Assembly: GCF_900188485.1 (NCBI RefSeq)
Contig: NZ_FZPH01000003.1
Coordinates: forward strand, 310,001-374,000
Source: Asanoa hainanensis
GTDB taxonomy: Bacteria; Actinomycetota; Actinomycetes; Mycobacteriales; Micromonosporaceae
Reading direction: 5' to 3'
Length of the DNA: 64,000 nucleotides
Positions 1 through 64,000 of this stretch are shown here, in pieces. Position numbers and translations under genes: made by a program. The notes beneath the pieces were generated by a model, which ran no database searches, had not been told where the DNA came from, and saw only the letters and a program-made list of their open reading frames with translations. How positions within the stretch are numbered: position 1 is the stretch's first letter; each line of letters starts with the position of its first letter.

Positions 1-260
1 TGCAGAAGGAAGCGGTGCTGGCCGCCGCACGGTCGCTGGTCACGGTCGAGGAGGTCGTCGACGAGCTCGAGCCGCGGCCCGGTGCGGTGGTCCTGCCGGG
101 CTGGGTGGTCACCGCCGTGGCGCACGTGCCGCGCGGCGCGCACCCGTCCTACGCGCAGGGCTACTACGACCGCGACAACGACTACTACCAGTCCTGGGAT
201 CCGATCAGCCGGGACCGCGAGACGTTCGGGCGCTGGCTGGACGAGGTGACCGCCGCATGA
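1..260 (+). CDS. pcaI: 3-oxoadipate CoA-transferase subunit A, C-terminal part
   Basis: Only the last 85 or so codons are present; the frame is open to the left edge, so the start lies upstream. The subunit pairs with PcaJ to transfer CoA from succinyl-CoA to 3-oxoadipate, the penultimate step of the beta-ketoadipate pathway. The visible tail (LVTVEEVVDEL, LPGWVVTAVAHVPRGAHPS, then an acidic tyrosine-rich stretch) resembles the C-terminus of family I CoA-transferase alpha subunits. Its TGA overlaps the ATG of the next gene, whose product is recognisable as the beta subunit; this context carries much of the assignment. First visible gene of the pca operon. A paralogous acyl CoA-transferase subunit cannot be excluded, but the dioxygenase genes downstream make PcaI most likely. 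Confidence 0.85.
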   Translation, partial: QKEAVLAAARSLVTVEEVVDELEPRPGAVVLPGWVVTAVAHVPRGAHPSYAQGYYDRDNDYYQSWDPISRDRETFGRWLDEVTAA

Positions 261-1018
261 GCGGGTGGACCGCCGACGAGATGATGACCGTCACCGCCGC
301 GCGCTCGCTGGCTGGCCGCACCTCGTGTTTCGTCGGCATCGGGCTGCCCAGCACGGCGGCCAACCTGGCCCGCCGCACCTCGAACCCGAACCTGGCGCTG
401 ATCTACGAGTCGGGTGCGATCGGCGCCAAGCCGACCACGTTGCCACTGTCCATCGGGGACGGTGAGCTCGGCGAGACCGCGGACGCGGTGGTCAGCGTCC
501 CCGAGATCTTCAACTACTGGCTCCAGCCCGGCCGGGTCGACGTCGGGTTCCTGGGCGCCGCGCAGGTCGACCGGCGCGGCAACATCAACACGACGGTGAT
601 CGGCGACTATCGCTCACCCGCTGTCCGGTTGCCGGGCGCGGGTGGCGCTCCCGAGATCGCCGCCTCCTGCCGCGAGACCATCGTGGTCGTCCGGCACCGG
701 CCGCGTACGCTCGTCGACCGCCTCGAGTTCGTCACCTCGCTCGGCTTCGGCGACGGTCCCGGCGACCGGGCGGCGCTCGGCCTGCGCGGTCGCGGCCCGA
801 TCCGGCTGATCACCGACCTCGGCGTGCTCGAGCCCGACCCCTCGACCTGCGAGCTGACGCTGGTCAGCATCCATCCCGGTGTCGAGGTCGAGGCGGTGCG
901 CGCCGCGACCGGCTGGCCGCTCACCGTGCGCGCCGACCTGCGGGTCACCGAGGAGCCCACTGTCGCGGAGCTCGCCGCCCTGCGATCACTGACGACGAGA
1001 GGAGGCGGCGTTGCCTGA
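257..1018 (+). CDS. pcaJ: 3-oxoadipate CoA-transferase subunit B
   Basis: Beta subunit (253 residues) of the cytoplasmic succinyl-CoA:3-oxoadipate CoA-transferase. The segment YESGAIGAKP near residue 52 matches the family I beta-subunit (E)SGxxG motif that carries the glutamate forming the CoA thioester intermediate. FLGAAQVDRRGNINTT is also typical of the family. ATG overlaps the pcaI stop (ATGA), indicating translational coupling and a 1:1 subunit ratio. The 3' end overlaps the start of pcaH by 8 bases. Length and motif order are normal; nothing appears broken. Confidence 0.93.
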   Translation: MSGWTADEMMTVTAARSLAGRTSCFVGIGLPSTAANLARRTSNPNLALIYESGAIGAKPTTLPLSIGDGELGETADAVVSVPEIFNYWLQPGRVDVGFLGAAQVDRRGNINTTVIGDYRSPAVRLPGAGGAPEIAASCRETIVVVRHRPRTLVDRLEFVTSLGFGDGPGDRAALGLRGRGPIRLITDLGVLEPDPSTCELTLVSIHPGVEVEAVRAATGWPLTVRADLRVTEEPTVAELAALRSLTTRGGGVA

Positions 1019-1730
1019 CTGGAAGCCACCCGCGCCCTACCGGAGCCACGCGCCGGACGAGCAACCCCCGCTGGAGTCACCGGAATACGGCTCGACCCGG
1101 CTGCGCAGCCCGCGCCAACCGTTGGTGGCGCTGCCGCAGGGACTGACCGAGCTCACCGGGCCGGTGCTCGGGTCCGACCGGGTCGGCCCGCTCGACCACG
1201 ACCTGACCCGCCAGCACGACGGCGAGCCGCAGGGCGAACGGATCGAGGTGTTCGGCCGGGTGCTCGACGGCGACGGCCGGCCAGTCCGGGACACACTCGT
1301 CGAGGTCTGGCAGACCAACGCCGCCGGTCGCTACCTGCACGCGGGAGACCGGCACCCGGCACCGCTCGACCCCAACTTCACCGGGGCCGGGCGGGCGATG
1401 ACCGACAGCGAGGGCCGCTACCGGTTCGTCACCATCAAGCCCGGCGCGTACCCCTGGCGCAACCACCACAACGCCTGGCGCCCGGCGCACATCCACTTCT
1501 CGCTGTTCGGCCACGCGTTCACGCAGCGCCTGGTCACCCAGATGTACTTCCCCAACGACCCGCTCTTCGACCAGGACCCGATCTTCAACTCGGTACGCGA
1601 CCCCGCCGCCCGGCAGCGCCTGGTCGCCGCGTTCGACCTCGGCGCCACGACACCGGAGTGGTCACTCGCCTACCGCTTCGACATCGTGTTGCGTGGACGC
1701 GACGCCACCCCGATGGAGGACGAGGCATGA
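1011..1730 (+). CDS. pcaH: Protocatechuate 3,4-dioxygenase beta subunit
   Basis: Catalytic iron(III) subunit of the enzyme that cleaves protocatechuate intradiol to 3-carboxy-cis,cis-muconate. The TTG start at 1011 has a strong ribosome site (GAGAGGAGG at 997-1005) and lies inside the end of pcaJ. With this start the four iron ligands fall at Tyr108, Tyr147, His160 and His162, the same spacing as in the Pseudomonas putida subunit; the core reads NAWRPAHIHFS. 239 residues, normal for PcaH. The next gene overlaps its stop (ATGA), so alpha and beta chains are translated in tandem. All residues needed for activity are visible. Confidence 0.97.
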   Translation: MPDWKPPAPYRSHAPDEQPPLESPEYGSTRLRSPRQPLVALPQGLTELTGPVLGSDRVGPLDHDLTRQHDGEPQGERIEVFGRVLDGDGRPVRDTLVEVWQTNAAGRYLHAGDRHPAPLDPNFTGAGRAMTDSEGRYRFVTIKPGAYPWRNHHNAWRPAHIHFSLFGHAFTQRLVTQMYFPNDPLFDQDPIFNSVRDPAARQRLVAAFDLGATTPEWSLAYRFDIVLRGRDATPMEDEA

Positions 1731-2275
1731 CGACTCCGTCGCAGACGGTTGGGCCATTCTTCGCGCTCGGGCTGCCCTGGGCGGACGGGCCTTTTGCGGT
1801 GGCCGAGGACTTTCCCGGCGCGTTCTGGCTGCGCGGCGTGGTGCTCGACGGTGCCGGCGAGCCCGTGCCGGACGCGCTGATCGAGATCTGGCAGGCCGAC
1901 CCGGCCGGGCGGTTCGACCACCCGGACGACCCGCGCGGCCCGGTGGCCACCGCCGGCTTCCGCGGCTTCGCCCGCTGCCCGACCGACACCGACGGGCGCT
2001 ACGCGATCCGGACGGTCCGCCCGGGCCCGGTCCCCGGGCCGGACGGCCACCTCCAGGCACCCCACATCGACGTCAGCGTGCTGGCCCGCGGGCTGCTCGA
2101 CCGGCTGGTCACCCGGGTCTACTTCCCCGACGAGGCCGCCAACGCCGACGACCCGGTGCTGGCCACCGTCGACGCCGTGCGCCGCCAGACGCTGATCGCG
2201 AAGGAGACCGACGACGGCATCGCCTTCGACATCACCATGCAGGGCGACCATGAGACCGTCTTCTTCACGTTCTGA
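1727..2275 (+). CDS. pcaG: Protocatechuate 3,4-dioxygenase alpha subunit
   Basis: Structural subunit (182 residues) that completes the PcaHG active-site cleft. The ATG at 1727 overlaps the pcaH stop; the N-terminus TPSQTVGPFFALGL is the family's signature opening, which decides this start over an in-frame upstream one. It keeps the dioxygenase fold (VPDALIEIWQADPAGRF, APHIDVSVLARGLLDRLVTR) but has aspartate-valine-serine where PcaH has the two histidine ligands, as expected for a non-catalytic alpha chain. It overlaps pcaB by 26 bases. Confidence 0.95.
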   Translation: MTTPSQTVGPFFALGLPWADGPFAVAEDFPGAFWLRGVVLDGAGEPVPDALIEIWQADPAGRFDHPDDPRGPVATAGFRGFARCPTDTDGRYAIRTVRPGPVPGPDGHLQAPHIDVSVLARGLLDRLVTRVYFPDEAANADDPVLATVDAVRRQTLIAKETDDGIAFDITMQGDHETVFFTF

Positions 2276-3422
2276 GGGCCTGTTCGCCGGCATCCTCGAA
2301 CGCGGCCCGGTGCCGGCCGCGGTCGCCGACGACGCCTGGGTGCGGGCGATGCTGTCAGCGGAGTCCGCGCTGGCCGCCGCCAACGCCGCGGCCGGCGTGA
2401 TCCCGTCGGCGGCCGGCGACGCGATCGTCGCGGCCTGCGCGGACCTGGCGCCGGACCCCGTTGATCTCGGCGGAGCGGCGGCCGCACACGCCACCCCGGT
2501 CGTGCCGCTGGTCGGCGCGATCCGGGCGGCGGTGCCGCCGGAGACACGCGAGCACGTGCACGCCGGCGCGACCAGCCAGGACATCCTCGACACGGCGGCG
2601 ATGCTGGTCGCCCGCGAGGCGCTGGCCGCCCTGCTGTCCGACCTGGACGGCGCCGCCGACGCCGCGGCGGCGCTGGCCGCCGCGCACCGCGACACCGCGC
2701 TGATCGGCCGTACCCTGCTGCAACAGGCGGTGCCGACCACCTTCGGGCTCACCGCCGCCGGCTGGCTGACCGGGCTCGACGCCGCCGCGCTCGACCTGCG
2801 CGGCTTCAAACCGACGGCACAGCTCGGCGGTGCGGCCGGCACGCTGGCCGGGCTCGGGCCCGCCGGCCCGGCCGTGCTCGCCGACTTCGCCCGCCGGCTC
2901 GGCCTCGCCGCCCCCGACCTGCCGTGGCACACCGAACGCGGCCGGATCGGGCGGCTCGCGAGCGCCCTCGGTGTCGCGGCCGGCGCCCTCGGCAAGCCCG
3001 CCCGCGACGTCACCCTGCTCGCGCAGGGCGAGGTCGGCGAGGTCGCGGAAGGCGCGCCCGGCGGGTCCAGCGCGATGGCGCACAAGCACAACCCGGTGGC
3101 CGCCGTCAGCACGCTGGCCGCCACCGCCCAGGCGCCGGGCCTGGTCGCGACGCTGCTGGCCAGCGCGGTGCAGGAGCACCAGCGCGGCGCCGGCGGCTGG
3201 CAGGCCGAGTGGCGGCCCCTGCGCGAGCTGCTGGTCACCGTCGGCTCGGCCGCCGCCTGGCTGCGCGCCTGCCTGTCGGGGCTGGTCGTGCACCCGGATG
3301 TGATGCGCGCCAACCTCGACCGGGCCGGTTGGCCGACCGAGCGCGGTGCCACCGACCCGGTCGGCAGTGCCGGCCACTTCGTCGATCTCGCGCTGGCCGG
3401 ACACCGGAGGACCCATGGTTGA
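2250..3422 (+). CDS. pcaB: 3-carboxy-cis,cis-muconate cycloisomerase
   Basis: Fumarase/aspartase-superfamily lyase (390 residues) that lactonises 3-carboxymuconate to 4-carboxymuconolactone. The superfamily signature appears as GSSAMAHKHNP starting at residue 271; HAGATSQDILDTA near residue 105 is the conserved substrate-contacting segment. The methionine of the usual GSSxMPxKxN is followed by Ala-His rather than Pro-x, as is common in the muconate branch. The start lies 26 bases inside pcaG and the stop inside pcaC, so it is an internal operon gene. Shorter than the roughly 450-residue Pseudomonas enzyme, lacking part of the C-terminal region. Confidence 0.93.
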   Translation: MRPSSSRSEGLFAGILERGPVPAAVADDAWVRAMLSAESALAAANAAAGVIPSAAGDAIVAACADLAPDPVDLGGAAAAHATPVVPLVGAIRAAVPPETREHVHAGATSQDILDTAAMLVAREALAALLSDLDGAADAAAALAAAHRDTALIGRTLLQQAVPTTFGLTAAGWLTGLDAAALDLRGFKPTAQLGGAAGTLAGLGPAGPAVLADFARRLGLAAPDLPWHTERGRIGRLASALGVAAGALGKPARDVTLLAQGEVGEVAEGAPGGSSAMAHKHNPVAAVSTLAATAQAPGLVATLLASAVQEHQRGAGGWQAEWRPLRELLVTVGSAAAWLRACLSGLVVHPDVMRANLDRAGWPTERGATDPVGSAGHFVDLALAGHRRTHG

Positions 3423-3807
3423 CGATGGTGCGGCGGTGCGCCGCGCCGTGCTCGGCGACGCCCACGTCGACCGGGCGGCCGCGGCGGCGACCGCGTTCAG
3501 CGCACCCTGGCAGGAGCACGTCACCGCACACGCCTGGGGCGCCGTGTGGACCCGGCCGGGGTTGGACCGGCGCACCCGCTGTCTGGTCACCATCGCCCTA
3601 CTGGCCAGCCAGCACGCGAGCACCGAACTGGCGATGCACGTGCGGGCCGCGATCGGGCAGGGTGTCACTCCTACGGAGATCCGCGAGGTGTTGCTGCACA
3701 CCGCGGTTTACGCTGGTGCGCCGGCGGCGAACACCGCGTTCGCGACCGCCCAGCGGGTGCTCGACGAGCTCGGCATCGAACTCGGGAGCGAGGAGGCGTC
3801 GTCGTGA
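3415..3807 (+). CDS. pcaC: 4-carboxymuconolactone decarboxylase
   Basis: 130-residue CMD-family protein that decarboxylates 4-carboxymuconolactone to 3-oxoadipate enol-lactone. The ATG at 3415 (MVDDGAAVRRAVLGDAHVD) overlaps the pcaB stop by 8 bases and gives the family's normal length and N-terminus. WGAVWTRPGLDRRTRCLVTI and the later TPTEIREVLLHTAVYAGAP are the characteristic CMD helices. In Rhodococcus and Streptomyces this domain is usually fused to the enol-lactonase as PcaL; here it stands alone and no separate pcaD is visible nearby. Its stop overlaps the regulator start (GTGA). Confidence 0.93.
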   Translation: MVDDGAAVRRAVLGDAHVDRAAAAATAFSAPWQEHVTAHAWGAVWTRPGLDRRTRCLVTIALLASQHASTELAMHVRAAIGQGVTPTEIREVLLHTAVYAGAPAANTAFATAQRVLDELGIELGSEEASS

Positions 3808-4598
3808 CCACGGTGCGCTCGGCCGATTTCGTGCAGTCGCTCGAACGTGGGCTCGCGGTGATCCGGGCCTTCGACCGCACGCACCCCGAGCTCACCCTCA
3901 GCGAGGTCGCCGCGACCACCGGGGTCACCCGGGCCGCCGCCCGCCGCTTCCTGCTGACGCTGATGGACCTCGGGTACGTGCGCACCGACGGCCGGCTCTT
4001 CTCGCTGACGCCGCGGGTGCTCGAGCTCGGCTACGCGTACCTGTCGAGCCTGTCCCTGCCCGAGGTCGCCGAGGTGCACCTGGAGGCCCTGGTCGCCGAG
4101 GTCAACGAGTCGTCGTCGGTGTCGGTCCTGGACGGCCCCGACGTGGTCTACGTGGCCCGGGTGCCCACCTCGCGGATTATGACGGTGGCCATCAACGTTG
4201 GCACCCGGTTCCCGGCGTACGCGACCTCGATGGGCCGGGTCCTGCTCGCGGGGATGCCCGACGGCGAGCTGGCGTCCTACCTCGACACCGTGTCCATCGA
4301 CCGGCTCACGGCCCGCACGATCGGCGGGGTCGGAGCACTGCGGACCGAGCTGGCCCGGGTACGCGCGCAGGGCTGGGCCCTGGTCGACCAGGAGCTGGAG
4401 GAGGGCCTGCGCGCGGTGGCGGCACCGATCCGCGACCGCGCCGGCCGCACGGTGGCGGCCGTCAACGTCTCCACCGCCGCCAGCCGCACGACCCTGGAGG
4501 CCATCCGCCGCGACCTGGTGCCGCCGCTGCTCGCCGCCGCCGCCCGCATCTCCGCCGACCTCCCGGCCACCCCACGCGGTGAAAGAAGAATCAGCTAA
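3804..4598 (+). CDS. pcaR: IclR-family regulator of the pca operon
   Basis: 264-residue transcription factor, probably the pathway-specific regulator sensing a beta-ketoadipate intermediate. An N-terminal winged helix (LTLSEVAATTGVTRAAARRF, about residues 33-52) is followed by an IclR effector domain (FPAYATSMGRVLLAGM, then GWALVDQELEEGLRAVAAPI). GTG at 3804 overlaps the pcaC stop, so it is co-transcribed with its likely targets. IclR proteins such as PcaR/PcaU control this pathway in other bacteria; sensing and direction here are inference. Odd feature: its TAA stop (4596-4598) lies in the terminal inverted repeat of a palindromic element, so the original C-terminus may have been altered. 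Confidence 0.87.
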   Translation: MTTVRSADFVQSLERGLAVIRAFDRTHPELTLSEVAATTGVTRAAARRFLLTLMDLGYVRTDGRLFSLTPRVLELGYAYLSSLSLPEVAEVHLEALVAEVNESSSVSVLDGPDVVYVARVPTSRIMTVAINVGTRFPAYATSMGRVLLAGMPDGELASYLDTVSIDRLTARTIGGVGALRTELARVRAQGWALVDQELEEGLRAVAAPIRDRAGRTVAAVNVSTAASRTTLEAIRRDLVPPLLAAAARISADLPATPRGERRIS

Positions 4599-4762
4599 GG
4601 CGTGTTTCATAACTGGGGTCGAGGCGAGGCGGAGTCCAGGGGTCGTCTGGGTGTGCGGCGGCTTTGCCCGGATACCGGTGTTGTATCCGGGTGAAGGCGC
4701 CGTGCGGCCAGGCGGCGCCTGGGCCCGCCGCAGCCCGGCCCCAGTTATGAAACACGCCTTAG
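4595..4762. mobile_element. MITE-like palindromic element
   Basis: Perfect 24-base terminal inverted repeats at 4595-4618 and 4739-4762 (outer end CTAAGGCGTGTTTCATAACT). A second perfect hairpin sits at its centre: 9-base arms 4667-4675 and 4683-4691. The two palindromes share a midpoint near 4679, so the whole element could fold on itself. No reading frame of its own is convincing. TA lies at both outer ends, compatible with a TA target duplication as made by IS630/Tc1-like or some IS5-group transposases. I see no second copy in the window. A large REP-type hairpin is the alternative; function as a terminator for the pca operon is possible either way. Confidence 0.75.
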
Positions 4763-4838
4763 GCGCTGTCGAAACGCCACCGGTCTGTTCGACGCGTCGG
4801 TGACGGTCAGAATGGCCGTGACGGATGGGAGACAGACG

Positions 4839-5264
4839 ATGCGCTTCATGCTGCTGCTCAAGGGTGACCCGCCGCCCGGTGCGATGCCGCCGGCCCACCT
4901 GGTGCAGGCGATGCACGACTACGACAGCGAGCTGGCCAAGGCGGGGGTGCTGGTCGCCGCCGAAGGGCTCTGGGACAGCTCGCAGGGCGCCCGGGTGATC
5001 TACGCCAAGGGCGAGCGGACGGTCGTCGACGGACCGTTCACCGAGGCCAAGGAGCTGGTCGCCGGCTTCTACCTGATCGACGTCAAGTCGCCGGAGGAGG
5101 CGATCGAGTGGGCGCGGCGCTGCCCGGTCGACGCCGCGATCCCGGAGGGCGCCGACTGGGAGGCGGTGGTCGAGGTGCGCCGGGTCGCCGAGCCGAGCGA
5201 GCTCACCACGATCACCGAGGAGCAGGTGGCGCACGCCGAGCAGTTCAGGCTGGGCCGCTCTTAG
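4839..5264 (+). CDS. DGPF (YciI-like) domain protein
   Basis: 141-residue protein of the YCII/DGPF family. MRFMLLLKGDPPPGA opens the fold, and the name-giving VVDGPFTEAKELVAGFYLID lies near residue 65. ATG 4839 follows GGGAG at a good distance, deciding it over an in-frame ATG further up. The gene overlaps tail-to-tail by 20 bases with an ECF42-type sigma factor. DGPF proteins are the recurrent partners of ECF42 sigma factors and are known targets in Streptomyces; their biochemical role is unsettled. Confidence 0.9.
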   Translation: MRFMLLLKGDPPPGAMPPAHLVQAMHDYDSELAKAGVLVAAEGLWDSSQGARVIYAKGERTVVDGPFTEAKELVAGFYLIDVKSPEEAIEWARRCPVDAAIPEGADWEAVVEVRRVAEPSELTTITEEQVAHAEQFRLGRS

Positions 5265-6492
5265 CTCGTTCCGCCAGCAGCGCCCGCTCCGGGGCGTTGT
5301 CGGTCAGCGCCGCGGCCCGGGTGAACTCCGCCCGGGCCTCGGCGTCCCGGCCGAGCTTGACCAGCAGGTCACCGCGCACCGCTGGCAGCAGGTGATAGGT
5401 GGGAAGCAGGCCGGCCGCGACGATCGCGTCCACCAGCGCGAGACCCGCGGCGGGTCCGTCCGCCATGCCGACCGCGACGGCCCGGTTCAGCTCGACCACC
5501 GCCGACCGGGCCAGCGGGGCGAGCGCGTCGTAGAGCGCCGCGATCAGCTTCCAGTCGGTCTCGTCGGCGGTGCGGGCGCGGGCGTGGCAGGCCGCGATCG
5601 CGGCCTGGAGGGCGTACGGCCCGGGGGTTCCGCCGAGCTCCTCGACCCGGGCGAGCGCGGCGAGCCCGCGACCGATCAGCGCGTGGTCCCAGCGCGCCCG
5701 GTCCTGGTCGAGCAGCCGCACCACCGCGCCGCCCGGCCCGACCCTGGCCCGCAGGCGGGATGCCTGAAGCTCCATCAGCGCCACGAGGCCGTGCACCTCG
5801 GACTCGCCGGGCATCAGGCCGGCCAGGATCCGGCCGAGCCGGAGGGCGTCGTCGCAGAGGGCGGGGCGCACCCAGTCGTCGCCCGCGGTCGCCGCGTAGC
5901 CCTCGTTGAAGATCAGATAGGTCACCTCGAGTACGGAGGCCAGCCGCGCCGGTCGCTCGTGCGGCTCGGGCACCTCGAACGGCACGCCGGCGTCGGACAG
6001 CGCCCGCTTCGCCCGCACGATCCGCTGCGCCACGGTCGACTCGGAGACCAGGAACGCCCGCGCGATCTCCGGCGTCGTCAGCCCGCCGAGCAGCCGCAGG
6101 GTGAGCGCGACCCGGGCCTCCGGTGCCAGCACCGGATGGCAGGAGACGAACACCAGCCGCAGCAGGTCGTCCTCGATCTGGTCGAGGTCGACGTCGATCT
6201 CGACGGTCTCGTCCTGGCTGCGGCCGAACTCCTGGAGCTTGCGGGCGTAGCGCTCGTTGCGCCGGACCAGGTCGACCGCGCGCCGCTTGGCCACCGCCAT
6301 CAGCCAGGCGCCCGGGTTCTTGGGGATCCCCTCGGCCGGCCACTGTTCGAGGGCGGCCACCAGGGCGTCCTGCGCGAGCTCCTCGGCCACGCCGACGTCG
6401 CGCATCATCCCGGCGAGGCCGGCGATCAGGCGCGGCGACTCCATCCGCCAGACGGCTTCGACCGTGCGACGGACCTCGGATTCGGACGGCAC
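5245..6492 (-). CDS. ECF42-type RNA polymerase sigma factor
   Basis: 415-residue alternative sigma factor. Region 2 (VAEELAQDALVAALEQW, about residues 35-51) and region 4 (LTTPEIARAFLVSESTVAQR, about residues 138-157) occupy the first 180 residues. They are followed by the long helical C-terminal extension (DUF6596/TPR-like; LASVLEVTYLIFNEGY, LIAALYDALAPLARSAVVELNRAVAV) that defines ECF42. No anti-sigma factor gene is adjacent, consistent with control by the extension. GTG start at 6492; a 25-base inverted repeat follows in the 52-base gap before the divergent gene. Convergent overlap with the DGPF gene supports functional pairing. Confidence 0.92.
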   Translation of the reverse strand: MPSESEVRRTVEAVWRMESPRLIAGLAGMMRDVGVAEELAQDALVAALEQWPAEGIPKNPGAWLMAVAKRRAVDLVRRNERYARKLQEFGRSQDETVEIDVDLDQIEDDLLRLVFVSCHPVLAPEARVALTLRLLGGLTTPEIARAFLVSESTVAQRIVRAKRALSDAGVPFEVPEPHERPARLASVLEVTYLIFNEGYAATAGDDWVRPALCDDALRLGRILAGLMPGESEVHGLVALMELQASRLRARVGPGGAVVRLLDQDRARWDHALIGRGLAALARVEELGGTPGPYALQAAIAACHARARTADETDWKLIAALYDALAPLARSAVVELNRAVAVGMADGPAAGLALVDAIVAAGLLPTYHLLPAVRGDLLVKLGRDAEARAEFTRAAALTDNAPERALLAERAKSGPA

Positions 6493-6512
6493 GCGACCAA
6501 CCTATCGGGTGT

Positions 6513-6537
6513 GTTGTTGCATATCTGTGGCAACAAC
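6513..6537. promoter_or_regulatory. Inverted repeat in the sigma factor/hypothetical intergenic gap
   Basis: Perfect 8-base arms GTTGTTGC (6513-6520) and GCAACAAC (6530-6537), separated by nine AT-rich bases, lie in the only 52 bases between two divergent genes. ATGCAACA recurs at 6545. Probable operator or promoter overlap; no particular regulator can be named. Confidence 0.5.
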
Positions 6538-6544
6538 CGCCAGG

Positions 6545-7000
6545 ATGCAACACGTGACGATCGTCGAGGTGGTCCTGCTGTCGGCCGCTGACGGCGCGCT
6601 GCGCTACCGCACCGTGTCCAGCGCGCTGCCGGCCGGCGTACACCCGGACGATCTGGCCCTGCACCTGTCGGGCCTGACGTTGTGCACCCCGGGCGCGACG
6701 CTCCACTCGACGAGTTGGCGCTTCGAGTCGGAGTCGGTGGTCCTGACGTACGCCGCGCTGCCGGACCCTTCCCCCACGACGACGTTGCCCTTGTCACCCG
6801 ACCGGATGGTCACCGGCCGCGCCGCCCTGGCACCCTCGCCGCCCGACGTCGACACGGACGCCGTGGCCGCGCACGCCGCCCGCCACCTGGCACTCCTGAC
6901 GGTCACGGACCCGGTGGTCGCGGCCGCGGCCACCGCCCAGCCCGATCTCTGGGACCTCCTCGCCAAGCTCCCCGCCGGCCTCGCCGGCGCCCTCCGCTGA
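6545..7000 (+). CDS. Conserved-looking hypothetical protein
   Basis: 151 residues from ATG 6545 (MQHVTIVEVVLL); GTG 6554 is an alternative start. I do not recognise the family. The N-terminal half alternates beta-like segments (VTIVEVVLLSAADGALRYRT, then ESVVLTYAALPDP) around a GATLHSTSWRF core; the C-terminal half is alanine-rich and helical. No signal peptide or membrane segment. Codon use matches its neighbours, supporting a real gene. It is divergent from the ECF42 sigma factor across a shared palindrome. The 226 bases that follow hold no gene, only the regulatory sites described next. Confidence 0.65.
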   Translation: MQHVTIVEVVLLSAADGALRYRTVSSALPAGVHPDDLALHLSGLTLCTPGATLHSTSWRFESESVVLTYAALPDPSPTTTLPLSPDRMVTGRAALAPSPPDVDTDAVAAHAARHLALLTVTDPVVAAAATAQPDLWDLLAKLPAGLAGALR

Positions 7001-7181
7001 CGACGCCCGACGCTCCACAGCGGACCACCCCGCGCAAGCCGGTTACCGACATTGTGCGCAGCCATACACCAACGAACGGAATGTGGCCTATTGGTATAAC
7101 CTGCTTGGCAAATCGATGGTCACCACAGTGCCGCACCGTCGCGGGTCTGGGTGACGAGAACCAACGGCAGCGGCAGATACT

Positions 7182-7197
7182 GCACAATGTATTGTGC
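7182..7197. promoter_or_regulatory. Palindromic operator before the first FCD/GntR gene
   Basis: GCACAATGTATTGTGC: two 7-base inverted arms around GT, 30 bases before the preferred GTG. A further half site ATTGTGC occurs at 7051-7057. The TTGT/ACAA halves resemble FadR-subfamily GntR operators, so autoregulation by the adjacent gene is the simplest reading. The rest of 7001-7226 includes a short AT-rich patch (7080-7120) that may hold the promoter. Confidence 0.6.
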
Positions 7198-7226
7198 CTG
7201 ATGCCCGACCCCCGAAGGAGCAGGTC

Positions 7227-7892
7227 GTGGAGGCGCAGCTCATCCCCGGTGAACGGCGCACCGCTCACCAGATGGTCCGCGACTCGCTGCGCAGGGCGAT
7301 CCTCGACGGCACCCTCCCCGCGGGCTCCCGTCTGGTCCAGGCCGACATCGCCGCGCGGTTGCGGGTCAGCACCACACCGGTCCGCGAGGCGCTGCGTGAC
7401 CTCGCCTCCGAAGGGCTGATCCGGCTCGACGCGCACCGGGGCGCGGTGGTGCGGGAGACGAGCCTGGCCGAGGTACGCGAGATCTACCTGATCCGCCGCC
7501 TGCTCGAGCCCGAGGCCGTCAAGGTCGCCGTCCAGGAGCTGACCCCTGACCTGCTCGCCCGGCTCGAACGACTACAGGCGGAGCTGGACGCCGCCCGCGA
7601 GCCCGGCCGCTGGGTCGCCCTCAACCGCGAGTTCCACCGCGTGCTCAACAGCGCGGCCGGGCTGCACCGGCTCGCCGAGATCCTCAACCACCTCGACGAC
7701 AACGCCGCGGTCTACGTCAACATGGCACTGCGGGCCGCCGACGCCGACCACCTCGACAGCGGCAACGAGCACCACCAGCGGCTGCTCGAAGCGTGCCGGG
7801 ACGGCGACGGTGAGCGCGCGGCGAAGCTGGTCGTCGAGCACCTCCAGCAGACGCTGAGCACCGTCGAACGCGCGGTCACGAGCCTCCGGTAG
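7227..7892 (+). CDS. FCD-domain GntR-family regulator 1
   Basis: 221-residue transcription factor from GTG 7227, chosen because GAAGGAG sits six bases upstream; GTG 7194 is in frame but lies in the palindrome. The N-terminal winged helix has the recognition segment VSTTPVREALRDLASEGLI (about residues 48-66). The C-terminal FCD domain is all-helical with an acidic/His ligand pattern (IYLIRRLLEPEAV, NREFHRVLN, GNEHHQRLLEA), usually binding a metal and a small carboxylate. It is followed by a closely related paralogue of identical length. Target and ligand unknown; possibly aromatic or organic acid catabolism. Confidence 0.88.
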   Translation: MEAQLIPGERRTAHQMVRDSLRRAILDGTLPAGSRLVQADIAARLRVSTTPVREALRDLASEGLIRLDAHRGAVVRETSLAEVREIYLIRRLLEPEAVKVAVQELTPDLLARLERLQAELDAAREPGRWVALNREFHRVLNSAAGLHRLAEILNHLDDNAAVYVNMALRAADADHLDSGNEHHQRLLEACRDGDGERAAKLVVEHLQQTLSTVERAVTSLR

Positions 7893-7903
7893 TACACAAC
7901 CGA

Positions 7904-7920
7904 CCCTGCAATGTGCAGGG
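7904..7920. promoter_or_regulatory. Palindromic operator before the second FCD/GntR gene
   Basis: CCCTGCA and TGCAGGG arms around ATG, flanked outside by ACAAC and TTGT so that the symmetry nearly continues. It lies 16 bases before the preferred start of the second regulator and 11 bases after the stop of the first. Half-site sequence differs from the palindrome before the first regulator, so the two proteins may have separate specificities. Confidence 0.55.
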
Positions 7921-7936
7921 TTGTAGGGTCTTCGGT

Positions 7937-8602
7937 GTGCTTGACGAGCTCGACCTCGCCAAACTGGCGCCCGCGCCACACCGGCGGACCGCGCACGAGC
8001 TGGTCCGCGACACCCTACGCCGCGCGATCTTCAGCGGTGTGCTGACCGGCGGCACGCACCTGGGCCAGGCGGAGATCGCCACCCAGCTCGCGGTCAGCAC
8101 GACCCCGGTCCGCGAAGCACTGCGCGACCTGGCCGCCGACGGGCTGGTCCGGATCGACCCGCACCGCGGCGCCGTCGTGCACGACCTCGACCACGACGAC
8201 CTGCGCGAGATCTACGAGATCCGCTCGGCCCTCGAACCGCTGGCGATCCGGCGCGCGGCCCGGCACATCACGGCCGACGAGCTGGCTGCGGCCGGCGACC
8301 TGCTGGACCGGATGGCCCAGGAGACGGACCCGGCCGCTTGGTTGGAGCTGAGCTGGGCGTTCCACGCTCTGCTGGGTGGGGCGTCTCGCTCACCGCGCCT
8401 CTTCTCCTTGGTCACCAGCGCACAGGGCAGCACCGCACGGTACGTCGGCGAGTCGATGAAAACCCACCCCGACCGGCTCGCCGAGGCCACCGCGGAACAC
8501 CGCGCCCTGGTCGACGCCCTGGCTGGACGCGACGGCGACACCTGCGCGAAGCTGGTCACCGCCCACCTCCAGCACACGCTGGAACTGCTGCTGAAGCCCT
8601 GA
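7937..8602 (+). CDS. FCD-domain GntR-family regulator 2
   Basis: 221 residues from GTG 7937 (MLDELDLAKLAPAPHRRTAH); GTG 7913 is possible but would lie in the operator. No strong ribosome site is visible (AGGG at 7925), so a leaderless or weakly translated message is possible. The winged helix shares STTPVREALRDLA with the preceding paralogue; the FCD domain (IYEIRSALEPLAIR, LSWAFHALLGG, TAEHRALVDAL) keeps the expected acidic/His positions. A tandem duplication followed by divergence is likely. Convergent with kdpC, five bases away. Confidence 0.87.
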   Translation: MLDELDLAKLAPAPHRRTAHELVRDTLRRAIFSGVLTGGTHLGQAEIATQLAVSTTPVREALRDLAADGLVRIDPHRGAVVHDLDHDDLREIYEIRSALEPLAIRRAARHITADELAAAGDLLDRMAQETDPAAWLELSWAFHALLGGASRSPRLFSLVTSAQGSTARYVGESMKTHPDRLAEATAEHRALVDALAGRDGDTCAKLVTAHLQHTLELLLKP

Positions 8603-8607
8603 ACCGC

Positions 8608-9485
8608 TCATCGCACCGGGAACTCCTCGTCCAGGGCCAGGTTGAGGCGCACCACGTTGACCCGCTTCGCACCCATGAAGCCCACCGACCGACCCGCGGT
8701 GTTGTCGTCCACCAGCCGTTGGACGGCCGCCTCGGTCACGCCGCGCTCGCGGGCCACCCGGGGCAGTTGCAGTTGGGCGTACGCGGGGGTGATGTGCGGG
8801 TCCAGCCCCGACCCGCTGGCCGTCACCGCGTCGGACGGCACCGCGGGGTCGCTCGGCGCGTCGCCGCGGACCGGCGTCAGCACTCCCCCGCTGTAGTCCT
8901 CGCCCGGCACCGCGCTCTCCACCGGCACGCCTTCGAACGTGGCGACGAACGGCGTCGCGGGGCGGGCCTGGTTGACGCTGACCACCCTCGTCGCGGGACC
9001 GCTGAGCCCGTCCCGGCGGAACACCCGCAGCACCGCCCCGACCCCCTCCGTGGTGCAGAACGGCCGGGCGCCCGAGACGCCGTTCAGCGAACCGACCGCC
9101 AGGCTGCGGGTGCAGACCTGGGTGAGCAGGCTCTGCGTGCCCTCGTCCCCGCCCGGCACCGGCAGCACGTCCTCGATGCTCTCGGGACCGAGGTTGCTGG
9201 CCGAGCTCGCGGTCGGGTCGTAGCCGTCACCGGCCGCCGACGGACGCGACTGGAAGTAACGGGGAATCCCGTTGCCGTCGGCGTCGAGGAAGCTCTGCCC
9301 GATCAGCTTGCTGCCGACCCGCTGCGACCCCGACGTGACGAACGAGCCCTCGGCGCGGCTGTGGAGCCCGGGCAGCAACCCGATCCCGACCAGCAGCAAC
9401 GGGTACGCGATGCCGAGCAGGACGGTGAACACCAGCACCGCCCGGAACGCCGCGAGGTGCTGGCCGAGCCAGTTGGGCAGCCGCA

Positions 9486-9486
<1 letters not shown>
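8608..9486 (-). CDS. kdpC: Potassium-transporting ATPase KdpC subunit
   Basis: 292-residue membrane-anchored subunit that assists ATP and K+ handling in the KdpFABC pump. One N-terminal helix ([20 protein letters not shown]) is followed by the hallmark GSxLIGQ-type segment ([22 protein letters not shown] split over residues 58-79), [23 protein letters not shown] and a C-terminal [10 protein letters not shown]. It is about 100 residues longer than the E. coli protein because of an insertion in the middle (residues 110-200, rich in Gly, Ser and Asp with two cysteines). Its start overlaps the last base of kdpB. Confidence 0.96.
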
Positions 9487-11645
<2,159 letters not shown>

Positions 11646-11681
11646 CGCAGCCCCACCATCGTCTGGTCGGTCATCATGGCC

Positions 11682-13337
11682 TCACAAGCCTTCGGCCAGC
11701 GGGCCGAGGGCGAGGACGGGCAGGAAGGTCAGCGCGATCAGGATGATCACCACGCCGACCACCATGCCGATGAACAGCGGGCGGTAGGTGGGCAGCGTGC
11801 CGGCCGACGCGGGCACCGGGCGTTGCCGGGCCAGCGAGCCGGCCAGCGCGAGGACGAACACCATCGGCAGGAAACGGCCGATCACCATGCACAGCCCGGT
11901 CGCGGTGTCCCACCACTGGTCGTTGACGGTGATGCCGGCGAACGCCGAGCCGTTGTTGTTGGCGGCCGAGGTGAACGCGTACAGCACCTCGGAGAAGCCG
12001 TGCGGGCCGACGTTGAGCATCGTGTCCTTGTTCTTGGTCGCCATCGCGGTGGCCATGCCGACCAGCACGATCGCCGGGGTGATCAGGAAGTACAGCGAGG
12101 CGAACTTGATCTCGCGGGCGGAGATCTTCTTGCCGAGGTACTCGGGGGTGCGGCCGACCATCAGGCCCGCGACGAACACCGCGATGACGGCCAGCATCAG
12201 CAGGCCGTACAACCCGGAGCCGACGCCGCCGGGCGCGACCTCGCCGAGCATCATGTTGACCATCGGGACCATGCCACCCAGGGCCGTGTACGAGTCGAAG
12301 AACGAGTTGACCGCGCCGGTCGAGGTGAGCGTCGTGACGGCGCCGAACGTCGCCGAGTTCGAGATGCCGAAGCGCACCTCCTTGCCCTCGAAGGCCGCGT
12401 TCACCGAATTCGGCACCGTGCCGTTGTGCAGCAGCTCGAACGTGTTCACGAGGATCACGCTGGCCACCGCGAGGATCGCCATGACCGCGAGGATCGCGTG
12501 ACCCTGGCGCTTGTCTCCGACCATCCGGCCGAACACCCGGGGCATGGCGAACGGGATGAGCAGGATCAGGAAGATCTCGATCCAGTTCGTCCACGGCGTG
12601 GGGTTCTCGAACGGGTGCGCGCTGTTGGCGTTGTAGAAGCCGCCACCGTTGGTGCCGAGCTCCTTGATCACCTCTTGGCTGGCCACCGGGCCACCAGGGA
12701 TGTGCTGGGTCGCGCCGGCGAGCGTGGTGACGTCGGTGCCGCCGGAGAGGTTCTGCACCACCCCGCCGGCGATCAGCACGATCGCGCCGACGATCGACAC
12801 CGGCAGCAGCACCCGCAGGACGATCCGGGTCAGGTCGACCCAGAAGTTGCCGAGCGCCTCGGTGCGGTTGCGGGCGAAGCCGCGCACGAGGGCCACCGAG
12901 ACCGCGATGCCGACGGCCGCCGAGACGAAGTTCTGCACGGCGAGCCCGGACATCTGCACCAGGTGGCCGAGCGTCGACTCACCCGCGTACGACTGCCAGT
13001 TGGTGTTGGTCACGAAGCTCGCGGCGGTGTTCCACCCCTGGTGCGGCGACATGCCCGGGAAGCCGAGCGAGAGTGGCAGCTTGCTCTGCAGGCGGGTGAA
13101 GCCGTAGAGGAACAGCAGGGACAGCAGGGAGAAGGCGAACACACTGCGGGCGTAGGCCGGCCAGCTCTGCTCGCCGGCCGGGTTGACGCCGACCAGCCGG
13201 TACAGCAGCCGCTCCGCCGCCGAGTGCCGGGTGCCGGTGACCACCCGGAAGAGGTAGTCGCCGAAGTAGCGGTACGCGAGCGCGACGAACAGCACCAGCG
13301 AGAGCACGAAGAAGACGCCGGCGACGGTGGTCGACAT
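11682..13337 (-). CDS. kdpA: Potassium-transporting ATPase KdpA, channel-like subunit
   Basis: 551-residue polytopic membrane protein that binds and translocates K+. The ATG at 13337 ([20 protein letters not shown]) overlaps the last base of the kdpF stop (TGATG) and gives the normal length; the frame is open further up but that extension is charged and belongs to kdpF and upstream DNA in other frames. Selectivity-filter-like loops are visible: [33 protein letters not shown] and [12 protein letters not shown]. Complete. Confidence 0.97.
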
Positions 13338-13426
13338 CAGAAGCGCTCCGGGAAGATCAGCGCCACGACCAGGAAGACGAGCACCAGGAAGGCGATGACC
13401 AGTCCGGCCAGATTGACCGCGCTCAC
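13337..13426 (-). CDS. kdpF: KdpF small membrane subunit
   Basis: 29 codons: a short MSAVNLAG start, one hydrophobic helix ([17 protein letters not shown]) and the PERF ending, close to known KdpF peptides that stabilise the KdpABC complex. GTG start at 13426 overlaps the stop of another tiny gene (GTGA) and its own stop overlaps the kdpA ATG, so the three are translationally coupled. Confidence 0.9.
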
Positions 13427-13506
13427 AACCGTTCCACCTGGCGCACGATGATGGCCAGGGCCACGAAGAGGGCAATGGTGATCAGGATGTACGCCACGTC
13501 ATGCAT
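13423..13506 (-). CDS. Tiny one-helix membrane protein heading the kdp operon
   Basis: 27 codons from ATG 13506: [20 protein letters not shown] followed by VRQVERL. One predicted membrane helix with a basic C-terminal end. It sits directly upstream of kdpF with a GTGA overlap, and the coupled architecture argues that it is translated. The sequence does not match KdpF, which is the next gene. Possible roles are an extra Kdp accessory peptide or a translational leader; both are inference. The 119 bases upstream hold the promoter region shared with the divergent flavoprotein gene. Confidence 0.65.
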
Positions 13507-13625
13507 CACTGCCCCCAAACCGGATGAAAACCTCTTCTCATATGAAACCGTCCGGAACTCGGGCGCGGGGAGCTTTGCCGCAATCGCATAGGGTCGGCAG
13601 CGGGAGTCGACCTTGGGGAGGGCGA

Positions 13626-14237
13626 ATGACCACGGTGACATCGCACGAAGAGCTGCGGGCGCTGCTCGGCCAACCGGGCAAGCGCGTGCTCGAGAAGGAC
13701 CGCAAGGAACTGCACCAGCGTGACCGCGACTGGCTCGCCGCGTCGCCGTTCGTGCTGGTGGCGACGGCCGGGGCCGACGGCACCTGCGACGTCTCACCGA
13801 AGGGCGACCCGGCCGGCTTCGCGCTGGTGCTCGACGACACGACGATCGCGATACCGGAGCGGCCGGGCAACAAGCGCGCCGACGGGTTCCACAACATCAT
13901 CGACAACCCGCACGTCGGTCTGATCTTCATGATCCCGGGCCGCGACGACACGCTGCGGATCAACGGGCGGGCGACCATCCTGTCCGACGCGCCTTGGTTC
14001 GACGACATGGTGGTCAAGGGACACCGCCCGGCGTTCGCCCTCAAGGTCGAGATCGAGCAGATCTTCTACCACTGCGCGAAGGCGTTCCTGCGCTCCGCGC
14101 TGTGGAAGCCGGAGACCTGGCAGCCCGACGTGCTGCCCCGCCGCGCCGTCTTGATCAAAGAGGTCGAGCGGCCGGCCGAGACCCTGGAGGACCTCGACCG
14201 GCACTACGGCCCGGACTACGCGAAAAACATCTACTAA
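13626..14237 (+). CDS. FMN-dependent PPOX-type flavoprotein (MSMEG_1061 family)
   Basis: 203-residue pyridoxamine 5'-phosphate oxidase-fold protein. ATG 13626 follows GGGGAGGG; the upstream in-frame extension is discarded because the ribosome site decides the start. The split-barrel core reads SPFVLVATAGADGTCDVSPK, GDPAGFALVLDDTTIAIPER and HVGLIFMIPGRDDTLRINGRA. HCAKAFLRSALWKPETW near residue 145 is characteristic of this subfamily, which probably binds FMN or F420; substrate unknown. It overlaps four bases tail-to-tail with the AlaRS-like gene. Confidence 0.87.
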   Translation: MTTVTSHEELRALLGQPGKRVLEKDRKELHQRDRDWLAASPFVLVATAGADGTCDVSPKGDPAGFALVLDDTTIAIPERPGNKRADGFHNIIDNPHVGLIFMIPGRDDTLRINGRATILSDAPWFDDMVVKGHRPAFALKVEIEQIFYHCAKAFLRSALWKPETWQPDVLPRRAVLIKEVERPAETLEDLDRHYGPDYAKNIY

Positions 14238-15466
14238 CGCGTCGCCGCTCGGCTGCGCTCGCGGTGCTCGCGCATGAGCCGCTCGAAGCCGTCGGTGTCG
14301 ACGGCGACTCCGGACTCCCGCGCGATCTCGACGGTGAGGTCGACCGGGAAGCCGTACGTGTCGTGCAGCTTGAACACCGTCTCCCCGCGCAGCGGGCCGC
14401 GCGCCAGCTCTGTGTCCAACAGGCGGTTGCCCGCCCGCAGGGTGCGCCGGAACGCCCGCTCCTCGCGCTCGACGACCTCGCGCGCGACGCCGCCGGGCAC
14501 CTCGGTCACGCTGTCCGCGACCGCGCCGAGCACCGGCTCGTCGACGCCCAGCAGCACGAGCCGGCGGACCGCGCGACGGAGCAGCCGCCGCACGACGTAC
14601 CCCCGCCCCTCGTTGCCGGGCCGCACGCCGGTCGCGATCAGCCGCACCGCGGTGCGCACGTGGTCCGCGACCAGCCGGTGCGCGCTCGGCTCGTCGTCGC
14701 GGCCGGTCGCCTCGCGCACCGCCCGCAGCGTCGGGAGCACCGCGTCGGTCTCGTGGACGTTGCCGACCCCCTGGAGGACCATCGCCAGCCGGTCGCGGCC
14801 CAGCCCGGTGTCGATGTGCCGCCCGGGCAGGTCGCCGAGGATCTCGTCGTCCGACCGGCCGCGTTCGTACTGCATGAACACCAGGTTCCACAGCTCGACG
14901 AAACGCTCGCTGTCGACCGCCGGCCCGCCGTCCCGGCCGATCGACGGCCCACGGTCGTAGAAGATCTCCGAGGTCGGCCCGCTCGGCCCGGGCACACCCA
15001 TGCTCCAGAAGTTGTCGTCGGGCCCGAGCGGCTGGATGCGCTCCGCGGGCACGCCGAGACCGCGCCAGAGGTCGACGCTCTCCTCGTCGCCGCGCAACAC
15101 GGTGAACCAGAGCCGGTCGCGCTCCAGGCCGTAGCCTTCGGTAAGCAGTCGCAGCGCGTACGCCATCGCCTCACGCTTGAAATAGTCGGCGAACGCGAAG
15201 TTGCCGAGCATCTCGAACGTGGTCGCGTGCCGGTCGGTCACGCCGATCTTGTCGATGTCGACGGTGCGCACGCACGGCTGCGCGGTGCTGAGCCGTGGGT
15301 GGGGTGGCCGGCTCGCGCCGACGAAACAGGGCTTGAACTGGACCATGCCCGCGTTGGTGAACAGCAGGTCGCGCTCGTCGGGCACGAGCGGGCCGGGCGG
15401 CAGCTCGAGATGGTCGAGGCCGCGGAAGTAGTCGAGGAACGTGGATCGGATCTGCTCGGATCGCAT
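14234..15466 (-). CDS. Alanyl-tRNA synthetase-like protein lacking editing and C-Ala domains
   Basis: 410 residues matching only the front half of AlaRS (about 880 residues). The class II core is present: motif 1 region LLFTNAGMVQFKPCFVG, motif 2 RHATTFEMLGNFAFADYFK, LWNLVFMQYERG, and motif 3 as DTGLGRDRLAMVLQG (usually GMGLER). The helical tRNA-binding region RGYVVRRLLRRAVR and DTYGFPVDLTVEIARE follow, then the protein stops at REHRERSRAATR. The editing domain with its HxxxH and CxxxH zinc site and the C-Ala domain are absent, and the usually invariant GPCGPCSE is GPSGPTSE. Downstream DNA is an intact convergent gene, so this is not a fresh truncation. Probably a paralogue with a specialised alanylation or alanyl-AMP role, not the housekeeping enzyme. 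Confidence 0.88.
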   Translation of the reverse strand: MRSEQIRSTFLDYFRGLDHLELPPGPLVPDERDLLFTNAGMVQFKPCFVGASRPPHPRLSTAQPCVRTVDIDKIGVTDRHATTFEMLGNFAFADYFKREAMAYALRLLTEGYGLERDRLWFTVLRGDEESVDLWRGLGVPAERIQPLGPDDNFWSMGVPGPSGPTSEIFYDRGPSIGRDGGPAVDSERFVELWNLVFMQYERGRSDDEILGDLPGRHIDTGLGRDRLAMVLQGVGNVHETDAVLPTLRAVREATGRDDEPSAHRLVADHVRTAVRLIATGVRPGNEGRGYVVRRLLRRAVRRLVLLGVDEPVLGAVADSVTEVPGGVAREVVEREERAFRRTLRAGNRLLDTELARGPLRGETVFKLHDTYGFPVDLTVEIARESGVAVDTDGFERLMREHRERSRAATR

Positions 15467-15476
15467 GGGCTTCGCC

Positions 15477-15534
15477 GTTTCGGTGACAGGCCGGCGCGCT
15501 CACGAGCCCAGGCATGGGCTCCTCACCGCGAAAC
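15477..15534 (-). promoter_or_regulatory. Structured leader of the AlaRS-like gene
   Basis: Just upstream of the minus-strand start at 15466. An outer stem pairs 15477-15486 with 15523-15534 (GTTTCGGTGA against TCACCGCGAAAC, two-base bulge). An inner perfect hairpin has arms 15504-15510 and 15515-15521 (GAGCCCA/TGGGCTC, loop GGCA). A regulatory leader or attenuator is possible; it does not match a T-box that I can recognise. The start codon lacks a strong ribosome site. Confidence 0.4.
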
Positions 15535-15671
15535 GTCGCGAACGCGTGGGTCGGTCGAGCGGACACGTCGAGCCGGCGCCGAGGATCAGGCGAGGACGAA
15601 GACCTCGACGATCGGCTCGACGCGGCTAGCTCGCCGCACACCTACGCGCATGTGTCGATGATGCCAGCGTT

Positions 15672-16400
15672 TCAGATCCGATCCCAGGGAATATCGGCGA
15701 AGAGCGCGTCGAGGCCGGCCATCAGGGTCGGGTCGGGCAGGCAGGGAATGCCGTCGATCGATGCCACCGCGGCGTGGCCGATCGAGTTGGCCACGAAGGC
15801 GCCGCGGAAGCCGTCGACGTCGGCCAGCGTGATCCGCTGCCGGGTGGTCGGGCGGTGCTGCTCGATCAGTCGCATCGCGGTGCCGTGCAGCCACGGCGGG
15901 GTCGGCCAGACCACCGCGCCGTCGGCGGCGAAGAACCCGATGTTGGCCACCGAGGTCTCGGAGAGCTCCCCGTCGCCGGCCGTGAGCAACGCGTCGTCGT
16001 AGCCGTCGGCTCCGACGCGGCGGGCCCACTCCGCCTGTGCGAACCCGCCGAGGTGCTTGAGGTGGGCGAACGGCCGCAGGTAGGGCACCGACCGCAGGCG
16101 CAGTGGGCCGTCCGCCGGCGAGTTGGGCGGCGCGACCGACACGGCCACCTTGCCCGGCTCGCGGACGACGACCCGGACGGCGGCGTCGGCATCCCCCGCC
16201 AGCGCGTGTCGCAGCAGGGCACGGACGCGCTCCGGGTCGAGCGGCTCGCCGAACAGCTCCTGGTTGGCGGCGTCGAGCCGCTCGAGATGGTTGCCGAGCC
16301 CCTGCACACCGCCGTCGCGTACCTGCATCGCGGTGAAGTGGCCGTAGGTCGTGACGAGCTCCGCCGCGGCCGCCGGACGGCCGTTCACCTCGATACGCAC
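15672..16400 (-). CDS. Class IV aminotransferase (PabC/IlvE fold)
   Basis: 242-residue PLP enzyme of the branched-chain aminotransferase/4-amino-4-deoxychorismate lyase family. The PLP lysine is probably in PFAHLKHLGGFAQAEWARR; the cofactor-binding GDGELSETSVANIGFF (around residue 155) carries the family glutamate. The shortened N-terminus (MRIEVNGRP) and the HFTAMQVRDGGVQGLGNHLERL segment resemble aminodeoxychorismate lyase-like members. Which substrate it uses cannot be told. It stands alone, with about 200 bases to the AlaRS-like gene downstream. Confidence 0.82.
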   Translation of the reverse strand: MRIEVNGRPAAAAELVTTYGHFTAMQVRDGGVQGLGNHLERLDAANQELFGEPLDPERVRALLRHALAGDADAAVRVVVREPGKVAVSVAPPNSPADGPLRLRSVPYLRPFAHLKHLGGFAQAEWARRVGADGYDDALLTAGDGELSETSVANIGFFAADGAVVWPTPPWLHGTAMRLIEQHRPTTRQRITLADVDGFRGAFVANSIGHAAVASIDGIPCLPDPTLMAGLDALFADIPWDRI

Positions 16401-16416
16401 CCGACCATCGTCGCGC

Positions 16417-16448
16417 GACGGCCCCCGGCTCGGGGTCCGGGGGCCGTC
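16417..16448 (-). terminator. Hairpin terminator after the secreted protease gene
   Basis: Perfect 12-base arms 16417-16428 and 16437-16448 (GACGGCCCCCGG with its complement), eight-base loop, 38 bases downstream of the protease stop on the minus strand. No T-run, as often in GC-rich actinobacteria. Confidence 0.75.
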
Positions 16449-16486
16449 GGGGTCCGCGAGAGGTGCGGACTCAGTGGGAGGGCTGG

Positions 16487-17500
16487 CTAGAAGACCGAGA
16501 CGCCGTAGGCGTTCAGGGCCTCGACGACCGGCTGGAAGTAGGTCGTGCCGCCGGTGGAGCAGTTGCCGCTGCCGCCGGAGGTCAGGCCCAGGGCGGAGGT
16601 GCTGCGGTAGAGCGGGCCGCCGCTGTCGCCCGGCTGGGCGCAGACGCTGGTGCGGATCATGCCGGTGACCGTGCCTTGCGGGTAGTTGACGGTCGAGTTG
16701 AGACCGAGCACCTGGCCGCTGCGCGTGCCGGTGGTGCTGCCACGGCGGTTCACCGTCTCACCCACGGAGGGGGTGCGGGCGCCGGTGATGTCCTGGCTGC
16801 CGACCGTGCCGGAGATCGTGACCGACGTGGTGGTGTAGCGGACGATGCCGTAGTCGTTGCCCGGGAAGCTCGTGCCCGCGCGGGTGCCGAGGGTCTGGCT
16901 GCCGTTCGTCCACGTCGAACCGGCGTTGGTGCAGTGGCCGGCCGTCAGGAAGTAGTACGTCGAGCCGGACCGCACGTTGAAGCCGAGCGAGCAGCGGGAG
17001 CCGCCGGTGTAGATGGCGTCGCCGCCGGAGATGGTCGGGCTCAGCTTGCCGGCCATGGTCTCGATCCGGGCCCCGCCCTTGCTGGCGATGACGGCGCTGC
17101 GCAGCGCGGCCAGCTTGGTGCCGGTGACGGTGCTGTCGACCTCGACGACGACCTGGTTGGTGATCGGGTCGACGGTGTACGTGGTGCCGACCACGCCCGT
17201 GTTCAGGCGCGCGCTGAGGCCGTTCAACTCGGCCGCACTGCGCGCGACGATGCGGGCCTGGCCGCCGGCGGCCTTGACCTTGGCCGCGGCCGCGGCGTTG
17301 GTGACCGTGACGATGGTCGCGCCCGACTGGTCGACGTAGGTGCCCGCGGAACTGTCGGAGCCGAGTGACTCGGCGAGGGTGGCGGCGGCGTCCATGGTCA
17401 GCGGGGTGGGCGCCGCTTGAGCCGGTGAAACACCGATGAGTGCTCCCGCCACCAGGGTTGTGGCTGTGGCGGACAGCATGACGCGTCGGGTGATGCTCAC
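16487..17500 (-). CDS. Secreted S1-family serine protease (streptogrisin type)
   Basis: 337-residue preproenzyme. GTG 17500 is chosen because GGGAGGA precedes it at seven bases. A signal peptide ends near residue 29 (SPAQA/A), a pro-domain runs to about residue 157, and the mature enzyme begins around [11 protein letters not shown]. The triad is His189 (FLTAGHC), Asp216 (GNDYGIVRY) and Ser293 (QPGDSGGPL). Cysteines at 170/190 and later pairs suit the usual disulfides. A 16-base palindrome lies in the leader. An extracellular degradative chymotrypsin-fold protease like Streptomyces griseus proteases. Confidence 0.95.
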
Positions 17501-17520
17501 TGATCCTCCCGGGGGATGTG

Positions 17521-17536
17521 GACCGACCGGTCGGTC
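17521..17536. promoter_or_regulatory. Perfect palindrome upstream of the protease gene
   Basis: GACCGACCGGTCGGTC, a perfect 16-base palindrome 21 bases before the protease start. The form is typical of TetR-type operators in actinomycetes, but no regulator gene is adjacent and assignment is inference. The AT-rich stretch at 17557-17580 beyond it may hold the promoter. Confidence 0.5.
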
Positions 17537-17580
17537 GATCCGGAGGCGTCGATCTGTCGATATGTTTCCATTCGAATAGA

Positions 17581-17607
17581 CGGTCGTCAACGCTTAGCGG
17601 ACGACCG
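17581..17607 (-). terminator. Inverted repeat downstream of the enoyl-CoA hydratase gene
   Basis: Arms CGGTCGTC (17581-17588) and GACGACCG (17600-17607) with an 11-base loop, 76 bases beyond the hydratase stop and upstream of the protease. Probably a terminator; an operator for the protease is the alternative. Confidence 0.4.
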
Positions 17608-17682
17608 TTCCTGACCATTAGGTCGGCGTCATATCACCGGGATAATGGAACTTCTCATTGGCGAGAATAAATGCGCTCCGGA

Positions 17683-18447
17683 TCACGGATGCCAGGAGAA
17701 ATTAGGCCGCCGGCGATCGAGGAAGGCGGCCGCACCCTCCGCCACGTCACCGGCGCGCAGCATCTCGGCCTGCCAGTGCGCGTCACGCTCGGCCGACGGG
17801 CGACCGGCCACCGCGAGGTCGATCGTCTCCTTGGCCGCCGCGATCGACAGTCGGGACCGCTGCGCGATCGTGTCGACGAGCCGGGAAACGTGCGCGTCCA
17901 GTTCGTCGGCCGGCACCACCTCGTCGACGAGACCGATCGCCGCGGCCCGGAAAGCGTCGACCTGGTCGGCCGTGAACAGCAGCCATTTCGCCCGGGCCGG
18001 GCCGACGAGGCCGAGCAGCCGGCGCGTGGTCGACCCCGGGTAGGCGATGCCGAGCCGGGCCGGCGGCACCGCGAACCGCGCGTCCTCCGCCGCGATCCGC
18101 AGGTCGCACGCGACCGCGAGCTGGCAGCCGCCACCGACGCAGTGGCCGCGTACCCGGGCGATGGTCGGCATGGGGAACGCCGCGAGCCGCTCCTCCGCGC
18201 GGGTCGGTGGGCTGTCCGCACCGACCAGGTCGCCGACGCCCGTGAGGTCCGCTCCGGCGCTGAACGTCTCGCCGGCGCCGGTGAGCACCAGCGCCCGCAC
18301 CGCCGGCTCGGCGGCGGCCTGGTCCAGCAGGTCCGGGAGGCGGTGCCACATGGCGGGGGTCAACGCGTTGCGCCGGCGGGGGTTGCCGATCGTGATGGTC
18401 GCGGTGTGTCCGGTGACGGTGAGCTCGACCGTGCCTTCGTCTTTCAC
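17683..18447 (-). CDS. Enoyl-CoA hydratase/isomerase family protein
   Basis: 254-residue crotonase-fold protein. The oxyanion-hole segments are FSAGADLTGVGD and HCVGGGCQLAVACDLRIA; the latter is the strongest family mark. The region ARFAVPPARLGIAYPGSTTR lacks the glutamate usually found at the first catalytic position (ELGL), so hydratase activity is uncertain and isomerase, hydrolase or decarboxylase activity is possible. GTG start; the 24 bases to the divergent DinB gene must hold both promoters. The acyl-CoA substrate is unknown. Confidence 0.85.
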   Translation of the reverse strand: MKDEGTVELTVTGHTATITIGNPRRRNALTPAMWHRLPDLLDQAAAEPAVRALVLTGAGETFSAGADLTGVGDLVGADSPPTRAEERLAAFPMPTIARVRGHCVGGGCQLAVACDLRIAAEDARFAVPPARLGIAYPGSTTRRLLGLVGPARAKWLLFTADQVDAFRAAAIGLVDEVVPADELDAHVSRLVDTIAQRSRLSIAAAKETIDLAVAGRPSAERDAHWQAEMLRAGDVAEGAAAFLDRRRPNFSWHP

Positions 18448-18471
18448 GGGCCGACGCTAACCAACGCGGGC

Positions 18472-18990
18472 ATGATGGTGCGGGTGGACATCAACGACCT
18501 GCTGGCCGACGCCTTCGGCCGGCTGCCCGGCCTGGTCCGCGGCGCGGTCGCCGGGCTCGACGCCGAGCAGCTCCGCCGGCCGCCCGCCCCGGGCGCCAAC
18601 ACCGTCGGCTGGCTGGTCTGGCACCTCACCCGGATCCAGGACGACCACGTCGCCGACCTGATCGGCGACGACCAGATCTGGGTGACCGGGCCGTGGGCGC
18701 CGCGCTTCGAGCTGACCGCCGACCCCGCCGACACGGGGTACGCGCACGGCCCCGACGAGGTGCTCGGCGTGCGCCCGGCCAGCGGCAAGGTCCTGGTCGA
18801 CTACTACACGGCCGTGCACGAGCGCACCGCCGCGCTGATCCGCGCGGTCACGGCCGAGGATCTGGACCGGATCGTCGACCGGTCCTGGAACCCGCCGGTG
18901 ACCATGGGCGTGCGCCTGGTCAGCGTGCTCAACGACGACCTGCAGCACGTCGGCCAGGCCGCCTACGTCCGCGGGGTCATTCTCCGCTGA
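18472..18990 (+). CDS. DinB superfamily (DUF664-like) protein
   Basis: 172-residue four-helix-bundle protein, probably a thiol-dependent or metal-dependent transferase. NTVGWLVWHLTRIQDDHVAD near residue 43 supplies two of the three histidine ligands, and LNDDLQHVGQAAYVRG near the end supplies the third. ATG 18472 and 18475 are both possible starts. In actinobacteria related proteins include mycothiol-dependent enzymes; the reaction here is unknown. The 3' end overlaps 14 bases with the pirin gene. Confidence 0.83.
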   Translation: MMVRVDINDLLADAFGRLPGLVRGAVAGLDAEQLRRPPAPGANTVGWLVWHLTRIQDDHVADLIGDDQIWVTGPWAPRFELTADPADTGYAHGPDEVLGVRPASGKVLVDYYTAVHERTAALIRAVTAEDLDRIVDRSWNPPVTMGVRLVSVLNDDLQHVGQAAYVRGVILR

Positions 18991-19930
18991 GGGTGTTTCC
19001 CGCCCGGTCCCGGATCTTCAGCTTCGTCGTCGGCAGCGCCGGGGCGGGCAGCCGCTCACCGGCGTAGCCGCGGACCACGCCGAAGCGGTCGCCGCTCGCC
19101 CACTCCTCCCGGGCCTGGCGGATCTCCGCGTCGCTGCGGGCGACGAAGTTCCACCACATCACCAGCGGCTCGACGAACGGCTCGCCGCCGAGCAGGAACA
19201 GCCTGGCCCCGTCGGTGCTGCGGATGTTCGTCGTGGTGCGCTCCTCGCCCAGGTAGAGCAGGCCGCCCGGGGTGAGCTCGGCGCCGTCGACCTCGGCGGC
19301 GCCGTCGAGCGCGAGCAGCCCGTACTCGAAGTCGCGGCGCAACGAGAGCTCGAGCCGCGCGCCCGCGTCGAACAGCAGCTCGGCCCCGAGCAACGGAGTG
19401 TGCACGCGGGCCGGCGAGCGCAGCGCGCCCAGCTCACCGACGACCACCGTGGTGGTCACCCCGGCCGTCGACGCCGACGGCAGGTCCGCGTGGTGCTCGA
19501 ACCGGGCCGGCTGGTGGCGGGCGTCCTCCGGCAGCGCGACCCAGAGCTGGATGCCGTGCATGATCGGCGGGTGCTCGACCGGCGACTCCTCGGAGTGCGA
19601 GATGCCGTGGCCGGAGGTCATCAGGTTGAGCTGCCCGGGCCGGATCGTCTGGAGGCTGCCGAGGCTGTCGCGGTGCAGCACCTCGCCGGCCACCAGCCAG
19701 GTGACCGTCTGCAGGCCGGTGTGCGGGTGCGGCGGCACCTGCATGCCGGGGCGGCCGAGCACGTCGTCGGGCCCGAACTGGTCGACGAAGCACCACGCGC
19801 CGATCATGCGGCGGGGTCGTTGCGGCAACAGCCGCCGCACGGTCGTGTACCGCCCGAGGGGCACGTCGTGCCCCGGCAACAACACGCTGGCGGGCAGTCC
19901 GGCCAGCGTCACAGCGCCGTCAGTGCTCAC
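18977..19930 (-). CDS. Pirin family protein
   Basis: 317-residue bicupin. The metal site of the N-terminal cupin is visible as PPHPHTGLQTVTWLVAGEVLHRDS with the later GHGISHSEES supplying the glutamate. IMHGIQLWVALPEDAR is the typical inter-domain segment, and the C-terminal half is the second, degenerate cupin. Pirins can act as quercetinases or redox-linked regulators; the role here is open. GTG start, 41 bases from the divergent DUF2461 gene. Confidence 0.92.
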   Translation of the reverse strand: MSTDGAVTLAGLPASVLLPGHDVPLGRYTTVRRLLPQRPRRMIGAWCFVDQFGPDDVLGRPGMQVPPHPHTGLQTVTWLVAGEVLHRDSLGSLQTIRPGQLNLMTSGHGISHSEESPVEHPPIMHGIQLWVALPEDARHQPARFEHHADLPSASTAGVTTTVVVGELGALRSPARVHTPLLGAELLFDAGARLELSLRRDFEYGLLALDGAAEVDGAELTPGGLLYLGEERTTTNIRSTDGARLFLLGGEPFVEPLVMWWNFVARSDAEIRQAREEWASGDRFGVVRGYAGERLPAPALPTTKLKIRDRAGNTLSGE

Positions 19931-19971
19931 CCGTCCGAGGTTAGCCCGCCCAGCGCGGATAGGGTCGCAGC

Positions 19972-20610
19972 GTGGCGTTCCGTGGCTGGCCGAGTGAGGC
20001 CCTCGAGTTCTACGAGGGGCTCGAGGCCGACAACTCGAAGACCTACTGGACGGCGCACAAGGACGTGTACGACGAGCAGGTCCGGGCGCCCATGCAGGAG
20101 CTGCTCGACGAGCTCGAACCCGAGTTCGGTCCCGGGCGGATCTTCCGGCCCTACCGCGACGTGCGGTTCAGCGCCGACAAGTCGCCGTACAAGACCGCCA
20201 TCGCGGCGACGTTGGAGCGCGGCGGCTACCTCCACCTCTCCGCCACCGGCCTGGCCTCCGGCAGCGGGATGTACCACATGGAGCGCGACCAGCTCGCCCG
20301 TTACCGCGCCGCGGTGGACGACGACGCCACCGGTCCGCGGTTGGCCGACCTCGTCGCGGAGGCGGCGGCCGACGGTGTCCGGATACACGGGCACGACCAG
20401 CTCAAGCGCATCCCGCGCGGCTTCGCCACCGACCACCCGCGCGCCGACCTGTTGCGGCACAAGGGCGTCGTCGCGTGGAAGGAGTGGCCGGTCGCACCCT
20501 GGCTGGGCACCGCGGCGGCCAAGCGCCGGGTCGTGGACTTCCTGCGGGCCTCGGCCCCGCTCAACCAGTGGCTCACCACCTACGTAGGCCCCAGCCTCCC
20601 CGACCGATAG
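19972..20610 (+). CDS. DUF2461 domain protein
   Basis: 212 residues of the TIGR02453/DUF2461 family: ALEFYEGLEADNSKTYWTAH at the N-terminus, then FRPYRDVRFSADKSPYKTAI, the most conserved stretch. No signal or membrane segment. The biochemical function of the family is not established. GTG start at 19972; ten bases separate it from the PIG-L deacetylase gene, suggesting one transcript. Confidence 0.9.
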   Translation: MAFRGWPSEALEFYEGLEADNSKTYWTAHKDVYDEQVRAPMQELLDELEPEFGPGRIFRPYRDVRFSADKSPYKTAIAATLERGGYLHLSATGLASGSGMYHMERDQLARYRAAVDDDATGPRLADLVAEAAADGVRIHGHDQLKRIPRGFATDHPRADLLRHKGVVAWKEWPVAPWLGTAAAKRRVVDFLRASAPLNQWLTTYVGPSLPDR

Positions 20611-20620
20611 GAGCCCCTCC

Positions 20621-21355
20621 GTGTCCGACATCGAGCCGTACGAGTCGCTGTCCGAAGACTGGCAGCGGGCGCTGGCCGTGGTCGCCCACCCCGACGACCT
20701 CGAGTTCGGGTCGGCGGCGGCGGTGGCCCGCTGGACCGGGCAGGGCAAGGAGATCGTCTACTGCCTGGTCACCAGCGGCGAGGCGGGCATCGACGGACTC
20801 GCGCCGGACGAGACCAAGGTGCTGCGGGAGGCGGAGCAGCGGGCGTCAGCCGGCGTCGTCGGGGTGTCCGAGGTCGAGTTCCTCGGCCTGCCCGACGGCA
20901 TCCTGGAGTACGGGGTGGCGCTGCGCCGGGAGATCGCCGCGGTGGTCCGCCGGCACCGCCCGGACATCGTGATCACCAACAACTTCCGGGACACCTGGGA
21001 CGGCGCCGACGCGCTCAACCAGGCCGACCACATCGCAACCGGACGGGCGACGCTGGACGCGGTGCGCGACGCCGGCAACCGCTGGATCTTCCCCGAGCAG
21101 GGGCTCGAGCCGTGGAACAAGGTCCGGCAGGTCTGGGCGGCCGGCTCGCCCGCAGGCCGGCACGCGGTCGACATCACCGGCACGTTCGACCGGGGCCTGC
21201 AGTCGCTGGAGGCGCACGAGGCCTACCTGCGCGGGCTCGGCGAGGGCGCGTTCGACCCCGAGGAGTTCCTGGAGGGCATCGGCCGCGCCTCCGGCACCCG
21301 GCTGGGCACCCGCTACGCGGCGCCGTTCGAGGTCTTCACGATCAATCTCTTCTAG
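20621..21355 (+). CDS. PIG-L family deacetylase
   Basis: 244-residue LmbE-like zinc hydrolase. The first metal motif is VVAHPDDLEFG (about residues 21-31); ALNQADHIATGRATLDAV (around 130) carries the third ligand. GTG 20621 follows TAGGAG. Family members deacetylate N-acetylglucosamine conjugates such as in mycothiol (MshB) and bacillithiol synthesis, or antibiotic intermediates. This one is shorter than MshB and is paired with a DUF2461 gene, so it is probably a separate paralogue. Confidence 0.9.
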   Translation: MSDIEPYESLSEDWQRALAVVAHPDDLEFGSAAAVARWTGQGKEIVYCLVTSGEAGIDGLAPDETKVLREAEQRASAGVVGVSEVEFLGLPDGILEYGVALRREIAAVVRRHRPDIVITNNFRDTWDGADALNQADHIATGRATLDAVRDAGNRWIFPEQGLEPWNKVRQVWAAGSPAGRHAVDITGTFDRGLQSLEAHEAYLRGLGEGAFDPEEFLEGIGRASGTRLGTRYAAPFEVFTINLF

Positions 21356-21996
21356 CGGGCGCCATCCAGATAGGCCAGGACGGCCAGCACCCGGCGGTTG
21401 TCGTCGTCGGAGGCGGTCAGGCCGAGCTTGCCGAAGATGTTCGCCGTGTGCTTGCCGACCGCGCTCTCGCTCAGGAACAGCCGCTGGCCGATCGCCGCGT
21501 TGGAGCGGCCCTCGGCCATCAGCTCGAGCACCTCGCGTTCGCGTGGGGTGAGCCGGCCGACGTTGTGGTCGCCGCGGGCGAACAGCTTCGCGATGACGTC
21601 GGGATCCATCGCGGTGCCGCCGGCGGCCACCCGGCGCACCGCGTCGACGAACTGGTCGGCGTTGAACACCCGGTCCTTGAGCAGGTAGCCCACCCCGCCG
21701 GTGCCGTCGGCGAGCAACTCGCGGGCGTACAGCCGCTCGACGTGCTGGGAGAGCACCAGCACCGGCAGGCCGGGCACCGCGCGGCGGGCGGCCAGCGCGG
21801 CCTGCAGGCCCTCGTCGGTCTGCGTCGGTGGCAGCCGCACGTCGACGACGGCGACGTCGGGCCGCTCGGCCAGCAGCGCCCGCAGCAGGTCGGGTCCATT
21901 GTCGACGGCGGCGACGATCTCGAACCCGTGCGCGGTCAGCAGCTGCTTGAGCCCTTCCCGGAGGAGGTAGAGGTCCTCGGCGAGGACAACGCGCAC
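21352..21996 (-). CDS. LuxR-family (NarL-type) response regulator
   Basis: 214 residues from GTG 21996, chosen by TGGAGG upstream. Receiver domain: acidic pocket E7/D8 and phospho-acceptor D52 (VAVVDVRLPP); the conserved lysine lies in GYLLKDRVF. The C-terminal helix-turn-helix (RLTPREREVLELMAEGRSNA, then SESAVGKHTANIF) is classic LuxR. It overlaps the upstream kinase gene by 61 bases and is surely its cognate partner. The divergently placed ABC transporter is the obvious candidate target. Confidence 0.94.
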   Translation of the reverse strand: MRVVLAEDLYLLREGLKQLLTAHGFEIVAAVDNGPDLLRALLAERPDVAVVDVRLPPTQTDEGLQAALAARRAVPGLPVLVLSQHVERLYARELLADGTGGVGYLLKDRVFNADQFVDAVRRVAAGGTAMDPDVIAKLFARGDHNVGRLTPREREVLELMAEGRSNAAIGQRLFLSESAVGKHTANIFGKLGLTASDDDNRRVLAVLAYLDGAR

Positions 21997-23840
21997 GGCA
22001 CCTCCAGCGTCACGGTGGTCGGCCCGCCGACGGGGCTGACCAACCGGACAGTACCGTCGAACGCCGCCAGCCGGTGCCGCATGCCCCGCAGGCCGCTGCC
22101 GAGCGCCGGGTCGGCACCACCGCGACCGTCGTCGGCGATCCGCGTGGTCAGCAACCCGTCGGCGTACCCGAAGACGATCGAGACCTGCGTCGCCGCCGCG
22201 TGTTTGGCCGTGTTGACCAGCGCCTCGCTGACCACGAAGTAGACCGCCGCCTCGACCGGTTCGGCCGGCCGTCCCACGAGGTCGGTCGACACGGTCACCG
22301 GGACCGGGCTGTCCAGCGCCAGCGCCCGGACCGCCTCGACCAGGCCGCGTTCCGCGAGCACCGGCGGGCGGACGCCACGAACCAGGTCCCGCAGCTCGGC
22401 CAGCGCCCGGGCGGTGCTCTCCCGCGCGTCGGCGACCAACCGCCGGGCGGCCGCCGGGTCGGTGTCGATCAGCGCCTCGACCGCGCCCAACGCCAGCCCG
22501 ACGGCGACCAACCGGCCCTGCGCGCCGTCGTGCAGGTCGCGCTCGATCCGGCGGAGCTCGGCCGCCTGCGCCGAGGTGGCGTCGTCCCGGCTCACGGTGA
22601 GCTGTTCGACCCGCGACGCCAGGCGGGCCTTGGCCGTCGGAGCGAGCAGCACCGCGGTCCACCGGCCGTGCAGGCGCAGCGCGGTCGGCGCGAAGAGCGC
22701 GCCCGCGACCACCATGGACAGGCCCGCGAGCAGAGCCAGGACCGGTCGGTCTGCCAGGAACGCCAGCCGCGGCGGGTCCTCGACGCGGGCGAGGCGCACC
22801 AGCGCCGGCACCGTGAGCTCGGCGAGGCCGTAGGCGACCGCGCCGACCGACGCGGCCACCAGTGCGCCACCGACGATCGGGTCCGTGGCTGTCCACAGTA
22901 GATCCCGCCAGGTCGCCGGGTCGTGCCAGACCCAGTCGATCCGCTGGAAGAACCGGGTCCAGCCCTTCGACTTGTAGAGCTGGTCGCCGACCTCGTACAG
23001 GCCGTCGGGGCGGCGCTGGGGCAGCGGTGGCTCCGGCCGGTACGGCGTCTGGATCGGCACGCCCGACCACTGCTCGGCGAGCCGGCGCCGGGTGGCGGTG
23101 AACTGACGGGTGACCGTCGCGAACTCCGGAAGCGCACCGACGATGCCCACGCAGAACAGTGCGAGGGCGAGCACGGAGATCCCGGCGAGCGCGACGCTGA
23201 CCACGGTCAGTCCCCCCAGGGCCAACAGCTTGGCCAGCGTCACGAACCGCTCGCCCAGCCAGACCTTGACCGAGCGGAAGGTCGGCTGAGGCGGTCCCAG
23301 CAGCCGCCGGGTCCAGCTGTCGTGCGCCCGCACGGCCGCGGGCGCGACCAGCACGCCGAGCACGACCATGGCGAGCCCGACCGGGATCCACCACGGCCCG
23401 GCTCCGGTGGCCACCGCCAGCCCACCGACCACCAGCGCGGCCGGGCCGAACCCGAGCACGCCGCCGACGACCGGGTTGGTCAGCATCCAGCCCACGTCCC
23501 GCCAGGTGGCCGGGTCGCCCAGCACCCAGTTGAGGTAGCCGAGCTGCCGGGGCCAGAACGCCGAACGGTAGAGCACCCGGTCGTGCCGGAAGCGGCCGTC
23601 CGGCTCCGGCTCCGGCGGCGCCGGCCGGTCGCGGTAGGGCCGCGGTAGGTCGCCGCACGCCCGGCGCGCGGCATCGGTCACCCGCCGCATCATCGCCATC
23701 GGCCAGGGCAGCAGGAAGACGAGGCCCAGCCCGAGGCCGGGCACGAAGAGCACGAGGTGCGCGACGAGCAGCACCGCGGACACGATCGCGAGACAGCCAC
23801 GCAGGAGGCCGCCGGCCAGGGCGTGCGGTCCGCGTCTCAT
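21936..23840 (-). CDS. Sensor histidine kinase with duplicated sensor domain
   Basis: 634-residue membrane kinase from ATG 23840. Two copies of the same membrane sensor module occur: DPATWRDVGWMLTNPVVGG (around residue 110) and DPATWRDLLWTATDPIVGG (around 310), each with flanking helices. HisKA_3 dimerisation follows, with the phosphorylated His437 in RRIERDLHDGAQGRLV. The ATPase domain has IADDGRGGAD and GSGLRGMRHRLAAFDG. The overlapping response regulator completes a two-component system. Signal unknown; membrane or cell-wall stress is a guess from the ABC transporter next door. An in-frame TTG at 23885 is a less likely start. Confidence 0.92.
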   Translation of the reverse strand: MRRGPHALAGGLLRGCLAIVSAVLLVAHLVLFVPGLGLGLVFLLPWPMAMMRRVTDAARRACGDLPRPYRDRPAPPEPEPDGRFRHDRVLYRSAFWPRQLGYLNWVLGDPATWRDVGWMLTNPVVGGVLGFGPAALVVGGLAVATGAGPWWIPVGLAMVVLGVLVAPAAVRAHDSWTRRLLGPPQPTFRSVKVWLGERFVTLAKLLALGGLTVVSVALAGISVLALALFCVGIVGALPEFATVTRQFTATRRRLAEQWSGVPIQTPYRPEPPLPQRRPDGLYEVGDQLYKSKGWTRFFQRIDWVWHDPATWRDLLWTATDPIVGGALVAASVGAVAYGLAELTVPALVRLARVEDPPRLAFLADRPVLALLAGLSMVVAGALFAPTALRLHGRWTAVLLAPTAKARLASRVEQLTVSRDDATSAQAAELRRIERDLHDGAQGRLVAVGLALGAVEALIDTDPAAARRLVADARESTARALAELRDLVRGVRPPVLAERGLVEAVRALALDSPVPVTVSTDLVGRPAEPVEAAVYFVVSEALVNTAKHAAATQVSIVFGYADGLLTTRIADDGRGGADPALGSGLRGMRHRLAAFDGTVRLVSPVGGPTTVTLEVPCALSSPRTSTSSGKGSSSC

Positions 23841-23973
23841 GGCCACAGTCTCGCCGAACCGCGCCGCCGCCGGCAGTGGTGCCAACCGCCGCTCGCAGGG
23901 GTGTAGCTAGCCCCACCCCGGTCGGTGGCTGGACGCATTCCGGTCGCCCGTCCGGATTTCTAGCGTTTCTGGC

Positions 23974-24729
23974 ATGACGACGCACGCACTCCGGCTGGCC
24001 GGACTGACCAAGCACTTTGGAGAGAAGGTCGCGGTCGACGCGATCGACCTGACGGTCCCGGCCGGCTCGTTCTTCGGTCTGGTGGGCCCCAACGGCGCCG
24101 GCAAGACCACGGCGCTGTCGATGGCGGTCGGGTTGCTGCGCCCCGACGCGGGCACGGCCCAGGTCTTCGGCACCGACGTCTGGCGGCAGCCGACCCAGGC
24201 CAAGCGACTGGTCGGAGTCCTGCCGGACGGCATGGCGATGACCGAGCGGCTGACCGGCCGGGAGATGCTCACGTACCTCGGCCGCCTGCACGGCCTGCCC
24301 GCCGACACCGTCGCGAACCGGGTCGACGAGCTGCTCACGGTGCTCGACCTGGCCCACGCGGAGCGGACGCTGATCCTGGGCTACTCGGCCGGCATGCGGA
24401 AGAAGATCGCCCTGGCCAGCGCGCTGCTCGGCGGCCCGCGCCTGCTGGTCCTCGACGAGCCGTTCGAGGCCGTCGACCCGGTGTCGGCCCTGACGATCCG
24501 GTCGATCCTGCGCCGGTTCGTCGCCGGCGGCGGCTCGGTGGTGCTCTCCAGCCACGTGATGCCGCTGGTCGAGCAGCTCTGCGACACGGTCGCGGTGATG
24601 CACGAGGGCCGCGTCGTCGCGGCCGGCCCGATCGACGAGGTGCGCGGCGGCCGCCCGCTGGACGAGGTGTTCGTCGAACTGGTCGGCGGCGCCGCTGACG
24701 AGAAGGAGCTGTCATGGTTGGCGTCCTGA
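23974..24729 (+). CDS. ABC transporter ATP-binding protein
   Basis: 251 residues. Walker A GPNGAGKTT (around residue 39), Q-loop region, a signature degenerate from LSGGQ to YSAGM, Walker B LLVLDEP and switch histidine in VLSSHVMPL. It overlaps the following membrane-protein gene by 16 bases, so the two form an exporter-type ABC system. The promoter must lie in 23841-23973, opposite the sensor kinase. Confidence 0.94.
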   Translation: MTTHALRLAGLTKHFGEKVAVDAIDLTVPAGSFFGLVGPNGAGKTTALSMAVGLLRPDAGTAQVFGTDVWRQPTQAKRLVGVLPDGMAMTERLTGREMLTYLGRLHGLPADTVANRVDELLTVLDLAHAERTLILGYSAGMRKKIALASALLGGPRLLVLDEPFEAVDPVSALTIRSILRRFVAGGGSVVLSSHVMPLVEQLCDTVAVMHEGRVVAAGPIDEVRGGRPLDEVFVELVGGAADEKELSWLAS

Positions 24730-26237
24730 TCCGGATGAAGTGGCAAATCCTACGGAACTCGTTCACCGGCACGCGAAAAGCGACGACGATCACCGGAGTC
24801 GTCGCCGGGCTGGCGGCGACCGGTTGCACGCTCTGGCTCACCATCTCGGCCGGACCCGACCGGGCGGGCGGCGCACTGCTGCTGACGATGGCGTCCTGGC
24901 TGCTCGGCTGGATCGTCGGCCCGATGATGGGCGGCAGCGACCCGGGCCTGCGCCGCGAGCACCTGCGGCACGTGCCGCTGACCGACCGGCAGTTGGCGGT
25001 CGGCCTGCTCGGCGCCGCGCTGGTCGGGGTCGGCCCGGTGGTCACGCTGGTCGCCGGCACGTCGCTGGTCTGGTACGCCCTGCGCCTCGACCCGGCCGCC
25101 GTGCCGGTGGCGCTGCTGGTGCTGCCGCTGTTCGTACTCCTGCTGGTCGCACTCTCCAATGTGGTCGTAGCGTCGGTCGGCCGTTTGCTGAACAGCCGGC
25201 TGAGCGCGGCGTTGATGGCGGTGCCGTGGGGCGTGCTGGTCTGTCTCGGCGCGCAGGGCTGGGTGATCATCGCGGCCATCACCGGTGGACCGGAGACGGC
25301 GCTGCCGGCGTTCATCGCGGACAAGCTGCGGCTGGCACCCTCGGGCTGGCCCGTGGTCGCGGTCGAGGCGGCCGCCCGCGGCGACTGGGCACTGGTGGCG
25401 GCCGTCATCGGCGGTCTGGCCGGCGCGATCGCGCTCGCCCTCGGCGCCTGGGCGCTGCTCCTGCACCGCCCGGTCGAGCCGACGGTGATCCGGGGCGCGC
25501 GCTGGCGCGGCTGGCGCCCGGCCACCGCGGTGGCGGCCGTGCGGGGCAAGGAGCTCCGGACCTGGGGCCGCGACCTGATCCGGATCCACTTCCTGACCTT
25601 CGCGCTGGTGTACGTGCTGACCTACGTCCTGCTGCCCCTGCTCATCAACGTCACGGACTACCTGCCGATGGCCGGCGTCTTCTTCGTGACGTTCGCGGTC
25701 GGCAGCTGCGCCCACCTGCACAGCTCCGACGGCACCGCGCTGTGGCAGACCCTGCTCGCGCCGGGCGCGGAGCGCGCCGACATCCGCGGCCGGCAACGGG
25801 CTTTCCTGCTGCTGGTGGCGCCGCCGGCGCTGGCGATGACAGTGGCCGGAGCGATCTGGCACGGCAAGGGGGACATGCTTCCCTGGGCGGTCGGCCTGCT
25901 GCCCCTGGTGCTCGGCGCCGGCACCGGCCTGCTGGTCTTCGTCTCGGTGTTCCTGCCGGTACGGATCGCCGACCCGCACAAGCGCGGCAGCAACCCGGGC
26001 TCCGACGGGGCCGGCTTCTCGGGCATCGTCTGGTTCGTGCTCATCGCCCAGGCGCTGCTGGCCGCGCCGTCGCTGGCCCTGCTGATCACCGGCACGGTGC
26101 GGAACGACGACCTGCTCCGCTGGGCGGCGACGCCGGTGAGCCTGGTGCTCGGCGTCGCGCTGGCCTGGGGGCTGGGCCGGCTCGCGATCGCCCGGCTGAC
26201 CAACCGCGGCCCGGAACTGCTGTCCAAGCTGGGCTAG
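24714..26237 (+). CDS. ABC transporter membrane protein
   Basis: 507-residue polytopic protein with about 12 hydrophobic segments, starting MVGVLIRMKWQILRNSF. No binding-protein gene is nearby and the protein carries its own full set of helices, as in ABC-2-type exporters acting with a single ATPase. The alternating cytoplasmic basic loops (HRPVEPTVIRGARWRGW, then VRGKELRTWGRDLIR) suggest a twofold internal repeat. Coupled to the ATPase by overlap. Substrate unknown; the adjacent two-component system may control it. Confidence 0.85.
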   Translation: MVGVLIRMKWQILRNSFTGTRKATTITGVVAGLAATGCTLWLTISAGPDRAGGALLLTMASWLLGWIVGPMMGGSDPGLRREHLRHVPLTDRQLAVGLLGAALVGVGPVVTLVAGTSLVWYALRLDPAAVPVALLVLPLFVLLLVALSNVVVASVGRLLNSRLSAALMAVPWGVLVCLGAQGWVIIAAITGGPETALPAFIADKLRLAPSGWPVVAVEAAARGDWALVAAVIGGLAGAIALALGAWALLLHRPVEPTVIRGARWRGWRPATAVAAVRGKELRTWGRDLIRIHFLTFALVYVLTYVLLPLLINVTDYLPMAGVFFVTFAVGSCAHLHSSDGTALWQTLLAPGAERADIRGRQRAFLLLVAPPALAMTVAGAIWHGKGDMLPWAVGLLPLVLGAGTGLLVFVSVFLPVRIADPHKRGSNPGSDGAGFSGIVWFVLIAQALLAAPSLALLITGTVRNDDLLRWAATPVSLVLGVALAWGLGRLAIARLTNRGPELLSKLG

Positions 26238-26240
26238 ACG

Positions 26241-26291
26241 AAGGAAGGGCACCTCGTTAACGCCTGAGGCGTTAACGAGGTGCCCTTCCTT
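26241..26291. terminator. Bidirectional terminator, 24-base perfect stem
   Basis: Arms 26241-26264 and 26268-26291 are perfectly complementary with a three-base loop (TGA); the left arm begins AAGGAAGGGCACCTCGTTAA. It fills the gap between two convergent genes. The AAGGAAGGGC/GCCCTTCCTT ends recall hairpins that recur across Micromonosporaceae genomes. Confidence 0.9.
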
Positions 26292-26300
26292 ACAGAGCGC

Positions 26301-26984
26301 TCAGCTGGCCGACGGCGACGGCGTTCCCGCAGGCGGGGTCAGCACCGCGTCGATGATGTAGACGGTCGCGTTCCTCGTCTGGATGTTGCCGCAGACGACG
26401 CTGGCGGTGTTGTTGACCGTGAAGTCCTCACCGCTGCCCGTGACGGTCAGGTTCTGGCCTTCCATGGTCTTGTGCGTGCCGGCGAGCTGGCTCGGGCTCA
26501 GGCGCTGTGGCACCACGTGGTACTCCAGCGTCTGGGTCAGCTGCGTCTTGTTGGCGAGCAGGGCGTTGAGCTGCGACTGCCCGACCTGGTTGAACGCGTC
26601 GTTGTTCGGTGCGAACACGGTGATGTTCTGCGCGTTGTTCAGCGTGTCGGTCAGCCCCGCGGTCTTGATCGCGTTGGCCAGCGTCGACAGCTGCGGGTTG
26701 CTGGCCACCGCGGTGGCGACCGGCTGCGATGCCATCGACGAGAGGCTGCCGGCGCCGGAGCTCGGCAGCGAGGAGCAGCCGGGTCCGAAGACCGCGCCGC
26801 CGCCACCCGCCGCGGTCGCTGTCCCGGACGGCTGCGGGCTGCCACCCCCGCCGGGAGACGTGGCCGACGAGCCACCGGTGGGCTGAAGGGCGGTGGACGG
26901 GCTGGTGTCCGAGCCGCACGCCGCCATGGCCAGGGCCAGAGCGGCCACCGTGACGGCGAGACCCGCTGTCCTGAAGACACGCAT
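26301..26984 (-). CDS. Fasciclin-domain lipoprotein
   Basis: 227 residues. Lipoprotein signal with lipobox LAMAAC, a low-complexity Ser/Gly/Pro linker (residues 25-60), then one FAS1 domain: NPQLSTLANAIKTAGLTDTL, NITVFAPNNDAFNQV, TLEYHVVPQRLSPSQLAG and ATVYIIDAVLTPP. This matches MPT70/MPT83-type secreted proteins of actinobacteria, thought to mediate adhesion or envelope interactions. Anchored on the outer face of the membrane. The 181 bases upstream hold no gene; they are AT-richer (27000-27090) and should contain two divergent promoters. Confidence 0.93.
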   Translation of the reverse strand: MRVFRTAGLAVTVAALALAMAACGSDTSPSTALQPTGGSSATSPGGGGSPQPSGTATAAGGGGAVFGPGCSSLPSSGAGSLSSMASQPVATAVASNPQLSTLANAIKTAGLTDTLNNAQNITVFAPNNDAFNQVGQSQLNALLANKTQLTQTLEYHVVPQRLSPSQLAGTHKTMEGQNLTVTGSGEDFTVNNTASVVCGNIQTRNATVYIIDAVLTPPAGTPSPSAS

Positions 26985-27165
26985 GATGCTGAGATCCCCT
27001 CATGTCGGTTTTGAGATGCTTTACACAGATTCGTACCAGCCTGCGTGTGCCAGTGATGCCTACTTGTCGTAATCGAGACATAGCCGTGCGTAAGGCCAAC
27101 CACGGCGATCGAGCGCACAGCGCCATCGCCTCGACGCTCGGCGCGTGCGGCCGTACGGTGTGTGA

Positions 27166-30100
27166 ATGCCCCCTTGGCGGCATTTGAGCGAAGTCTCAGA
27201 CAGGACGCGGCGCATGGTGCTGGCCGCGTTCGGCCTGTGGATGGCCGTTCTCACGGTCGTCTACTACCTCGCGCCCCTGTCCTGGCGCCTCGGCGTCTGG
27301 ACCGCGCTCAGCGTCAGCGGCGCCGCGGCCGTCCTGGTCGGCATCCAACTCAACCGTCCCCGGCTCACGGGCGCCTGGCTGTGGTTCTTCGCCGGGTTGG
27401 TCTTCTACGCCGCCTCGGACCTCTCGTTCAACCTGACGTTGCCGGGCGGACCCGCCAGACCCCCGCTCACCCTCTCCGACGACATACTCCTGCTGATCGG
27501 CGTGGTGCTGATCGCCGTCGCGCTGTTCAAGTTCACGCGCGCCGCGGAGCCAAGACCCGACCGGCCCGCCCTCATCGACGCGTTCGTGCTGGTGCTCGGC
27601 ACGGGCCTGCTCGCCTGGGTGCTCACCGTCGAGGCCCGCTTCGCGCAGCCACACGTCGGCGTGATCACCGGCGTCCTGCTGATCGCGTACCCGGTCTTCG
27701 ACATCATCGTGCTCGGCATGGTCGCGCGGCTGGTCACCGCGGTGCGGCTGAGCCCGGCGGTGATCCTGTTGGCCCTGGGCATCGTGGGCTACGTCGTCGC
27801 CGATGCCCTGTTCCGGATCGGCCGCATCGACGACCAGTGGCTCGTCCGGACCCCATTGGACCTCGGCTACATCGCCCTGTACGCGTTGTGGGGCGCCGCC
27901 GCGCTCGTACCGTCGATGCGCGGGATCGGCGAGCGCCGGCTGGCCCGGCCACGCGAGGCGACCGTGTTGCGCCTGGTGATCCTGGGGATCTCCGCGCTGA
28001 TCCCACCGGCCATCCTGTTGTACGAGACGATCGGGCTCGGCACGGTGCGACACGGCGTGGTCATCGCCATCTCCTCGCTGGTGATGTTCCTCCTGGTGAT
28101 CGCGCGGCTGGTGAACCTGGCCAACCGCCTGCGCGAGCAGATCGGGCGGGAACGCGGCCTGCGCACGGTGACCACCGCGCTCGTCTCCGCCGCCGACGAC
28201 GAGGGGATCGCCGACGCGCTGGACGACGGCATCCGCGACGTGCTGGAACCGGGCACCACCTACCACTTCCTGTTGATGACCCAGGGAGCCGACGCCAAGG
28301 CGATGGGCCGGCACCTGGGCGCGCTGCCCAAGTCGTCGATCGAGGCGGTCCGCCGGCTCGGCGAGCCGACGCTGCTGGAGAGCGGTGAGCTGCCCCGTTC
28401 GATCGCCGCGGCGCTCGGCGCCCACCGGCCGGACGGGCACGGCGCCGGGTCCGACAAGCTCACCCTGGCGTTGCCGCTGACGGTCGGCGAGAGCGGCAAG
28501 GAGGACACCACCGTCGGCGTGATGCTGGTCGCCGCCGACGAACGCCCGCTCTCGGCCGCGCAGGACCGGCTCGCCGTGCTCGCCTCGCAGGCCGCGTTGG
28601 CCATCGACCGGGTGACGCTGAGCGAACAGCTACGCAAGCGGACCAGCGAGGAGTACTTCCGCGCGCTCGTGCACAACGCCGCCGACGTCATCCTGATCAT
28701 CGACTCGGAAGACCGCATCGCGTACGCCAGCCCGTCCGCCCGGGCGATGTTCGGCGAGGTCGACCTGGTCGGCACCATGCTGCTGGACCACGGCGACCCG
28801 GCCGAGCGGGAGCGGGCCGAGCGGGTGTTCCGCCGGATCCAGGACCGTCCGGTCGGCAGCGTCGAGCCGGACAACTGGGGCACGACTGACTGGACCTTGC
28901 GTCGCCCCGACGGCACGGCGGCCCAGGTCGAGATCTCCGTGCGCGACCTGCGCGCCGACCCGACCGTGCGCGGGCTGGTCTTCACCCTGCGGGACGTGAC
29001 CGACAAGCGCCGGCTGGAGCGGGAGCTGACCCACCGGGCCAACCACGACGCGCTGACCGGGCTGGCCAACCGGACGCTGTTCGCCGAACGGATGCAGAAG
29101 GCCGTCGAGGCACACCGCGGCGTCGTCGGCGTGCTCTTCATCGACCTCGACGACTTCAAGGTCGTCAACGACACGCTCGGCCACGCCAGCGGCGACCAGG
29201 TGCTCAAGGCCGTCGGCTGGCGGATCAGCTCCGCGCTGCGCCCGCACGACACGGCGGCCCGCCTCGGGGGCGACGAGTTCGCCGTGCTGATCGACGACGC
29301 CGGTGAGCCCGGTGACGTCGAGGACGCGGCCGACCGGATCATCCGGGCACTGCGCCAGCCGTACAGCATCGGCGGCGACCTGATCAGCTGCTCCGCCAGC
29401 ATCGGCATCGGCACCACCGCGGACGCCAGCGACGGCTCCGAACTGCTCCGGCAGGCGGACCTCGCGCTCTACGTGGCCAAGGGCGCGGGCAAGAGCCAGT
29501 GGCGGCGCTACCAGCCGGAGCTGCACACCACGATTGTCGAGCGGCTCGAGCTGCGGGCGGAGCTCGACCGCGCGATCCACGACGGCGGCCTGCTGCTGGA
29601 GTACCAGCCGATCGTCCGACTCGACGACGGGCACGCCGTCGGCTTCGAGGCGCTGCTGCGGTGGAACCATCCCACCCGCGGCCGGCTGACGCCCGACGCG
29701 TTCATCGACGTGGCCGAGGAGTCCGGGCTGATCGTGCCGATCGGCGAATGGGTGCTGCGCACCGCGATCGCGGCCGCCGCGACCTGGCGCAAGGGCCAGG
29801 CCTACGGCGCGCCGTACGTGGCCGTCAACGTGTCCGCCCGGCAGTTCCGGACCCCCGGCTTCGTCCGGCTGGTCAAGCGCGAGCTCGCCGCCAGCAAGCT
29901 GCCGCCGTCCTGCTTGATGCTGGAGATCACGGAAAGCCTGCTGCTGCGCGACGACGACCAGGTCTGGGACGACCTCGCCGAGGTGCGCCGGCTCGGCGTG
30001 CGGGTCGCGATCGACGACTTCGGCACCGGCTACTCGTCACTGAGCTACCTGCGGCACGTGCCGCTCGACGTGCTGAAGATCGACCGGCTGTTCACCGGCA

Positions 30101-30321
30101 CGGTCACCACCTCGACCCAACAGCGCGCGCTGGTCGACGGCATCGTCCGGCTGGCACACACGCTGGGCCTGGAGGTGGTCGCCGAGGGCATCGAGACCAC
30201 CGACGAACGCGAGCTGCTGCGCCGGATCGGCTGCCCGTACGGCCAGGGCTTCCTGTTCTCGCGACCCATGCCGCTGCCCGACGCGCTGCGCTGGCTGCGC
30301 CGCACGGAGCTCGCGGCCTAG
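27166..30321 (+). CDS. Membrane GGDEF-EAL cyclic-di-GMP enzyme
   Basis: 1051 residues. About ten membrane helices (residues 17-320) are followed by a GAF-like domain (330-475), a PAS domain (490-610, VHNAADVILIIDSEDRIAYA), GGDEF (620-785) and EAL (795-1045). The cyclase signature RLGGDEF is intact at 701-705, with the product-inhibition I-site RPHD exactly five residues before it. The phosphodiesterase has EALLRWNHP at 828, DDFGTGYSSLSYLRHVPLD and the downstream KIDRLF. Both activities look competent, so the protein may be bifunctional or switch by signal. It ends in a four-base overlap with the convergent oxidoreductase. Confidence 0.95.
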   Translation: MPPWRHLSEVSDRTRRMVLAAFGLWMAVLTVVYYLAPLSWRLGVWTALSVSGAAAVLVGIQLNRPRLTGAWLWFFAGLVFYAASDLSFNLTLPGGPARPPLTLSDDILLLIGVVLIAVALFKFTRAAEPRPDRPALIDAFVLVLGTGLLAWVLTVEARFAQPHVGVITGVLLIAYPVFDIIVLGMVARLVTAVRLSPAVILLALGIVGYVVADALFRIGRIDDQWLVRTPLDLGYIALYALWGAAALVPSMRGIGERRLARPREATVLRLVILGISALIPPAILLYETIGLGTVRHGVVIAISSLVMFLLVIARLVNLANRLREQIGRERGLRTVTTALVSAADDEGIADALDDGIRDVLEPGTTYHFLLMTQGADAKAMGRHLGALPKSSIEAVRRLGEPTLLESGELPRSIAAALGAHRPDGHGAGSDKLTLALPLTVGESGKEDTTVGVMLVAADERPLSAAQDRLAVLASQAALAIDRVTLSEQLRKRTSEEYFRALVHNAADVILIIDSEDRIAYASPSARAMFGEVDLVGTMLLDHGDPAERERAERVFRRIQDRPVGSVEPDNWGTTDWTLRRPDGTAAQVEISVRDLRADPTVRGLVFTLRDVTDKRRLERELTHRANHDALTGLANRTLFAERMQKAVEAHRGVVGVLFIDLDDFKVVNDTLGHASGDQVLKAVGWRISSALRPHDTAARLGGDEFAVLIDDAGEPGDVEDAADRIIRALRQPYSIGGDLISCSASIGIGTTADASDGSELLRQADLALYVAKGAGKSQWRRYQPELHTTIVERLELRAELDRAIHDGGLLLEYQPIVRLDDGHAVGFEALLRWNHPTRGRLTPDAFIDVAEESGLIVPIGEWVLRTAIAAAATWRKGQAYGAPYVAVNVSARQFRTPGFVRLVKRELAASKLPPSCLMLEITESLLLRDDDQVWDDLAEVRRLGVRVAIDDFGTGYSSLSYLRHVPLDVLKIDRLFTGTVTTSTQQRALVDGIVRLAHTLGLEVVAEGIETTDERELLRRIGCPYGQGFLFSRPMPLPDALRWLRRTELAA

Positions 30322-31214
30322 AGCTTTACCGTTTTTCCGACCTCGCGAGCGCGCTCGGCGGCGGCCAGCACCCCGACCACCTCGCGTCCGAAGTGGACAC
30401 CGACGTCGTGCCTGGCCCCGGCGACCTCGGCGATCAGCAGGTCGATGGCCTGGCCGAAGGCGACCAGCACCGCACCCTCACCACGCGGCACTTCGCGCAC
30501 ACCCCGCTCGCCGAAGAAGGTGATGTCGCGCAACACCGCCGCCGGCGGCGCGTCGACCGAGAGCGTGACCGTGCTGACGGCGCCGGACTCGTGGCGCAGC
30601 ACCAGGTTCGTGGTGGACCGCGGTCCCTCGACGGCGGACACCTCGGCGACCGGGCCGAGCACCGGCAGCACCTGGGAGAGGGCGTGTGGCCCGACGTCCC
30701 AGAGCCCGCCGTAGGTGCGCCGCCACGGCGAGGCGCCGTACGGGTTGCCGGGCTGGAAGATCGAGGCCAGGTGCGCCACCCGGCCGCCCTGCCAGCCACC
30801 GACGGCGGCGAGCTCCCGCAGCGCGGCTGTGACGTTGTCCTGGAACCGGGCGGTGAAGAACACCACCGACGCCACGCCGGCGGCGTCGACGGCGGCCACG
30901 ACCCGGTCGGCCGCTTCGACGGTCAGGGCGAGCGGCTTGTCGAGCAGCAGGTGCCGGCCGGCCTTGGCGGCCCGCTCGGCGATCTCCGGCTGCACGTCGG
31001 GCGGCAGCGCGACGGCGACGGCGTCGACATCGCCGAGCAGGTCGTCGATGTCCGCGTACGCGCGGCTGCCGGTGGCCTCGGCCAGGACGGCGGCCTTGCC
31101 GGGGTCGCGACCCCAGACACCGACGAGCTCGGCGTCGGGGTGGGCGACGATCGCGGGTCCTTGGGTGGCGGTGGCCCAGGGGCCGGTGCCGAAGAGGCCG
31201 AACCGGAGAGGCAT
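30318..31214 (-). CDS. Gfo/Idh/MocA family oxidoreductase
   Basis: 298 residues from ATG 31214. The Rossmann start LRFGLFGTGPWATATQGPAI binds NAD(P); LLLDKPLALTVEAADRVV contains the D/EKP motif with the catalytic lysine; YGGLWDVGPHALSQVLPVLG matches the substrate-side DxGxH motif. Probable sugar or inositol dehydrogenase; the substrate is unknown. Shorter than the usual 330-380 residues but with all key motifs. Divergent from the small membrane gene, 54 bases apart. Confidence 0.9.
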   Translation of the reverse strand: MPLRFGLFGTGPWATATQGPAIVAHPDAELVGVWGRDPGKAAVLAEATGSRAYADIDDLLGDVDAVAVALPPDVQPEIAERAAKAGRHLLLDKPLALTVEAADRVVAAVDAAGVASVVFFTARFQDNVTAALRELAAVGGWQGGRVAHLASIFQPGNPYGASPWRRTYGGLWDVGPHALSQVLPVLGPVAEVSAVEGPRSTTNLVLRHESGAVSTVTLSVDAPPAAVLRDITFFGERGVREVPRGEGAVLVAFGQAIDLLIAEVAGARHDVGVHFGREVVGVLAAAERAREVGKTVKL

Positions 31215-31268
31215 GGCCCCATCCTGCCCGATGACAAATGCCACCCTGCCTGCGAGTACGGTGTGCCC

Positions 31269-31637
31269 GTGAACGGCACCCTGTCCGGCATCGTGATCGG
31301 CCTCTCGCTGCTGGTCGGCGCGTGGGCCCTGGTCTCGGCGCTGCGCCACCGCGCGCCGGACCGCGGCCAGCTCATCGGCCTGGCCGTCGTCGAGGTCGCC
31401 CTGATCGTCCTGCTGGTGGCGGCGGCGGTCGCGGCGAGCGGCGGCGACCGCCCGGCGAGCGCGGTGACGTTCCTCGGCTACGTCGTGACGATCGTCTGCC
31501 TCCCGCCCCTGGGCTGGGTACTGGCCCGATTGGAGCCGACCCGGTGGGGCTCGGTGATCGTCGTCGTGGTCTGTCTGACGATTCCGGTGCTGGTGTTGCG
31601 CCTGCACCAGACGTGGCAGGTGGTGACCAGTGGCTGA
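31269..31637 (+). CDS. Small four-helix membrane protein
   Basis: 122 residues from GTG 31269 (MNGTLSGIVIGLSLLVGAWA); GTG 31263 is also possible. Four hydrophobic segments and a short loop HRAPDRGQLIG. I do not recognise a named family. It overlaps the next membrane-protein gene by eight bases, and the two probably act together or at least share a message. Confidence 0.75.
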   Translation: MNGTLSGIVIGLSLLVGAWALVSALRHRAPDRGQLIGLAVVEVALIVLLVAAAVAASGGDRPASAVTFLGYVVTIVCLPPLGWVLARLEPTRWGSVIVVVVCLTIPVLVLRLHQTWQVVTSG

Positions 31638-32043
31638 GCAGACCGCGCCCCGCACGCTCGGCACGGGCCCGGGCCGGGCGCTGATCGCCGTGTACGGCAT
31701 CTTCGCGCTCTCGGCCAGCGCCCGGGCCGCGGTGCAGATCGGCTCCAAGTTCAGCGAGGCCCCGCTGGCCTACCTCCTGTCGGCCTTCGCCGCAGTCGTC
31801 TACATCGTGGCCACGGTCGCCCTGGCCCGAGGCGGCGAAACCTGGCGCCGGGTGGCCCTGGTGAGCTGCTCGATCGAGCTGGCCGGCGTGGTCACGGTCG
31901 GCCTGCTGAGCGTCTTCGACGCGGGAGCCTTCCCGGACGACACAGTCTGGACGGACTTCGGCCGAGGCTACGGCTACGTGCCCCTGGTCCTCCCGGTCAT
32001 CGGCCTACTCTGGCTCCGCTACGCGGGCCGCAAGGCCCGCTAA
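31630..32043 (+). CDS. Small membrane protein
   Basis: 137 residues, GTG start at 31630 within the end of the preceding gene. Four hydrophobic segments (ALIAVYGIFALSASARAAV, APLAYLLSAFAAVVYIVATV, RVALVSCSIELAGVVTVGLL and YVPLVLPVIGLLWLRY) with a small acidic loop AFPDDTVWTDFGRGYG. It looks like a conserved actinobacterial integral membrane protein of unknown function. Convergent with fabG. Confidence 0.78.
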   Translation: MAEQTAPRTLGTGPGRALIAVYGIFALSASARAAVQIGSKFSEAPLAYLLSAFAAVVYIVATVALARGGETWRRVALVSCSIELAGVVTVGLLSVFDAGAFPDDTVWTDFGRGYGYVPLVLPVIGLLWLRYAGRKAR

Positions 32044-32080
32044 GACTCGGAGCGGGCCGCATCCTTGCCCGCTCTTGACC

Positions 32081-32839
32081 CTAGAGCCCGGAGCTGGGAC
32101 CGCCGGCGACGTAGATCACCTGGCCGCTGACGAAGCCCGCGCCTTCGCTGGTCAGGAACGAGATCGTGTGGGCCACGTCTTCCGGCTGGCCGATGCGCTT
32201 GACCGCGATCTGTTCCGCGGCGCCCTTCTTCAGCAGGTCGAAGTCGACGCCCATGCGGGCGGCCGTGGCCGCCGTCATCGCTGTTTCGATGAAGCCCGGT
32301 GCGACCGCGTTGGCCGTCACGTTGTAGCGGCCCAGCTCGATCGCCAGCGTCTTCGTGAAGCCCTGCATGCCCGCCTTGGCCGCCGCGTAGTTGGCTTGGC
32401 CCCGGTTGCCCAGTGCCGACGTGCTGGACAGGTTGACGATCCGGCCCCACTTGGCGGTCACCATGTGCGCCTGGACGGCCTGGGTGACCAGGAACGCGCC
32501 GCGCAGGTGGACCGAGAGCACCGTGTCCCAGTCGTCGTCGGTCATCTTGAAGATCAGGTTGTCGCGGAGCACGCCCGCGTTGTTGACCAGGACCGTCGGC
32601 GGGCCCAGCTCCGAGGCGATCCGGGCCACGGCCTCTTCGACCTGCGAGCGGTCGGCCACGTCCGCGCCGATGCCGACCGCCGTGCCGCCCGCGGCCGTGA
32701 TCGCATCCACTGTGGACTTCGTCGCGGTCTCGTCGAGGTCGACCACCGCCACCGCCAGGCCGTCGGCGGCTAGCCGCTGTGCCGTCGCCGCACCGATTCC
32801 GCGCGCCGCACCCGTGACGACCGCTACCCGCTGACCCAT
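32081..32839 (-). CDS. fabG: 3-oxoacyl-ACP reductase-like SDR
   Basis: 252 residues. Cofactor motif VTGAARGIGAA near residue 8, NNAGV, catalytic Ser in NLSSTSALGN and Tyr-Lys in ANYAAAKAGM; C-terminal SGQVIYVAGG. Reduces 3-oxoacyl thioesters with NADPH in typical FabG, but several paralogues of this type serve in secondary metabolism or catabolism. No fatty acid synthase gene is adjacent, so the symbol reflects family rather than proven role. Confidence 0.85.
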   Translation of the reverse strand: MGQRVAVVTGAARGIGAATAQRLAADGLAVAVVDLDETATKSTVDAITAAGGTAVGIGADVADRSQVEEAVARIASELGPPTVLVNNAGVLRDNLIFKMTDDDWDTVLSVHLRGAFLVTQAVQAHMVTAKWGRIVNLSSTSALGNRGQANYAAAKAGMQGFTKTLAIELGRYNVTANAVAPGFIETAMTAATAARMGVDFDLLKKGAAEQIAVKRIGQPEDVAHTISFLTSEGAGFVSGQVIYVAGGPSSGL

Positions 32840-32883
32840 CCCAGACCTCCTCGTCGGTTACCGCACAGTAGCCGACGCCACGC

Positions 32884-34527
32884 TCATCCGGCAGGGGCCC
32901 GGTTCAGCCGAATCCAGCGGTAGCCGTAGCCGGCCACCTTGATCGAGGTCAGGTCGCCGACCTCCGGATACTCCTGGTCTGCCAGCACGTCGTTGGGGTG
33001 GTCCGCCTCGGCCGCCAGCTTGCCCAGGTCGACCGTCGCCGCCTTCCGGCCCAGGTTGTGCACGAACAGCATGCAGCCGGTGGGGCCGTCGGCCCGGTGC
33101 GCGAGCACGCCGGCCGGCACCGGCACGTCGACGTGGGTGCACGAGCCGGCGCCGACCTCGGGCGCCTCGCGCAGCGTCCTGATCATCCGCTCGAACCACG
33201 CCAGCAACGACGCCGGATCGTGCCGCTGCGCGGTGACGTTGACGGTCTCGTAGCCGAACTCGCCCCCGGAGACGACCGGCCGGAACGGCGTCGCGGTGGA
33301 GAACCCGGCATTGGGCAGGGTCGACCACTGCATCGGCGTACGGATGGCGAACCGCCCGTCGAGCGCCAGGTCCTCCCCCATCCCGATCTCCTCGCCGTAG
33401 CGCAGCACCGGCGTGCCGCGCAGCGAGAACTGCAGTGCGTAGGCCAGTTCCAGGCGCCGCCGGTCGTTGCCCAGCATCGGGGCGAGCCGGCGCCGGATCC
33501 CGCGGTCGTAGATCCGCATGTTCTCGTCCGGGCCGAACGCGGCGTACACCTCGGCGCGCTGTTCGGCGGTGAGCCGGGACAGGTCGATCTCGTCGTGGTT
33601 GCGCAGGAACGTCGCCCACTGGCCGCCCGACGGCAGCCGCGGCGTGTCCCGCAGCGCGTCGATCAACTGCTCCGGGTCCTCCCGGGCCAGCGCCAGCACA
33701 AGCCGGCCGTTGAGCATGAAGTCGAACAGCATCTGCACGCGGTCGTTGGCGTCGCCGCCGGAGCCGAAGTAGTCCACGAGCTTCTCCGGCTCGACGTTGG
33801 CCTCGGCCAGCAGCACCGCATCACCGCGCCGCCACTGCGCGTGCTGGCGCAGCTCCGTGATCAGGCCGAAGTCCTTGGGTGAGTCCGGGTTGCCGGGCTC
33901 GGTCAGCTCGGCGATGAACGGCAGCGCGTCGATCCGGAACCCGCTCACGCCGAGGCGCAGCCAGAAGGCGACGATCCGCTTGACCTCCTCGCGTACCGCC
34001 GGGTTGGCGAAGTTGAGGTCCGGTTGGAACTTGTAGAACCGGTGGTAGAACCAGGCCTTGGCGGTGCGGTCGTAGCTCCACGTCTCGTCCTGCTCGCCCG
34101 GGAAGACCATGCCCTGCTTGCGGTCCGCGGGCTCGGTGTCGCTCCAGACATACCAGTCGCGGTACGGCGAGTCGGGCGAAGAACGGGCGTGCTGGAACCA
34201 CGGGTGCTGGTCGGAGGTGTGGTTGACCACCAGGTCGATGATCACCCGGATGCCCCGGTCCTCGGCCTGGTGCAACAGTTCCGCGAAGTCGCCGAGCGTG
34301 CCGATCCGCGGGTCGACGCCGTAGAAGTCGGTCGCGTCGTAGCCGTCGTCGTGGCCGGGCGTCGGGTGGATCGGGTGCAGCCAGAGACAGGTCACCCCGA
34401 GCCGGGCCAGGTAGTCCAGCCGGCCGATCAGCCCGCGCAGGTCGCCGACGCCGTCACCGTCGGAGTCCTGGAACGTGTCGACGTCGAGGCAGTACACGAC
34501 TGCCTTCTGATACCACCGGTCACCCAT
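32884..34527 (-). CDS. GH13 alpha-amylase family, trehalose synthase-like
   Basis: 547 residues from ATG 34527 (MGDRWYQKAVVY); the upstream in-frame extension is discarded. GH13 regions: VIIDLVVNHTSDQHPWF; nucleophile Asp200 in GFRIDALPF; acid/base Glu242 in LLAEANV; Asp312 in LRNHDEID. PYRDWYVWSDTEP and the N-terminal YQKAVVYCLDVDTFQDSDGD are typical of trehalose synthase (maltose to trehalose isomerase) and its close relatives. The C-terminal domain is a small beta module. TreS partners Pep2/maltokinase are not next to it, so a related alpha-glucoside-acting enzyme is possible. Confidence 0.85.
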   Translation of the reverse strand: MGDRWYQKAVVYCLDVDTFQDSDGDGVGDLRGLIGRLDYLARLGVTCLWLHPIHPTPGHDDGYDATDFYGVDPRIGTLGDFAELLHQAEDRGIRVIIDLVVNHTSDQHPWFQHARSSPDSPYRDWYVWSDTEPADRKQGMVFPGEQDETWSYDRTAKAWFYHRFYKFQPDLNFANPAVREEVKRIVAFWLRLGVSGFRIDALPFIAELTEPGNPDSPKDFGLITELRQHAQWRRGDAVLLAEANVEPEKLVDYFGSGGDANDRVQMLFDFMLNGRLVLALAREDPEQLIDALRDTPRLPSGGQWATFLRNHDEIDLSRLTAEQRAEVYAAFGPDENMRIYDRGIRRRLAPMLGNDRRRLELAYALQFSLRGTPVLRYGEEIGMGEDLALDGRFAIRTPMQWSTLPNAGFSTATPFRPVVSGGEFGYETVNVTAQRHDPASLLAWFERMIRTLREAPEVGAGSCTHVDVPVPAGVLAHRADGPTGCMLFVHNLGRKAATVDLGKLAAEADHPNDVLADQEYPEVGDLTSIKVAGYGYRWIRLNRAPAG

Positions 34528-34595
34528 GCCGACAGGTGTTAACCGGGCGGCGGTCCGGCCAAACAAGGACCGCACCGCCGCCCGGCCGGGGGGAT

Positions 34596-35282
34596 TCAGG
34601 AAAGCAGAGCGGCCGGGTCGGTGCCGATGGCGCCCCGGACGGCCTTGGTGAACTCGTCGGCCAACACCTCGTCGTCGCCGGCCGCGATGCCGTCGACGCC
34701 GGCCCGGGCGACCACCCGGGGGTCGGTCTTGGGCAGCGTGACGTGCGCCGCCAGATCCGTGTCGACGTAGCCGACGTAGAGCCCGGTCACCCCGACGCCC
34801 TGCGGCGCGAGCTCCGTGCGCAGGTGGTTGGTGGCCGACCAGACCGCCGCCTTGGACGCGCCGTACGCGCCGCTCGGGATCCAGGAGAGCACCGAGGCGA
34901 CGTTGAGCAGGTGCCCGCCGCCGTTACGGACGATCACGGGTACGAAGGCCCGGGTGACGTCGAGCAGCCCGAACAGGTTCGTGTCGAACTCGCGCCGGAT
35001 GTCGGCCGGGTCACCGTCGAGGAAGCTCCGGCTGTACGTGTCGATACCGGCGTTGTTGACCAGCAGCGTGACGTCGCCGGCGGTGGCCGCCGCCCGCTCG
35101 ATCGACGCGTGGTCGGTCACGTCGAGCTGGATCGGGACCGCGCCCGTGTTCGTCACCGTGCGTGGGTCGCGGGCCGCCGCGTAGACCTTCTTCGCGCCCC
35201 GGTCGAGGAACTCCTCGACGAACGCCTTGCCCAGGCCGCGGTTGCCACCCGTCACCAGTACCGTCGCGCCGTTGATCTGCAT
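34596..35282 (-). CDS. SDR-family oxidoreductase
   Basis: 228 residues from ATG 35282 (MQINGATVLVTGGNRGLGKA). NAD(P)-binding GGNRGLGK, NNAGIDTY and catalytic YGASKAAVW are intact. It is divergent from a TetR-type regulator, with two operator-like palindromes between them; an upstream in-frame start would overlap those sites and is rejected. Probably repressed by that regulator, with a lipophilic or toxic carbonyl or alcohol as inducer (inference). Confidence 0.88.
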   Translation of the reverse strand: MQINGATVLVTGGNRGLGKAFVEEFLDRGAKKVYAAARDPRTVTNTGAVPIQLDVTDHASIERAAATAGDVTLLVNNAGIDTYSRSFLDGDPADIRREFDTNLFGLLDVTRAFVPVIVRNGGGHLLNVASVLSWIPSGAYGASKAAVWSATNHLRTELAPQGVGVTGLYVGYVDTDLAAHVTLPKTDPRVVARAGVDGIAAGDDEVLADEFTKAVRGAIGTDPAALLS

Positions 35283-35293
35283 GTCGACTCCTT

Positions 35294-35332
35294 GAAACCG
35301 ATCGGTTTCCACCAACGTAAACCGATCGTTTT
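35294..35332. promoter_or_regulatory. Two TetR-type operators in the SDR/TetR divergon
   Basis: First site GAAACCGATCGGTTTC (35294-35309) is a perfect palindrome. Second AAACCGATCGTTTT (35319-35332) matches it with one broken pair. Centres are 24 bases apart, all within the 82-base divergent promoter, so one regulator bound here could control both genes. Confidence 0.8.
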
Positions 35333-35364
35333 CCAATCGCAAGATCTGGCGCTACGCTGTGGTG

Positions 35365-35934
35365 ATGGCAACAGGCAAGACCGCGACTCCCCGTGACCGC
35401 CTCCTGGCGGCGGCCACCGACCTCTTCTATCGCGAGGGCGTGACCGCGACCGGCGTCGAGCGGCTGTGCTCGGTCGCCGGGGTGTCCAAGCGGTCGATGT
35501 ACCAGCTCTTCAAGACCAAGGACGACCTGGTCGCCGAGGCGCTGAAGGCGAGCGGGCCAGGCACCAACGCGGCGTTCTTCCCGGAGGACGCCGAGACGCG
35601 GCCGCGCGAGCGGGTGCTGCACGTCTTCCGGGTGCTCGAAGACCTGGCCGGTCAGCCCGCTTTCGCCGGCTGCCCGTTCGTCAACACCGCCTCCGACCTG
35701 CGCGACCACGACCACCCGGCGACCGTCGTGGCCCGCGAGTTCAAGCAGGAGCTCACCGACTGGTTCACCGCCGAGGCCCGCGCCGCCGGCGTGGCCGACC
35801 CGGAGCTGCTGGGACGGCAGTTGACCGTGGTGTTCGACGGTTCGGCGGCCCGCACCGTCGTGCACGGCACCGGTCTCGACGGGTTGAGCCTGGCCACGGC
35901 GGCCGCCCTGCTCGACGCCGCAGGTGTCGCCTAG
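35365..35934 (+). CDS. TetR/AcrR-family regulator
   Basis: 189 residues. N-terminal [23 protein letters not shown] then [20 protein letters not shown]. The ligand domain is TetR_C-like with a conserved cysteine segment ([13 protein letters not shown]) common in regulators next to SDR genes. ATG 35365 with GTG/ATG alternatives nearby. Likely autorepressor and repressor of the divergent SDR through the two palindromes. Confidence 0.93.
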
Positions 35935-36032
35935 CACACCACCGTTCACAACCTCGCCCGAACTCCGGAAGGTCGTGGATACCGCCCGTAGCGTCGAAAC
36001 GAGTTGTGACCGCAGCGCGCATGGGGGAATCG

Positions 36033-36860
36033 ATGACCACCGGACACGTAACGACCAGTGACAACACCGACATCTTCTTCAAGGACTGGGGCAGTGGACA
36101 GCCCGTCGTCTTCAGCCACGGCTGGCCGCTGACCGCGGACGCGTGGGACGACACCATGATGATGGTCGCCGACAACGGCTTCCGCGGCATCGCGCACGAC
36201 CGGCGCGGTGGTGGCCGGTCCAGCCAGCCCTGGGAGGGCAACGACCTCGACCACTACGCGGACGACCTCGCCGAGGTGATCGAGCAGAACGACCTGAACG
36301 ACGTCGTCCTGGTCGGCCACTCGACCGGCGGCGGCGAGATCACCCGGTACGTCGGCCGGCACGGCACCGACCGGGTCGCGAAGATGGTGCTCGTCGGTGC
36401 GATCCCGCCGCTGATGCTGAAGACCAAGAACAACCCCGAGGGCCTGCCCATGGAGGTGTTCGACCAGCTCCGGGAGGGCGTCAAGGACGACCGGTCGCAG
36501 TTCTACCTGGACCTCGCTCCGCAGTTCTTCGGCGCCAACCGCAAGGGTTCCGACGTCTCGCAGGGCATCCTCGACGACTTCTGGGAGCAGTGCATGACGG
36601 TCGGGATCAAGGGTGCGTACGACTGCATCGAGGCGTTCTCCGAGACCGACCTGACCGACGACCTCAAGGCGATCGACGTGCCGACGCTGTTCATCCACGG
36701 CGACGACGACCAGATCGTGCCGTTCGCGGACGCCTCGAAGAAGGCCGTGAAGATCGTCAAGGACGCCGAGCTGAAGGTCTACCCGGGCGCACCGCACGGA
36801 CTCTTCGAGACCGAGCAGGACAAGTTCCAGGGCGACCTGCTCAACTTCCTTAGGAGCTAG
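36033..36860 (+). CDS. Alpha/beta hydrolase (non-heme chloroperoxidase/arylesterase type)
   Basis: 275 residues from ATG 36033, chosen because GGGGGAA precedes it; ATG 36021 is in frame. Triad: Ser97 in VGHSTGGGE, Asp226 in HGDDDQIVP, His255 in [22 protein letters not shown] forms the oxyanion region. This subgroup hydrolyses esters and can make peracids (so-called cofactor-free haloperoxidases). It does not resemble enol-lactonase PcaD closely enough to fill the gap in the pca operon. Its end overlaps four bases with the DUF1501 gene. Confidence 0.9.
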
Positions 36861-38200
36861 CGGAAGACGCCGATCTTCTTCGCCTCGTACCCGGGGAAGA
36901 TCTTCTTCCAGTCCTTGACGCCCATCCGGGCGCCGAGCAGCTCGGTCATGACGTCGCGGTAGTCGTTGGCGCCGGCCAGGTCGCCCTGGTCGAGGGCGCC
37001 GGCGGACAGGCCCGGCCAGCGGCCGTGCACCTTGCCGCCGTTCAGGCCGCCGCCGAGCAGCAGCATCAGCCCGCCGTGGCCGTGGTCGGTGCCGGAGTTG
37101 CCGTTGGCCTCGACCCGGCGCCCGAACTCGCTCATCGTGACGATCGAGGTGTTGTCCAAAGCGGACCCGAGGTCGGTGGCGAACGCTCCGAGCGCACCCG
37201 CGAGCTCGTTGAGCCGGTTGCGCATGTCGCCGCCGTCCGGGCCGCCGATGTTGGTGTGCATGTCCCAGCCGCCGATGTCGACGGCCGCGACCCGCAGGCC
37301 GACCTTGGCCTTGATCAGCCGCGCGACGTCCTTGAGCTGGTCGGAGAAGCCGCCGCCGGGCCACTGCGCGCTGCCCTGGTAGTCGGCCTGGGCGATCTTC
37401 CGCGCGGTCGAGATGGACTTGAGCGTCTCGGCCGCCTGGCCGCCCAGCGGGTGGTCGCCGACCCCGGTGTAGAGCGCCTTGAGCGCGGTCAGCGTCTTCT
37501 CCCGCATGCCGCTGCCGGCCCGCAGGTCGAAGTCGCGGATGCCCTGGAGCACGAGCTTGCTCTGGCCGCCGACCAGCGACCGGGGCAGCGCCGAACCCTC
37601 GGCGACGGCGCGGAACGTGGTGCCGGGGCCGAGTTGTTCGAGCACGCGGTCGAGGAAGCCGGTGTGCACCGAGGTCGACGCCGCACCCCGTTCTAGACAG
37701 TCCTGCGCCTGGAAGTGCGACCGGCTGGCGTCCGGCGACGCGACCGCGTGCACCGCGGCCATCATGCCCTTCTCCCAGAACGGCACCAGCGGCGCGAGCC
37801 CCGGGTGCAGGCCGAACCGGTCGTCGCCGGCCAGCAGCGCGCCCGGTTGCACGGCGATGCCGCCCCGGGCGTTCAGGTAGTTGCGGTCGCCGCGCGGCAC
37901 GACCACCGACAGGCCGTCCATGCCACCGCGCAGGAAGACCACGACCAGCGTGCGGTTGGTGGTCGACGGGGCACCGAACGCCACCCGCGTGGTGACGACC
38001 TGGTTGGCCAGGCTGGCCACGCCGACCGCGCCCGCACCGGCCAACACGCGGCGCCGGGTGAAGCCCTTGCGCCACTGGTCACGCTGCGCCCGCAGGTCCG
38101 CCGCGACCGCCTCGGCCTGCACCCGGATCGCCGCCTCCGGCAGGTTCGGGCCATAGCGGGCCAGCTCATCGCTGTTACGCGGTCCGCTCTCGACAGTCAT
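36857..38200 (-). CDS. DUF1501 Tat-exported protein
   Basis: 447 residues. A Tat-type leader ([19 protein letters not shown]) begins near residue 47 after an unusually long charged N-terminal region. The body shows the DUF1501 sulfatase-like fold: [47 protein letters not shown]-type segment [20 protein letters not shown] and [16 protein letters not shown]. Partner DUF1800 gene lies four bases upstream; the two form an operon. Members of this pair are widespread in bacteria with complex secretion and their function is not established. Confidence 0.92.
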
Positions 38201-38204
38201 GGCC

Positions 38205-39989
38205 TCACCGCAACGCGTGGTAGATGGAGTCCAGCAGCAGCGGCGCCAGGTGCTCGACCTTGCCGCCCAGGCTGCTGTTCTTGACGGCGGTGCTGTCCTT
38301 CGCGGAGAGGAAGGTGAGCAACGCCTTGCGGTGCCCCGGGTTCAGCTTCTGGAACACCAGGCGGTCCGCCAGGCTGTCGACGTACGGCCCCGTGGTGCCC
38401 GGCCGTTTGCCGACCAGACCCTCCACCTTGGGGTACGACAGCCCGCGCTCGTAACCGCCGATCAGCGCGCGGTGCGCGTTCCACAGCGCGAGCGTGGCGT
38501 GCGCGGACCGCCAGGCGGCCGCGACGTCCGGGTAGCCGTTCGGCGGCACCCAGGCCATGGGCGCGTTGCCGAAGCGCTCGGTCATGAAGTACAGGCCCTC
38601 AACGCCGGAGCGGGTGTCGGAGCCGGGCGCGATCCCGAGCGCCCGGGCAGCGGCCACGAAGTTCTCCAGCGGGCGGCGGGTCTTCATGCCGGACGCGATC
38701 CAGAACTCCTGCGACCGGAACAGCACCCGCAGCACCGGCGCGATCGCGGTGCCGTTCTCGAGGTACGTGTCGGCGAGCCGTTGCACCAGGCCGTTGGGCG
38801 GCGCGTCGCAGACGAACCGCACGGCCAGCTTGCGCGCGATGTTCTTCGCGGTCGACGGGTGCGTGGCCAGGTATTTCAGGTATCGCTCGCCGACGTCGAG
38901 ACCCTTGGACCGCGACGGGTTCTTGTCCTTGAAGCCGAGCACCTTGACGGGGTCGACCCAGTGCCGGTCGGCCGCGTAGCGGAACTGCCCGTCGTCGGTC
39001 ACCGTGCGCCCGGTCAGGATGTACGCGCTGTTGCGCACGTCCTTCTCGTTGTAGCCGCCGTCGATGCCGACGGTGTGCAGCTCGAGCAGCTCGCGGCCGT
39101 AGTTCTCGTTGACCGACCGCCGGTCCGAGGCCGCGTTGTCGAGATAGCGCAGCATCGCCGGGTGCCGGGCGCTGGCCTTGAGCATGTCGGAGAACTTGCC
39201 GAGCGCGTGCTTGCGGATCACGTCGTTGTCGTACGAGGTGCGCACGTCCCAACCGCCGTCGAACGGGTTGGTCACGTTGAGGTGGTTCGACCAGAAGTCG
39301 ACCATCACCTCGAAGAGTTGGCGGCTGCTCCACATCTGCCGGGCGATCGTCGCCTGGCCGAGCTCGAACTGCGCCTGGTAGTCGCCGTCCTTGACCGTGC
39401 GGCGGATCTGCGCGGTGCTCATCGAGGCGGTCGGGAACGCGGCCATCGCCTTCGTCGCCACCGGGTCGTCGACCTTGCCCGGGTTGAGCTGCTGCTCCAA
39501 CCACTCGTCGATGCCGGTCTTGGTGGCCGCGTCGACCAGCACCCGCGTCGGCCCGAAGGTGACCCGCCGCAGCATGTGCAGGATCGGGTCGCGGCTGAGC
39601 AGGTTCGGGTTGGTCGGCGTCTTCTTGGCGGCGGCTGCCGCGGCCGCGGCGGCGGTGTCCATCAGGCCGGCCGCGCCGAGGTCGATGGAGTCGCCGAGCG
39701 ACTGGGTGTAGCTGGCGTCCCGGTCGGCGAACGCCCCCGCGTCCCGCGGCGACCGGGTCGAGGTGGCCGAGTCGCCCAGCGCGGCGGAGATGCCGCCACC
39801 GCCCAGCACCGCGACCGCCGACCCGACGGCGCCCGTGGCGACCACGGCCGCGCCGGCGCCGATCAGCACCTGCCTGCGGTTGCGCACGAGCTTGAGCAGC
39901 GTGGGCTCGCCGGCCTTCGCCAGCCGGGCGACGCGCGGCACGAGCGGATCGGGCGCCCGGTGCCGGGACGCACCCTGCCGTTGCGCCAT
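38205..39989 (-). CDS. DUF1800 family protein
   Basis: 594 residues from ATG 39989 (MAQRQGASRH), with GGGG upstream. A membrane or Tat-like anchor (RRQVLIGAGAAVVATGAVGS) near residue 42 is followed by an alanine-rich linker and the DUF1800 domain: HMLRRVTFGPTRVLVDAATK, EWLEQQLNPG, REMWSS-like RQMWSSRQLFEVMVDFWSNH, and NENYGRELLELHTVGIDGGY. First gene of a two-gene operon with DUF1501. The 229-base gap upstream contains the GH16 promoter on the other strand. Confidence 0.92.
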   Translation of the reverse strand: MAQRQGASRHRAPDPLVPRVARLAKAGEPTLLKLVRNRRQVLIGAGAAVVATGAVGSAVAVLGGGGISAALGDSATSTRSPRDAGAFADRDASYTQSLGDSIDLGAAGLMDTAAAAAAAAAKKTPTNPNLLSRDPILHMLRRVTFGPTRVLVDAATKTGIDEWLEQQLNPGKVDDPVATKAMAAFPTASMSTAQIRRTVKDGDYQAQFELGQATIARQMWSSRQLFEVMVDFWSNHLNVTNPFDGGWDVRTSYDNDVIRKHALGKFSDMLKASARHPAMLRYLDNAASDRRSVNENYGRELLELHTVGIDGGYNEKDVRNSAYILTGRTVTDDGQFRYAADRHWVDPVKVLGFKDKNPSRSKGLDVGERYLKYLATHPSTAKNIARKLAVRFVCDAPPNGLVQRLADTYLENGTAIAPVLRVLFRSQEFWIASGMKTRRPLENFVAAARALGIAPGSDTRSGVEGLYFMTERFGNAPMAWVPPNGYPDVAAAWRSAHATLALWNAHRALIGGYERGLSYPKVEGLVGKRPGTTGPYVDSLADRLVFQKLNPGHRKALLTFLSAKDSTAVKNSSLGGKVEHLAPLLLDSIYHALR

Positions 39990-40135
39990 GCCCCCACACC
40001 TCACATGCCCAGGTCCCGCGCCGACTGATCCAGGCCGGACCATAGATGGACGCACCCGCAACCCTCAATGCGAGGGACGGTTTGTTAAGCCCGCCCTAAA
40101 GATTGCCGCCTGGCGGGAGCCCTCCCACCAAAACA

Positions 40136-40185
40136 TTGACATGCGTCCCTTGGTTCGCTAGAACTCTCGTGAGAGCGCTCTCACG
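40136..40185 (+). promoter_or_regulatory. Promoter with LacI-type operator for the GH16 gene
   Basis: TTGACA at 40136-40141, a 17-base spacer and TAGAAC at 40159-40164 form a good housekeeping-type promoter. Overlapping the expected transcript start is the perfect 18-base palindrome CGTGAGAGCGCTCTCACG (40168-40185), close in form to CebR/LacI-family sugar operators (GAGCGCTC core). Oligosaccharide-induced expression is the likely consequence. No LacI gene lies in the window. Confidence 0.82.
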
Positions 40186-40218
40186 TAGCCCATCCCCCCA
40201 CAAAAAGAGCGAGGCTTC

Positions 40219-41598
40219 ATGAAACGTCGCGCACTCGTATCGATCGCCACAGCGGTGATCACTGTCGCGGCCGTCTCCGCCGCCGTCAGCGCCAACGCCT
40301 CCCTGCCGTCCGCTCCGTCCGGTTGGACGCTGGCCTGGAGCGACGACTTCAACGGGTCGGCCAACAGCCTGCCCTCGTCCTCGAACTGGATCATCGACAC
40401 CGGCACCGGCTATCCCGGCGGACCCGGCAACTGGGGCACCGGCGAGATCCAGACCTACACCAACAGCGCGTCCAACCTGAGCCTGGACGGCTCCGGCAAC
40501 CTGCGGATCACCCCCGTCCGCAACAGCTCCGGGCAGTGGACCTCGGGCCGGATCGAGACGCAACGCAGCAACTTCCGGCCGCCGTCGGGAGGAATCCTGC
40601 GGATCGAGGGGCGCATCCAGATGCCCAACGTGACCGGTGCGTCGGCCGCCGGCTACTGGCCCGCGTTCTGGGCGCTCGGCGCCCCGTACCGGGGCAACTA
40701 CTGGAACTGGCCGGCCATCGGCGAGTTCGACATCATGGAGAACGTCAACGGGATCAACTCCGTCTGGGGTGTGCTCCACTGCGGAGTCAACCCGGGCGGG
40801 CCCTGCAACGAGACCAACGGCCTCGGCGCGAGCCGGGCCTGCCCCGGCTCGTCGTGCCAGTCGGCCTTCCACACCTACCGGTTCGAGTGGGACACGAGCG
40901 TGAGCCCGCAACAGCTGCGCTGGTACGTGGACGGCACGCTCTTCCACACCGTCACGTCGGCGCAGGTCGGCGAGCCGCACTGGTCGAACATGACCAGCCA
41001 CGCCGGCTACTTCATCCTGCTCAACGTCGCCATGGGAGGCGCGTTCCCCAACGGCGTCGCGGGCTCCGCCACGCCGACCGGCTCCACCGTGTCGGGCCGG
41101 TCGATGCTGGTCGACTACGTCGCGGTCTACACGAGCGGCGGCGGTGGCACCAACCCGACCAACCCGCCGACCACCCCGCCCACTGGCGGCGGTGGCAGCG
41201 CGTACAGCCAGATCCAGGCCGAGTCGTTCAACGCCCAGAGCGGCGTGATCGTCGAGTCGTGCAGCGAGGGCGGCCAGAACATCGGCGCGATCAAGAATGG
41301 CGACTGGGTCCAGTTCAACAACGTCAACTTCGGCTCGACCCCGGCGCGCGACTTCGTCGCCCGCGTGGCGTCGGGCGCCGGCGGCGGGGTCAGTGGCCTG
41401 GTCGAGGTGCGGTTGGACAGCCGCAGCAACGCCCCGATCGGCAGCTTCGCCCTGGCCAACACCGGCGGCTGGCAGAGCTGGCGATCGATACCAGGCAATA
41501 TCACCGCAACCACGGGCACCCACACGGTCTTCCTGACCTTCACCAGCGGCCAGCCCAACGACTTCGTCAACGTCAACTGGTTCCAGTTCCGGAACTAG
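40219..41598 (+). CDS. Secreted GH16 beta-glucanase with CBM6
   Basis: 459 residues. Signal peptide to about residue 27 (SAAVSANA). GH16 domain (30-300) with the catalytic EFDIME at 169-174 (Glu169 nucleophile, Glu174 acid/base) in a W-rich cleft; the pattern fits laminarinase/endo-1,3-beta-glucanase. A Gly/Pro/Thr linker (SGGGGTNPTNPPTTPPTGGG) joins a C-terminal CBM6-like module (328-459) with IQAESFNAQSGV, GDWVQFNNVNF and NDFVNVNWFQF. Extracellular fungal or algal glucan breakdown. Preceded by a LacI-type operator; followed by two chitinases, a set suited to fungal cell walls. Confidence 0.95.
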   Translation: MKRRALVSIATAVITVAAVSAAVSANASLPSAPSGWTLAWSDDFNGSANSLPSSSNWIIDTGTGYPGGPGNWGTGEIQTYTNSASNLSLDGSGNLRITPVRNSSGQWTSGRIETQRSNFRPPSGGILRIEGRIQMPNVTGASAAGYWPAFWALGAPYRGNYWNWPAIGEFDIMENVNGINSVWGVLHCGVNPGGPCNETNGLGASRACPGSSCQSAFHTYRFEWDTSVSPQQLRWYVDGTLFHTVTSAQVGEPHWSNMTSHAGYFILLNVAMGGAFPNGVAGSATPTGSTVSGRSMLVDYVAVYTSGGGGTNPTNPPTTPPTGGGGSAYSQIQAESFNAQSGVIVESCSEGGQNIGAIKNGDWVQFNNVNFGSTPARDFVARVASGAGGGVSGLVEVRLDSRSNAPIGSFALANTGGWQSWRSIPGNITATTGTHTVFLTFTSGQPNDFVNVNWFQFRN

Positions 41599-41601
41599 GT
41601 A

Positions 41602-41632
41602 TTGACAAGAATCTGTAAACAGTCTTAATAAT
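41602..41632 (+). promoter_or_regulatory. Promoter and small inverted repeat for the chitinase operon
   Basis: TTGACA at 41602-41607 is followed after 19 bases by AATAAT (41627-41632); the spacing is slightly long. Between them lies CTGTAAACAG (41613-41622), a possible regulator site overlapping the promoter. No DasR-type site (ACTGGTCTAGACCAGT-like) is visible. Confidence 0.55.
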
Positions 41633-41674
41633 TGGCCATCTATCGATGTGAGCGCGGGCCTGGGGAGGACTTTT

Positions 41675-43525
41675 ATGCGCTTGCGGACTTTGATGGTCAC
41701 CGCGGCGGTCACCCTGCTCGGTGGGGTGACCGCTGTCGTGGTCGCCTCTCCGGCCATGGCCGCCGGACCAACCGCGACGTTCGTCAAGACCTCCGACTGG
41801 GGCTCCGGCTGGGAGGGCAAGTACACGATCACCAACGGCGGCACGACCACCATGAACGGCTGGGCGGTCGCCTTCGACCTGCCGTCGGGCAGCTCGGTGG
41901 GCAGCTTCTGGGACGCGGACATGACGCGGTCCGGGCAGCGGTTCACCTTCACCAACAAGTCCTGGAACGGCACCCTGGCTCCGGGCGGCACCGCGTCGTT
42001 CGGGCTCATCGGTGCCGGCGCGGGGTCACCCGCCAACTGCACGCTCAACGGCGCGTCCTGCGGCGGCACCACCGACCCGGGCACGCAGGTGCCGGGCACG
42101 CCGGGCGCGCCCAGCGTCACCGGCGTCACCCAGACCAGCATCTCGCTCGCCTGGGGTGCCAGCAGCGGCACCGTCACCGGCTACCGGGTCTACGAAGGCA
42201 CCACTGTCAGGGCGACCGTGACCGGCACGTCCGCCACGATCGGCGGGCTGGGAGCCAACACCACCCACACGTACACGGTCGCCGCGTACAACTCCGCGGG
42301 TGAGTCCGCCCGCAGCGCCACCGTCACCGGCACCACCAGCGGCGGGACCGGTCCGACCGTGCCCGGCGTGCCCGGCAACTTCCGAGTCACCGGCACCACC
42401 GGCAGCGCGATCTCGCTCGCCTGGAACGCCAGCAGCGGCACCGTCACGGGCTACCGGGTCTACGAGGGCAGCACGGTCCGCGCGACGGTGACCGGCACGA
42501 CGGCCACGATCAGCGGCCTGCCGGCCTGCGCCTCCCGGACGTACACGGTCGCCGCCTACAACACCGTCGGCGAGTCCGCCCGCAGCGCCGCCGTCAGCGG
42601 CACCACCACCGGGTGCTCGACCGGCCCACTGCCGGCGCACTTCCTGACCGGCTACTGGCACAACTTCGTCAACCCGGCCGTCGAGCTTCGGCTGCGGGAC
42701 ACCCCGGCGGCGTACGACCTGATCGCGGTCGCCTTCGCCGAGGCCACCACCATACCCGGCGCCGTCACCTTCGCCGTCGACCCCGGCCTGTCCAGCGCGC
42801 TCGGCGGCTATTCCGACGCCGACTTCCGCTCCGACATCGCCACCATGCACTCCCGTGGCAAGAAGGTGATCCTCTCGGTCGGCGGTGAGGCGGGTCGCGT
42901 CGCCGTCAACGACGCCACCAGCGCCACCAACTTCAGCAACTCGATGTTCAACCTCATCCAGTCGTACGGCTTCGACGGCGTCGACATCGACCTGGAGAAC
43001 GGCCTCAACCCGACCTTCATGGGCCAGGCGCTGCGGAACCTGCGCAGCCGGGTCGGCGCCAACCTGATCATCACGATGGCGCCGCAGACGATCGACATGC
43101 AGAACGCCACGGTGTCCTACTTCAAGCTGGCCCTGGACATCCGCGACATCCTCACCGTCGTACACACCCAGTTCTACAACTCCGGCTCGATGCTCGGCTG
43201 CGACCAGTCGTTCGCCTACAGCCAGGGCACGGTCAACTTCATGACCGCGCTGGCCTGCATCCAGCTCGAGGCCGGGCTGCGGCCGGACCAGGTCGCGCTC
43301 GGCCTGCCCGCCGGACCCGGCGCCGCCGGTGGCGGGGTGGTCGCGCCGAGCCTGGTCAACCAGGCCCTCGACTGCCTGGCCCGCGGCACCAACTGCGGCA
43401 GCTTCCGCCCGCCGCGCACGTACCCGGGCATCCGCGGTGCGATGACCTGGTCGATCAACTGGGACGTCAGCAACGGCAACCAGTTCGCCAACACCGTCGA
43501 CCCCCACCTCGCCACCCTCCCCTGA
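41675..43525 (+). CDS. Secreted CBM2-FnIII-FnIII-GH18 chitinase
   Basis: 616 residues from ATG 41675 (GGGGAGGA upstream). Signal peptide ends near residue 29; CBM2 (30-128), two fibronectin type III domains (140-225 and 230-320) and GH18 (325-616). The catalytic motif DGVDIDLE has Asp434, Asp437, Asp439 and Glu441 as acid. The GH18 resembles Streptomyces ChiC/ChiD-type enzymes acting processively on chitin. The FnIII modules are near copies of each other and of the single one in the next gene. Eleven bases separate it from that gene. Confidence 0.96.
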   Translation: MRLRTLMVTAAVTLLGGVTAVVVASPAMAAGPTATFVKTSDWGSGWEGKYTITNGGTTTMNGWAVAFDLPSGSSVGSFWDADMTRSGQRFTFTNKSWNGTLAPGGTASFGLIGAGAGSPANCTLNGASCGGTTDPGTQVPGTPGAPSVTGVTQTSISLAWGASSGTVTGYRVYEGTTVRATVTGTSATIGGLGANTTHTYTVAAYNSAGESARSATVTGTTSGGTGPTVPGVPGNFRVTGTTGSAISLAWNASSGTVTGYRVYEGSTVRATVTGTTATISGLPACASRTYTVAAYNTVGESARSAAVSGTTTGCSTGPLPAHFLTGYWHNFVNPAVELRLRDTPAAYDLIAVAFAEATTIPGAVTFAVDPGLSSALGGYSDADFRSDIATMHSRGKKVILSVGGEAGRVAVNDATSATNFSNSMFNLIQSYGFDGVDIDLENGLNPTFMGQALRNLRSRVGANLIITMAPQTIDMQNATVSYFKLALDIRDILTVVHTQFYNSGSMLGCDQSFAYSQGTVNFMTALACIQLEAGLRPDQVALGLPAGPGAAGGGVVAPSLVNQALDCLARGTNCGSFRPPRTYPGIRGAMTWSINWDVSNGNQFANTVDPHLATLP

Positions 43526-43536
43526 GGAGCACAGCT

Positions 43537-45096
43537 GTGAGACTCACGAGACAGCTCGCGGTCACCGCCGCCCTGGCCCTCGCGGCCATGGCGGTCGGGG
43601 TGGCCGTCGCACCGGCCGCGTCCGCGGCCACCGCCGCCTTCGTCCGCACGTCGAGCTGGGGTTCGGGCTACGAGGCGCGGTTCACCGTCACCAACAACAC
43701 GTCGTCGACCATCACCTCGTGGAACGTGGCGTTCGACCTGCCGAGCGGCACCTCGATCGGCAGCTTCTGGGACGCCGACATGACCCGCAGCGGTCAGCGG
43801 TTCACCTTCACCAACAAGAGCTGGAACGGCACCCTCGGCCCGAACGCGACGGCCAGCTTCGGCTTCGTCGCGGCCGGCACCGGCGACCCGACCAGCTGCA
43901 CGGTCAACGGCTCGTCCTGCGCCGGCGGCCCGCCGACCAACCCGGGCGCACCGCCGACGCCGGGCAACGTGCGGGTCACCGGCACCACCGCCAACTCCAT
44001 CTCGGTCGCCTGGAACGCTTCGTCCGGCACGGTCACCGGCTACCGGGTCTACGAGGGTACGACCGTGCGCGCCACGGTCACCGGGACCAGCGCGACGATC
44101 GGCAGCCTGCCGGCGTGCGCCTCGCGGTCCTACACGGTGGCCGCGTACAACGCCCAGGGTGAGTCGGCCAAGTCCGGCGCGGTCACCGGCACGACGACCG
44201 GCTGCACCAACCCGCCGGCCGGCACGCAGATCGCGGCGCCGTACATCTACTCGTGGGGCAACGTGCCCAACATGAACACGGTGATGTCGGCGACCGGCAT
44301 CAAGTGGTTCACCAAGGCGTTCGTGCTCTCGGGCGGCGGCTGCACACCCGCCTGGGACGGCAACCGGCCGATCAACAGCGCCGGCGACGCCCAGCAGATC
44401 GCGGCGATCCGGGCCGCCGGCGGCGACATCATCCCGTCGGTCGGCGGTTGGAGCGGCAACAAGCTCGGCCCGAACTGCTCGTCGGCGTCGGCGCTGGCTG
44501 GTGCGCTGCAATCGGTGATCAACACGTACAGCCTCAAGGCCATCGACCTCGACGTCGAGAACACGGACGAGTTCGAGAGCGAGGTCGTGCAGGACCGGAT
44601 CCTCGGCGCGCTGAAGATCCTCAAGCAGAACAACCCGAACCTGAAGACCATCGTGACGATCCCGACGGCCACGTCCGGGCCGAGCTGGTGGGGCACCCGG
44701 CTGATCAACCAGGCCGCCGCGCTGCAGGCCAATGTGGACGTCTGGACCATCATGCCGTTCAACTTCGGCGGCGGTGCCGACATGTACGCGAGCACGGTCA
44801 GCTCCGCCGAGGGTCTGAAGAACGCGCTGAAGACCGCGTTCGGCTGGTCCGACGCCACCGCGTACGCGCACATGGGCATCTCCGGCATGAACGGCCGCTC
44901 GGACCAGAACGAGATCACCACGACCGCGCAGTGGACGTCGATCCGCGACTGGGCCGAGACACGCGGCCTGGCCCGGCTGGCGTTCTGGTCGGTCAACCGC
45001 GACCGCGGTTGCGCCGGCGGCCCGCTGAGCTCCGACTGCTCCAGCATCGCCCAACCCGACTGGGAGTTCACCCGTATCACGGCCCAGTTCGGCTGA
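43537..45096 (+). CDS. Secreted CBM2-FnIII-GH18 chitinase-like protein
   Basis: 519 residues. GTG start with GAGGAG upstream. Signal peptide to residue 31, CBM2 (32-128), one FnIII (143-227), GH18-like domain (230-519). The catalytic core reads KAIDLDVEN with Asp337, Asp339 and acid Glu341; the first aspartate of the usual DxxDxDxE is replaced by Lys334, as in some chitinases and lytic homologues, so activity should be confirmed. Co-transcribed with the larger chitinase and sharing its binding modules; probably complementary attack on chitin. Confidence 0.92.
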   Translation: MRLTRQLAVTAALALAAMAVGVAVAPAASAATAAFVRTSSWGSGYEARFTVTNNTSSTITSWNVAFDLPSGTSIGSFWDADMTRSGQRFTFTNKSWNGTLGPNATASFGFVAAGTGDPTSCTVNGSSCAGGPPTNPGAPPTPGNVRVTGTTANSISVAWNASSGTVTGYRVYEGTTVRATVTGTSATIGSLPACASRSYTVAAYNAQGESAKSGAVTGTTTGCTNPPAGTQIAAPYIYSWGNVPNMNTVMSATGIKWFTKAFVLSGGGCTPAWDGNRPINSAGDAQQIAAIRAAGGDIIPSVGGWSGNKLGPNCSSASALAGALQSVINTYSLKAIDLDVENTDEFESEVVQDRILGALKILKQNNPNLKTIVTIPTATSGPSWWGTRLINQAAALQANVDVWTIMPFNFGGGADMYASTVSSAEGLKNALKTAFGWSDATAYAHMGISGMNGRSDQNEITTTAQWTSIRDWAETRGLARLAFWSVNRDRGCAGGPLSSDCSSIAQPDWEFTRITAQFG

Positions 45097-45112
45097 CTCC
45101 TATAGATACGAC

Positions 45113-45146
45113 CCGCCGCCGTCACTGCCCCCGGGCGTGGCGGCGG
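45113..45146. terminator. Bidirectional terminator after the chitinase operon
   Basis: Arms CCGCCGCC (45113-45120) and GGCGGCGG (45139-45146) with inner GTCAC/GTG pairing, between convergent stops at 45096 and 45155. Confidence 0.65.
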
Positions 45147-45154
45147 CGCGGCAG

Positions 45155-45943
45155 CTAGGCCGAGCCCTGCTTGCGCACCAGCCGCAGCAGCTCGGTGTGG
45201 GTGGCAACGTCGGCGGCGATCAAGAGCCCGCCGACACCCGTGTGCAGCGGCTGCCCGTGCAGACCCGTCACCACACAGCCCGCTGCGGCGCAGATCGCGA
45301 GACCGGCCGCGAAGTGCACGCTGTCGGCGAAGTGCCCGTCGGTGACGTACGCGGCCCGGCGCCCCGCCGCCACCCAGGCGACCGCCAGCGTCGTCGACAG
45401 CACCCGCGGCCCGAAACCGTCGACGAACTCCGGGTCCGCCAGCAGCGTGGTCGCCCGGAACAAGGCGCTGTTGGGGAACGGCGGGTCCAGGTTGACGTCG
45501 ACCAGCAGCGACGCGGCCGACGGGCGCAGCTCGCTGTCGAGACCGTTGCGGCGCAGCCAGGCGCCCGTGCCGTCGGTCCAGAACAGCTCGCCGGCGAGTG
45601 GGTCCGCCGACGCCGCGGCCGTCACCTCGGCGGCTGTCCGGAGCGCGACGTTGACCGCGACCAGCGGCGTGCTGACCGCGAAGTTCAGGGTGCCGCAGAG
45701 CGGGTCGACCAGCCACAGCCGGTCGCCGCCGAGCCCGTTGTGCCCGCTCTCCTCACCCAGGAACCCGTCGTCGGGCCGGTGCTCGCGAATCACCGACAGG
45801 ATCGCCCGTTCGGCCTCGATGTCGGCCGTGGTGGCGAAGTCCCGGTGCGACTTCGCGTGGTGCTCGACCGGCTCGCCGTAGTAGCGCCGGACCACCGCGG
45901 CACCAGCCTCGGCCGCCGCGACGGCCACCTCCGCGTCGTTCAC
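45155..45943 (-). CDS. Inositol monophosphatase-family protein with altered metal site
   Basis: 262 residues from GTG 45943. GFLGEESG (Glu64/65) is preserved, but the second motif, usually DPxDGTxNF, is LVDPLCGTLNF: Cys83 replaces a metal-binding aspartate. The third motif, normally WDxAAG, is SVHFAAG, so a second ligand is also missing. It takes two base changes to turn GAC into TGC, which makes a sequencing error unlikely. The protein may use different metals or substrates, or be a regulatory pseudo-enzyme. Coupled to the upstream DedA gene by a four-base overlap. Confidence 0.85.
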   Translation of the reverse strand: MNDAEVAVAAAEAGAAVVRRYYGEPVEHHAKSHRDFATTADIEAERAILSVIREHRPDDGFLGEESGHNGLGGDRLWLVDPLCGTLNFAVSTPLVAVNVALRTAAEVTAAASADPLAGELFWTDGTGAWLRRNGLDSELRPSAASLLVDVNLDPPFPNSALFRATTLLADPEFVDGFGPRVLSTTLAVAWVAAGRRAAYVTDGHFADSVHFAAGLAICAAAGCVVTGLHGQPLHTGVGGLLIAADVATHTELLRLVRKQGSA

Positions 45944-46593
45944 AGCGACGCCTTGGCCCGGTTGCGCTTGCGGATCTTCTTGCGCACCCAGAGCACGACG
46001 ATGACCGCGACCAGGGCGTAGATCGCGTAGTCGAAGTACTGCGCGTACTGGTCGACCCGCTGCCAGTTGGAGCCGAGCGCGTAGCCCGCGCCGACGAACA
46101 ACGAGTTCCAGACTCCGCTGCCCAGCGTGGTGTAGGCGACGAACCGCCCGATCGGCATCTCGTTGGCGCCCGCCGGGATGGAGACCAGGCTGCGTACCAC
46201 CGGCACGCAGCGCCCGAACAGGACGGCGGCGTTCTCGTGCCGCTCGAACCACTTGTCGGCCTTCTCCAGGTCGTCGGTGTCGACCAGCGGGAGGCGGTCG
46301 AGCCATCGCTTGAGCCGTTCCTCGCCGAGGCTGCGGCCCAGCCAGTAGAGGACCAGCGCGCCGACCACCGAGCCCGCTGTCGCGGCGATGATCACCCAGG
46401 CCAGGTTCATCCGGCCCTGGTTGGCCAGGAACCCGCCGAGCGTCAGCACGATCTCGCTGGGGATCGGCGGCACCAGGTTCTCCAGCGCGACCAGCAGGCC
46501 GACGCCGACGGTGCCCAAGGAGTCGATCACCCCGGCCACCCACCCGGTCAGTCCACCAAGATCGCGAGGGTCGCCTTCCGCGGCCAGCGCCAT
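45940..46593 (-). CDS. DedA family membrane protein
   Basis: 217 residues. VTG-type N-terminus followed by NLVPPIPSEIVLTLGGFLA, the family hallmark, then GRCVPVVRSLVSIPAG near residue 128 (the conserved arginines for membrane phospholipid handling) and a C-terminal helix with basic tail. DedA proteins act as lipid flippases/undecaprenyl phosphate transporters or maintain proton motive force. The gap 46594-46663 is non-coding. Confidence 0.93.
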   Translation of the reverse strand: MALAAEGDPRDLGGLTGWVAGVIDSLGTVGVGLLVALENLVPPIPSEIVLTLGGFLANQGRMNLAWVIIAATAGSVVGALVLYWLGRSLGEERLKRWLDRLPLVDTDDLEKADKWFERHENAAVLFGRCVPVVRSLVSIPAGANEMPIGRFVAYTTLGSGVWNSLFVGAGYALGSNWQRVDQYAQYFDYAIYALVAVIVVLWVRKKIRKRNRAKASL

Positions 46594-46663
46594 GTGCCAA
46601 AGCTCCTCAGGTCGTCGGGGGATCTGGAATTACTACCCGACCAACCTGAAAGCATGCTGAAGC

Positions 46664-48100
46664 TCAGCTGTTCGCGGGCGTGATGTTGTTGTTCGAGCGG
46701 AACATGTTCGTCGGGTCGTATTTCGCCTTGATCTCGGCGAGTCGGCGCAGGTTGGCCCCGAACGCGCTGTCCACGGCGACATCCGGCGGTTCGTCCGACC
46801 GTCCGGTGAAGTTGAGGTACACACCGTCGTCGCCGTAGTCGGCCGATTCCGCGAAGGTCCGCCGCACCCAGGCGATGTTGGCGTCGTTGTCGGCCGGTTC
46901 GGCCCAGTTGCCGTCGATGGAGAGCAGGAACGGCGAGGAGCGCTGGGCGAACGCGGTCGCGTCCGGCGCCACGGCGGCGATCGCTCCGCCCATGTGGAAG
47001 ATGTTGACCAACGTGAACGGGCTGGGCCGGTCGAGCGCCCGGTCGGCCACGAAGTCGATCGCCTCGTCACTCAGTGACGAGAGATACCGCGACTTCCAGT
47101 ACGCCTGGAGCGTGTTGCGCGGGAAGAAGGCGTCGAAACCCTGCTGCACGGCGGTGAACGGCATCGGCTGCGACATGTCCATCAGCGGCGTGCCGAGCTC
47201 GCGCAGCGGACGCAGGATGTCCATGCCCTCGTCCGCGTCTCCCGAGTAGACGGCGCCGACCACCACGCACGCGCGGTTGTGCACCGCCTCCGGCAGCGCC
47301 GGGTCCGCCGGCATGGTGATGGTCAGGCAGGTGGCGGTCACCTCGTCTGGCGCGATCGCCACGTAGTCGCGCCAGCCGCGGATGACCTGCGCGGCCTCCT
47401 CGACCGGATAGAACGTGCCGCCGAACGCGACGGTCGGGCCGACCTCTTCGAGCGCGAAGGTGAACCAGGTGACCACGCCGAAGTTGCCACCGCCGCCGCG
47501 CAGCGCCCACAGCAGGTCGGTGTTCTCGGTCTCCGACGCGACGCGTACCTGGCCGTCGGGGCCGACCACCTCGGCCGCCACCAGGTGATCGCAGGCCAGC
47601 CCGTACTTGCGGCGCAGCCAGCCGTAGCCGCCGCCGAGGGTGAGCCCGGCGACGCCGGTGTCGGACACGACGCCGCCGGGCGTGGCCAGCCCGAACGCCT
47701 GGGTCTCGCGGTCGACGTCGGCCCAGACGGCCCCGCCCTGCACGCGAGCCAACCGAGCCGCGGCGTCCACCTGCACCGCGTGCATCGGTGCCAGGTCGAT
47801 CAGCATGCAGCTGTCCGATGCGGACAGTCCGGCGATCGAGTGCCCGCCGCCCCGCACCGACACGGCCAGGCCGTTGTCGCGGGCGAAGGTGACCGCGTCG
47901 ACCACGTCGGCGGTGCCGAAACAGCTCACCACCAGCGACGGGTCGCCGGGATGCATCGCGTTGAAGACCGCGCGGATCTCGCCGAACCCGGCGTCCTCGG
48001 GAGCCAGCACCGGGCAGGACACCCGTTCCCGCAGCTCAGCGATCATCTCGTCGGACAGGGCTGCCAGACCGCCTTGGACGGTCGCCGCGTGAATCGTCAT
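46664..48100 (-). CDS. FAD-binding BBE-type oxidoreductase
   Basis: 478 residues from ATG 48100, with AGGTG upstream. The FAD-binding fold has VSVRGGGHSIAGLSAS, where the histidine is the usual covalent FAD attachment point; a second cysteine link seen in bicovalent members is absent. GLTLGGGYGWLRRKYGLACD and the C-terminal berberine-bridge-like motif YLNFTGRSDE follow, and the end FRSNNNITP is typical. Oxidises alcohols, sugars or an antibiotic intermediate. Start lies 65 bases inside the DUF998 gene; third gene of the lysX-DUF998-oxidoreductase string. Confidence 0.9.
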   Translation of the reverse strand: MTIHAATVQGGLAALSDEMIAELRERVSCPVLAPEDAGFGEIRAVFNAMHPGDPSLVVSCFGTADVVDAVTFARDNGLAVSVRGGGHSIAGLSASDSCMLIDLAPMHAVQVDAAARLARVQGGAVWADVDRETQAFGLATPGGVVSDTGVAGLTLGGGYGWLRRKYGLACDHLVAAEVVGPDGQVRVASETENTDLLWALRGGGGNFGVVTWFTFALEEVGPTVAFGGTFYPVEEAAQVIRGWRDYVAIAPDEVTATCLTITMPADPALPEAVHNRACVVVGAVYSGDADEGMDILRPLRELGTPLMDMSQPMPFTAVQQGFDAFFPRNTLQAYWKSRYLSSLSDEAIDFVADRALDRPSPFTLVNIFHMGGAIAAVAPDATAFAQRSSPFLLSIDGNWAEPADNDANIAWVRRTFAESADYGDDGVYLNFTGRSDEPPDVAVDSAFGANLRRLAEIKAKYDPTNMFRSNNNITPANS

Positions 48101-48797
48101 CGCGCGCACCTCCGAATCCGAATATTCTACGCATATCGGCCGGAGGCTCGGAGCTGGTTCGCGACGATTGCTGGCTGCGCACGGCGGCGTAGACCAGCCA
48201 CGCGGCCAGGTTGGCCAGCTCGATCCGTTGCCAGACTCCCTCGTACTGGCCCTCCCGCACCAGCTCGACCAGCAGGCCCGCGTTGACCACCACGCTGCCG
48301 GCCGCGAGGCCCCCGGCCCAGGTGCGGTCGGCACTGCCGGGTCGGGACGCCAGCCAGAACGAGACGATCGAGCCGATCCCACCGAGCGCGGCGAAGACCG
48401 AGGTCAGCGTGTGCGGGTCGAGCGCCACCTCGGCCAGGTCACCGGACAGCTCCGGGCAGCCCGGGTCGATCGAGGGCGCGCAGGTGAGCGCGGTCAGGCT
48501 GGCATCGAAGATCGTGGCCACCCCGAAGGCCGCCGCACCCAGCCACCCGGCGCGCTCCGTGCCGGTGAGGTCGTGCCCGCGAAGCAGCATGCGCGCCGAG
48601 CCGAGCAGCGCCAGCGAGCCGGCGGCCAGGTCGGCGGCCCGGAAGAGCTGGTGCCAGGGCTGGTCGGTGGCGGCCAGGTCGCTGGCCAACCCGGTGGCCA
48701 GCCCGAGCCGCGGGTTGAGCCACGGCCCGAGCAGCCAGGAGCTGTAGAGCGCGGACGACGCGGCGAACGCGACGGCGGGCCAGCGCGGTGGCCTCAC
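48036..48797 (-). CDS. DUF998-type membrane protein
   Basis: 253 residues. Six hydrophobic segments, including SLALLGSARMLLRGHDL and SVFAALGGIGSIVSFWL, with a highly charged, low-complexity C-terminal tail of about 40 residues. ATG overlaps the lysX stop by four bases. The tail overlaps the next gene by 65 bases, so part of it may be of low functional weight. DUF998 function is unknown; the proximity to lysX suggests an envelope role. Confidence 0.72.
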   Translation of the reverse strand: MRPPRWPAVAFAASSALYSSWLLGPWLNPRLGLATGLASDLAATDQPWHQLFRAADLAAGSLALLGSARMLLRGHDLTGTERAGWLGAAAFGVATIFDASLTALTCAPSIDPGCPELSGDLAEVALDPHTLTSVFAALGGIGSIVSFWLASRPGSADRTWAGGLAAGSVVVNAGLLVELVREGQYEGVWQRIELANLAAWLVYAAVRSQQSSRTSSEPPADMRRIFGFGGARDDDSRGDRPRRSGSPVRRDDR

Positions 48798-51700
48798 GAC
48801 GCCGCGCGGACGAGCGGGAACGGCAGCGTCTCGCGGATCGACCGGCCGGTCAGCAGCATGATCACGCGGTCGACACCGATGCCCAGGCCACCGGTCGGCG
48901 GCATGGCGTACTCGAGCGCCTGCAGGAAGTCCTCGTCGAGCTCCATCGCCTCCGGGTCACCGCCGGCGGCCAGCAGCGACTGCTCGGTCAGCCGGCGGCG
49001 CTGCTCGACGGGGTCGATCAGCTCCGAGTACGCGGTGCCGAGCTCGAAGCCGAAGCCGACCAGGTCCCACCGCTCGGCGAGCCGCCCGTCGTGCCGGTGC
49101 TGCCGGGTCAGCGGCGACACCTCGGTCGGGAAGTCCTTGTAGAACGTCGGCAGGTCGGTCTTGCCCTCGACCAGGTGCTCGTAGAGCTCCAGCAGCACGG
49201 CACCGCGGTTCCACTTCGGGTCGTACGCGATCTCCGCCTTGTCGCAGTAGCGGCGCAGCGTCGCCACGTCGCTGTCCGCGTCGACCACCTCGCCCAGCGC
49301 CGTCGACACCGCCTCGTTGACGGTCCGCACCGGCCACTCGCCGGAGATGTCGACCTCCTCGTCGGTGCCCGGCCTCCGGGCCACGGCCTGCCCGTACGCC
49401 GCGATCGCCGCCTCCTGGATCAGCTCCCGCGTCAGATGCAGCATGGTGTCGTAGTCCGCGTACGCCTGATAGGCCTCCAACACCGTGAACTCGGGGTTGT
49501 GGCTGTAGTCGGCGCCCTCGTTGCGGAACGTCCGGCCGAGCTCGAACACCCGCTCGACCCCGCCGACCGCCAGCCGCTTGAGATACAGCTCCGGCGCGAT
49601 CCGCAGATAGAGCTTCAGGTCGTACGCGTTGATGTGGGTGGTGAACGGCTTGGCGTTGGCACCACCGTGGATCCGCTGGAGGATCGGCGTCTCGACCTCG
49701 AGGTAGCGGCGCCCGACCAGGGACTCGCGCAGCGCGAAAATGGCGTTGGCGCGCGCCTTGAGGATGTCCCGCGAGCGCTTGTTGGTCACCAGGTCGAGGT
49801 AGCGCTGCCGGACCCGGGCCTCCGGGTCGGCCAGGCCGCGGTGTTTGTCCGGCAACGGCCGCAGGCACTTGGCGTTGAGCTGCCACGAGGTCGCCTCGAC
49901 GGTCAGCTCGCCGGTCTTCGTGGTGATCACCTCGCCGCTGACGCCGACGTGGTCGCCGATGTCGATGGTGTTGTCCCACTCGTCGACGGCGGTCCCGCCG
50001 AAGATCATGACCTGGAGGTCGCCGCTCCAGTCGCGGATGGTCGCGAACAGGATGCCGCCGTGGTCGCGCAGCAGCATGACCCGGCCGGCCACCGCGACCT
50101 TGTCACCGCTGCGCCGGTCGGGCGCGAGGTCGCGGTGGGCGGCGGCCGCCTCGGCGCAGGTGTCGGTGCGCGGGTAGTTGACCGGGTACGGGTCGATGCC
50201 GGACTCGATCAGCCGCTCTCGCTTGGCCAGCCGGACCCGCATCTGCTCGGGCGCCTTGTGGTCGATCGAGCCCGGCGGTGGCGGCGCCTCGGCGGCGTCG
50301 ATCTCCTCGGCCACCCGGGCCCGCTCGTCGGCGTCCGGCGGCAGCACGTCGAGCTGCTCGCCGGTGCTGCCCGGCAGCGCGAGGAAGCCCTCGGCGATCG
50401 CCGACGACAGGCCGACCCGGACCAGCTCGCGGCGCTCGCCGAAGCACAGGAAGCGCGGCGCCCAGACCGGGTGGTACTTGGCGTTCGACCGATACAGCGA
50501 CTCGAGCTGCCACCAGCGGGAGAAGAACAGCAGCAGCTTGCGCCAGAGCCGCAGGATCGGGCCGGCACCGATCCGGGCGCCCTCCTCGAAGACCGCGCGG
50601 AACACCGCGAAGTTCAGCGAGACCCGGTCCACACCCAGCCGGGGCGCGTTCTCCATGAGCTGGGCGACCATGAACTCCATGGCGCCGTTCTCCGCGTCGG
50701 GCGCGCGCCGCATCAGGTCCAGCGAGAGGCCGTGCGTACCCCATGGGCTGAACGAGATGATCGCCTTGACGCGGTCGTTCTTGTCGATCGCCTCGACCAG
50801 CACACAGCGGCCGTCCGACGGGTCGCCGAGCCGGCCGAGGGCCATCGAGAAGCCGCGCTCGCTCTCGGTGTCGCGCCACACGGTGGACAGCCGGGTCAGC
50901 TCCTTCAGCTCCTCGTCGGGGATGTCGGAGTGCCGGCGGACGGTCGCCGTGTAACCGGCCCGCTCGACCCGGTTGACGGCCTGGCGCACCGGGCGCATCT
51001 CCCGGCCGTCGAGTTTGAACTCCCGGGTCAGCAGGATCGCCTCGTCGCCGAGGTGGATCACCTTCAACCCGGTCCGGGCGTACGCGATGGCGCCCTCCTC
51101 GCTGGCGCCCATCACCGCCGGCGTCCAGGCGTAGTAGCGGGCCTGGGCCAGCCAGGCGTCGATCGCCGGGCCCCACGCCTCCGGATCGCCGACCGGGTCG
51201 CCGCTGGCCAGGCTCACCCCGTTGACCACGCGGTACGTGACCGCGGACTTGCCGGTCGGCGAGAAGATCGCGGACTTGTCGCGCCGGGTGGCGAAGTAGC
51301 CGAGCGAGTCGCGGTCGCCGTACTTGGCCAGCAGGGTCCGGATCTGCCGCTCGTCGCCGGCGTGTAGCTCCGCGTTGCGACGCTGCGAGCGCAGCAGCGT
51401 GGCCAGGGCGGCGAACACGGCGGCGGCGCCGAACAGGCCGAGCACGAAGCTGACCCAGCCGGGCGCCCGGCCGACCCGGGTGATGTCGAAGCTGAAACCG
51501 CCGCCGAGCACCCGTTCCGTCGCGTACGCGAGCTGGTTGCCGGTGCCCTGCAAGCTGCCGGGGAAGGCGGTGACCAGGCTCAGCCCGAGGCCGATCCCGA
51601 CGATCAGCGTGCCGACGAAGACCGCGAGCGCCCGGCGGACGCTGCCCTTGGCCACGTGGGCGTAGAACTCGCCGCGGAACACGATCAGCGCGGCCAGGGC

Positions 51701-52156
51701 GACGACGGCGATGGCCAGGGAGCCCCAGAGCAGGGCCAGCTCGCCGGCGCTGTCGAAGAGCCGGTTGCCGGCGTCGTCCAGGAGCTCGGCGTCCGACACG
51801 GTGGACAGCACGATGGCGAGGATCAGGGTGATCAGCACGCTCAGGCTGAAGTAGACGGTCACGATCCACCACGCCACCCGCTTGCGGCGCAGGGTCGCCG
51901 TCGCCAGCACGGCCAGGAAGACTGTGTACGCGATGTTGGCCGGGGCCGGGATGATCAGCGCGTCGATGGTCTCCCGCACGGGCTGCACGCCGGTGTTGAA
52001 GATGTGCCCGATCGCCGCGATGAAGGAGACGATCGCGACGAACCACATGACCAGGCCGAAGATGCGGGGCACGTAGCGACCCCAGCGCAGGCCGCGCGGG
52101 CGGGCTATCGGCATCGCCGCGGACGTCTCGGCGACCTCGTCGACTGTCGTGGTCAC
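48794..52156 (-). CDS. lysX: Bifunctional lysylphosphatidylglycerol synthase/lysyl-tRNA synthetase
   Basis: 1120 residues, GTG 52156 after GGGAGGGG. The N-terminal half is an MprF-like membrane region and GNAT-type transferase (about residues 20-600; AKYGDRDSLGYFATRRDKSA, SVNFAVF-type LNFAVFRAVFEEGARIGAGP). The C-terminal half is a class II LysRS: OB-fold VAGRVMLLRDHGGILFATIR, motif 2 region FRNEGADYSHNPEFTVLEAY and motif 3 GGLGIGVDRVIMLLTG. It charges lysine on tRNA and passes it to phosphatidylglycerol, protecting against cationic peptides; Mycobacterium tuberculosis LysX has the same architecture. Complete, first gene of its string. Confidence 0.96.
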   Translation of the reverse strand: MTTTVDEVAETSAAMPIARPRGLRWGRYVPRIFGLVMWFVAIVSFIAAIGHIFNTGVQPVRETIDALIIPAPANIAYTVFLAVLATATLRRKRVAWWIVTVYFSLSVLITLILAIVLSTVSDAELLDDAGNRLFDSAGELALLWGSLAIAVVALAALIVFRGEFYAHVAKGSVRRALAVFVGTLIVGIGLGLSLVTAFPGSLQGTGNQLAYATERVLGGGFSFDITRVGRAPGWVSFVLGLFGAAAVFAALATLLRSQRRNAELHAGDERQIRTLLAKYGDRDSLGYFATRRDKSAIFSPTGKSAVTYRVVNGVSLASGDPVGDPEAWGPAIDAWLAQARYYAWTPAVMGASEEGAIAYARTGLKVIHLGDEAILLTREFKLDGREMRPVRQAVNRVERAGYTATVRRHSDIPDEELKELTRLSTVWRDTESERGFSMALGRLGDPSDGRCVLVEAIDKNDRVKAIISFSPWGTHGLSLDLMRRAPDAENGAMEFMVAQLMENAPRLGVDRVSLNFAVFRAVFEEGARIGAGPILRLWRKLLLFFSRWWQLESLYRSNAKYHPVWAPRFLCFGERRELVRVGLSSAIAEGFLALPGSTGEQLDVLPPDADERARVAEEIDAAEAPPPPGSIDHKAPEQMRVRLAKRERLIESGIDPYPVNYPRTDTCAEAAAAHRDLAPDRRSGDKVAVAGRVMLLRDHGGILFATIRDWSGDLQVMIFGGTAVDEWDNTIDIGDHVGVSGEVITTKTGELTVEATSWQLNAKCLRPLPDKHRGLADPEARVRQRYLDLVTNKRSRDILKARANAIFALRESLVGRRYLEVETPILQRIHGGANAKPFTTHINAYDLKLYLRIAPELYLKRLAVGGVERVFELGRTFRNEGADYSHNPEFTVLEAYQAYADYDTMLHLTRELIQEAAIAAYGQAVARRPGTDEEVDISGEWPVRTVNEAVSTALGEVVDADSDVATLRRYCDKAEIAYDPKWNRGAVLLELYEHLVEGKTDLPTFYKDFPTEVSPLTRQHRHDGRLAERWDLVGFGFELGTAYSELIDPVEQRRRLTEQSLLAAGGDPEAMELDEDFLQALEYAMPPTGGLGIGVDRVIMLLTGRSIRETLPFPLVRAAS

Positions 52157-52206
52157 GGCGCCCCTCCCGTGTTCTCGGATCCCAACTCCGACCATAGGCA
52201 GCTACC

Positions 52207-52221
52207 TAGAATGATTCTCAT
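52207..52221. promoter_or_regulatory. Fur/Zur-like box between lysX and a divergent membrane gene
   Basis: TAGAATGATTCTCAT contains the 11-base palindrome AGAATGATTCT (52208-52218). It resembles actinobacterial Zur/Fur boxes (core AATGATT) and sits in the 101-base gap between divergent starts. Regulator identity is inference. Confidence 0.45.
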
Positions 52222-52257
52222 AAAACGGACGTAATAGGCGGCAGGGGGTGAGCGGCG

Positions 52258-53067
52258 ATGGGTGGCTGGTTCACTCGGACGATCGTCGATACCAACCGCC
52301 TGCCGCTGTTCTGCTTCTTCGCCGGCTTCATCGTCACGTTCGGCTTCATCCGGTTCTCGGTCCGGATGATCAGGGCCGAGGTGAAGTGGTGGCCCGGCAA
52401 CGTCAGCCCCGGCGGGACGCACATCCACCACGTCGTCTTCGGGGTGATCTTCATGATCATCGCGGGCGTCACCGGCTTCGCCCTCAACACCGACAACGCC
52501 GCCGCGAACGCCGTCTTCGCCGGTCTGTTCGGGCTCGGCACGGCGCTGGTCCTCGACGAGTTCTCGCTGATCCTCCACCTCGACGACGTCTACTGGTCCG
52601 AGAAGGGACGCACCTCGGTCGACGCGGTGTTCATCGCGATCGCGTTCACTGGGCTGCTGCTGCTCGGCCTGCGCCCGATCGGGGTCGACAACTTCACGTC
52701 CACCTCCGGCGCGGGCGAGTCCACGCTCGTCACCTGGCTCGTCGGCACGATCGCCCTGGTGCTCAACTTCGGCCTCGCCGGGATCACCCTGATGAAGGGC
52801 AAGATCTGGACCGGCCTGATCGGGCTGTTCATCCCCATCCTGATCCTGGTCGGGGCGATCCGGTTGGCCCGGCCGCACTCGCCCTGGGCGCGGTGGCGCT
52901 ACCAGCGCGACAAACCCCGCGCTCGGCGCAAGATGGCGCGCGCGATCGTGCGGGAACGCCGCCTGCGCGGGCCGATGATCGCCGCCAAGGACCGGCTGCA
53001 AAACCTGATCGCCGGGAGCCCGGACACCCCGACGACCCCCGATGGCCCGGACGTGCCGTCGTCATGA
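52258..53067 (+). CDS. Integral membrane protein of unknown function
   Basis: 269 residues with six or seven hydrophobic segments. GTHIHHVVFGVIFMIIAGV has a His-x-His-His cluster near residue 60, and ALVLDEFSLILHLDDVYW adds acidic residues and a further histidine, a pattern that could bind metal or lipid headgroups. Basic C-terminal tail. ATG 52258 with GGGGG upstream. Divergent from lysX. I do not recognise a named family. Confidence 0.85.
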   Translation: MGGWFTRTIVDTNRLPLFCFFAGFIVTFGFIRFSVRMIRAEVKWWPGNVSPGGTHIHHVVFGVIFMIIAGVTGFALNTDNAAANAVFAGLFGLGTALVLDEFSLILHLDDVYWSEKGRTSVDAVFIAIAFTGLLLLGLRPIGVDNFTSTSGAGESTLVTWLVGTIALVLNFGLAGITLMKGKIWTGLIGLFIPILILVGAIRLARPHSPWARWRYQRDKPRARRKMARAIVRERRLRGPMIAAKDRLQNLIAGSPDTPTTPDGPDVPSS

Positions 53068-53116
53068 TCACCGCGGCGAGGCTTCACCAACCGGAAGGCG
53101 GGGTAACGATGGTCGC

Positions 53117-54271
53117 ATGTCACACGTGGTGCGGGACGCCGCCGGCTCGGCGGGCGAGCGGGACGTCGACAGCGCGTTGTTGACCGTCGGAGTCGAGGAA
53201 GAGTTCCTCCTGGTCGACCCGGCGACCGGCGCGGCCGCCGAGGCGGTCGAGGCGGTGCTGCCCGAGGTCCCGCCTGACCTACGCGGGCAGGTCCAGCACG
53301 AGTTCCAGACCAGCCAGATCGAGATCGGCAGCCCGCCCGGCCTGTCGCTCGACGCGCTCTCCCACTCGCTCGGGATGCTCCGTTCGGGTCTCTCGGAGGC
53401 GGCCGAGCGGGCCGGCTACCGGATGCTCGCCGTCGGCACCGGCCCGGCCGGCCCCGCCGACGACCAGAGCCCACGGATCGTCGACAACCCGCGCTTCCAC
53501 CGGATGATCGAGCGCTACGGCACCGTCTCCCCCGGCCCGGGCTACAACGGCATGCACGTGCACGTCGGCATCCCGGGCCCGGACATCGGCGTCGAGGTGC
53601 TCAACCACCTGCGCCCATGGCTGCCCGTCCTGCACGCGGCCACCGCCAACTCGCCGTTCTACAACGGACGCGACACCGGGTACGCGAGTTGGCGCTCGGT
53701 GCTCTGGAACCGCTGGCCCCCGGTCGGGCCGACGCCGTGGCTGGAGTCGCACGCCCACTACCTCACGCTGGTCGACGAGCTGATCGACTCCGGCATGCTG
53801 CTCGACTCGGGGATGCTCTACTGGTACGCCCGGCTCTCCGCGCACCTGCCCACCGTCGAGATCCGGATCGGCGACGTCTGCCTGACCATCGACGACGCGA
53901 TCTTGGTCGCCGCCCTCATCCGCGGCCTGGTCGCGGCGGCGCTCGAGGACATCGAGGCCGGCCGGCCGGCGCTGCCGATCGACCACCACCTGCTGGTCGC
54001 GGCGCACTGGCGGGCCGCGCACGACGGGCTCGAAGGGCTGGCCTGCGACCTGTTCGACGGCGGCACCCACCCGGCGTGGCAGCTCATCCGCCGGCTGTTC
54101 GAACGGGTGGGCCCACACCTGGAACGGCACGGCGACCTGGAGACCGTGAGCTACCTTCTGGGCCGTCTGCACACGCACGGCACCGGCGCCGCCCGGCAGC
54201 GCTCGGTCTTCAACCGCACCGGGGAGATGAGCCAAGTGATCGACTACCTCGCCGTGCAGACCCGTGGCTGA
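53117..54271 (+). CDS. YbdK-type carboxylate-amine ligase (GCS2 family)
   Basis: 384 residues from ATG 53117. GVEEEFLLVDP at the start is the GCS2 signature, followed by EFQTSQIEIGSPPG, GYNGMHVHVGIPG and PTVEIRIGDVCLTIDDA. It ligates glutamate to an amine such as cysteine in an ATP-dependent way, though many YbdK proteins show weak gamma-glutamylcysteine activity. It overlaps the start of a CoA-disulfide-reductase-like gene, suggesting thiol or redox metabolism. Confidence 0.9.
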   Translation: MSHVVRDAAGSAGERDVDSALLTVGVEEEFLLVDPATGAAAEAVEAVLPEVPPDLRGQVQHEFQTSQIEIGSPPGLSLDALSHSLGMLRSGLSEAAERAGYRMLAVGTGPAGPADDQSPRIVDNPRFHRMIERYGTVSPGPGYNGMHVHVGIPGPDIGVEVLNHLRPWLPVLHAATANSPFYNGRDTGYASWRSVLWNRWPPVGPTPWLESHAHYLTLVDELIDSGMLLDSGMLYWYARLSAHLPTVEIRIGDVCLTIDDAILVAALIRGLVAAALEDIEAGRPALPIDHHLLVAAHWRAAHDGLEGLACDLFDGGTHPAWQLIRRLFERVGPHLERHGDLETVSYLLGRLHTHGTGAARQRSVFNRTGEMSQVIDYLAVQTRG

Positions 54272-55640
54272 GCGCCTCGTCGTGATCGGCGGCGACGCGG
54301 GCGGCATGTCCGCCGCGTCCCAGGCCCGGCGCCGCCGGTCCGCCGACGACCTGTCCATCGTGGCCTTCGAGCGCGGCCGGTTCACCTCGTACTCGGCCTG
54401 CGGCATCCCGTACTGGGTCGGTGGGCTGGTCGAGGAGCGCGACGAGTTGATCGCCCGCACGCCCGCGGTGTTCCGCGACGACTTCGACATCGACGTGCGC
54501 ACCCGCCACGAGGTCGTCGACATCGACCTCGACCGCCGCGAGGTGATCGCCGTGGCCCTCGACGAGGGCCGGCGCGAGGTGCGCGAGCCCTTCGACCAAC
54601 TCGTGTACGCCACCGGCGCGGTCCCCGTGCACCCCCACTGGGCGCAGGAGGGCATCAGCGGGGTGTTCGGCGTGCAGACGCTCGACGACGGCGACGCGCT
54701 GCACGCCTGGCTGCAGCGCGACCCGAAGCCGGCGCGGGCGGTGGTGGTCGGCGGCGGCTACATCGGCGTCGAGATGGCCGAGGCGATGATCAATCGTGGG
54801 CTCGCGGTGACCCTGGTCGAGCGCGGGGCACAGCCGATGTCGACGGTCGACCCCGACATGGGCGCGCTGGTCGCCGACAAGCTCCGCTCGCTCGGCATCG
54901 AGGTGCTCTCCGGCCGCACGGTCACCGGGCTCGGCCACGACGGCGGCGTGGTCTCCGCGGTGCACACCGCCGAGGGCTCGATCCCGGCCGACATCGTGGT
55001 GCTGGGCCTGGGCATCAAGCCCAACACCGCGCTCGCGCGGACCGCCGGCCTGCCGCTCGGCCCGACCGGTGGCATCCGGGTCGACCTGCGGATGCGGGTG
55101 GTCGGCGCGCCCGGCGTCTGGGCCGCGGGCGACTGCGTCGAGTCGGTGCACCGGGTCACCGGCCGGCCGGTGCACATCGCGCTCGGCACCCACGCCAACA
55201 AGCAGGGCCGGGTCGCGGGCATCAACATCGGCGGCGGGTACGCCACGTTCCCCGGCGTGATCGGCACGGCGGTGACCCGGGTCTGCGACCTCGAGGTGGC
55301 CCGCACCGGCCTGCTCTCCAAGGAGGCCGAGGCGGCCGGCTTCGCGTTCGTCACCGCGTCCGTCGAGTCGACCAACCGGGCCGGCTACTTCCCCGGCGCC
55401 GACCCGATGACGGTCAAGCTGCTCGCGGAGCGGGGCACCGGGCGGCTGCTCGGCGCGCAGATCGTCGGCCGCTCCGAGGCGGCGAAGCGGATCGACCCGC
55501 TCGCGGTGGCACTGTGGAACAAGATGACCGTCGAGGACATGGTCGGGCTCGACCTCGGCTACGCACCGCCGTACGCGCCGGTCTGGGACCCGGTGTTGAT
55601 CGCGGCCCGCAAGGCCGTCGAGGCGCTCGGCATCCACTGA
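54264..55640 (+). CDS. FAD-dependent CoA-disulfide reductase/NADH oxidase-like protein
   Basis: 458 residues. FAD motif VVIGGDAGGMSAASQA, active-site Cys in SYSACGIPYW (the single redox cysteine of CoA-disulfide reductase), NAD motif VVVGGGYIGVEMAEAM, and WAAGDCVES. The C-terminal LGYAPPYAPVWDPVLIAAR is the dimer-interface hallmark of this group. Substrate may be CoA disulfide, another low-molecular-weight thiol, or O2. Overlaps the preceding ligase by eight bases. Confidence 0.93.
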   Translation: MAERLVVIGGDAGGMSAASQARRRRSADDLSIVAFERGRFTSYSACGIPYWVGGLVEERDELIARTPAVFRDDFDIDVRTRHEVVDIDLDRREVIAVALDEGRREVREPFDQLVYATGAVPVHPHWAQEGISGVFGVQTLDDGDALHAWLQRDPKPARAVVVGGGYIGVEMAEAMINRGLAVTLVERGAQPMSTVDPDMGALVADKLRSLGIEVLSGRTVTGLGHDGGVVSAVHTAEGSIPADIVVLGLGIKPNTALARTAGLPLGPTGGIRVDLRMRVVGAPGVWAAGDCVESVHRVTGRPVHIALGTHANKQGRVAGINIGGGYATFPGVIGTAVTRVCDLEVARTGLLSKEAEAAGFAFVTASVESTNRAGYFPGADPMTVKLLAERGTGRLLGAQIVGRSEAAKRIDPLAVALWNKMTVEDMVGLDLGYAPPYAPVWDPVLIAARKAVEALGIH

Positions 55641-55702
55641 CAGGCATGAATCTCGACCACTCTGGGTAAGCCCTCCCGCGTAGCCATTGATGGAGGTGTC
55701 CT

Positions 55703-56449
55703 GTGGTCAAGATTCCGTCGTTCACGCGGCGCGAGGAGAGCGCCGGCGTGGACGAGAACCGCGCCGCGACTGACGAGACCGTGGTCCGGGACCGGACCAC
55801 CGACAGCACCGTCGGCGCGGGACGCGTCGACCGGGCCGAGCGGGCCGAAGCCGCCGAGCGGGCTGACCGGGCCGAGCGTCCGACGCTCTGGGGTCGCTGG
55901 TCCGACCGCGACCGCACCCGGGCGAGCGACCCGGCGACCGGTCGCGCGACTCCCCCGCCGCCCCCGCCGGCCCCCGCCGCCGTGCCGACGTCCCCGGCCG
56001 GTCCCAACGCGCCGACCGCGAAAGAGCGCCGCCTCGCCGGCACAGACCTGCGCGACGACACCCGCCCGACCGAGCCGGTCACCGAGGCGAAGCCCGAGCC
56101 CACGCCCGTTGTCCCGGCCGGTCCGAAGCCGCGCACCAGCGTGCTCGCCACCCTCAGCCTGGTCTTCGCGATCACCGGCGCGTTCTTCGTGCTCAGTGGC
56201 GCCCTCGCCGGCTACGGCATCGCCGTCGCCGCGATCGGCTTCGTGATGGCGGTGTCGGCGTTCGCCGCGACCCGCAAGCGGCACGTGGCCGGCAAGCTCG
56301 ACGCCATGCTCGGCCTGCTGATCGGCGGCGCTGCCGTGGTGATCGGCATCCTGGCCTTCACGGGCACCTTCTCCTGGCCGACCACCGACGCCGACTGGGT
56401 CGAGCGCCTGCGCGGGTGGCTCGACTCACAGTTTGTCGACCGCTTCTAG
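55703..56449 (+). CDS. Membrane protein with long disordered N-terminus
   Basis: 248 residues from GTG 55703 (GGAGG upstream). The first 145 residues are charged, Pro/Ala-rich and probably disordered (a repeated RAERAEAAERADRAER stretch and a PPPPPPAPAA stretch). Two or three membrane helices follow (TSVLATLSLVFAITGAFFVL, GIAVAAIGFVMAVSAFAA, LDAMLGLLIGGAAVVIGILA). Family not recognised. The 243 bases to the next gene contain only a terminator and three CGCAAC direct repeats (56589, 56621, 56641). Confidence 0.8.
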   Translation: MVKIPSFTRREESAGVDENRAATDETVVRDRTTDSTVGAGRVDRAERAEAAERADRAERPTLWGRWSDRDRTRASDPATGRATPPPPPPAPAAVPTSPAGPNAPTAKERRLAGTDLRDDTRPTEPVTEAKPEPTPVVPAGPKPRTSVLATLSLVFAITGAFFVLSGALAGYGIAVAAIGFVMAVSAFAATRKRHVAGKLDAMLGLLIGGAAVVIGILAFTGTFSWPTTDADWVERLRGWLDSQFVDRF

Positions 56450-56530
56450 CGGGCATTCCACTTCGCGGAGCGGCACGGACAACCGTTCCGGCACGACCTG
56501 GGTGAAGTGGTTCACAGACCCCGTGGTTGC

Positions 56531-56562
56531 TTGGGGGGCAGCGCTCACGCGCTGCCCCCCAA
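56531..56562 (+). terminator. Hairpin terminator
   Basis: Perfect 14-base arms 56531-56544 and 56549-56562 (TTGGGGGGCAGCGC) with loop TCAC, about 80 bases after the membrane-protein stop. Confidence 0.75.
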
Positions 56563-56692
56563 AACGCTCTCCGGGGCTGTTAGCTCCGCGCAACGAATCA
56601 CGGGTGGCGCCCCGGAATCACGCAACGATCTTCCGCAGGACGCAACCGTTTCCCATGGCCCGCGTGTGACCTGCGCACATAGCGTTGCCGGC

Positions 56693-57534
56693 ATGACGAT
56701 GGACTCGGTCGGCGGACGGCGGTACCTCATGTGCCGGCCGACGTACTTCGCCGTGAACTACAAGATCAACCCGTGGATGGACCCCACCGCGCCCTATGAC
56801 ACGGCGCTGGCCATCGAGCAGTGGACGCGGCTGCGGCAGACCTTCCTGGAGCTCGGCCACACGGTCGAGGAGATCGACCCGCTGCCCGGTTTGCCCGACA
56901 TGGTGTTCGCCGCCAACGGTGCGACCGTTGTCGACGGCACCGTCCTCGCCGTCCAGTTCCGTGACCCGGAGCGCGCCGACGAGGGTCCGGCCTACCGGTC
57001 GTGGTTCGAGCGCGCCGGCTACGCCGTACACGAGGCGAAGTTCGTCAACGAGGGCGAAGGCGACCTGATGCTGGCCGGCGACGTGATCCTCGCCGGCACC
57101 GGGTTCCGCACGACGCACGCGGCGCACGCCCGGGCCCAGGAGGTCCTCGGCCGCCCGGTGATCACGTTGCAGCTCGTCGACCCGCGCTTCTACCACCTCG
57201 ACACGGCGCTGTGCGTGCTGTCCGGCTCCGACGGCACCGGGCCGGCGCAGATCGCGTACCTGCCCGAGGCGTTCTCGCCGGGCTCCCAGGCGGTGCTGCG
57301 CCTGCTGTTCCCGGACGCGATCATCGCCTCGGTCGCCGACGCGGAGGTGCTCGGCCTCAACGCGGTCAGCGACGGGAAGACCGTGGTGCTGGCGTCACAG
57401 GCGGTCGAGCTGGCCGCGGCGCTGCAGGAACGGGGATACCGCACAATCGGTGTAAACATGTCTGAACTGCGCAAAGCGGGCGGCGGCGCGAAGTGCTGCA
57501 CGCTCGAACTGCGTCCGGGCGGAGGAGCGACCTC

Positions 57535-57538
<4 letters not shown>
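56693..57538 (+). CDS. ddaH: Dimethylarginine dimethylaminohydrolase
   Basis: 281 residues from ATG 56693 (ATG 56699 is an alternative). Guanidino-modifying enzyme fold: PDMVFAANGATVVDG, NEGEGDLMLAGD, catalytic His in RFYHLDTALCVL and Cys in GGGAKCCTLELR. It cleaves methylated arginine or arginine-like substrates to citrulline, releasing (di)methylamine. Directly upstream of rocD with a four-base overlap, matching the usual actinobacterial ddaH-rocD pair. Confidence 0.9.
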
Positions 57539-58749
<1,211 letters not shown>

Positions 58750-58763
58750 CCCACGAACCGCGT

Positions 58764-58794
58764 AAACGCCCCCGGGGGCTACCCGGGGGCGTTT
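58764..58794 (+). terminator. Intrinsic terminator after rocD
   Basis: 13-base stem AAACGCCCCCGGG with its complement at 58782-58794, loop GGCTA, then TTTT overlapping the stem end. Classic form. The remaining bases to 58906 carry a CTGCCAAGTTGGCAG palindrome (58886-58900) of unknown use. Confidence 0.9.
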
Positions 58795-58906
58795 TCGCTT
58801 ATGGGTGGCAGGACGTCCGCCTCCGAAGGCGCCCTGAGCAGCGCATCCGCGCGCGAGTCGCGATCTACCAATCTGCTGCTAGTTTCTGCCAAGTTGGCAG
58901 CAAAGG

Positions 58907-60013
58907 CTATCGGTCCAAGGCGCGCATGGTCGTCGTCGGGGCTTCGGACATGACCGACAGCGGGTTGGTGACGCCGCCTGTGGTCCAGGTGCGGGAGCGG
59001 GCTACCTGGACGCCCGGGAAGAGTTCGATCACGTCGCCCATAGCGAGCGCTCGGCTTTGTGACTTCAGGGTCAGGCGGTTGTCGTCGTCGATCGAGCCGC
59101 CCGGGCGTACGCCCGTGCCGTTCGTGCTCACGTCCTGCGCCACCAGGTCTGTGCCGTGCAGCTCGAAGCGCACGTGGTTGCGGCTGATCCAGCGGCGCGC
59201 CTCGTCCGTCAGCCACTGGCCGAGCATCACGCCGCGGTCGGGTGCGCGGCCCACGACCACCGGCTGGTCGGCGGCGACCACGAAGCGCTGCCGGACCACG
59301 CCACCTACCCGCGCCGACAACACCTCGACCCGCGGGCGCGGGCCGCCGTCGCCGAGTCGTGCCTCGTGGCGCGGACAGGTCGGGGCGCCTGTGCGCAGGG
59401 TCGGCGGGGGCTGGCCACCCGGGCGGCCCGCCGGTTTCGCGCCATAAGAAGAACAACCCGGCTCAGGGCACCGCCACAGGCGGGACAGCAGCTTCATGCC
59501 CACCGGCGACGGGTCGGCGCTGCCGGGCTGGGCTCCGCCGCCCACCCGGGCGATCAGCGTCGGGCCGCCGGGGCCGGTGACCGGGGCGAGGAGCCGCCCG
59601 GGCTGGGCCAGCCAGCCGTAGCGCTGCCGCGCGCCGTCGAACCTGTTGCGGCTGAGCACCGGCAGGCCGAGCAGCTCGGCGACCTCGAGCAGCCGGTCGG
59701 CCGGGTCGCGGAGCACCTCGATGCGGCCGTCGTCGGCCCAGCGGCGGACCACCATGCGCTCGTTGGAGGTCAGGTCGGCGTCGGAGATCAGCGCGCGCGG
59801 CGCGATCACGTACACCGGGACGTTTTCCTCCTCGACCTGGCGGCCCAGCGCGTCGACGGCGATGCCGAGGCGCAGCAGGGTCGCCGGCCGGCCGCCGTCG
59901 AGGTCGACGAAGCGGCTGACCTCGCCCAGGTCGACGACCGCGCGGGCCAGGGCCGGGTCGAGGCAGAGCCGGCTCTCGATCGCGTCCAGCACGCGCGATA
60001 TCTCGAACCTCAT
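58907..60013 (-). CDS. PIN-like/zinc-ribbon/FHA domain protein
   Basis: 368 residues from ATG 60013. The N-terminal 150 residues resemble a PIN/NYN fold (ARAVVDLGEVSRFVD, NVPVYVIAPRALISDADL, LGLPVLSRNRFDGARQRYGW). A short zinc-ribbon-like segment (WRCPEPGCSSYG, then PTCPRHEARLG) follows. The FHA domain near residues 255-350 has VVVGRAPDRG, ISRNHVRFEL and DVSTNGTGV, so it should bind phosphothreonine. The combination suggests a phospho-regulated nucleic-acid or nuclease function (inference). Coupled to the PCD gene by ATGA. Confidence 0.85.
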   Translation of the reverse strand: MRFEISRVLDAIESRLCLDPALARAVVDLGEVSRFVDLDGGRPATLLRLGIAVDALGRQVEEENVPVYVIAPRALISDADLTSNERMVVRRWADDGRIEVLRDPADRLLEVAELLGLPVLSRNRFDGARQRYGWLAQPGRLLAPVTGPGGPTLIARVGGGAQPGSADPSPVGMKLLSRLWRCPEPGCSSYGAKPAGRPGGQPPPTLRTGAPTCPRHEARLGDGGPRPRVEVLSARVGGVVRQRFVVAADQPVVVGRAPDRGVMLGQWLTDEARRWISRNHVRFELHGTDLVAQDVSTNGTGVRPGGSIDDDNRLTLKSQSRALAMGDVIELFPGVQVARSRTWTTGGVTNPLSVMSEAPTTTMRALDR

Positions 60014-60303
60014 GCCGCGTCCCGGACGATCGTGTCGATGCGGCGGGCCAGGTCGAGGTCCTTGACCGTGACACCACCGGCGGAGTGGGTGCTCAGCGTG
60101 AACCGCAGGCGCCGCCACCGGATGTCGATGTCGGGGTGGTGGTCCAGCTCCTCCGCCACCTCGGCGACACGGTCGACGACCGCGATCGCTCCGGGAAAGC
60201 TGGCCAGCTCCGCGTCGCGGCTGATCCCCGTGGGGTCACCCGCCCAACCGTCGAGCTCGGCCAGCGCCGTCCGCAGTTCGTCGGCGCCCAACACCTCTGC
60301 CAC
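60010..60303 (-). CDS. Pterin-4a-carbinolamine dehydratase-like protein
   Basis: 97 residues. Active-site motif ELDHHPDIDIRW (the His-His-Pro triad) and THSAGGVTVKDLDLARRID match PCD/DCoH. It recycles the pterin cofactor of aromatic amino acid hydroxylases or acts in other pterin chemistry; no hydroxylase gene is adjacent. First gene of a two-gene unit with the FHA protein. Confidence 0.93.
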   Translation of the reverse strand: MAEVLGADELRTALAELDGWAGDPTGISRDAELASFPGAIAVVDRVAEVAEELDHHPDIDIRWRRLRFTLSTHSAGGVTVKDLDLARRIDTIVRDAA

Positions 60304-60355
60304 GGGTCAGACCCTACCTGCCCCGCGCACGGGCGCAATGCCCGTTACGAGCGGC

Positions 60356-61342
60356 TTACGGGCGGTGGTGATGGGCCACCACCGCATGGTGGTCGGCGCC
60401 GTCGCGCGCCCTCGGGTCCGCATGGACCAGGGCCCAAGCCAGCCGGGGTACGGCGTGCAGCAGCCGATGTTCGGCGACCACCGCGATGTCGTGCGCGGCC
60501 ACCACGTCCAGCCGCTCGTCGACCACGATCTCGCACTCGGCCCGCAGCCGGTGGCCGATCCAGCGCAGCCGCGCGGTGCCGATGTCGAGCACGCCGGCGG
60601 TCTCGCGCAGCGTCCGCTCGACCGTGTCGACCAGGTGCGGGTCGACCGCGTCCATCAAGCGCCGGTACACCTGCCGGGCCGCGCCGGCCAGCACCAGCAG
60701 GATCGCGGCGGTGATCAGCAGGCCGACGACCGGGTCCGCCCAGCGCCAGCCGAGGGCCAGGCCGCCGGCCCCGACCAGCACGCCGAGCGAGGTGAACCCG
60801 TCCGTGCGCGCGTGCAGCCCGTCGGCGACCAGCGCGGCCGAGCCGATCCGCCGGCCGACCCGGATCCGGTACTGCGCGACCACCTCGTTGCCCAGGAAGC
60901 CGAGCACGCCGGCGGCCGCGACCGCGGGCAGGTGGTCGACGTCGGCCGGGTGCACCAGCCGCCGGATCGCCTCGACCCCGGCGAGCACCGCGGACGCCGC
61001 GATGAACAGCACGATCACGATCCCGGCCAGGTCCTCCGCGCGCCCGTAGCCGTAGGTGTAGCGCCGGTTCGGCGGCCGGCGCCCGACCACGAACGCGATG
61101 AACAGCGGCACGGCGGTGAGCGCGTCGGCGACGTTGTGCAGGGTGTCGCCGAGCAGCGCGACCGAGCCGGACCAGACGACCACCACGGCCTGCAGGGCGG
61201 CCGTAACGGTGAGCACCGCGAGCGAGACCCAGACGGCGCGGATTCCCGCCCGGCTGGTCTCCAGCTCGCGGTCGACCTGGTCGGCGGTGTCGTGCGAGTG
61301 CGGACGCAATGCGTGCCGCAGCCGGTGCATACGCCGTCCCAT
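60356..61342 (-). CDS. Cation diffusion facilitator family transporter
   Basis: 328 residues. N-terminal His-rich tail (HALRPHSHDTADQ), six membrane helices with metal-site motifs LLGDTLHNVADAL and DGLHARTDGFTSLG, and a C-terminal cytoplasmic domain plus His-rich end (DHHAVVAHHHRP). It exports Zn2+, Cd2+, Fe2+ or similar ions by proton antiport. Its start is 81 bases from the divergent lipoprotein gene. Confidence 0.93.
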   Translation of the reverse strand: MGRRMHRLRHALRPHSHDTADQVDRELETSRAGIRAVWVSLAVLTVTAALQAVVVVWSGSVALLGDTLHNVADALTAVPLFIAFVVGRRPPNRRYTYGYGRAEDLAGIVIVLFIAASAVLAGVEAIRRLVHPADVDHLPAVAAAGVLGFLGNEVVAQYRIRVGRRIGSAALVADGLHARTDGFTSLGVLVGAGGLALGWRWADPVVGLLITAAILLVLAGAARQVYRRLMDAVDPHLVDTVERTLRETAGVLDIGTARLRWIGHRLRAECEIVVDERLDVVAAHDIAVVAEHRLLHAVPRLAWALVHADPRARDGADHHAVVAHHHRP

Positions 61343-61423
61343 GCGCTCATCATGGCCCGGCGATCGATCCCTTGGCGCTTGATCGACGTTTGCCGTTGGG
61401 GTAGATCGGGCACCTTTGCCCGC

Positions 61424-62188
61424 ATGCGGATACGACTAGCGACTTCCGGGCTCGGCGTGTTCGCCGCCCTCTGCATCGGACTCGCCGGTTGCGGCACCAC
61501 CGCCGCCCCGAGCGTGACGTCCACACCCTCCGCCGGCACGACCGACGCGTCGCCACCGAGCGCGGCGACCGCGGAGCTCACGGCGGCCGCCCAGAAGCTC
61601 AACGACGACACCGTCAAGGTCACGTTGGAGTCCTCGACGGTCACCAGCACCGGCAACCTCGACCCGAAGGCCGACAAGGCCACGATGACCGTACGCGTCG
61701 GCAACAGCTCCAACATCGACCTGCGCTCGATCGGCCAGGACGCCTGGCTGCAGGCCACCGGCGTGCCGGGCGTCGAGCCGGGCAAGTGGCTGCACATCGA
61801 CGGTGCCCGGCTCGCCGGAACGACGTTCGACGCGCTCCCCGACGGTGACGCGGCCGGTGCTGGCAAGTTCGTCGAGCGGATGGCCGACGTGACCAAGTCG
61901 GGCGACGGCAGCTACCAGGGCACCATCGACCTGACCAAGGTCGCCGGCAGCGGCGTCTCCGTCGACGTGCTGGGCGGCAAGGGCAACAAGGTGCCGTTCA
62001 CCGCCACGGTCGACGACTCGGGCCGGCTGACCCAGCTGACCCTCGACCTCAGCTCGATCGACGCCCAGCTCGGCAAGATGACCACCACGTACTCGGACTT
62101 CGGCGCGTCGGTCCAGGTCGCCGAGCCGCCGGCCGCTGACGTGGTCGAGGCCCCGGAGTCACTGCTCCAGGTCCTCGGCGCCAAGTAG
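61424..62188 (+). CDS. LprG/LppX-type lipoprotein
   Basis: 254 residues. Lipoprotein signal with lipobox LAGC (about residues 20-23), a Ser/Thr-rich linker, then the LppX_LprAFG fold: KVTLESSTVTSTGNLDPKAD, GKWLHIDGARLAGTTFDALP and VSVDVLGGKGNKVPFTATVD. The family binds and moves lipids such as phosphatidylinositol mannosides or triacylglycerides to the outer envelope. No partner transporter is adjacent here. Confidence 0.85.
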   Translation: MRIRLATSGLGVFAALCIGLAGCGTTAAPSVTSTPSAGTTDASPPSAATAELTAAAQKLNDDTVKVTLESSTVTSTGNLDPKADKATMTVRVGNSSNIDLRSIGQDAWLQATGVPGVEPGKWLHIDGARLAGTTFDALPDGDAAGAGKFVERMADVTKSGDGSYQGTIDLTKVAGSGVSVDVLGGKGNKVPFTATVDDSGRLTQLTLDLSSIDAQLGKMTTTYSDFGASVQVAEPPAADVVEAPESLLQVLGAK

Positions 62189-62204
62189 GCCTTTCTCTCC
62201 CCCT

Positions 62205-62246
62205 CCCGGACCCCCGCCGGCGCCCCCGCTCCGGTGGGGGTCCGGG
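62205..62246. terminator. Bidirectional terminator
   Basis: 16-base stem 62205-62220 with 62231-62246 (one G-T wobble), ten-base loop, between convergent stops at 62188 and 62251. Confidence 0.82.
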
Positions 62247-62250
62247 CCGT

Positions 62251-63270
62251 TCAGCGGGCGACGTTGTGCATGTAGGTCAGCGCCTGCCGGTACGACTCGA
62301 CCATCCCGGCCCAGTGGTAGGGGATGTTGCGCTCAGCGCAGTACGCTCGCACGATCGGCGCCGCCCGACGCAGGTTGGCCCGCGGCATGCTCGGGAACAG
62401 GTGGTGCTCGACCTGGTAGTTGAGCCCACCGAGCACCACGTCGACCCACTTGCCGCCGAGCACGTTGCGCGAGGTCAGCACCTGCTTGCTCAGGAAGTCG
62501 AGCTCGTCGGCCGCCGTCAGCACCGGCATGCCCTTGTGGTTGGGCGCGAACGACATGCCCATGTAGACACCCCAGAGCCCCTGGTGCACGGCCATGAAGG
62601 CGAGCGCCTTGCCGGGCGGCAGCACGGCGAAGACCAGCGCGAAATAGCCGACGGTGTGCATGATCAGCAACAGCGCCTCGGTGCGGCGGTGCCGCATCGG
62701 CACGTCGAACAGCGCCTTGATGCTCGACACGTGCAGGTTGAGGCCCTCGAGGGTGAGCAGCGGGAAGAACAGCCGGGCCTGGTTGCGGGCCATCCACCGG
62801 CCCCAGCCGGTGCGCTTCGCGGCCTGCTTCTCGGTCCAGACGATCACGCCCTCGCCGACGTCCGGGTCGTGGTCCTCGTGGTTCGGGTTCGCGTGGTGCC
62901 GGTTGTGCTTGTCGATCCACCAGCCGAAGCTGAGCCCGGTCGCCAGGTTGCCGACGGTCAGCCCGGCGATCTCGGCGGCCCGCCGGCTGCGGAACATCTG
63001 CTTGTGCCCGGCGTCGTGACCGAGGAAGGCCACCTGGGTGGTGGCGATCGCGCAGAGCGCCGCGACGGCCAGCGTCCACCACGAGTCGCCGACGAAGATG
63101 AAGGTCACCCACGAGCCGGCGAACAGCAGGCCGGTCAGCCCGATCGTTACGGCGTAGCGGCCGGGCCGCCGCCGCATCAGGCCGGCCGCGGCGATCTCGC
63201 GGGAGAGGCGGGCGTAGTCACTTCCGCGTTGTTCGTTGGCCCCGCGGCGTTCCTGGGCGATCACTGTCAT
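62251..63270 (-). CDS. Fatty acid desaturase
   Basis: 339 residues from ATG 63270. Three His boxes: HDAGH, HNRHH (with a following HEDHDPD) and QVEHH, the last in the glutamine-type form usual for front-end acyl-lipid desaturases. Four to six membrane helices. Uses O2 and electrons from ferredoxin or cytochrome to desaturate membrane lipids. A palindrome lies 55-80 bases before the start. Confidence 0.94.
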   Translation of the reverse strand: MTVIAQERRGANEQRGSDYARLSREIAAAGLMRRRPGRYAVTIGLTGLLFAGSWVTFIFVGDSWWTLAVAALCAIATTQVAFLGHDAGHKQMFRSRRAAEIAGLTVGNLATGLSFGWWIDKHNRHHANPNHEDHDPDVGEGVIVWTEKQAAKRTGWGRWMARNQARLFFPLLTLEGLNLHVSSIKALFDVPMRHRRTEALLLIMHTVGYFALVFAVLPPGKALAFMAVHQGLWGVYMGMSFAPNHKGMPVLTAADELDFLSKQVLTSRNVLGGKWVDVVLGGLNYQVEHHLFPSMPRANLRRAAPIVRAYCAERNIPYHWAGMVESYRQALTYMHNVAR

Positions 63271-63324
63271 GGGGACCAGCCTCCCGGCCGGCGGGCTCCG
63301 GAACGAGCCCGTGATCCCCCGAAC

Positions 63325-63350
63325 CCATGGTGGTGCCAACCCCACCATGG
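63325..63350. promoter_or_regulatory. Inverted repeat upstream of the desaturase
   Basis: CCATGGTGG (63325-63333) and CCACCATGG (63342-63350) around TGCCAACC. Lies between the stop of the upstream gene and the desaturase start, so it can serve as terminator of the former or operator of the latter. Confidence 0.5.
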
Positions 63351-63361
63351 CCCCGTCACGC

Positions 63362-64000
63362 TCAGGTCATCCGACCCAGGGCCGTGCGCACTTTGCGCAG
63401 GTCACGGAGCCGGCGCTCGTAGGTCATCGCCACCGCGATCAATATCAACCCACCTCCGGCGAGGTACGCCCAGCGGGGCAGCAGGTCCCACACCGCCAGC
63501 TCGTGGAGGGTCAGCACGACCAGGGTGAGCCCGCCCGCGACGACCGGCGCCTGCCAGCGGCGGTGTGCGCCGAGAAGCACGATCGCGACCGCACCGGCGC
63601 CGAGCAACAGCCGCCGCTCGACCTGGCCGCCGGCCACCAGCACCGCCGCCAGGCTGGGCAGCAGGGCGGCGGCCAGACCCGGACCGAGGGCGAGCCAACT
63701 GCCCAGCTCGCGGTTGCGGCGCAGGCGCAGGTAGCCGGCACCGAGCGCCAGGGCCGCCGCCGGCAGCGTGTACGCCTCGCGCACCGCGACCTCCCACGTG
63801 ACCAGCAGGAACCACCAGGCGATCAGCTCGCTGCCACCGGCGGCGAAGGCCAGCGCCAGCCTGAACCGCTCACCGGGCAGCACCGCCCGCACGGCGAGCA
63901 CCGCGCCCCAGGCCGTCGCGACGCCGGCGGCCATCGCGACGTCACCCCAGGCGAGCAGCAGCGCCGGCAGCACCGCGACGTGGCCTACCGCGTCGACGGC
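63362..64000 (-). CDS. SCO7613-type multispanning membrane protein, C-terminal part
   Basis: The frame is open to the right edge; about 212 codons are visible. At least seven hydrophobic segments, ending with the basic tail TYERRLRDLRKVRTALGRMT typical of large actinobacterial SCO7613 C-terminal-domain membrane proteins. Function unknown. The start and most of the protein lie outside the window. Confidence 0.75.
   Translation of the reverse strand, partial: AVDAVGHVAVLPALLLAWGDVAMAAGVATAWGAVLAVRAVLPGERFRLALAFAAGGSELIAWWFLLVTWEVAVREAYTLPAAALALGAGYLRLRRNRELGSWLALGPGLAAALLPSLAAVLVAGGQVERRLLLGAGAVAIVLLGAHRRWQAPVVAGGLTLVVLTLHELAVWDLLPRWAYLAGGGLILIAVAMTYERRLRDLRKVRTALGRMT

Follow-up and report, generated by a model that had tools for sequence, protein, structure and literature searches.

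A half-length alanyl-tRNA synthetase of Asanoa hainanensis, a candidate back-up enzyme behind a predicted alanine-codon leader

The window, by which we mean the whole 64,000-nucleotide stretch of DNA that was analysed from the soil bacterium Asanoa hainanensis, carries a gene for a half-length alanyl-tRNA synthetase (AlaRS). The reading that we favour, with somewhat better than even confidence and as judged from sequence, is that of a back-up mini-AlaRS that charges tRNA-Ala without proofreading in cis under the control of a leader. Such an enzyme would activate alanine and load tRNA-Ala itself, would descend from a full-length auxiliary AlaRS that lost its proofreading part in Asanoa, and would step in for a housekeeping AlaRS that is inhibited or overwhelmed. 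The gene is as follows.

14234..15466 (stop included), minus strand: half-length auxiliary AlaRS gene, 410 aa, recognised by its open reading frame and by Pfam, equivalog and PDB matches

The protein matches PF01411 over model positions 1-431 of 552 with 443.9 bits (curated cut-off 30.3). Against TIGR00344, the equivalog model for canonical AlaRS, it covers positions 1-430 of 847 and scores 431 bits, which is below the whole-protein cut-off of 457.05. The top PDB match is the catalytic fragment of E. coli AlaRS (E 4.6e-101, residues 4-408), with the alignment stopping at E. coli residue 438. This fragment is 461 residues long and is itself reported to bind tRNA poorly (PMC10036535). The editing motifs HxxxH and CxxxH and the C-Ala domain are absent from the protein, so that it is not a canonical AlaRS, and no remnant of either part was found around the gene. 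An earlier, sequence-only reading had described a half-length AlaRS lacking the editing and C-Ala domains, and in this it was correct. A full-length alaS was found elsewhere in the genome, on a separate contig (C6; 893 aa), and the canonical AlaRS proteins of Asanoa are 46-51% identical to the half-length protein. A 245-aa open frame on contig C13, labelled AlaX-like by its sequence rather than by a family scan, might provide proofreading in trans.

The residues expected of a working enzyme are largely in place. In 34 full-length AlaRS there are 114 near-invariant columns (at least 97%), 105 of which are kept in the window protein and 98-110 in the other 15 short forms. The Asn of the WN(L/I)VFMQ motif (N194) and the Asp of the DTG motif (D219) are retained, as are both acceptor-stem residues, an Asn and an Asp, which we take to be N303 and D400 in E. 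coli AlaRS numbering. The acceptor-stem Asn is replaced in 7 of the 16 short proteins and also in the full-length L139 and L140, while the Asp is replaced in the short protein L068; the loss of the Asn from seven short proteins suggests that the short forms need not all act alike. In PMC10036535 the acceptor-stem residues are likewise given as N and D. The Tupanvirus mini-AlaRS described there charges tRNA even though it has neither, so loss of these residues alone would leave charging possible. This enzyme, which we count as a precedent by analogy, resembles the window protein in consisting of the catalytic and tRNA-recognition domains only, with editing and C-Ala lost, but it is viral, related to the enzyme of its amoeba host and without the N and D; its charging was demonstrated, whereas the window protein is known from sequence (PMC10036535). 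Its authors state that they know of no other natural aminoacyl-tRNA synthetase that works normally with this domain alone (PMC10036535).

Loss of the GPCGPCSE cysteines had also been pointed out in the sequence-only reading. The letters do read GPSGPTSE at this site, but the housekeeping alaS of the genus reads GPAGPCSE and both Cys positions are variable among the 34 aligned full-length proteins, which makes the loss unremarkable. The motif-2 GGKH loop is missing from 33 of the 34 full-length proteins too. Neither was retained as a special trait, since housekeeping actinobacterial AlaRS vary likewise.

The retained residues bear on an alternative role, in which the protein has no activation of its own and transfers alanine to a small molecule or peptide from Ala-tRNA that the housekeeping enzyme has charged, as AcmF does. 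AcmF (370 aa) is likewise an AlaRS-like protein cut down to these two domains (PMC4257720, PMC12945691), and the short proteins L175-L177 carry Ser where the WN(L/I)VFMQ motif has Asn, as might be expected of such a transferase. AcmF is, however, described as missing the active-site Asn and Asp for alanine activation (PMC12945691), whereas in the window protein, matched to AcmF by motif and not by sequence, both N194 and D219 are kept. AcmF is also reported to be only 27% identical to its nearest AlaRS, well below the identity of the window protein to the AlaRS of its own genus, and no biosynthetic gene is common to the loci. An AcmF-like role would therefore seem improbable. Among the functions proposed in the sequence-only reading, non-ribosomal use of alanine has AcmF as a precedent (PMC12945691) but fits less well than the other two, given that the Asn and Asp are kept and that the half-length Micromonosporaceae loci have no adjacent gene in common across genera. 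Production of unproofread Ala-tRNA and a resistance copy fit best, because 105 of the 114 columns and the N and D residues are kept and because the clade to which the protein belongs sits behind an Ala-codon leader.

Both the half-length gene and a canonical alaS are present in all six Asanoa genomes examined, and the half-length gene is flanked by the same genes in the six loci compared; the closest named relatives are Asanoa ishikariensis, A. siamensis and A. iriomotensis. Over 15 pairs from six species its dN/dS is 0.18-0.33, about 0.24, which is some three times that of the housekeeping alaS (0.04-0.125, 15 pairs). The gene is under purifying selection, though it is constrained less than the housekeeping alaS. 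That it is a decaying, functionless duplicate is thus very hard to credit, as it is intact and in the same place in six species with a dN/dS of about 0.24, and its leader is retained too. What might speak for decay is that it evolves faster than canonical alaS and that other auxiliary copies (L136, L180-L183) lie in broken frames or pieces, through either decay or assembly errors. A survey of gene neighbourhoods among the half-length Micromonosporaceae loci revealed no adjacent gene common across genera, though a few remote families recur.

By its sequence the window protein is a member of a second actinobacterial AlaRS clade. We have named this clade auxiliary, and in it the window protein clusters with leader-bearing paralogues rather than with housekeeping alaS. 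Searching 200 genomes of the family gave paralogues, either full-length or short, that are 56-63% identical among the matches listed; rows L038 and L042, read on the wrong strand, were set aside. When 61 catalytic domains were placed in a tree, the 44 auxiliary rows separated from 17 others with an SH-aLRT of 98.8; L168 and L185 in this tree are one gene, and 29 of the 90 collected proteins were excluded as near-duplicates or as partial or broken copies. The short forms fall into the following groups.

Micromonosporaceae group: Asanoa, L068, L070, L075, L078 and L079, with L082 outside the tree; 390-436 aa
Family f33: L175-L177; 432-436 aa
Family f31: L185; 486 aa, with a new Cys-rich tail

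We infer that f33 is Streptomycetaceae, since proteins 72% identical sit on Streptomyces plasmids. The minimum number of length changes on the tree is three, counted over 16 short and 37 full-length rows and leaving aside rows of unknown length, and grouping all the short forms in one clade is rejected (AU p 4.6e-5, from a quick tree with some long branches). Truncation to the mini-AlaRS core therefore happened in about three events. No editing or C-Ala remnant was found around any of the 16 short loci, with only ~360 nt of downstream sequence in the case of L079, while the HxxxH and CGGTH editing motifs are kept in all 20 full-length auxiliary proteins examined. In L185 (AlaRS from 8561, plus strand) a short tail rich in Cys, resembling a zinc ribbon, takes the place of the editing/C-Ala part.

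Upstream of the gene there is a conserved leader element (15565-15651) made up of a 21-codon open reading frame and a 59-nt hairpin. Its parts are listed below together with a hairpin nearer to the gene.

15586..15651, minus strand: leader peptide ORF, MRVGVRRASRVEPIVEVFVLA plus stop, with its start in frame no more than nine codons from the Ala codon
15628..15630, minus strand: Ala codon GCT (codon 8), the proposed stall site, within the 8-nt GCGAGCTA
15565..15623, minus strand: hairpin P2, with arms 15613-15623 and 15565-15575, identified by covariation
15504..15521, minus strand: perfect hairpin GAGCCC-ATGCCT-GGGCTC, seen in the sequence and by eye elsewhere

The last of these is the folded leader of the sequence-only reading. 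It is real, and a hairpin can be seen by eye at this site in the six aligned Asanoa leaders and in other long leaders, but the better conserved element is the one upstream and it is there that the covariation test gave support. P2 begins directly after the Ala and Ser codons. In alignment A2, which was fitted to the model structure and contains 32 leaders (23 from a GAGCTA-like search and nine from the model), the 8-nt GCGAGCTA is common to all. Over the 31 distinct sequences 91.8% of the P2 cells are paired, and six of the 13 pairs have changed on both sides, where shuffling gave 1.9 on average and none of 500 shuffles reached six. On a weaker measure, further pair types, 17 of the 500 shuffles did as well. 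The unfitted alignment A1 gives the same hairpin with fewer changes. The fold z-score after the Ala codon is below -2 in 14 of 22 leaders, leaving eight unremarkable by energy alone.

The open reading frame is predicted from sequence, and it too is conserved. An in-frame start within nine codons of the Ala codon is present in 67 of 68 leaders (63 ATG, four GTG), the exception, L165, having been mislocated in this count, whereas the other two frames have only one and no ATG, and six GTG each. The peptides follow the pattern M-x(0-6)-x-R-A-[S/I/T/P], where R-A was itself searched for; as the patterns for the 68 leaders demanded CGAGC followed by T or G, the constancy of CGA and of the Ala codon among them results from selection by the search. 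No clear Shine-Dalgarno sequence precedes the frame, which is perhaps leaderless.

An Ala-codon peptide set against the foot of P2, before an AlaRS gene, suggests that the gene is attenuated, with stalling when Ala-tRNA is low, and the leader probably governs expression of the mini-AlaRS. When Ala-tRNA is short, a ribosome on the 21-codon peptide would stall at the GCT codon and occupy the foot of P2, the hairpin would be blocked and the gene would be read through. With ample Ala-tRNA, P2 would form and expression would be low; termination at P2 is a possible control step, in which case the control would be transcriptional. An auxiliary TrpRS that is antibiotic-resistant and under ribosome-mediated attenuation was reportedly described by Vecchione and Sello in 2010; we count it by analogy as a precedent, this being likewise an auxiliary synthetase tied to resistance, but for Trp and not Ala. 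Leader peptides before synthetase genes, alaS included, have been proposed from RNA-seq in S. lividans, and we regard these as a further precedent (PMC8079986). There alaL is, like the window leader, a short Ala-containing peptide ahead of an AlaRS gene, but it has 22 aa with six Ala and no RRAS/RAI motif (PMC8079986). In the window P2 has no U-tract after it; attenuators lacking one are also described in S. lividans (PMC8079986).

The missing U-tract is also compatible with a different reading of the leader, in which the RNA binds tRNA or another ligand directly, as a T-box does, and the reading frame is incidental. The constancy of GCGAGCTA in A2 goes beyond what the peptide needs and would be in keeping with this. 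Rfam, however, gave no match in the window at the gathering score, to a T-box or otherwise, and nothing meaningful up to E 5 in four leader loci; the in-frame start in 67 of 68 leaders would be unexpected; and a small stem showing GCT in its loop was dropped as it had no covariation support. A leader of this type seems unlikely. Two further arrangements were considered. Hiding of the Shine-Dalgarno sequence, relieved by stalling, was unsupported, modelled exposure having risen in one of 23 leaders. For an outer helix between the start of the reading frame and the stretch after P2, the leaders were divided: in some the native pairing outscored most of the swapped combinations, in others only a few (L136 was parsed wrongly in this test). 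In the long leaders (L069, L071, L076-L085, L130-L132 and L137) TCCTCGCC can be seen by eye near the end of the peptide, with a complementary GGCGAGGA-like stretch ahead of the gene; these perhaps form a long-range pairing, and both are missing from several short leaders.

The leader lies upstream of most of the auxiliary AlaRS genes seen. It was detected in 32 of 41 loci scanned; eight of the nine misses are AlaRS loci from outside the clade, and the ninth is the half-length copy L075. Surveying by covariance model gave matches in 28 of 354 genomes of the family (two of them false), in four of 397 in a sample of the order (two already counted), in five of 394 in a sample of the class (one being the window's own genome) and in 23 of 220, 14 of 150 and two of three genomes of three other families; weak matches inside other genes (L133, L134) were dropped. 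Counting each once, there are 26 + 2 + 14 + 24 = 66 true leader places, in four families. An AlaRS gene follows at 59 of these, including all 26 in the window's own family, an APH-like kinase follows at six, and at the remaining one, L162, neither was found after the leader. The kinase places are given here.

Leader before an APH-like kinase: L158, L160, L161, L172, L173, L174 (L160 labelled by Pfam, L172-L174 by tblastn against L160, and L158 and L161 by eye from open frames)

In L130-L132, L084, L139 and L140 the element is preceded by five genes.

Five-gene row: Asp/Asn beta-hydroxylase-like, nucleotidyltransferase, LOG, phosphoribosyltransferase, HAD

A full-length auxiliary alaS follows this operon and the leader, as it does at L188 on a linear Streptomyces plasmid, while L072 has the first two operon genes only (beta-hydroxylase-like and nucleotidyltransferase). 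Relatives 72% identical to L139 occur on five Streptomyces plasmids, and the leader is present on both of the two inspected. Plasmid NBC_01766 has the same gene row, with a hypothetical protein annotated in the place of the nucleotidyltransferase; the row is absent from plasmid pSGZL. Parts of the operon also precede the kinase versions: L172, L173 and L179 have the hydroxylase and nucleotidyltransferase, L174 has LOG, phosphoribosyltransferase and HAD, and L178 has HAD, as does L158 when judged by eye.

That an AlaRS and a drug-kinase-like gene alternate behind one leader is what would be expected of two routes of resistance to one inhibitor. The protein may accordingly be a resistance copy proper, an AlaRS that a natural inhibitor does not affect and that is induced through the leader. 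This is a narrower form of the reading that we favour, so that their chances overlap, and we hold it tentatively, at clearly under even. It draws on the one leader standing before AlaRS (59 of 66) and kinase (6 of 66) after partly the same operon, on the plasmid relatives of L139, and on AcmD, the second AlaRS of ascamycin producers, which is reported to be more resistant to ascamycin (PMC12945691) and which we count as a precedent by analogy. AcmD is like the auxiliary AlaRS in being a second copy beside the housekeeping enzyme, with a reported resistance role, but unlike the window protein it is full length (871 aa) and encoded inside a biosynthetic cluster (PMC12945691, PMC4257720). Its nearest relative is reported at 44% (Bacteriovorax) (PMC12945691, PMC4257720), so from its description it is probably outside the auxiliary clade. 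Against a resistance copy, no inhibitor is known for the mini-AlaRS, no resistance residue was pinpointed, and the operon nucleotidyltransferase was not found in any of the six Asanoa genomes by a search that had no positive control.

For the back-up mini-AlaRS we count the conserved residues, the dN/dS, the clade, the editing motifs in relatives, the linkage of leader and AlaRS, the in-frame leader starts, the fact that loci scanned and lacking the leader fall, L075 apart, outside the clade, and the covariation of P2. Counted against it are a dN/dS about three times that of alaS, the match ending at residue 438, the lack of a U-tract after P2, Shine-Dalgarno exposure in one of 23 leaders, the L075 copy with no leader detected, the acceptor-stem Asn replaced in seven of the 16 short forms, and the 17 of 500 shuffles. 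The existence in bacteria of a natural AlaRS lacking editing and C-Ala would mean that these two parts are dispensable under some conditions, and repeatedly so. The shared leader could serve as a search key: the genes behind it and the upstream operon may reveal an AlaRS inhibitor or a resistance to one, and it may also lead to an RNA element unmatched in the Rfam searches. A literature search, largely confined to papers outside subscription, found nothing on the auxiliary clade or its leader. It is conceivable, though we would wager somewhat against it, that this is an undescribed actinobacterial system in which a leader peptide and hairpin sensing Ala-tRNA shortage turn on a second AlaRS or else an APH-like kinase in response to a natural inhibitor of alanyl-tRNA synthesis. 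In three lineages, that of Asanoa included, the second enzyme would have been reduced to a mini-AlaRS devoid of proofreading, the first known to work in bacteria.

Elsewhere in the window (about 7194-8602, plus strand) two similar neighbouring genes of ~230 aa lie beside kdp-like genes, and they are paired in five of the six Asanoa loci compared.
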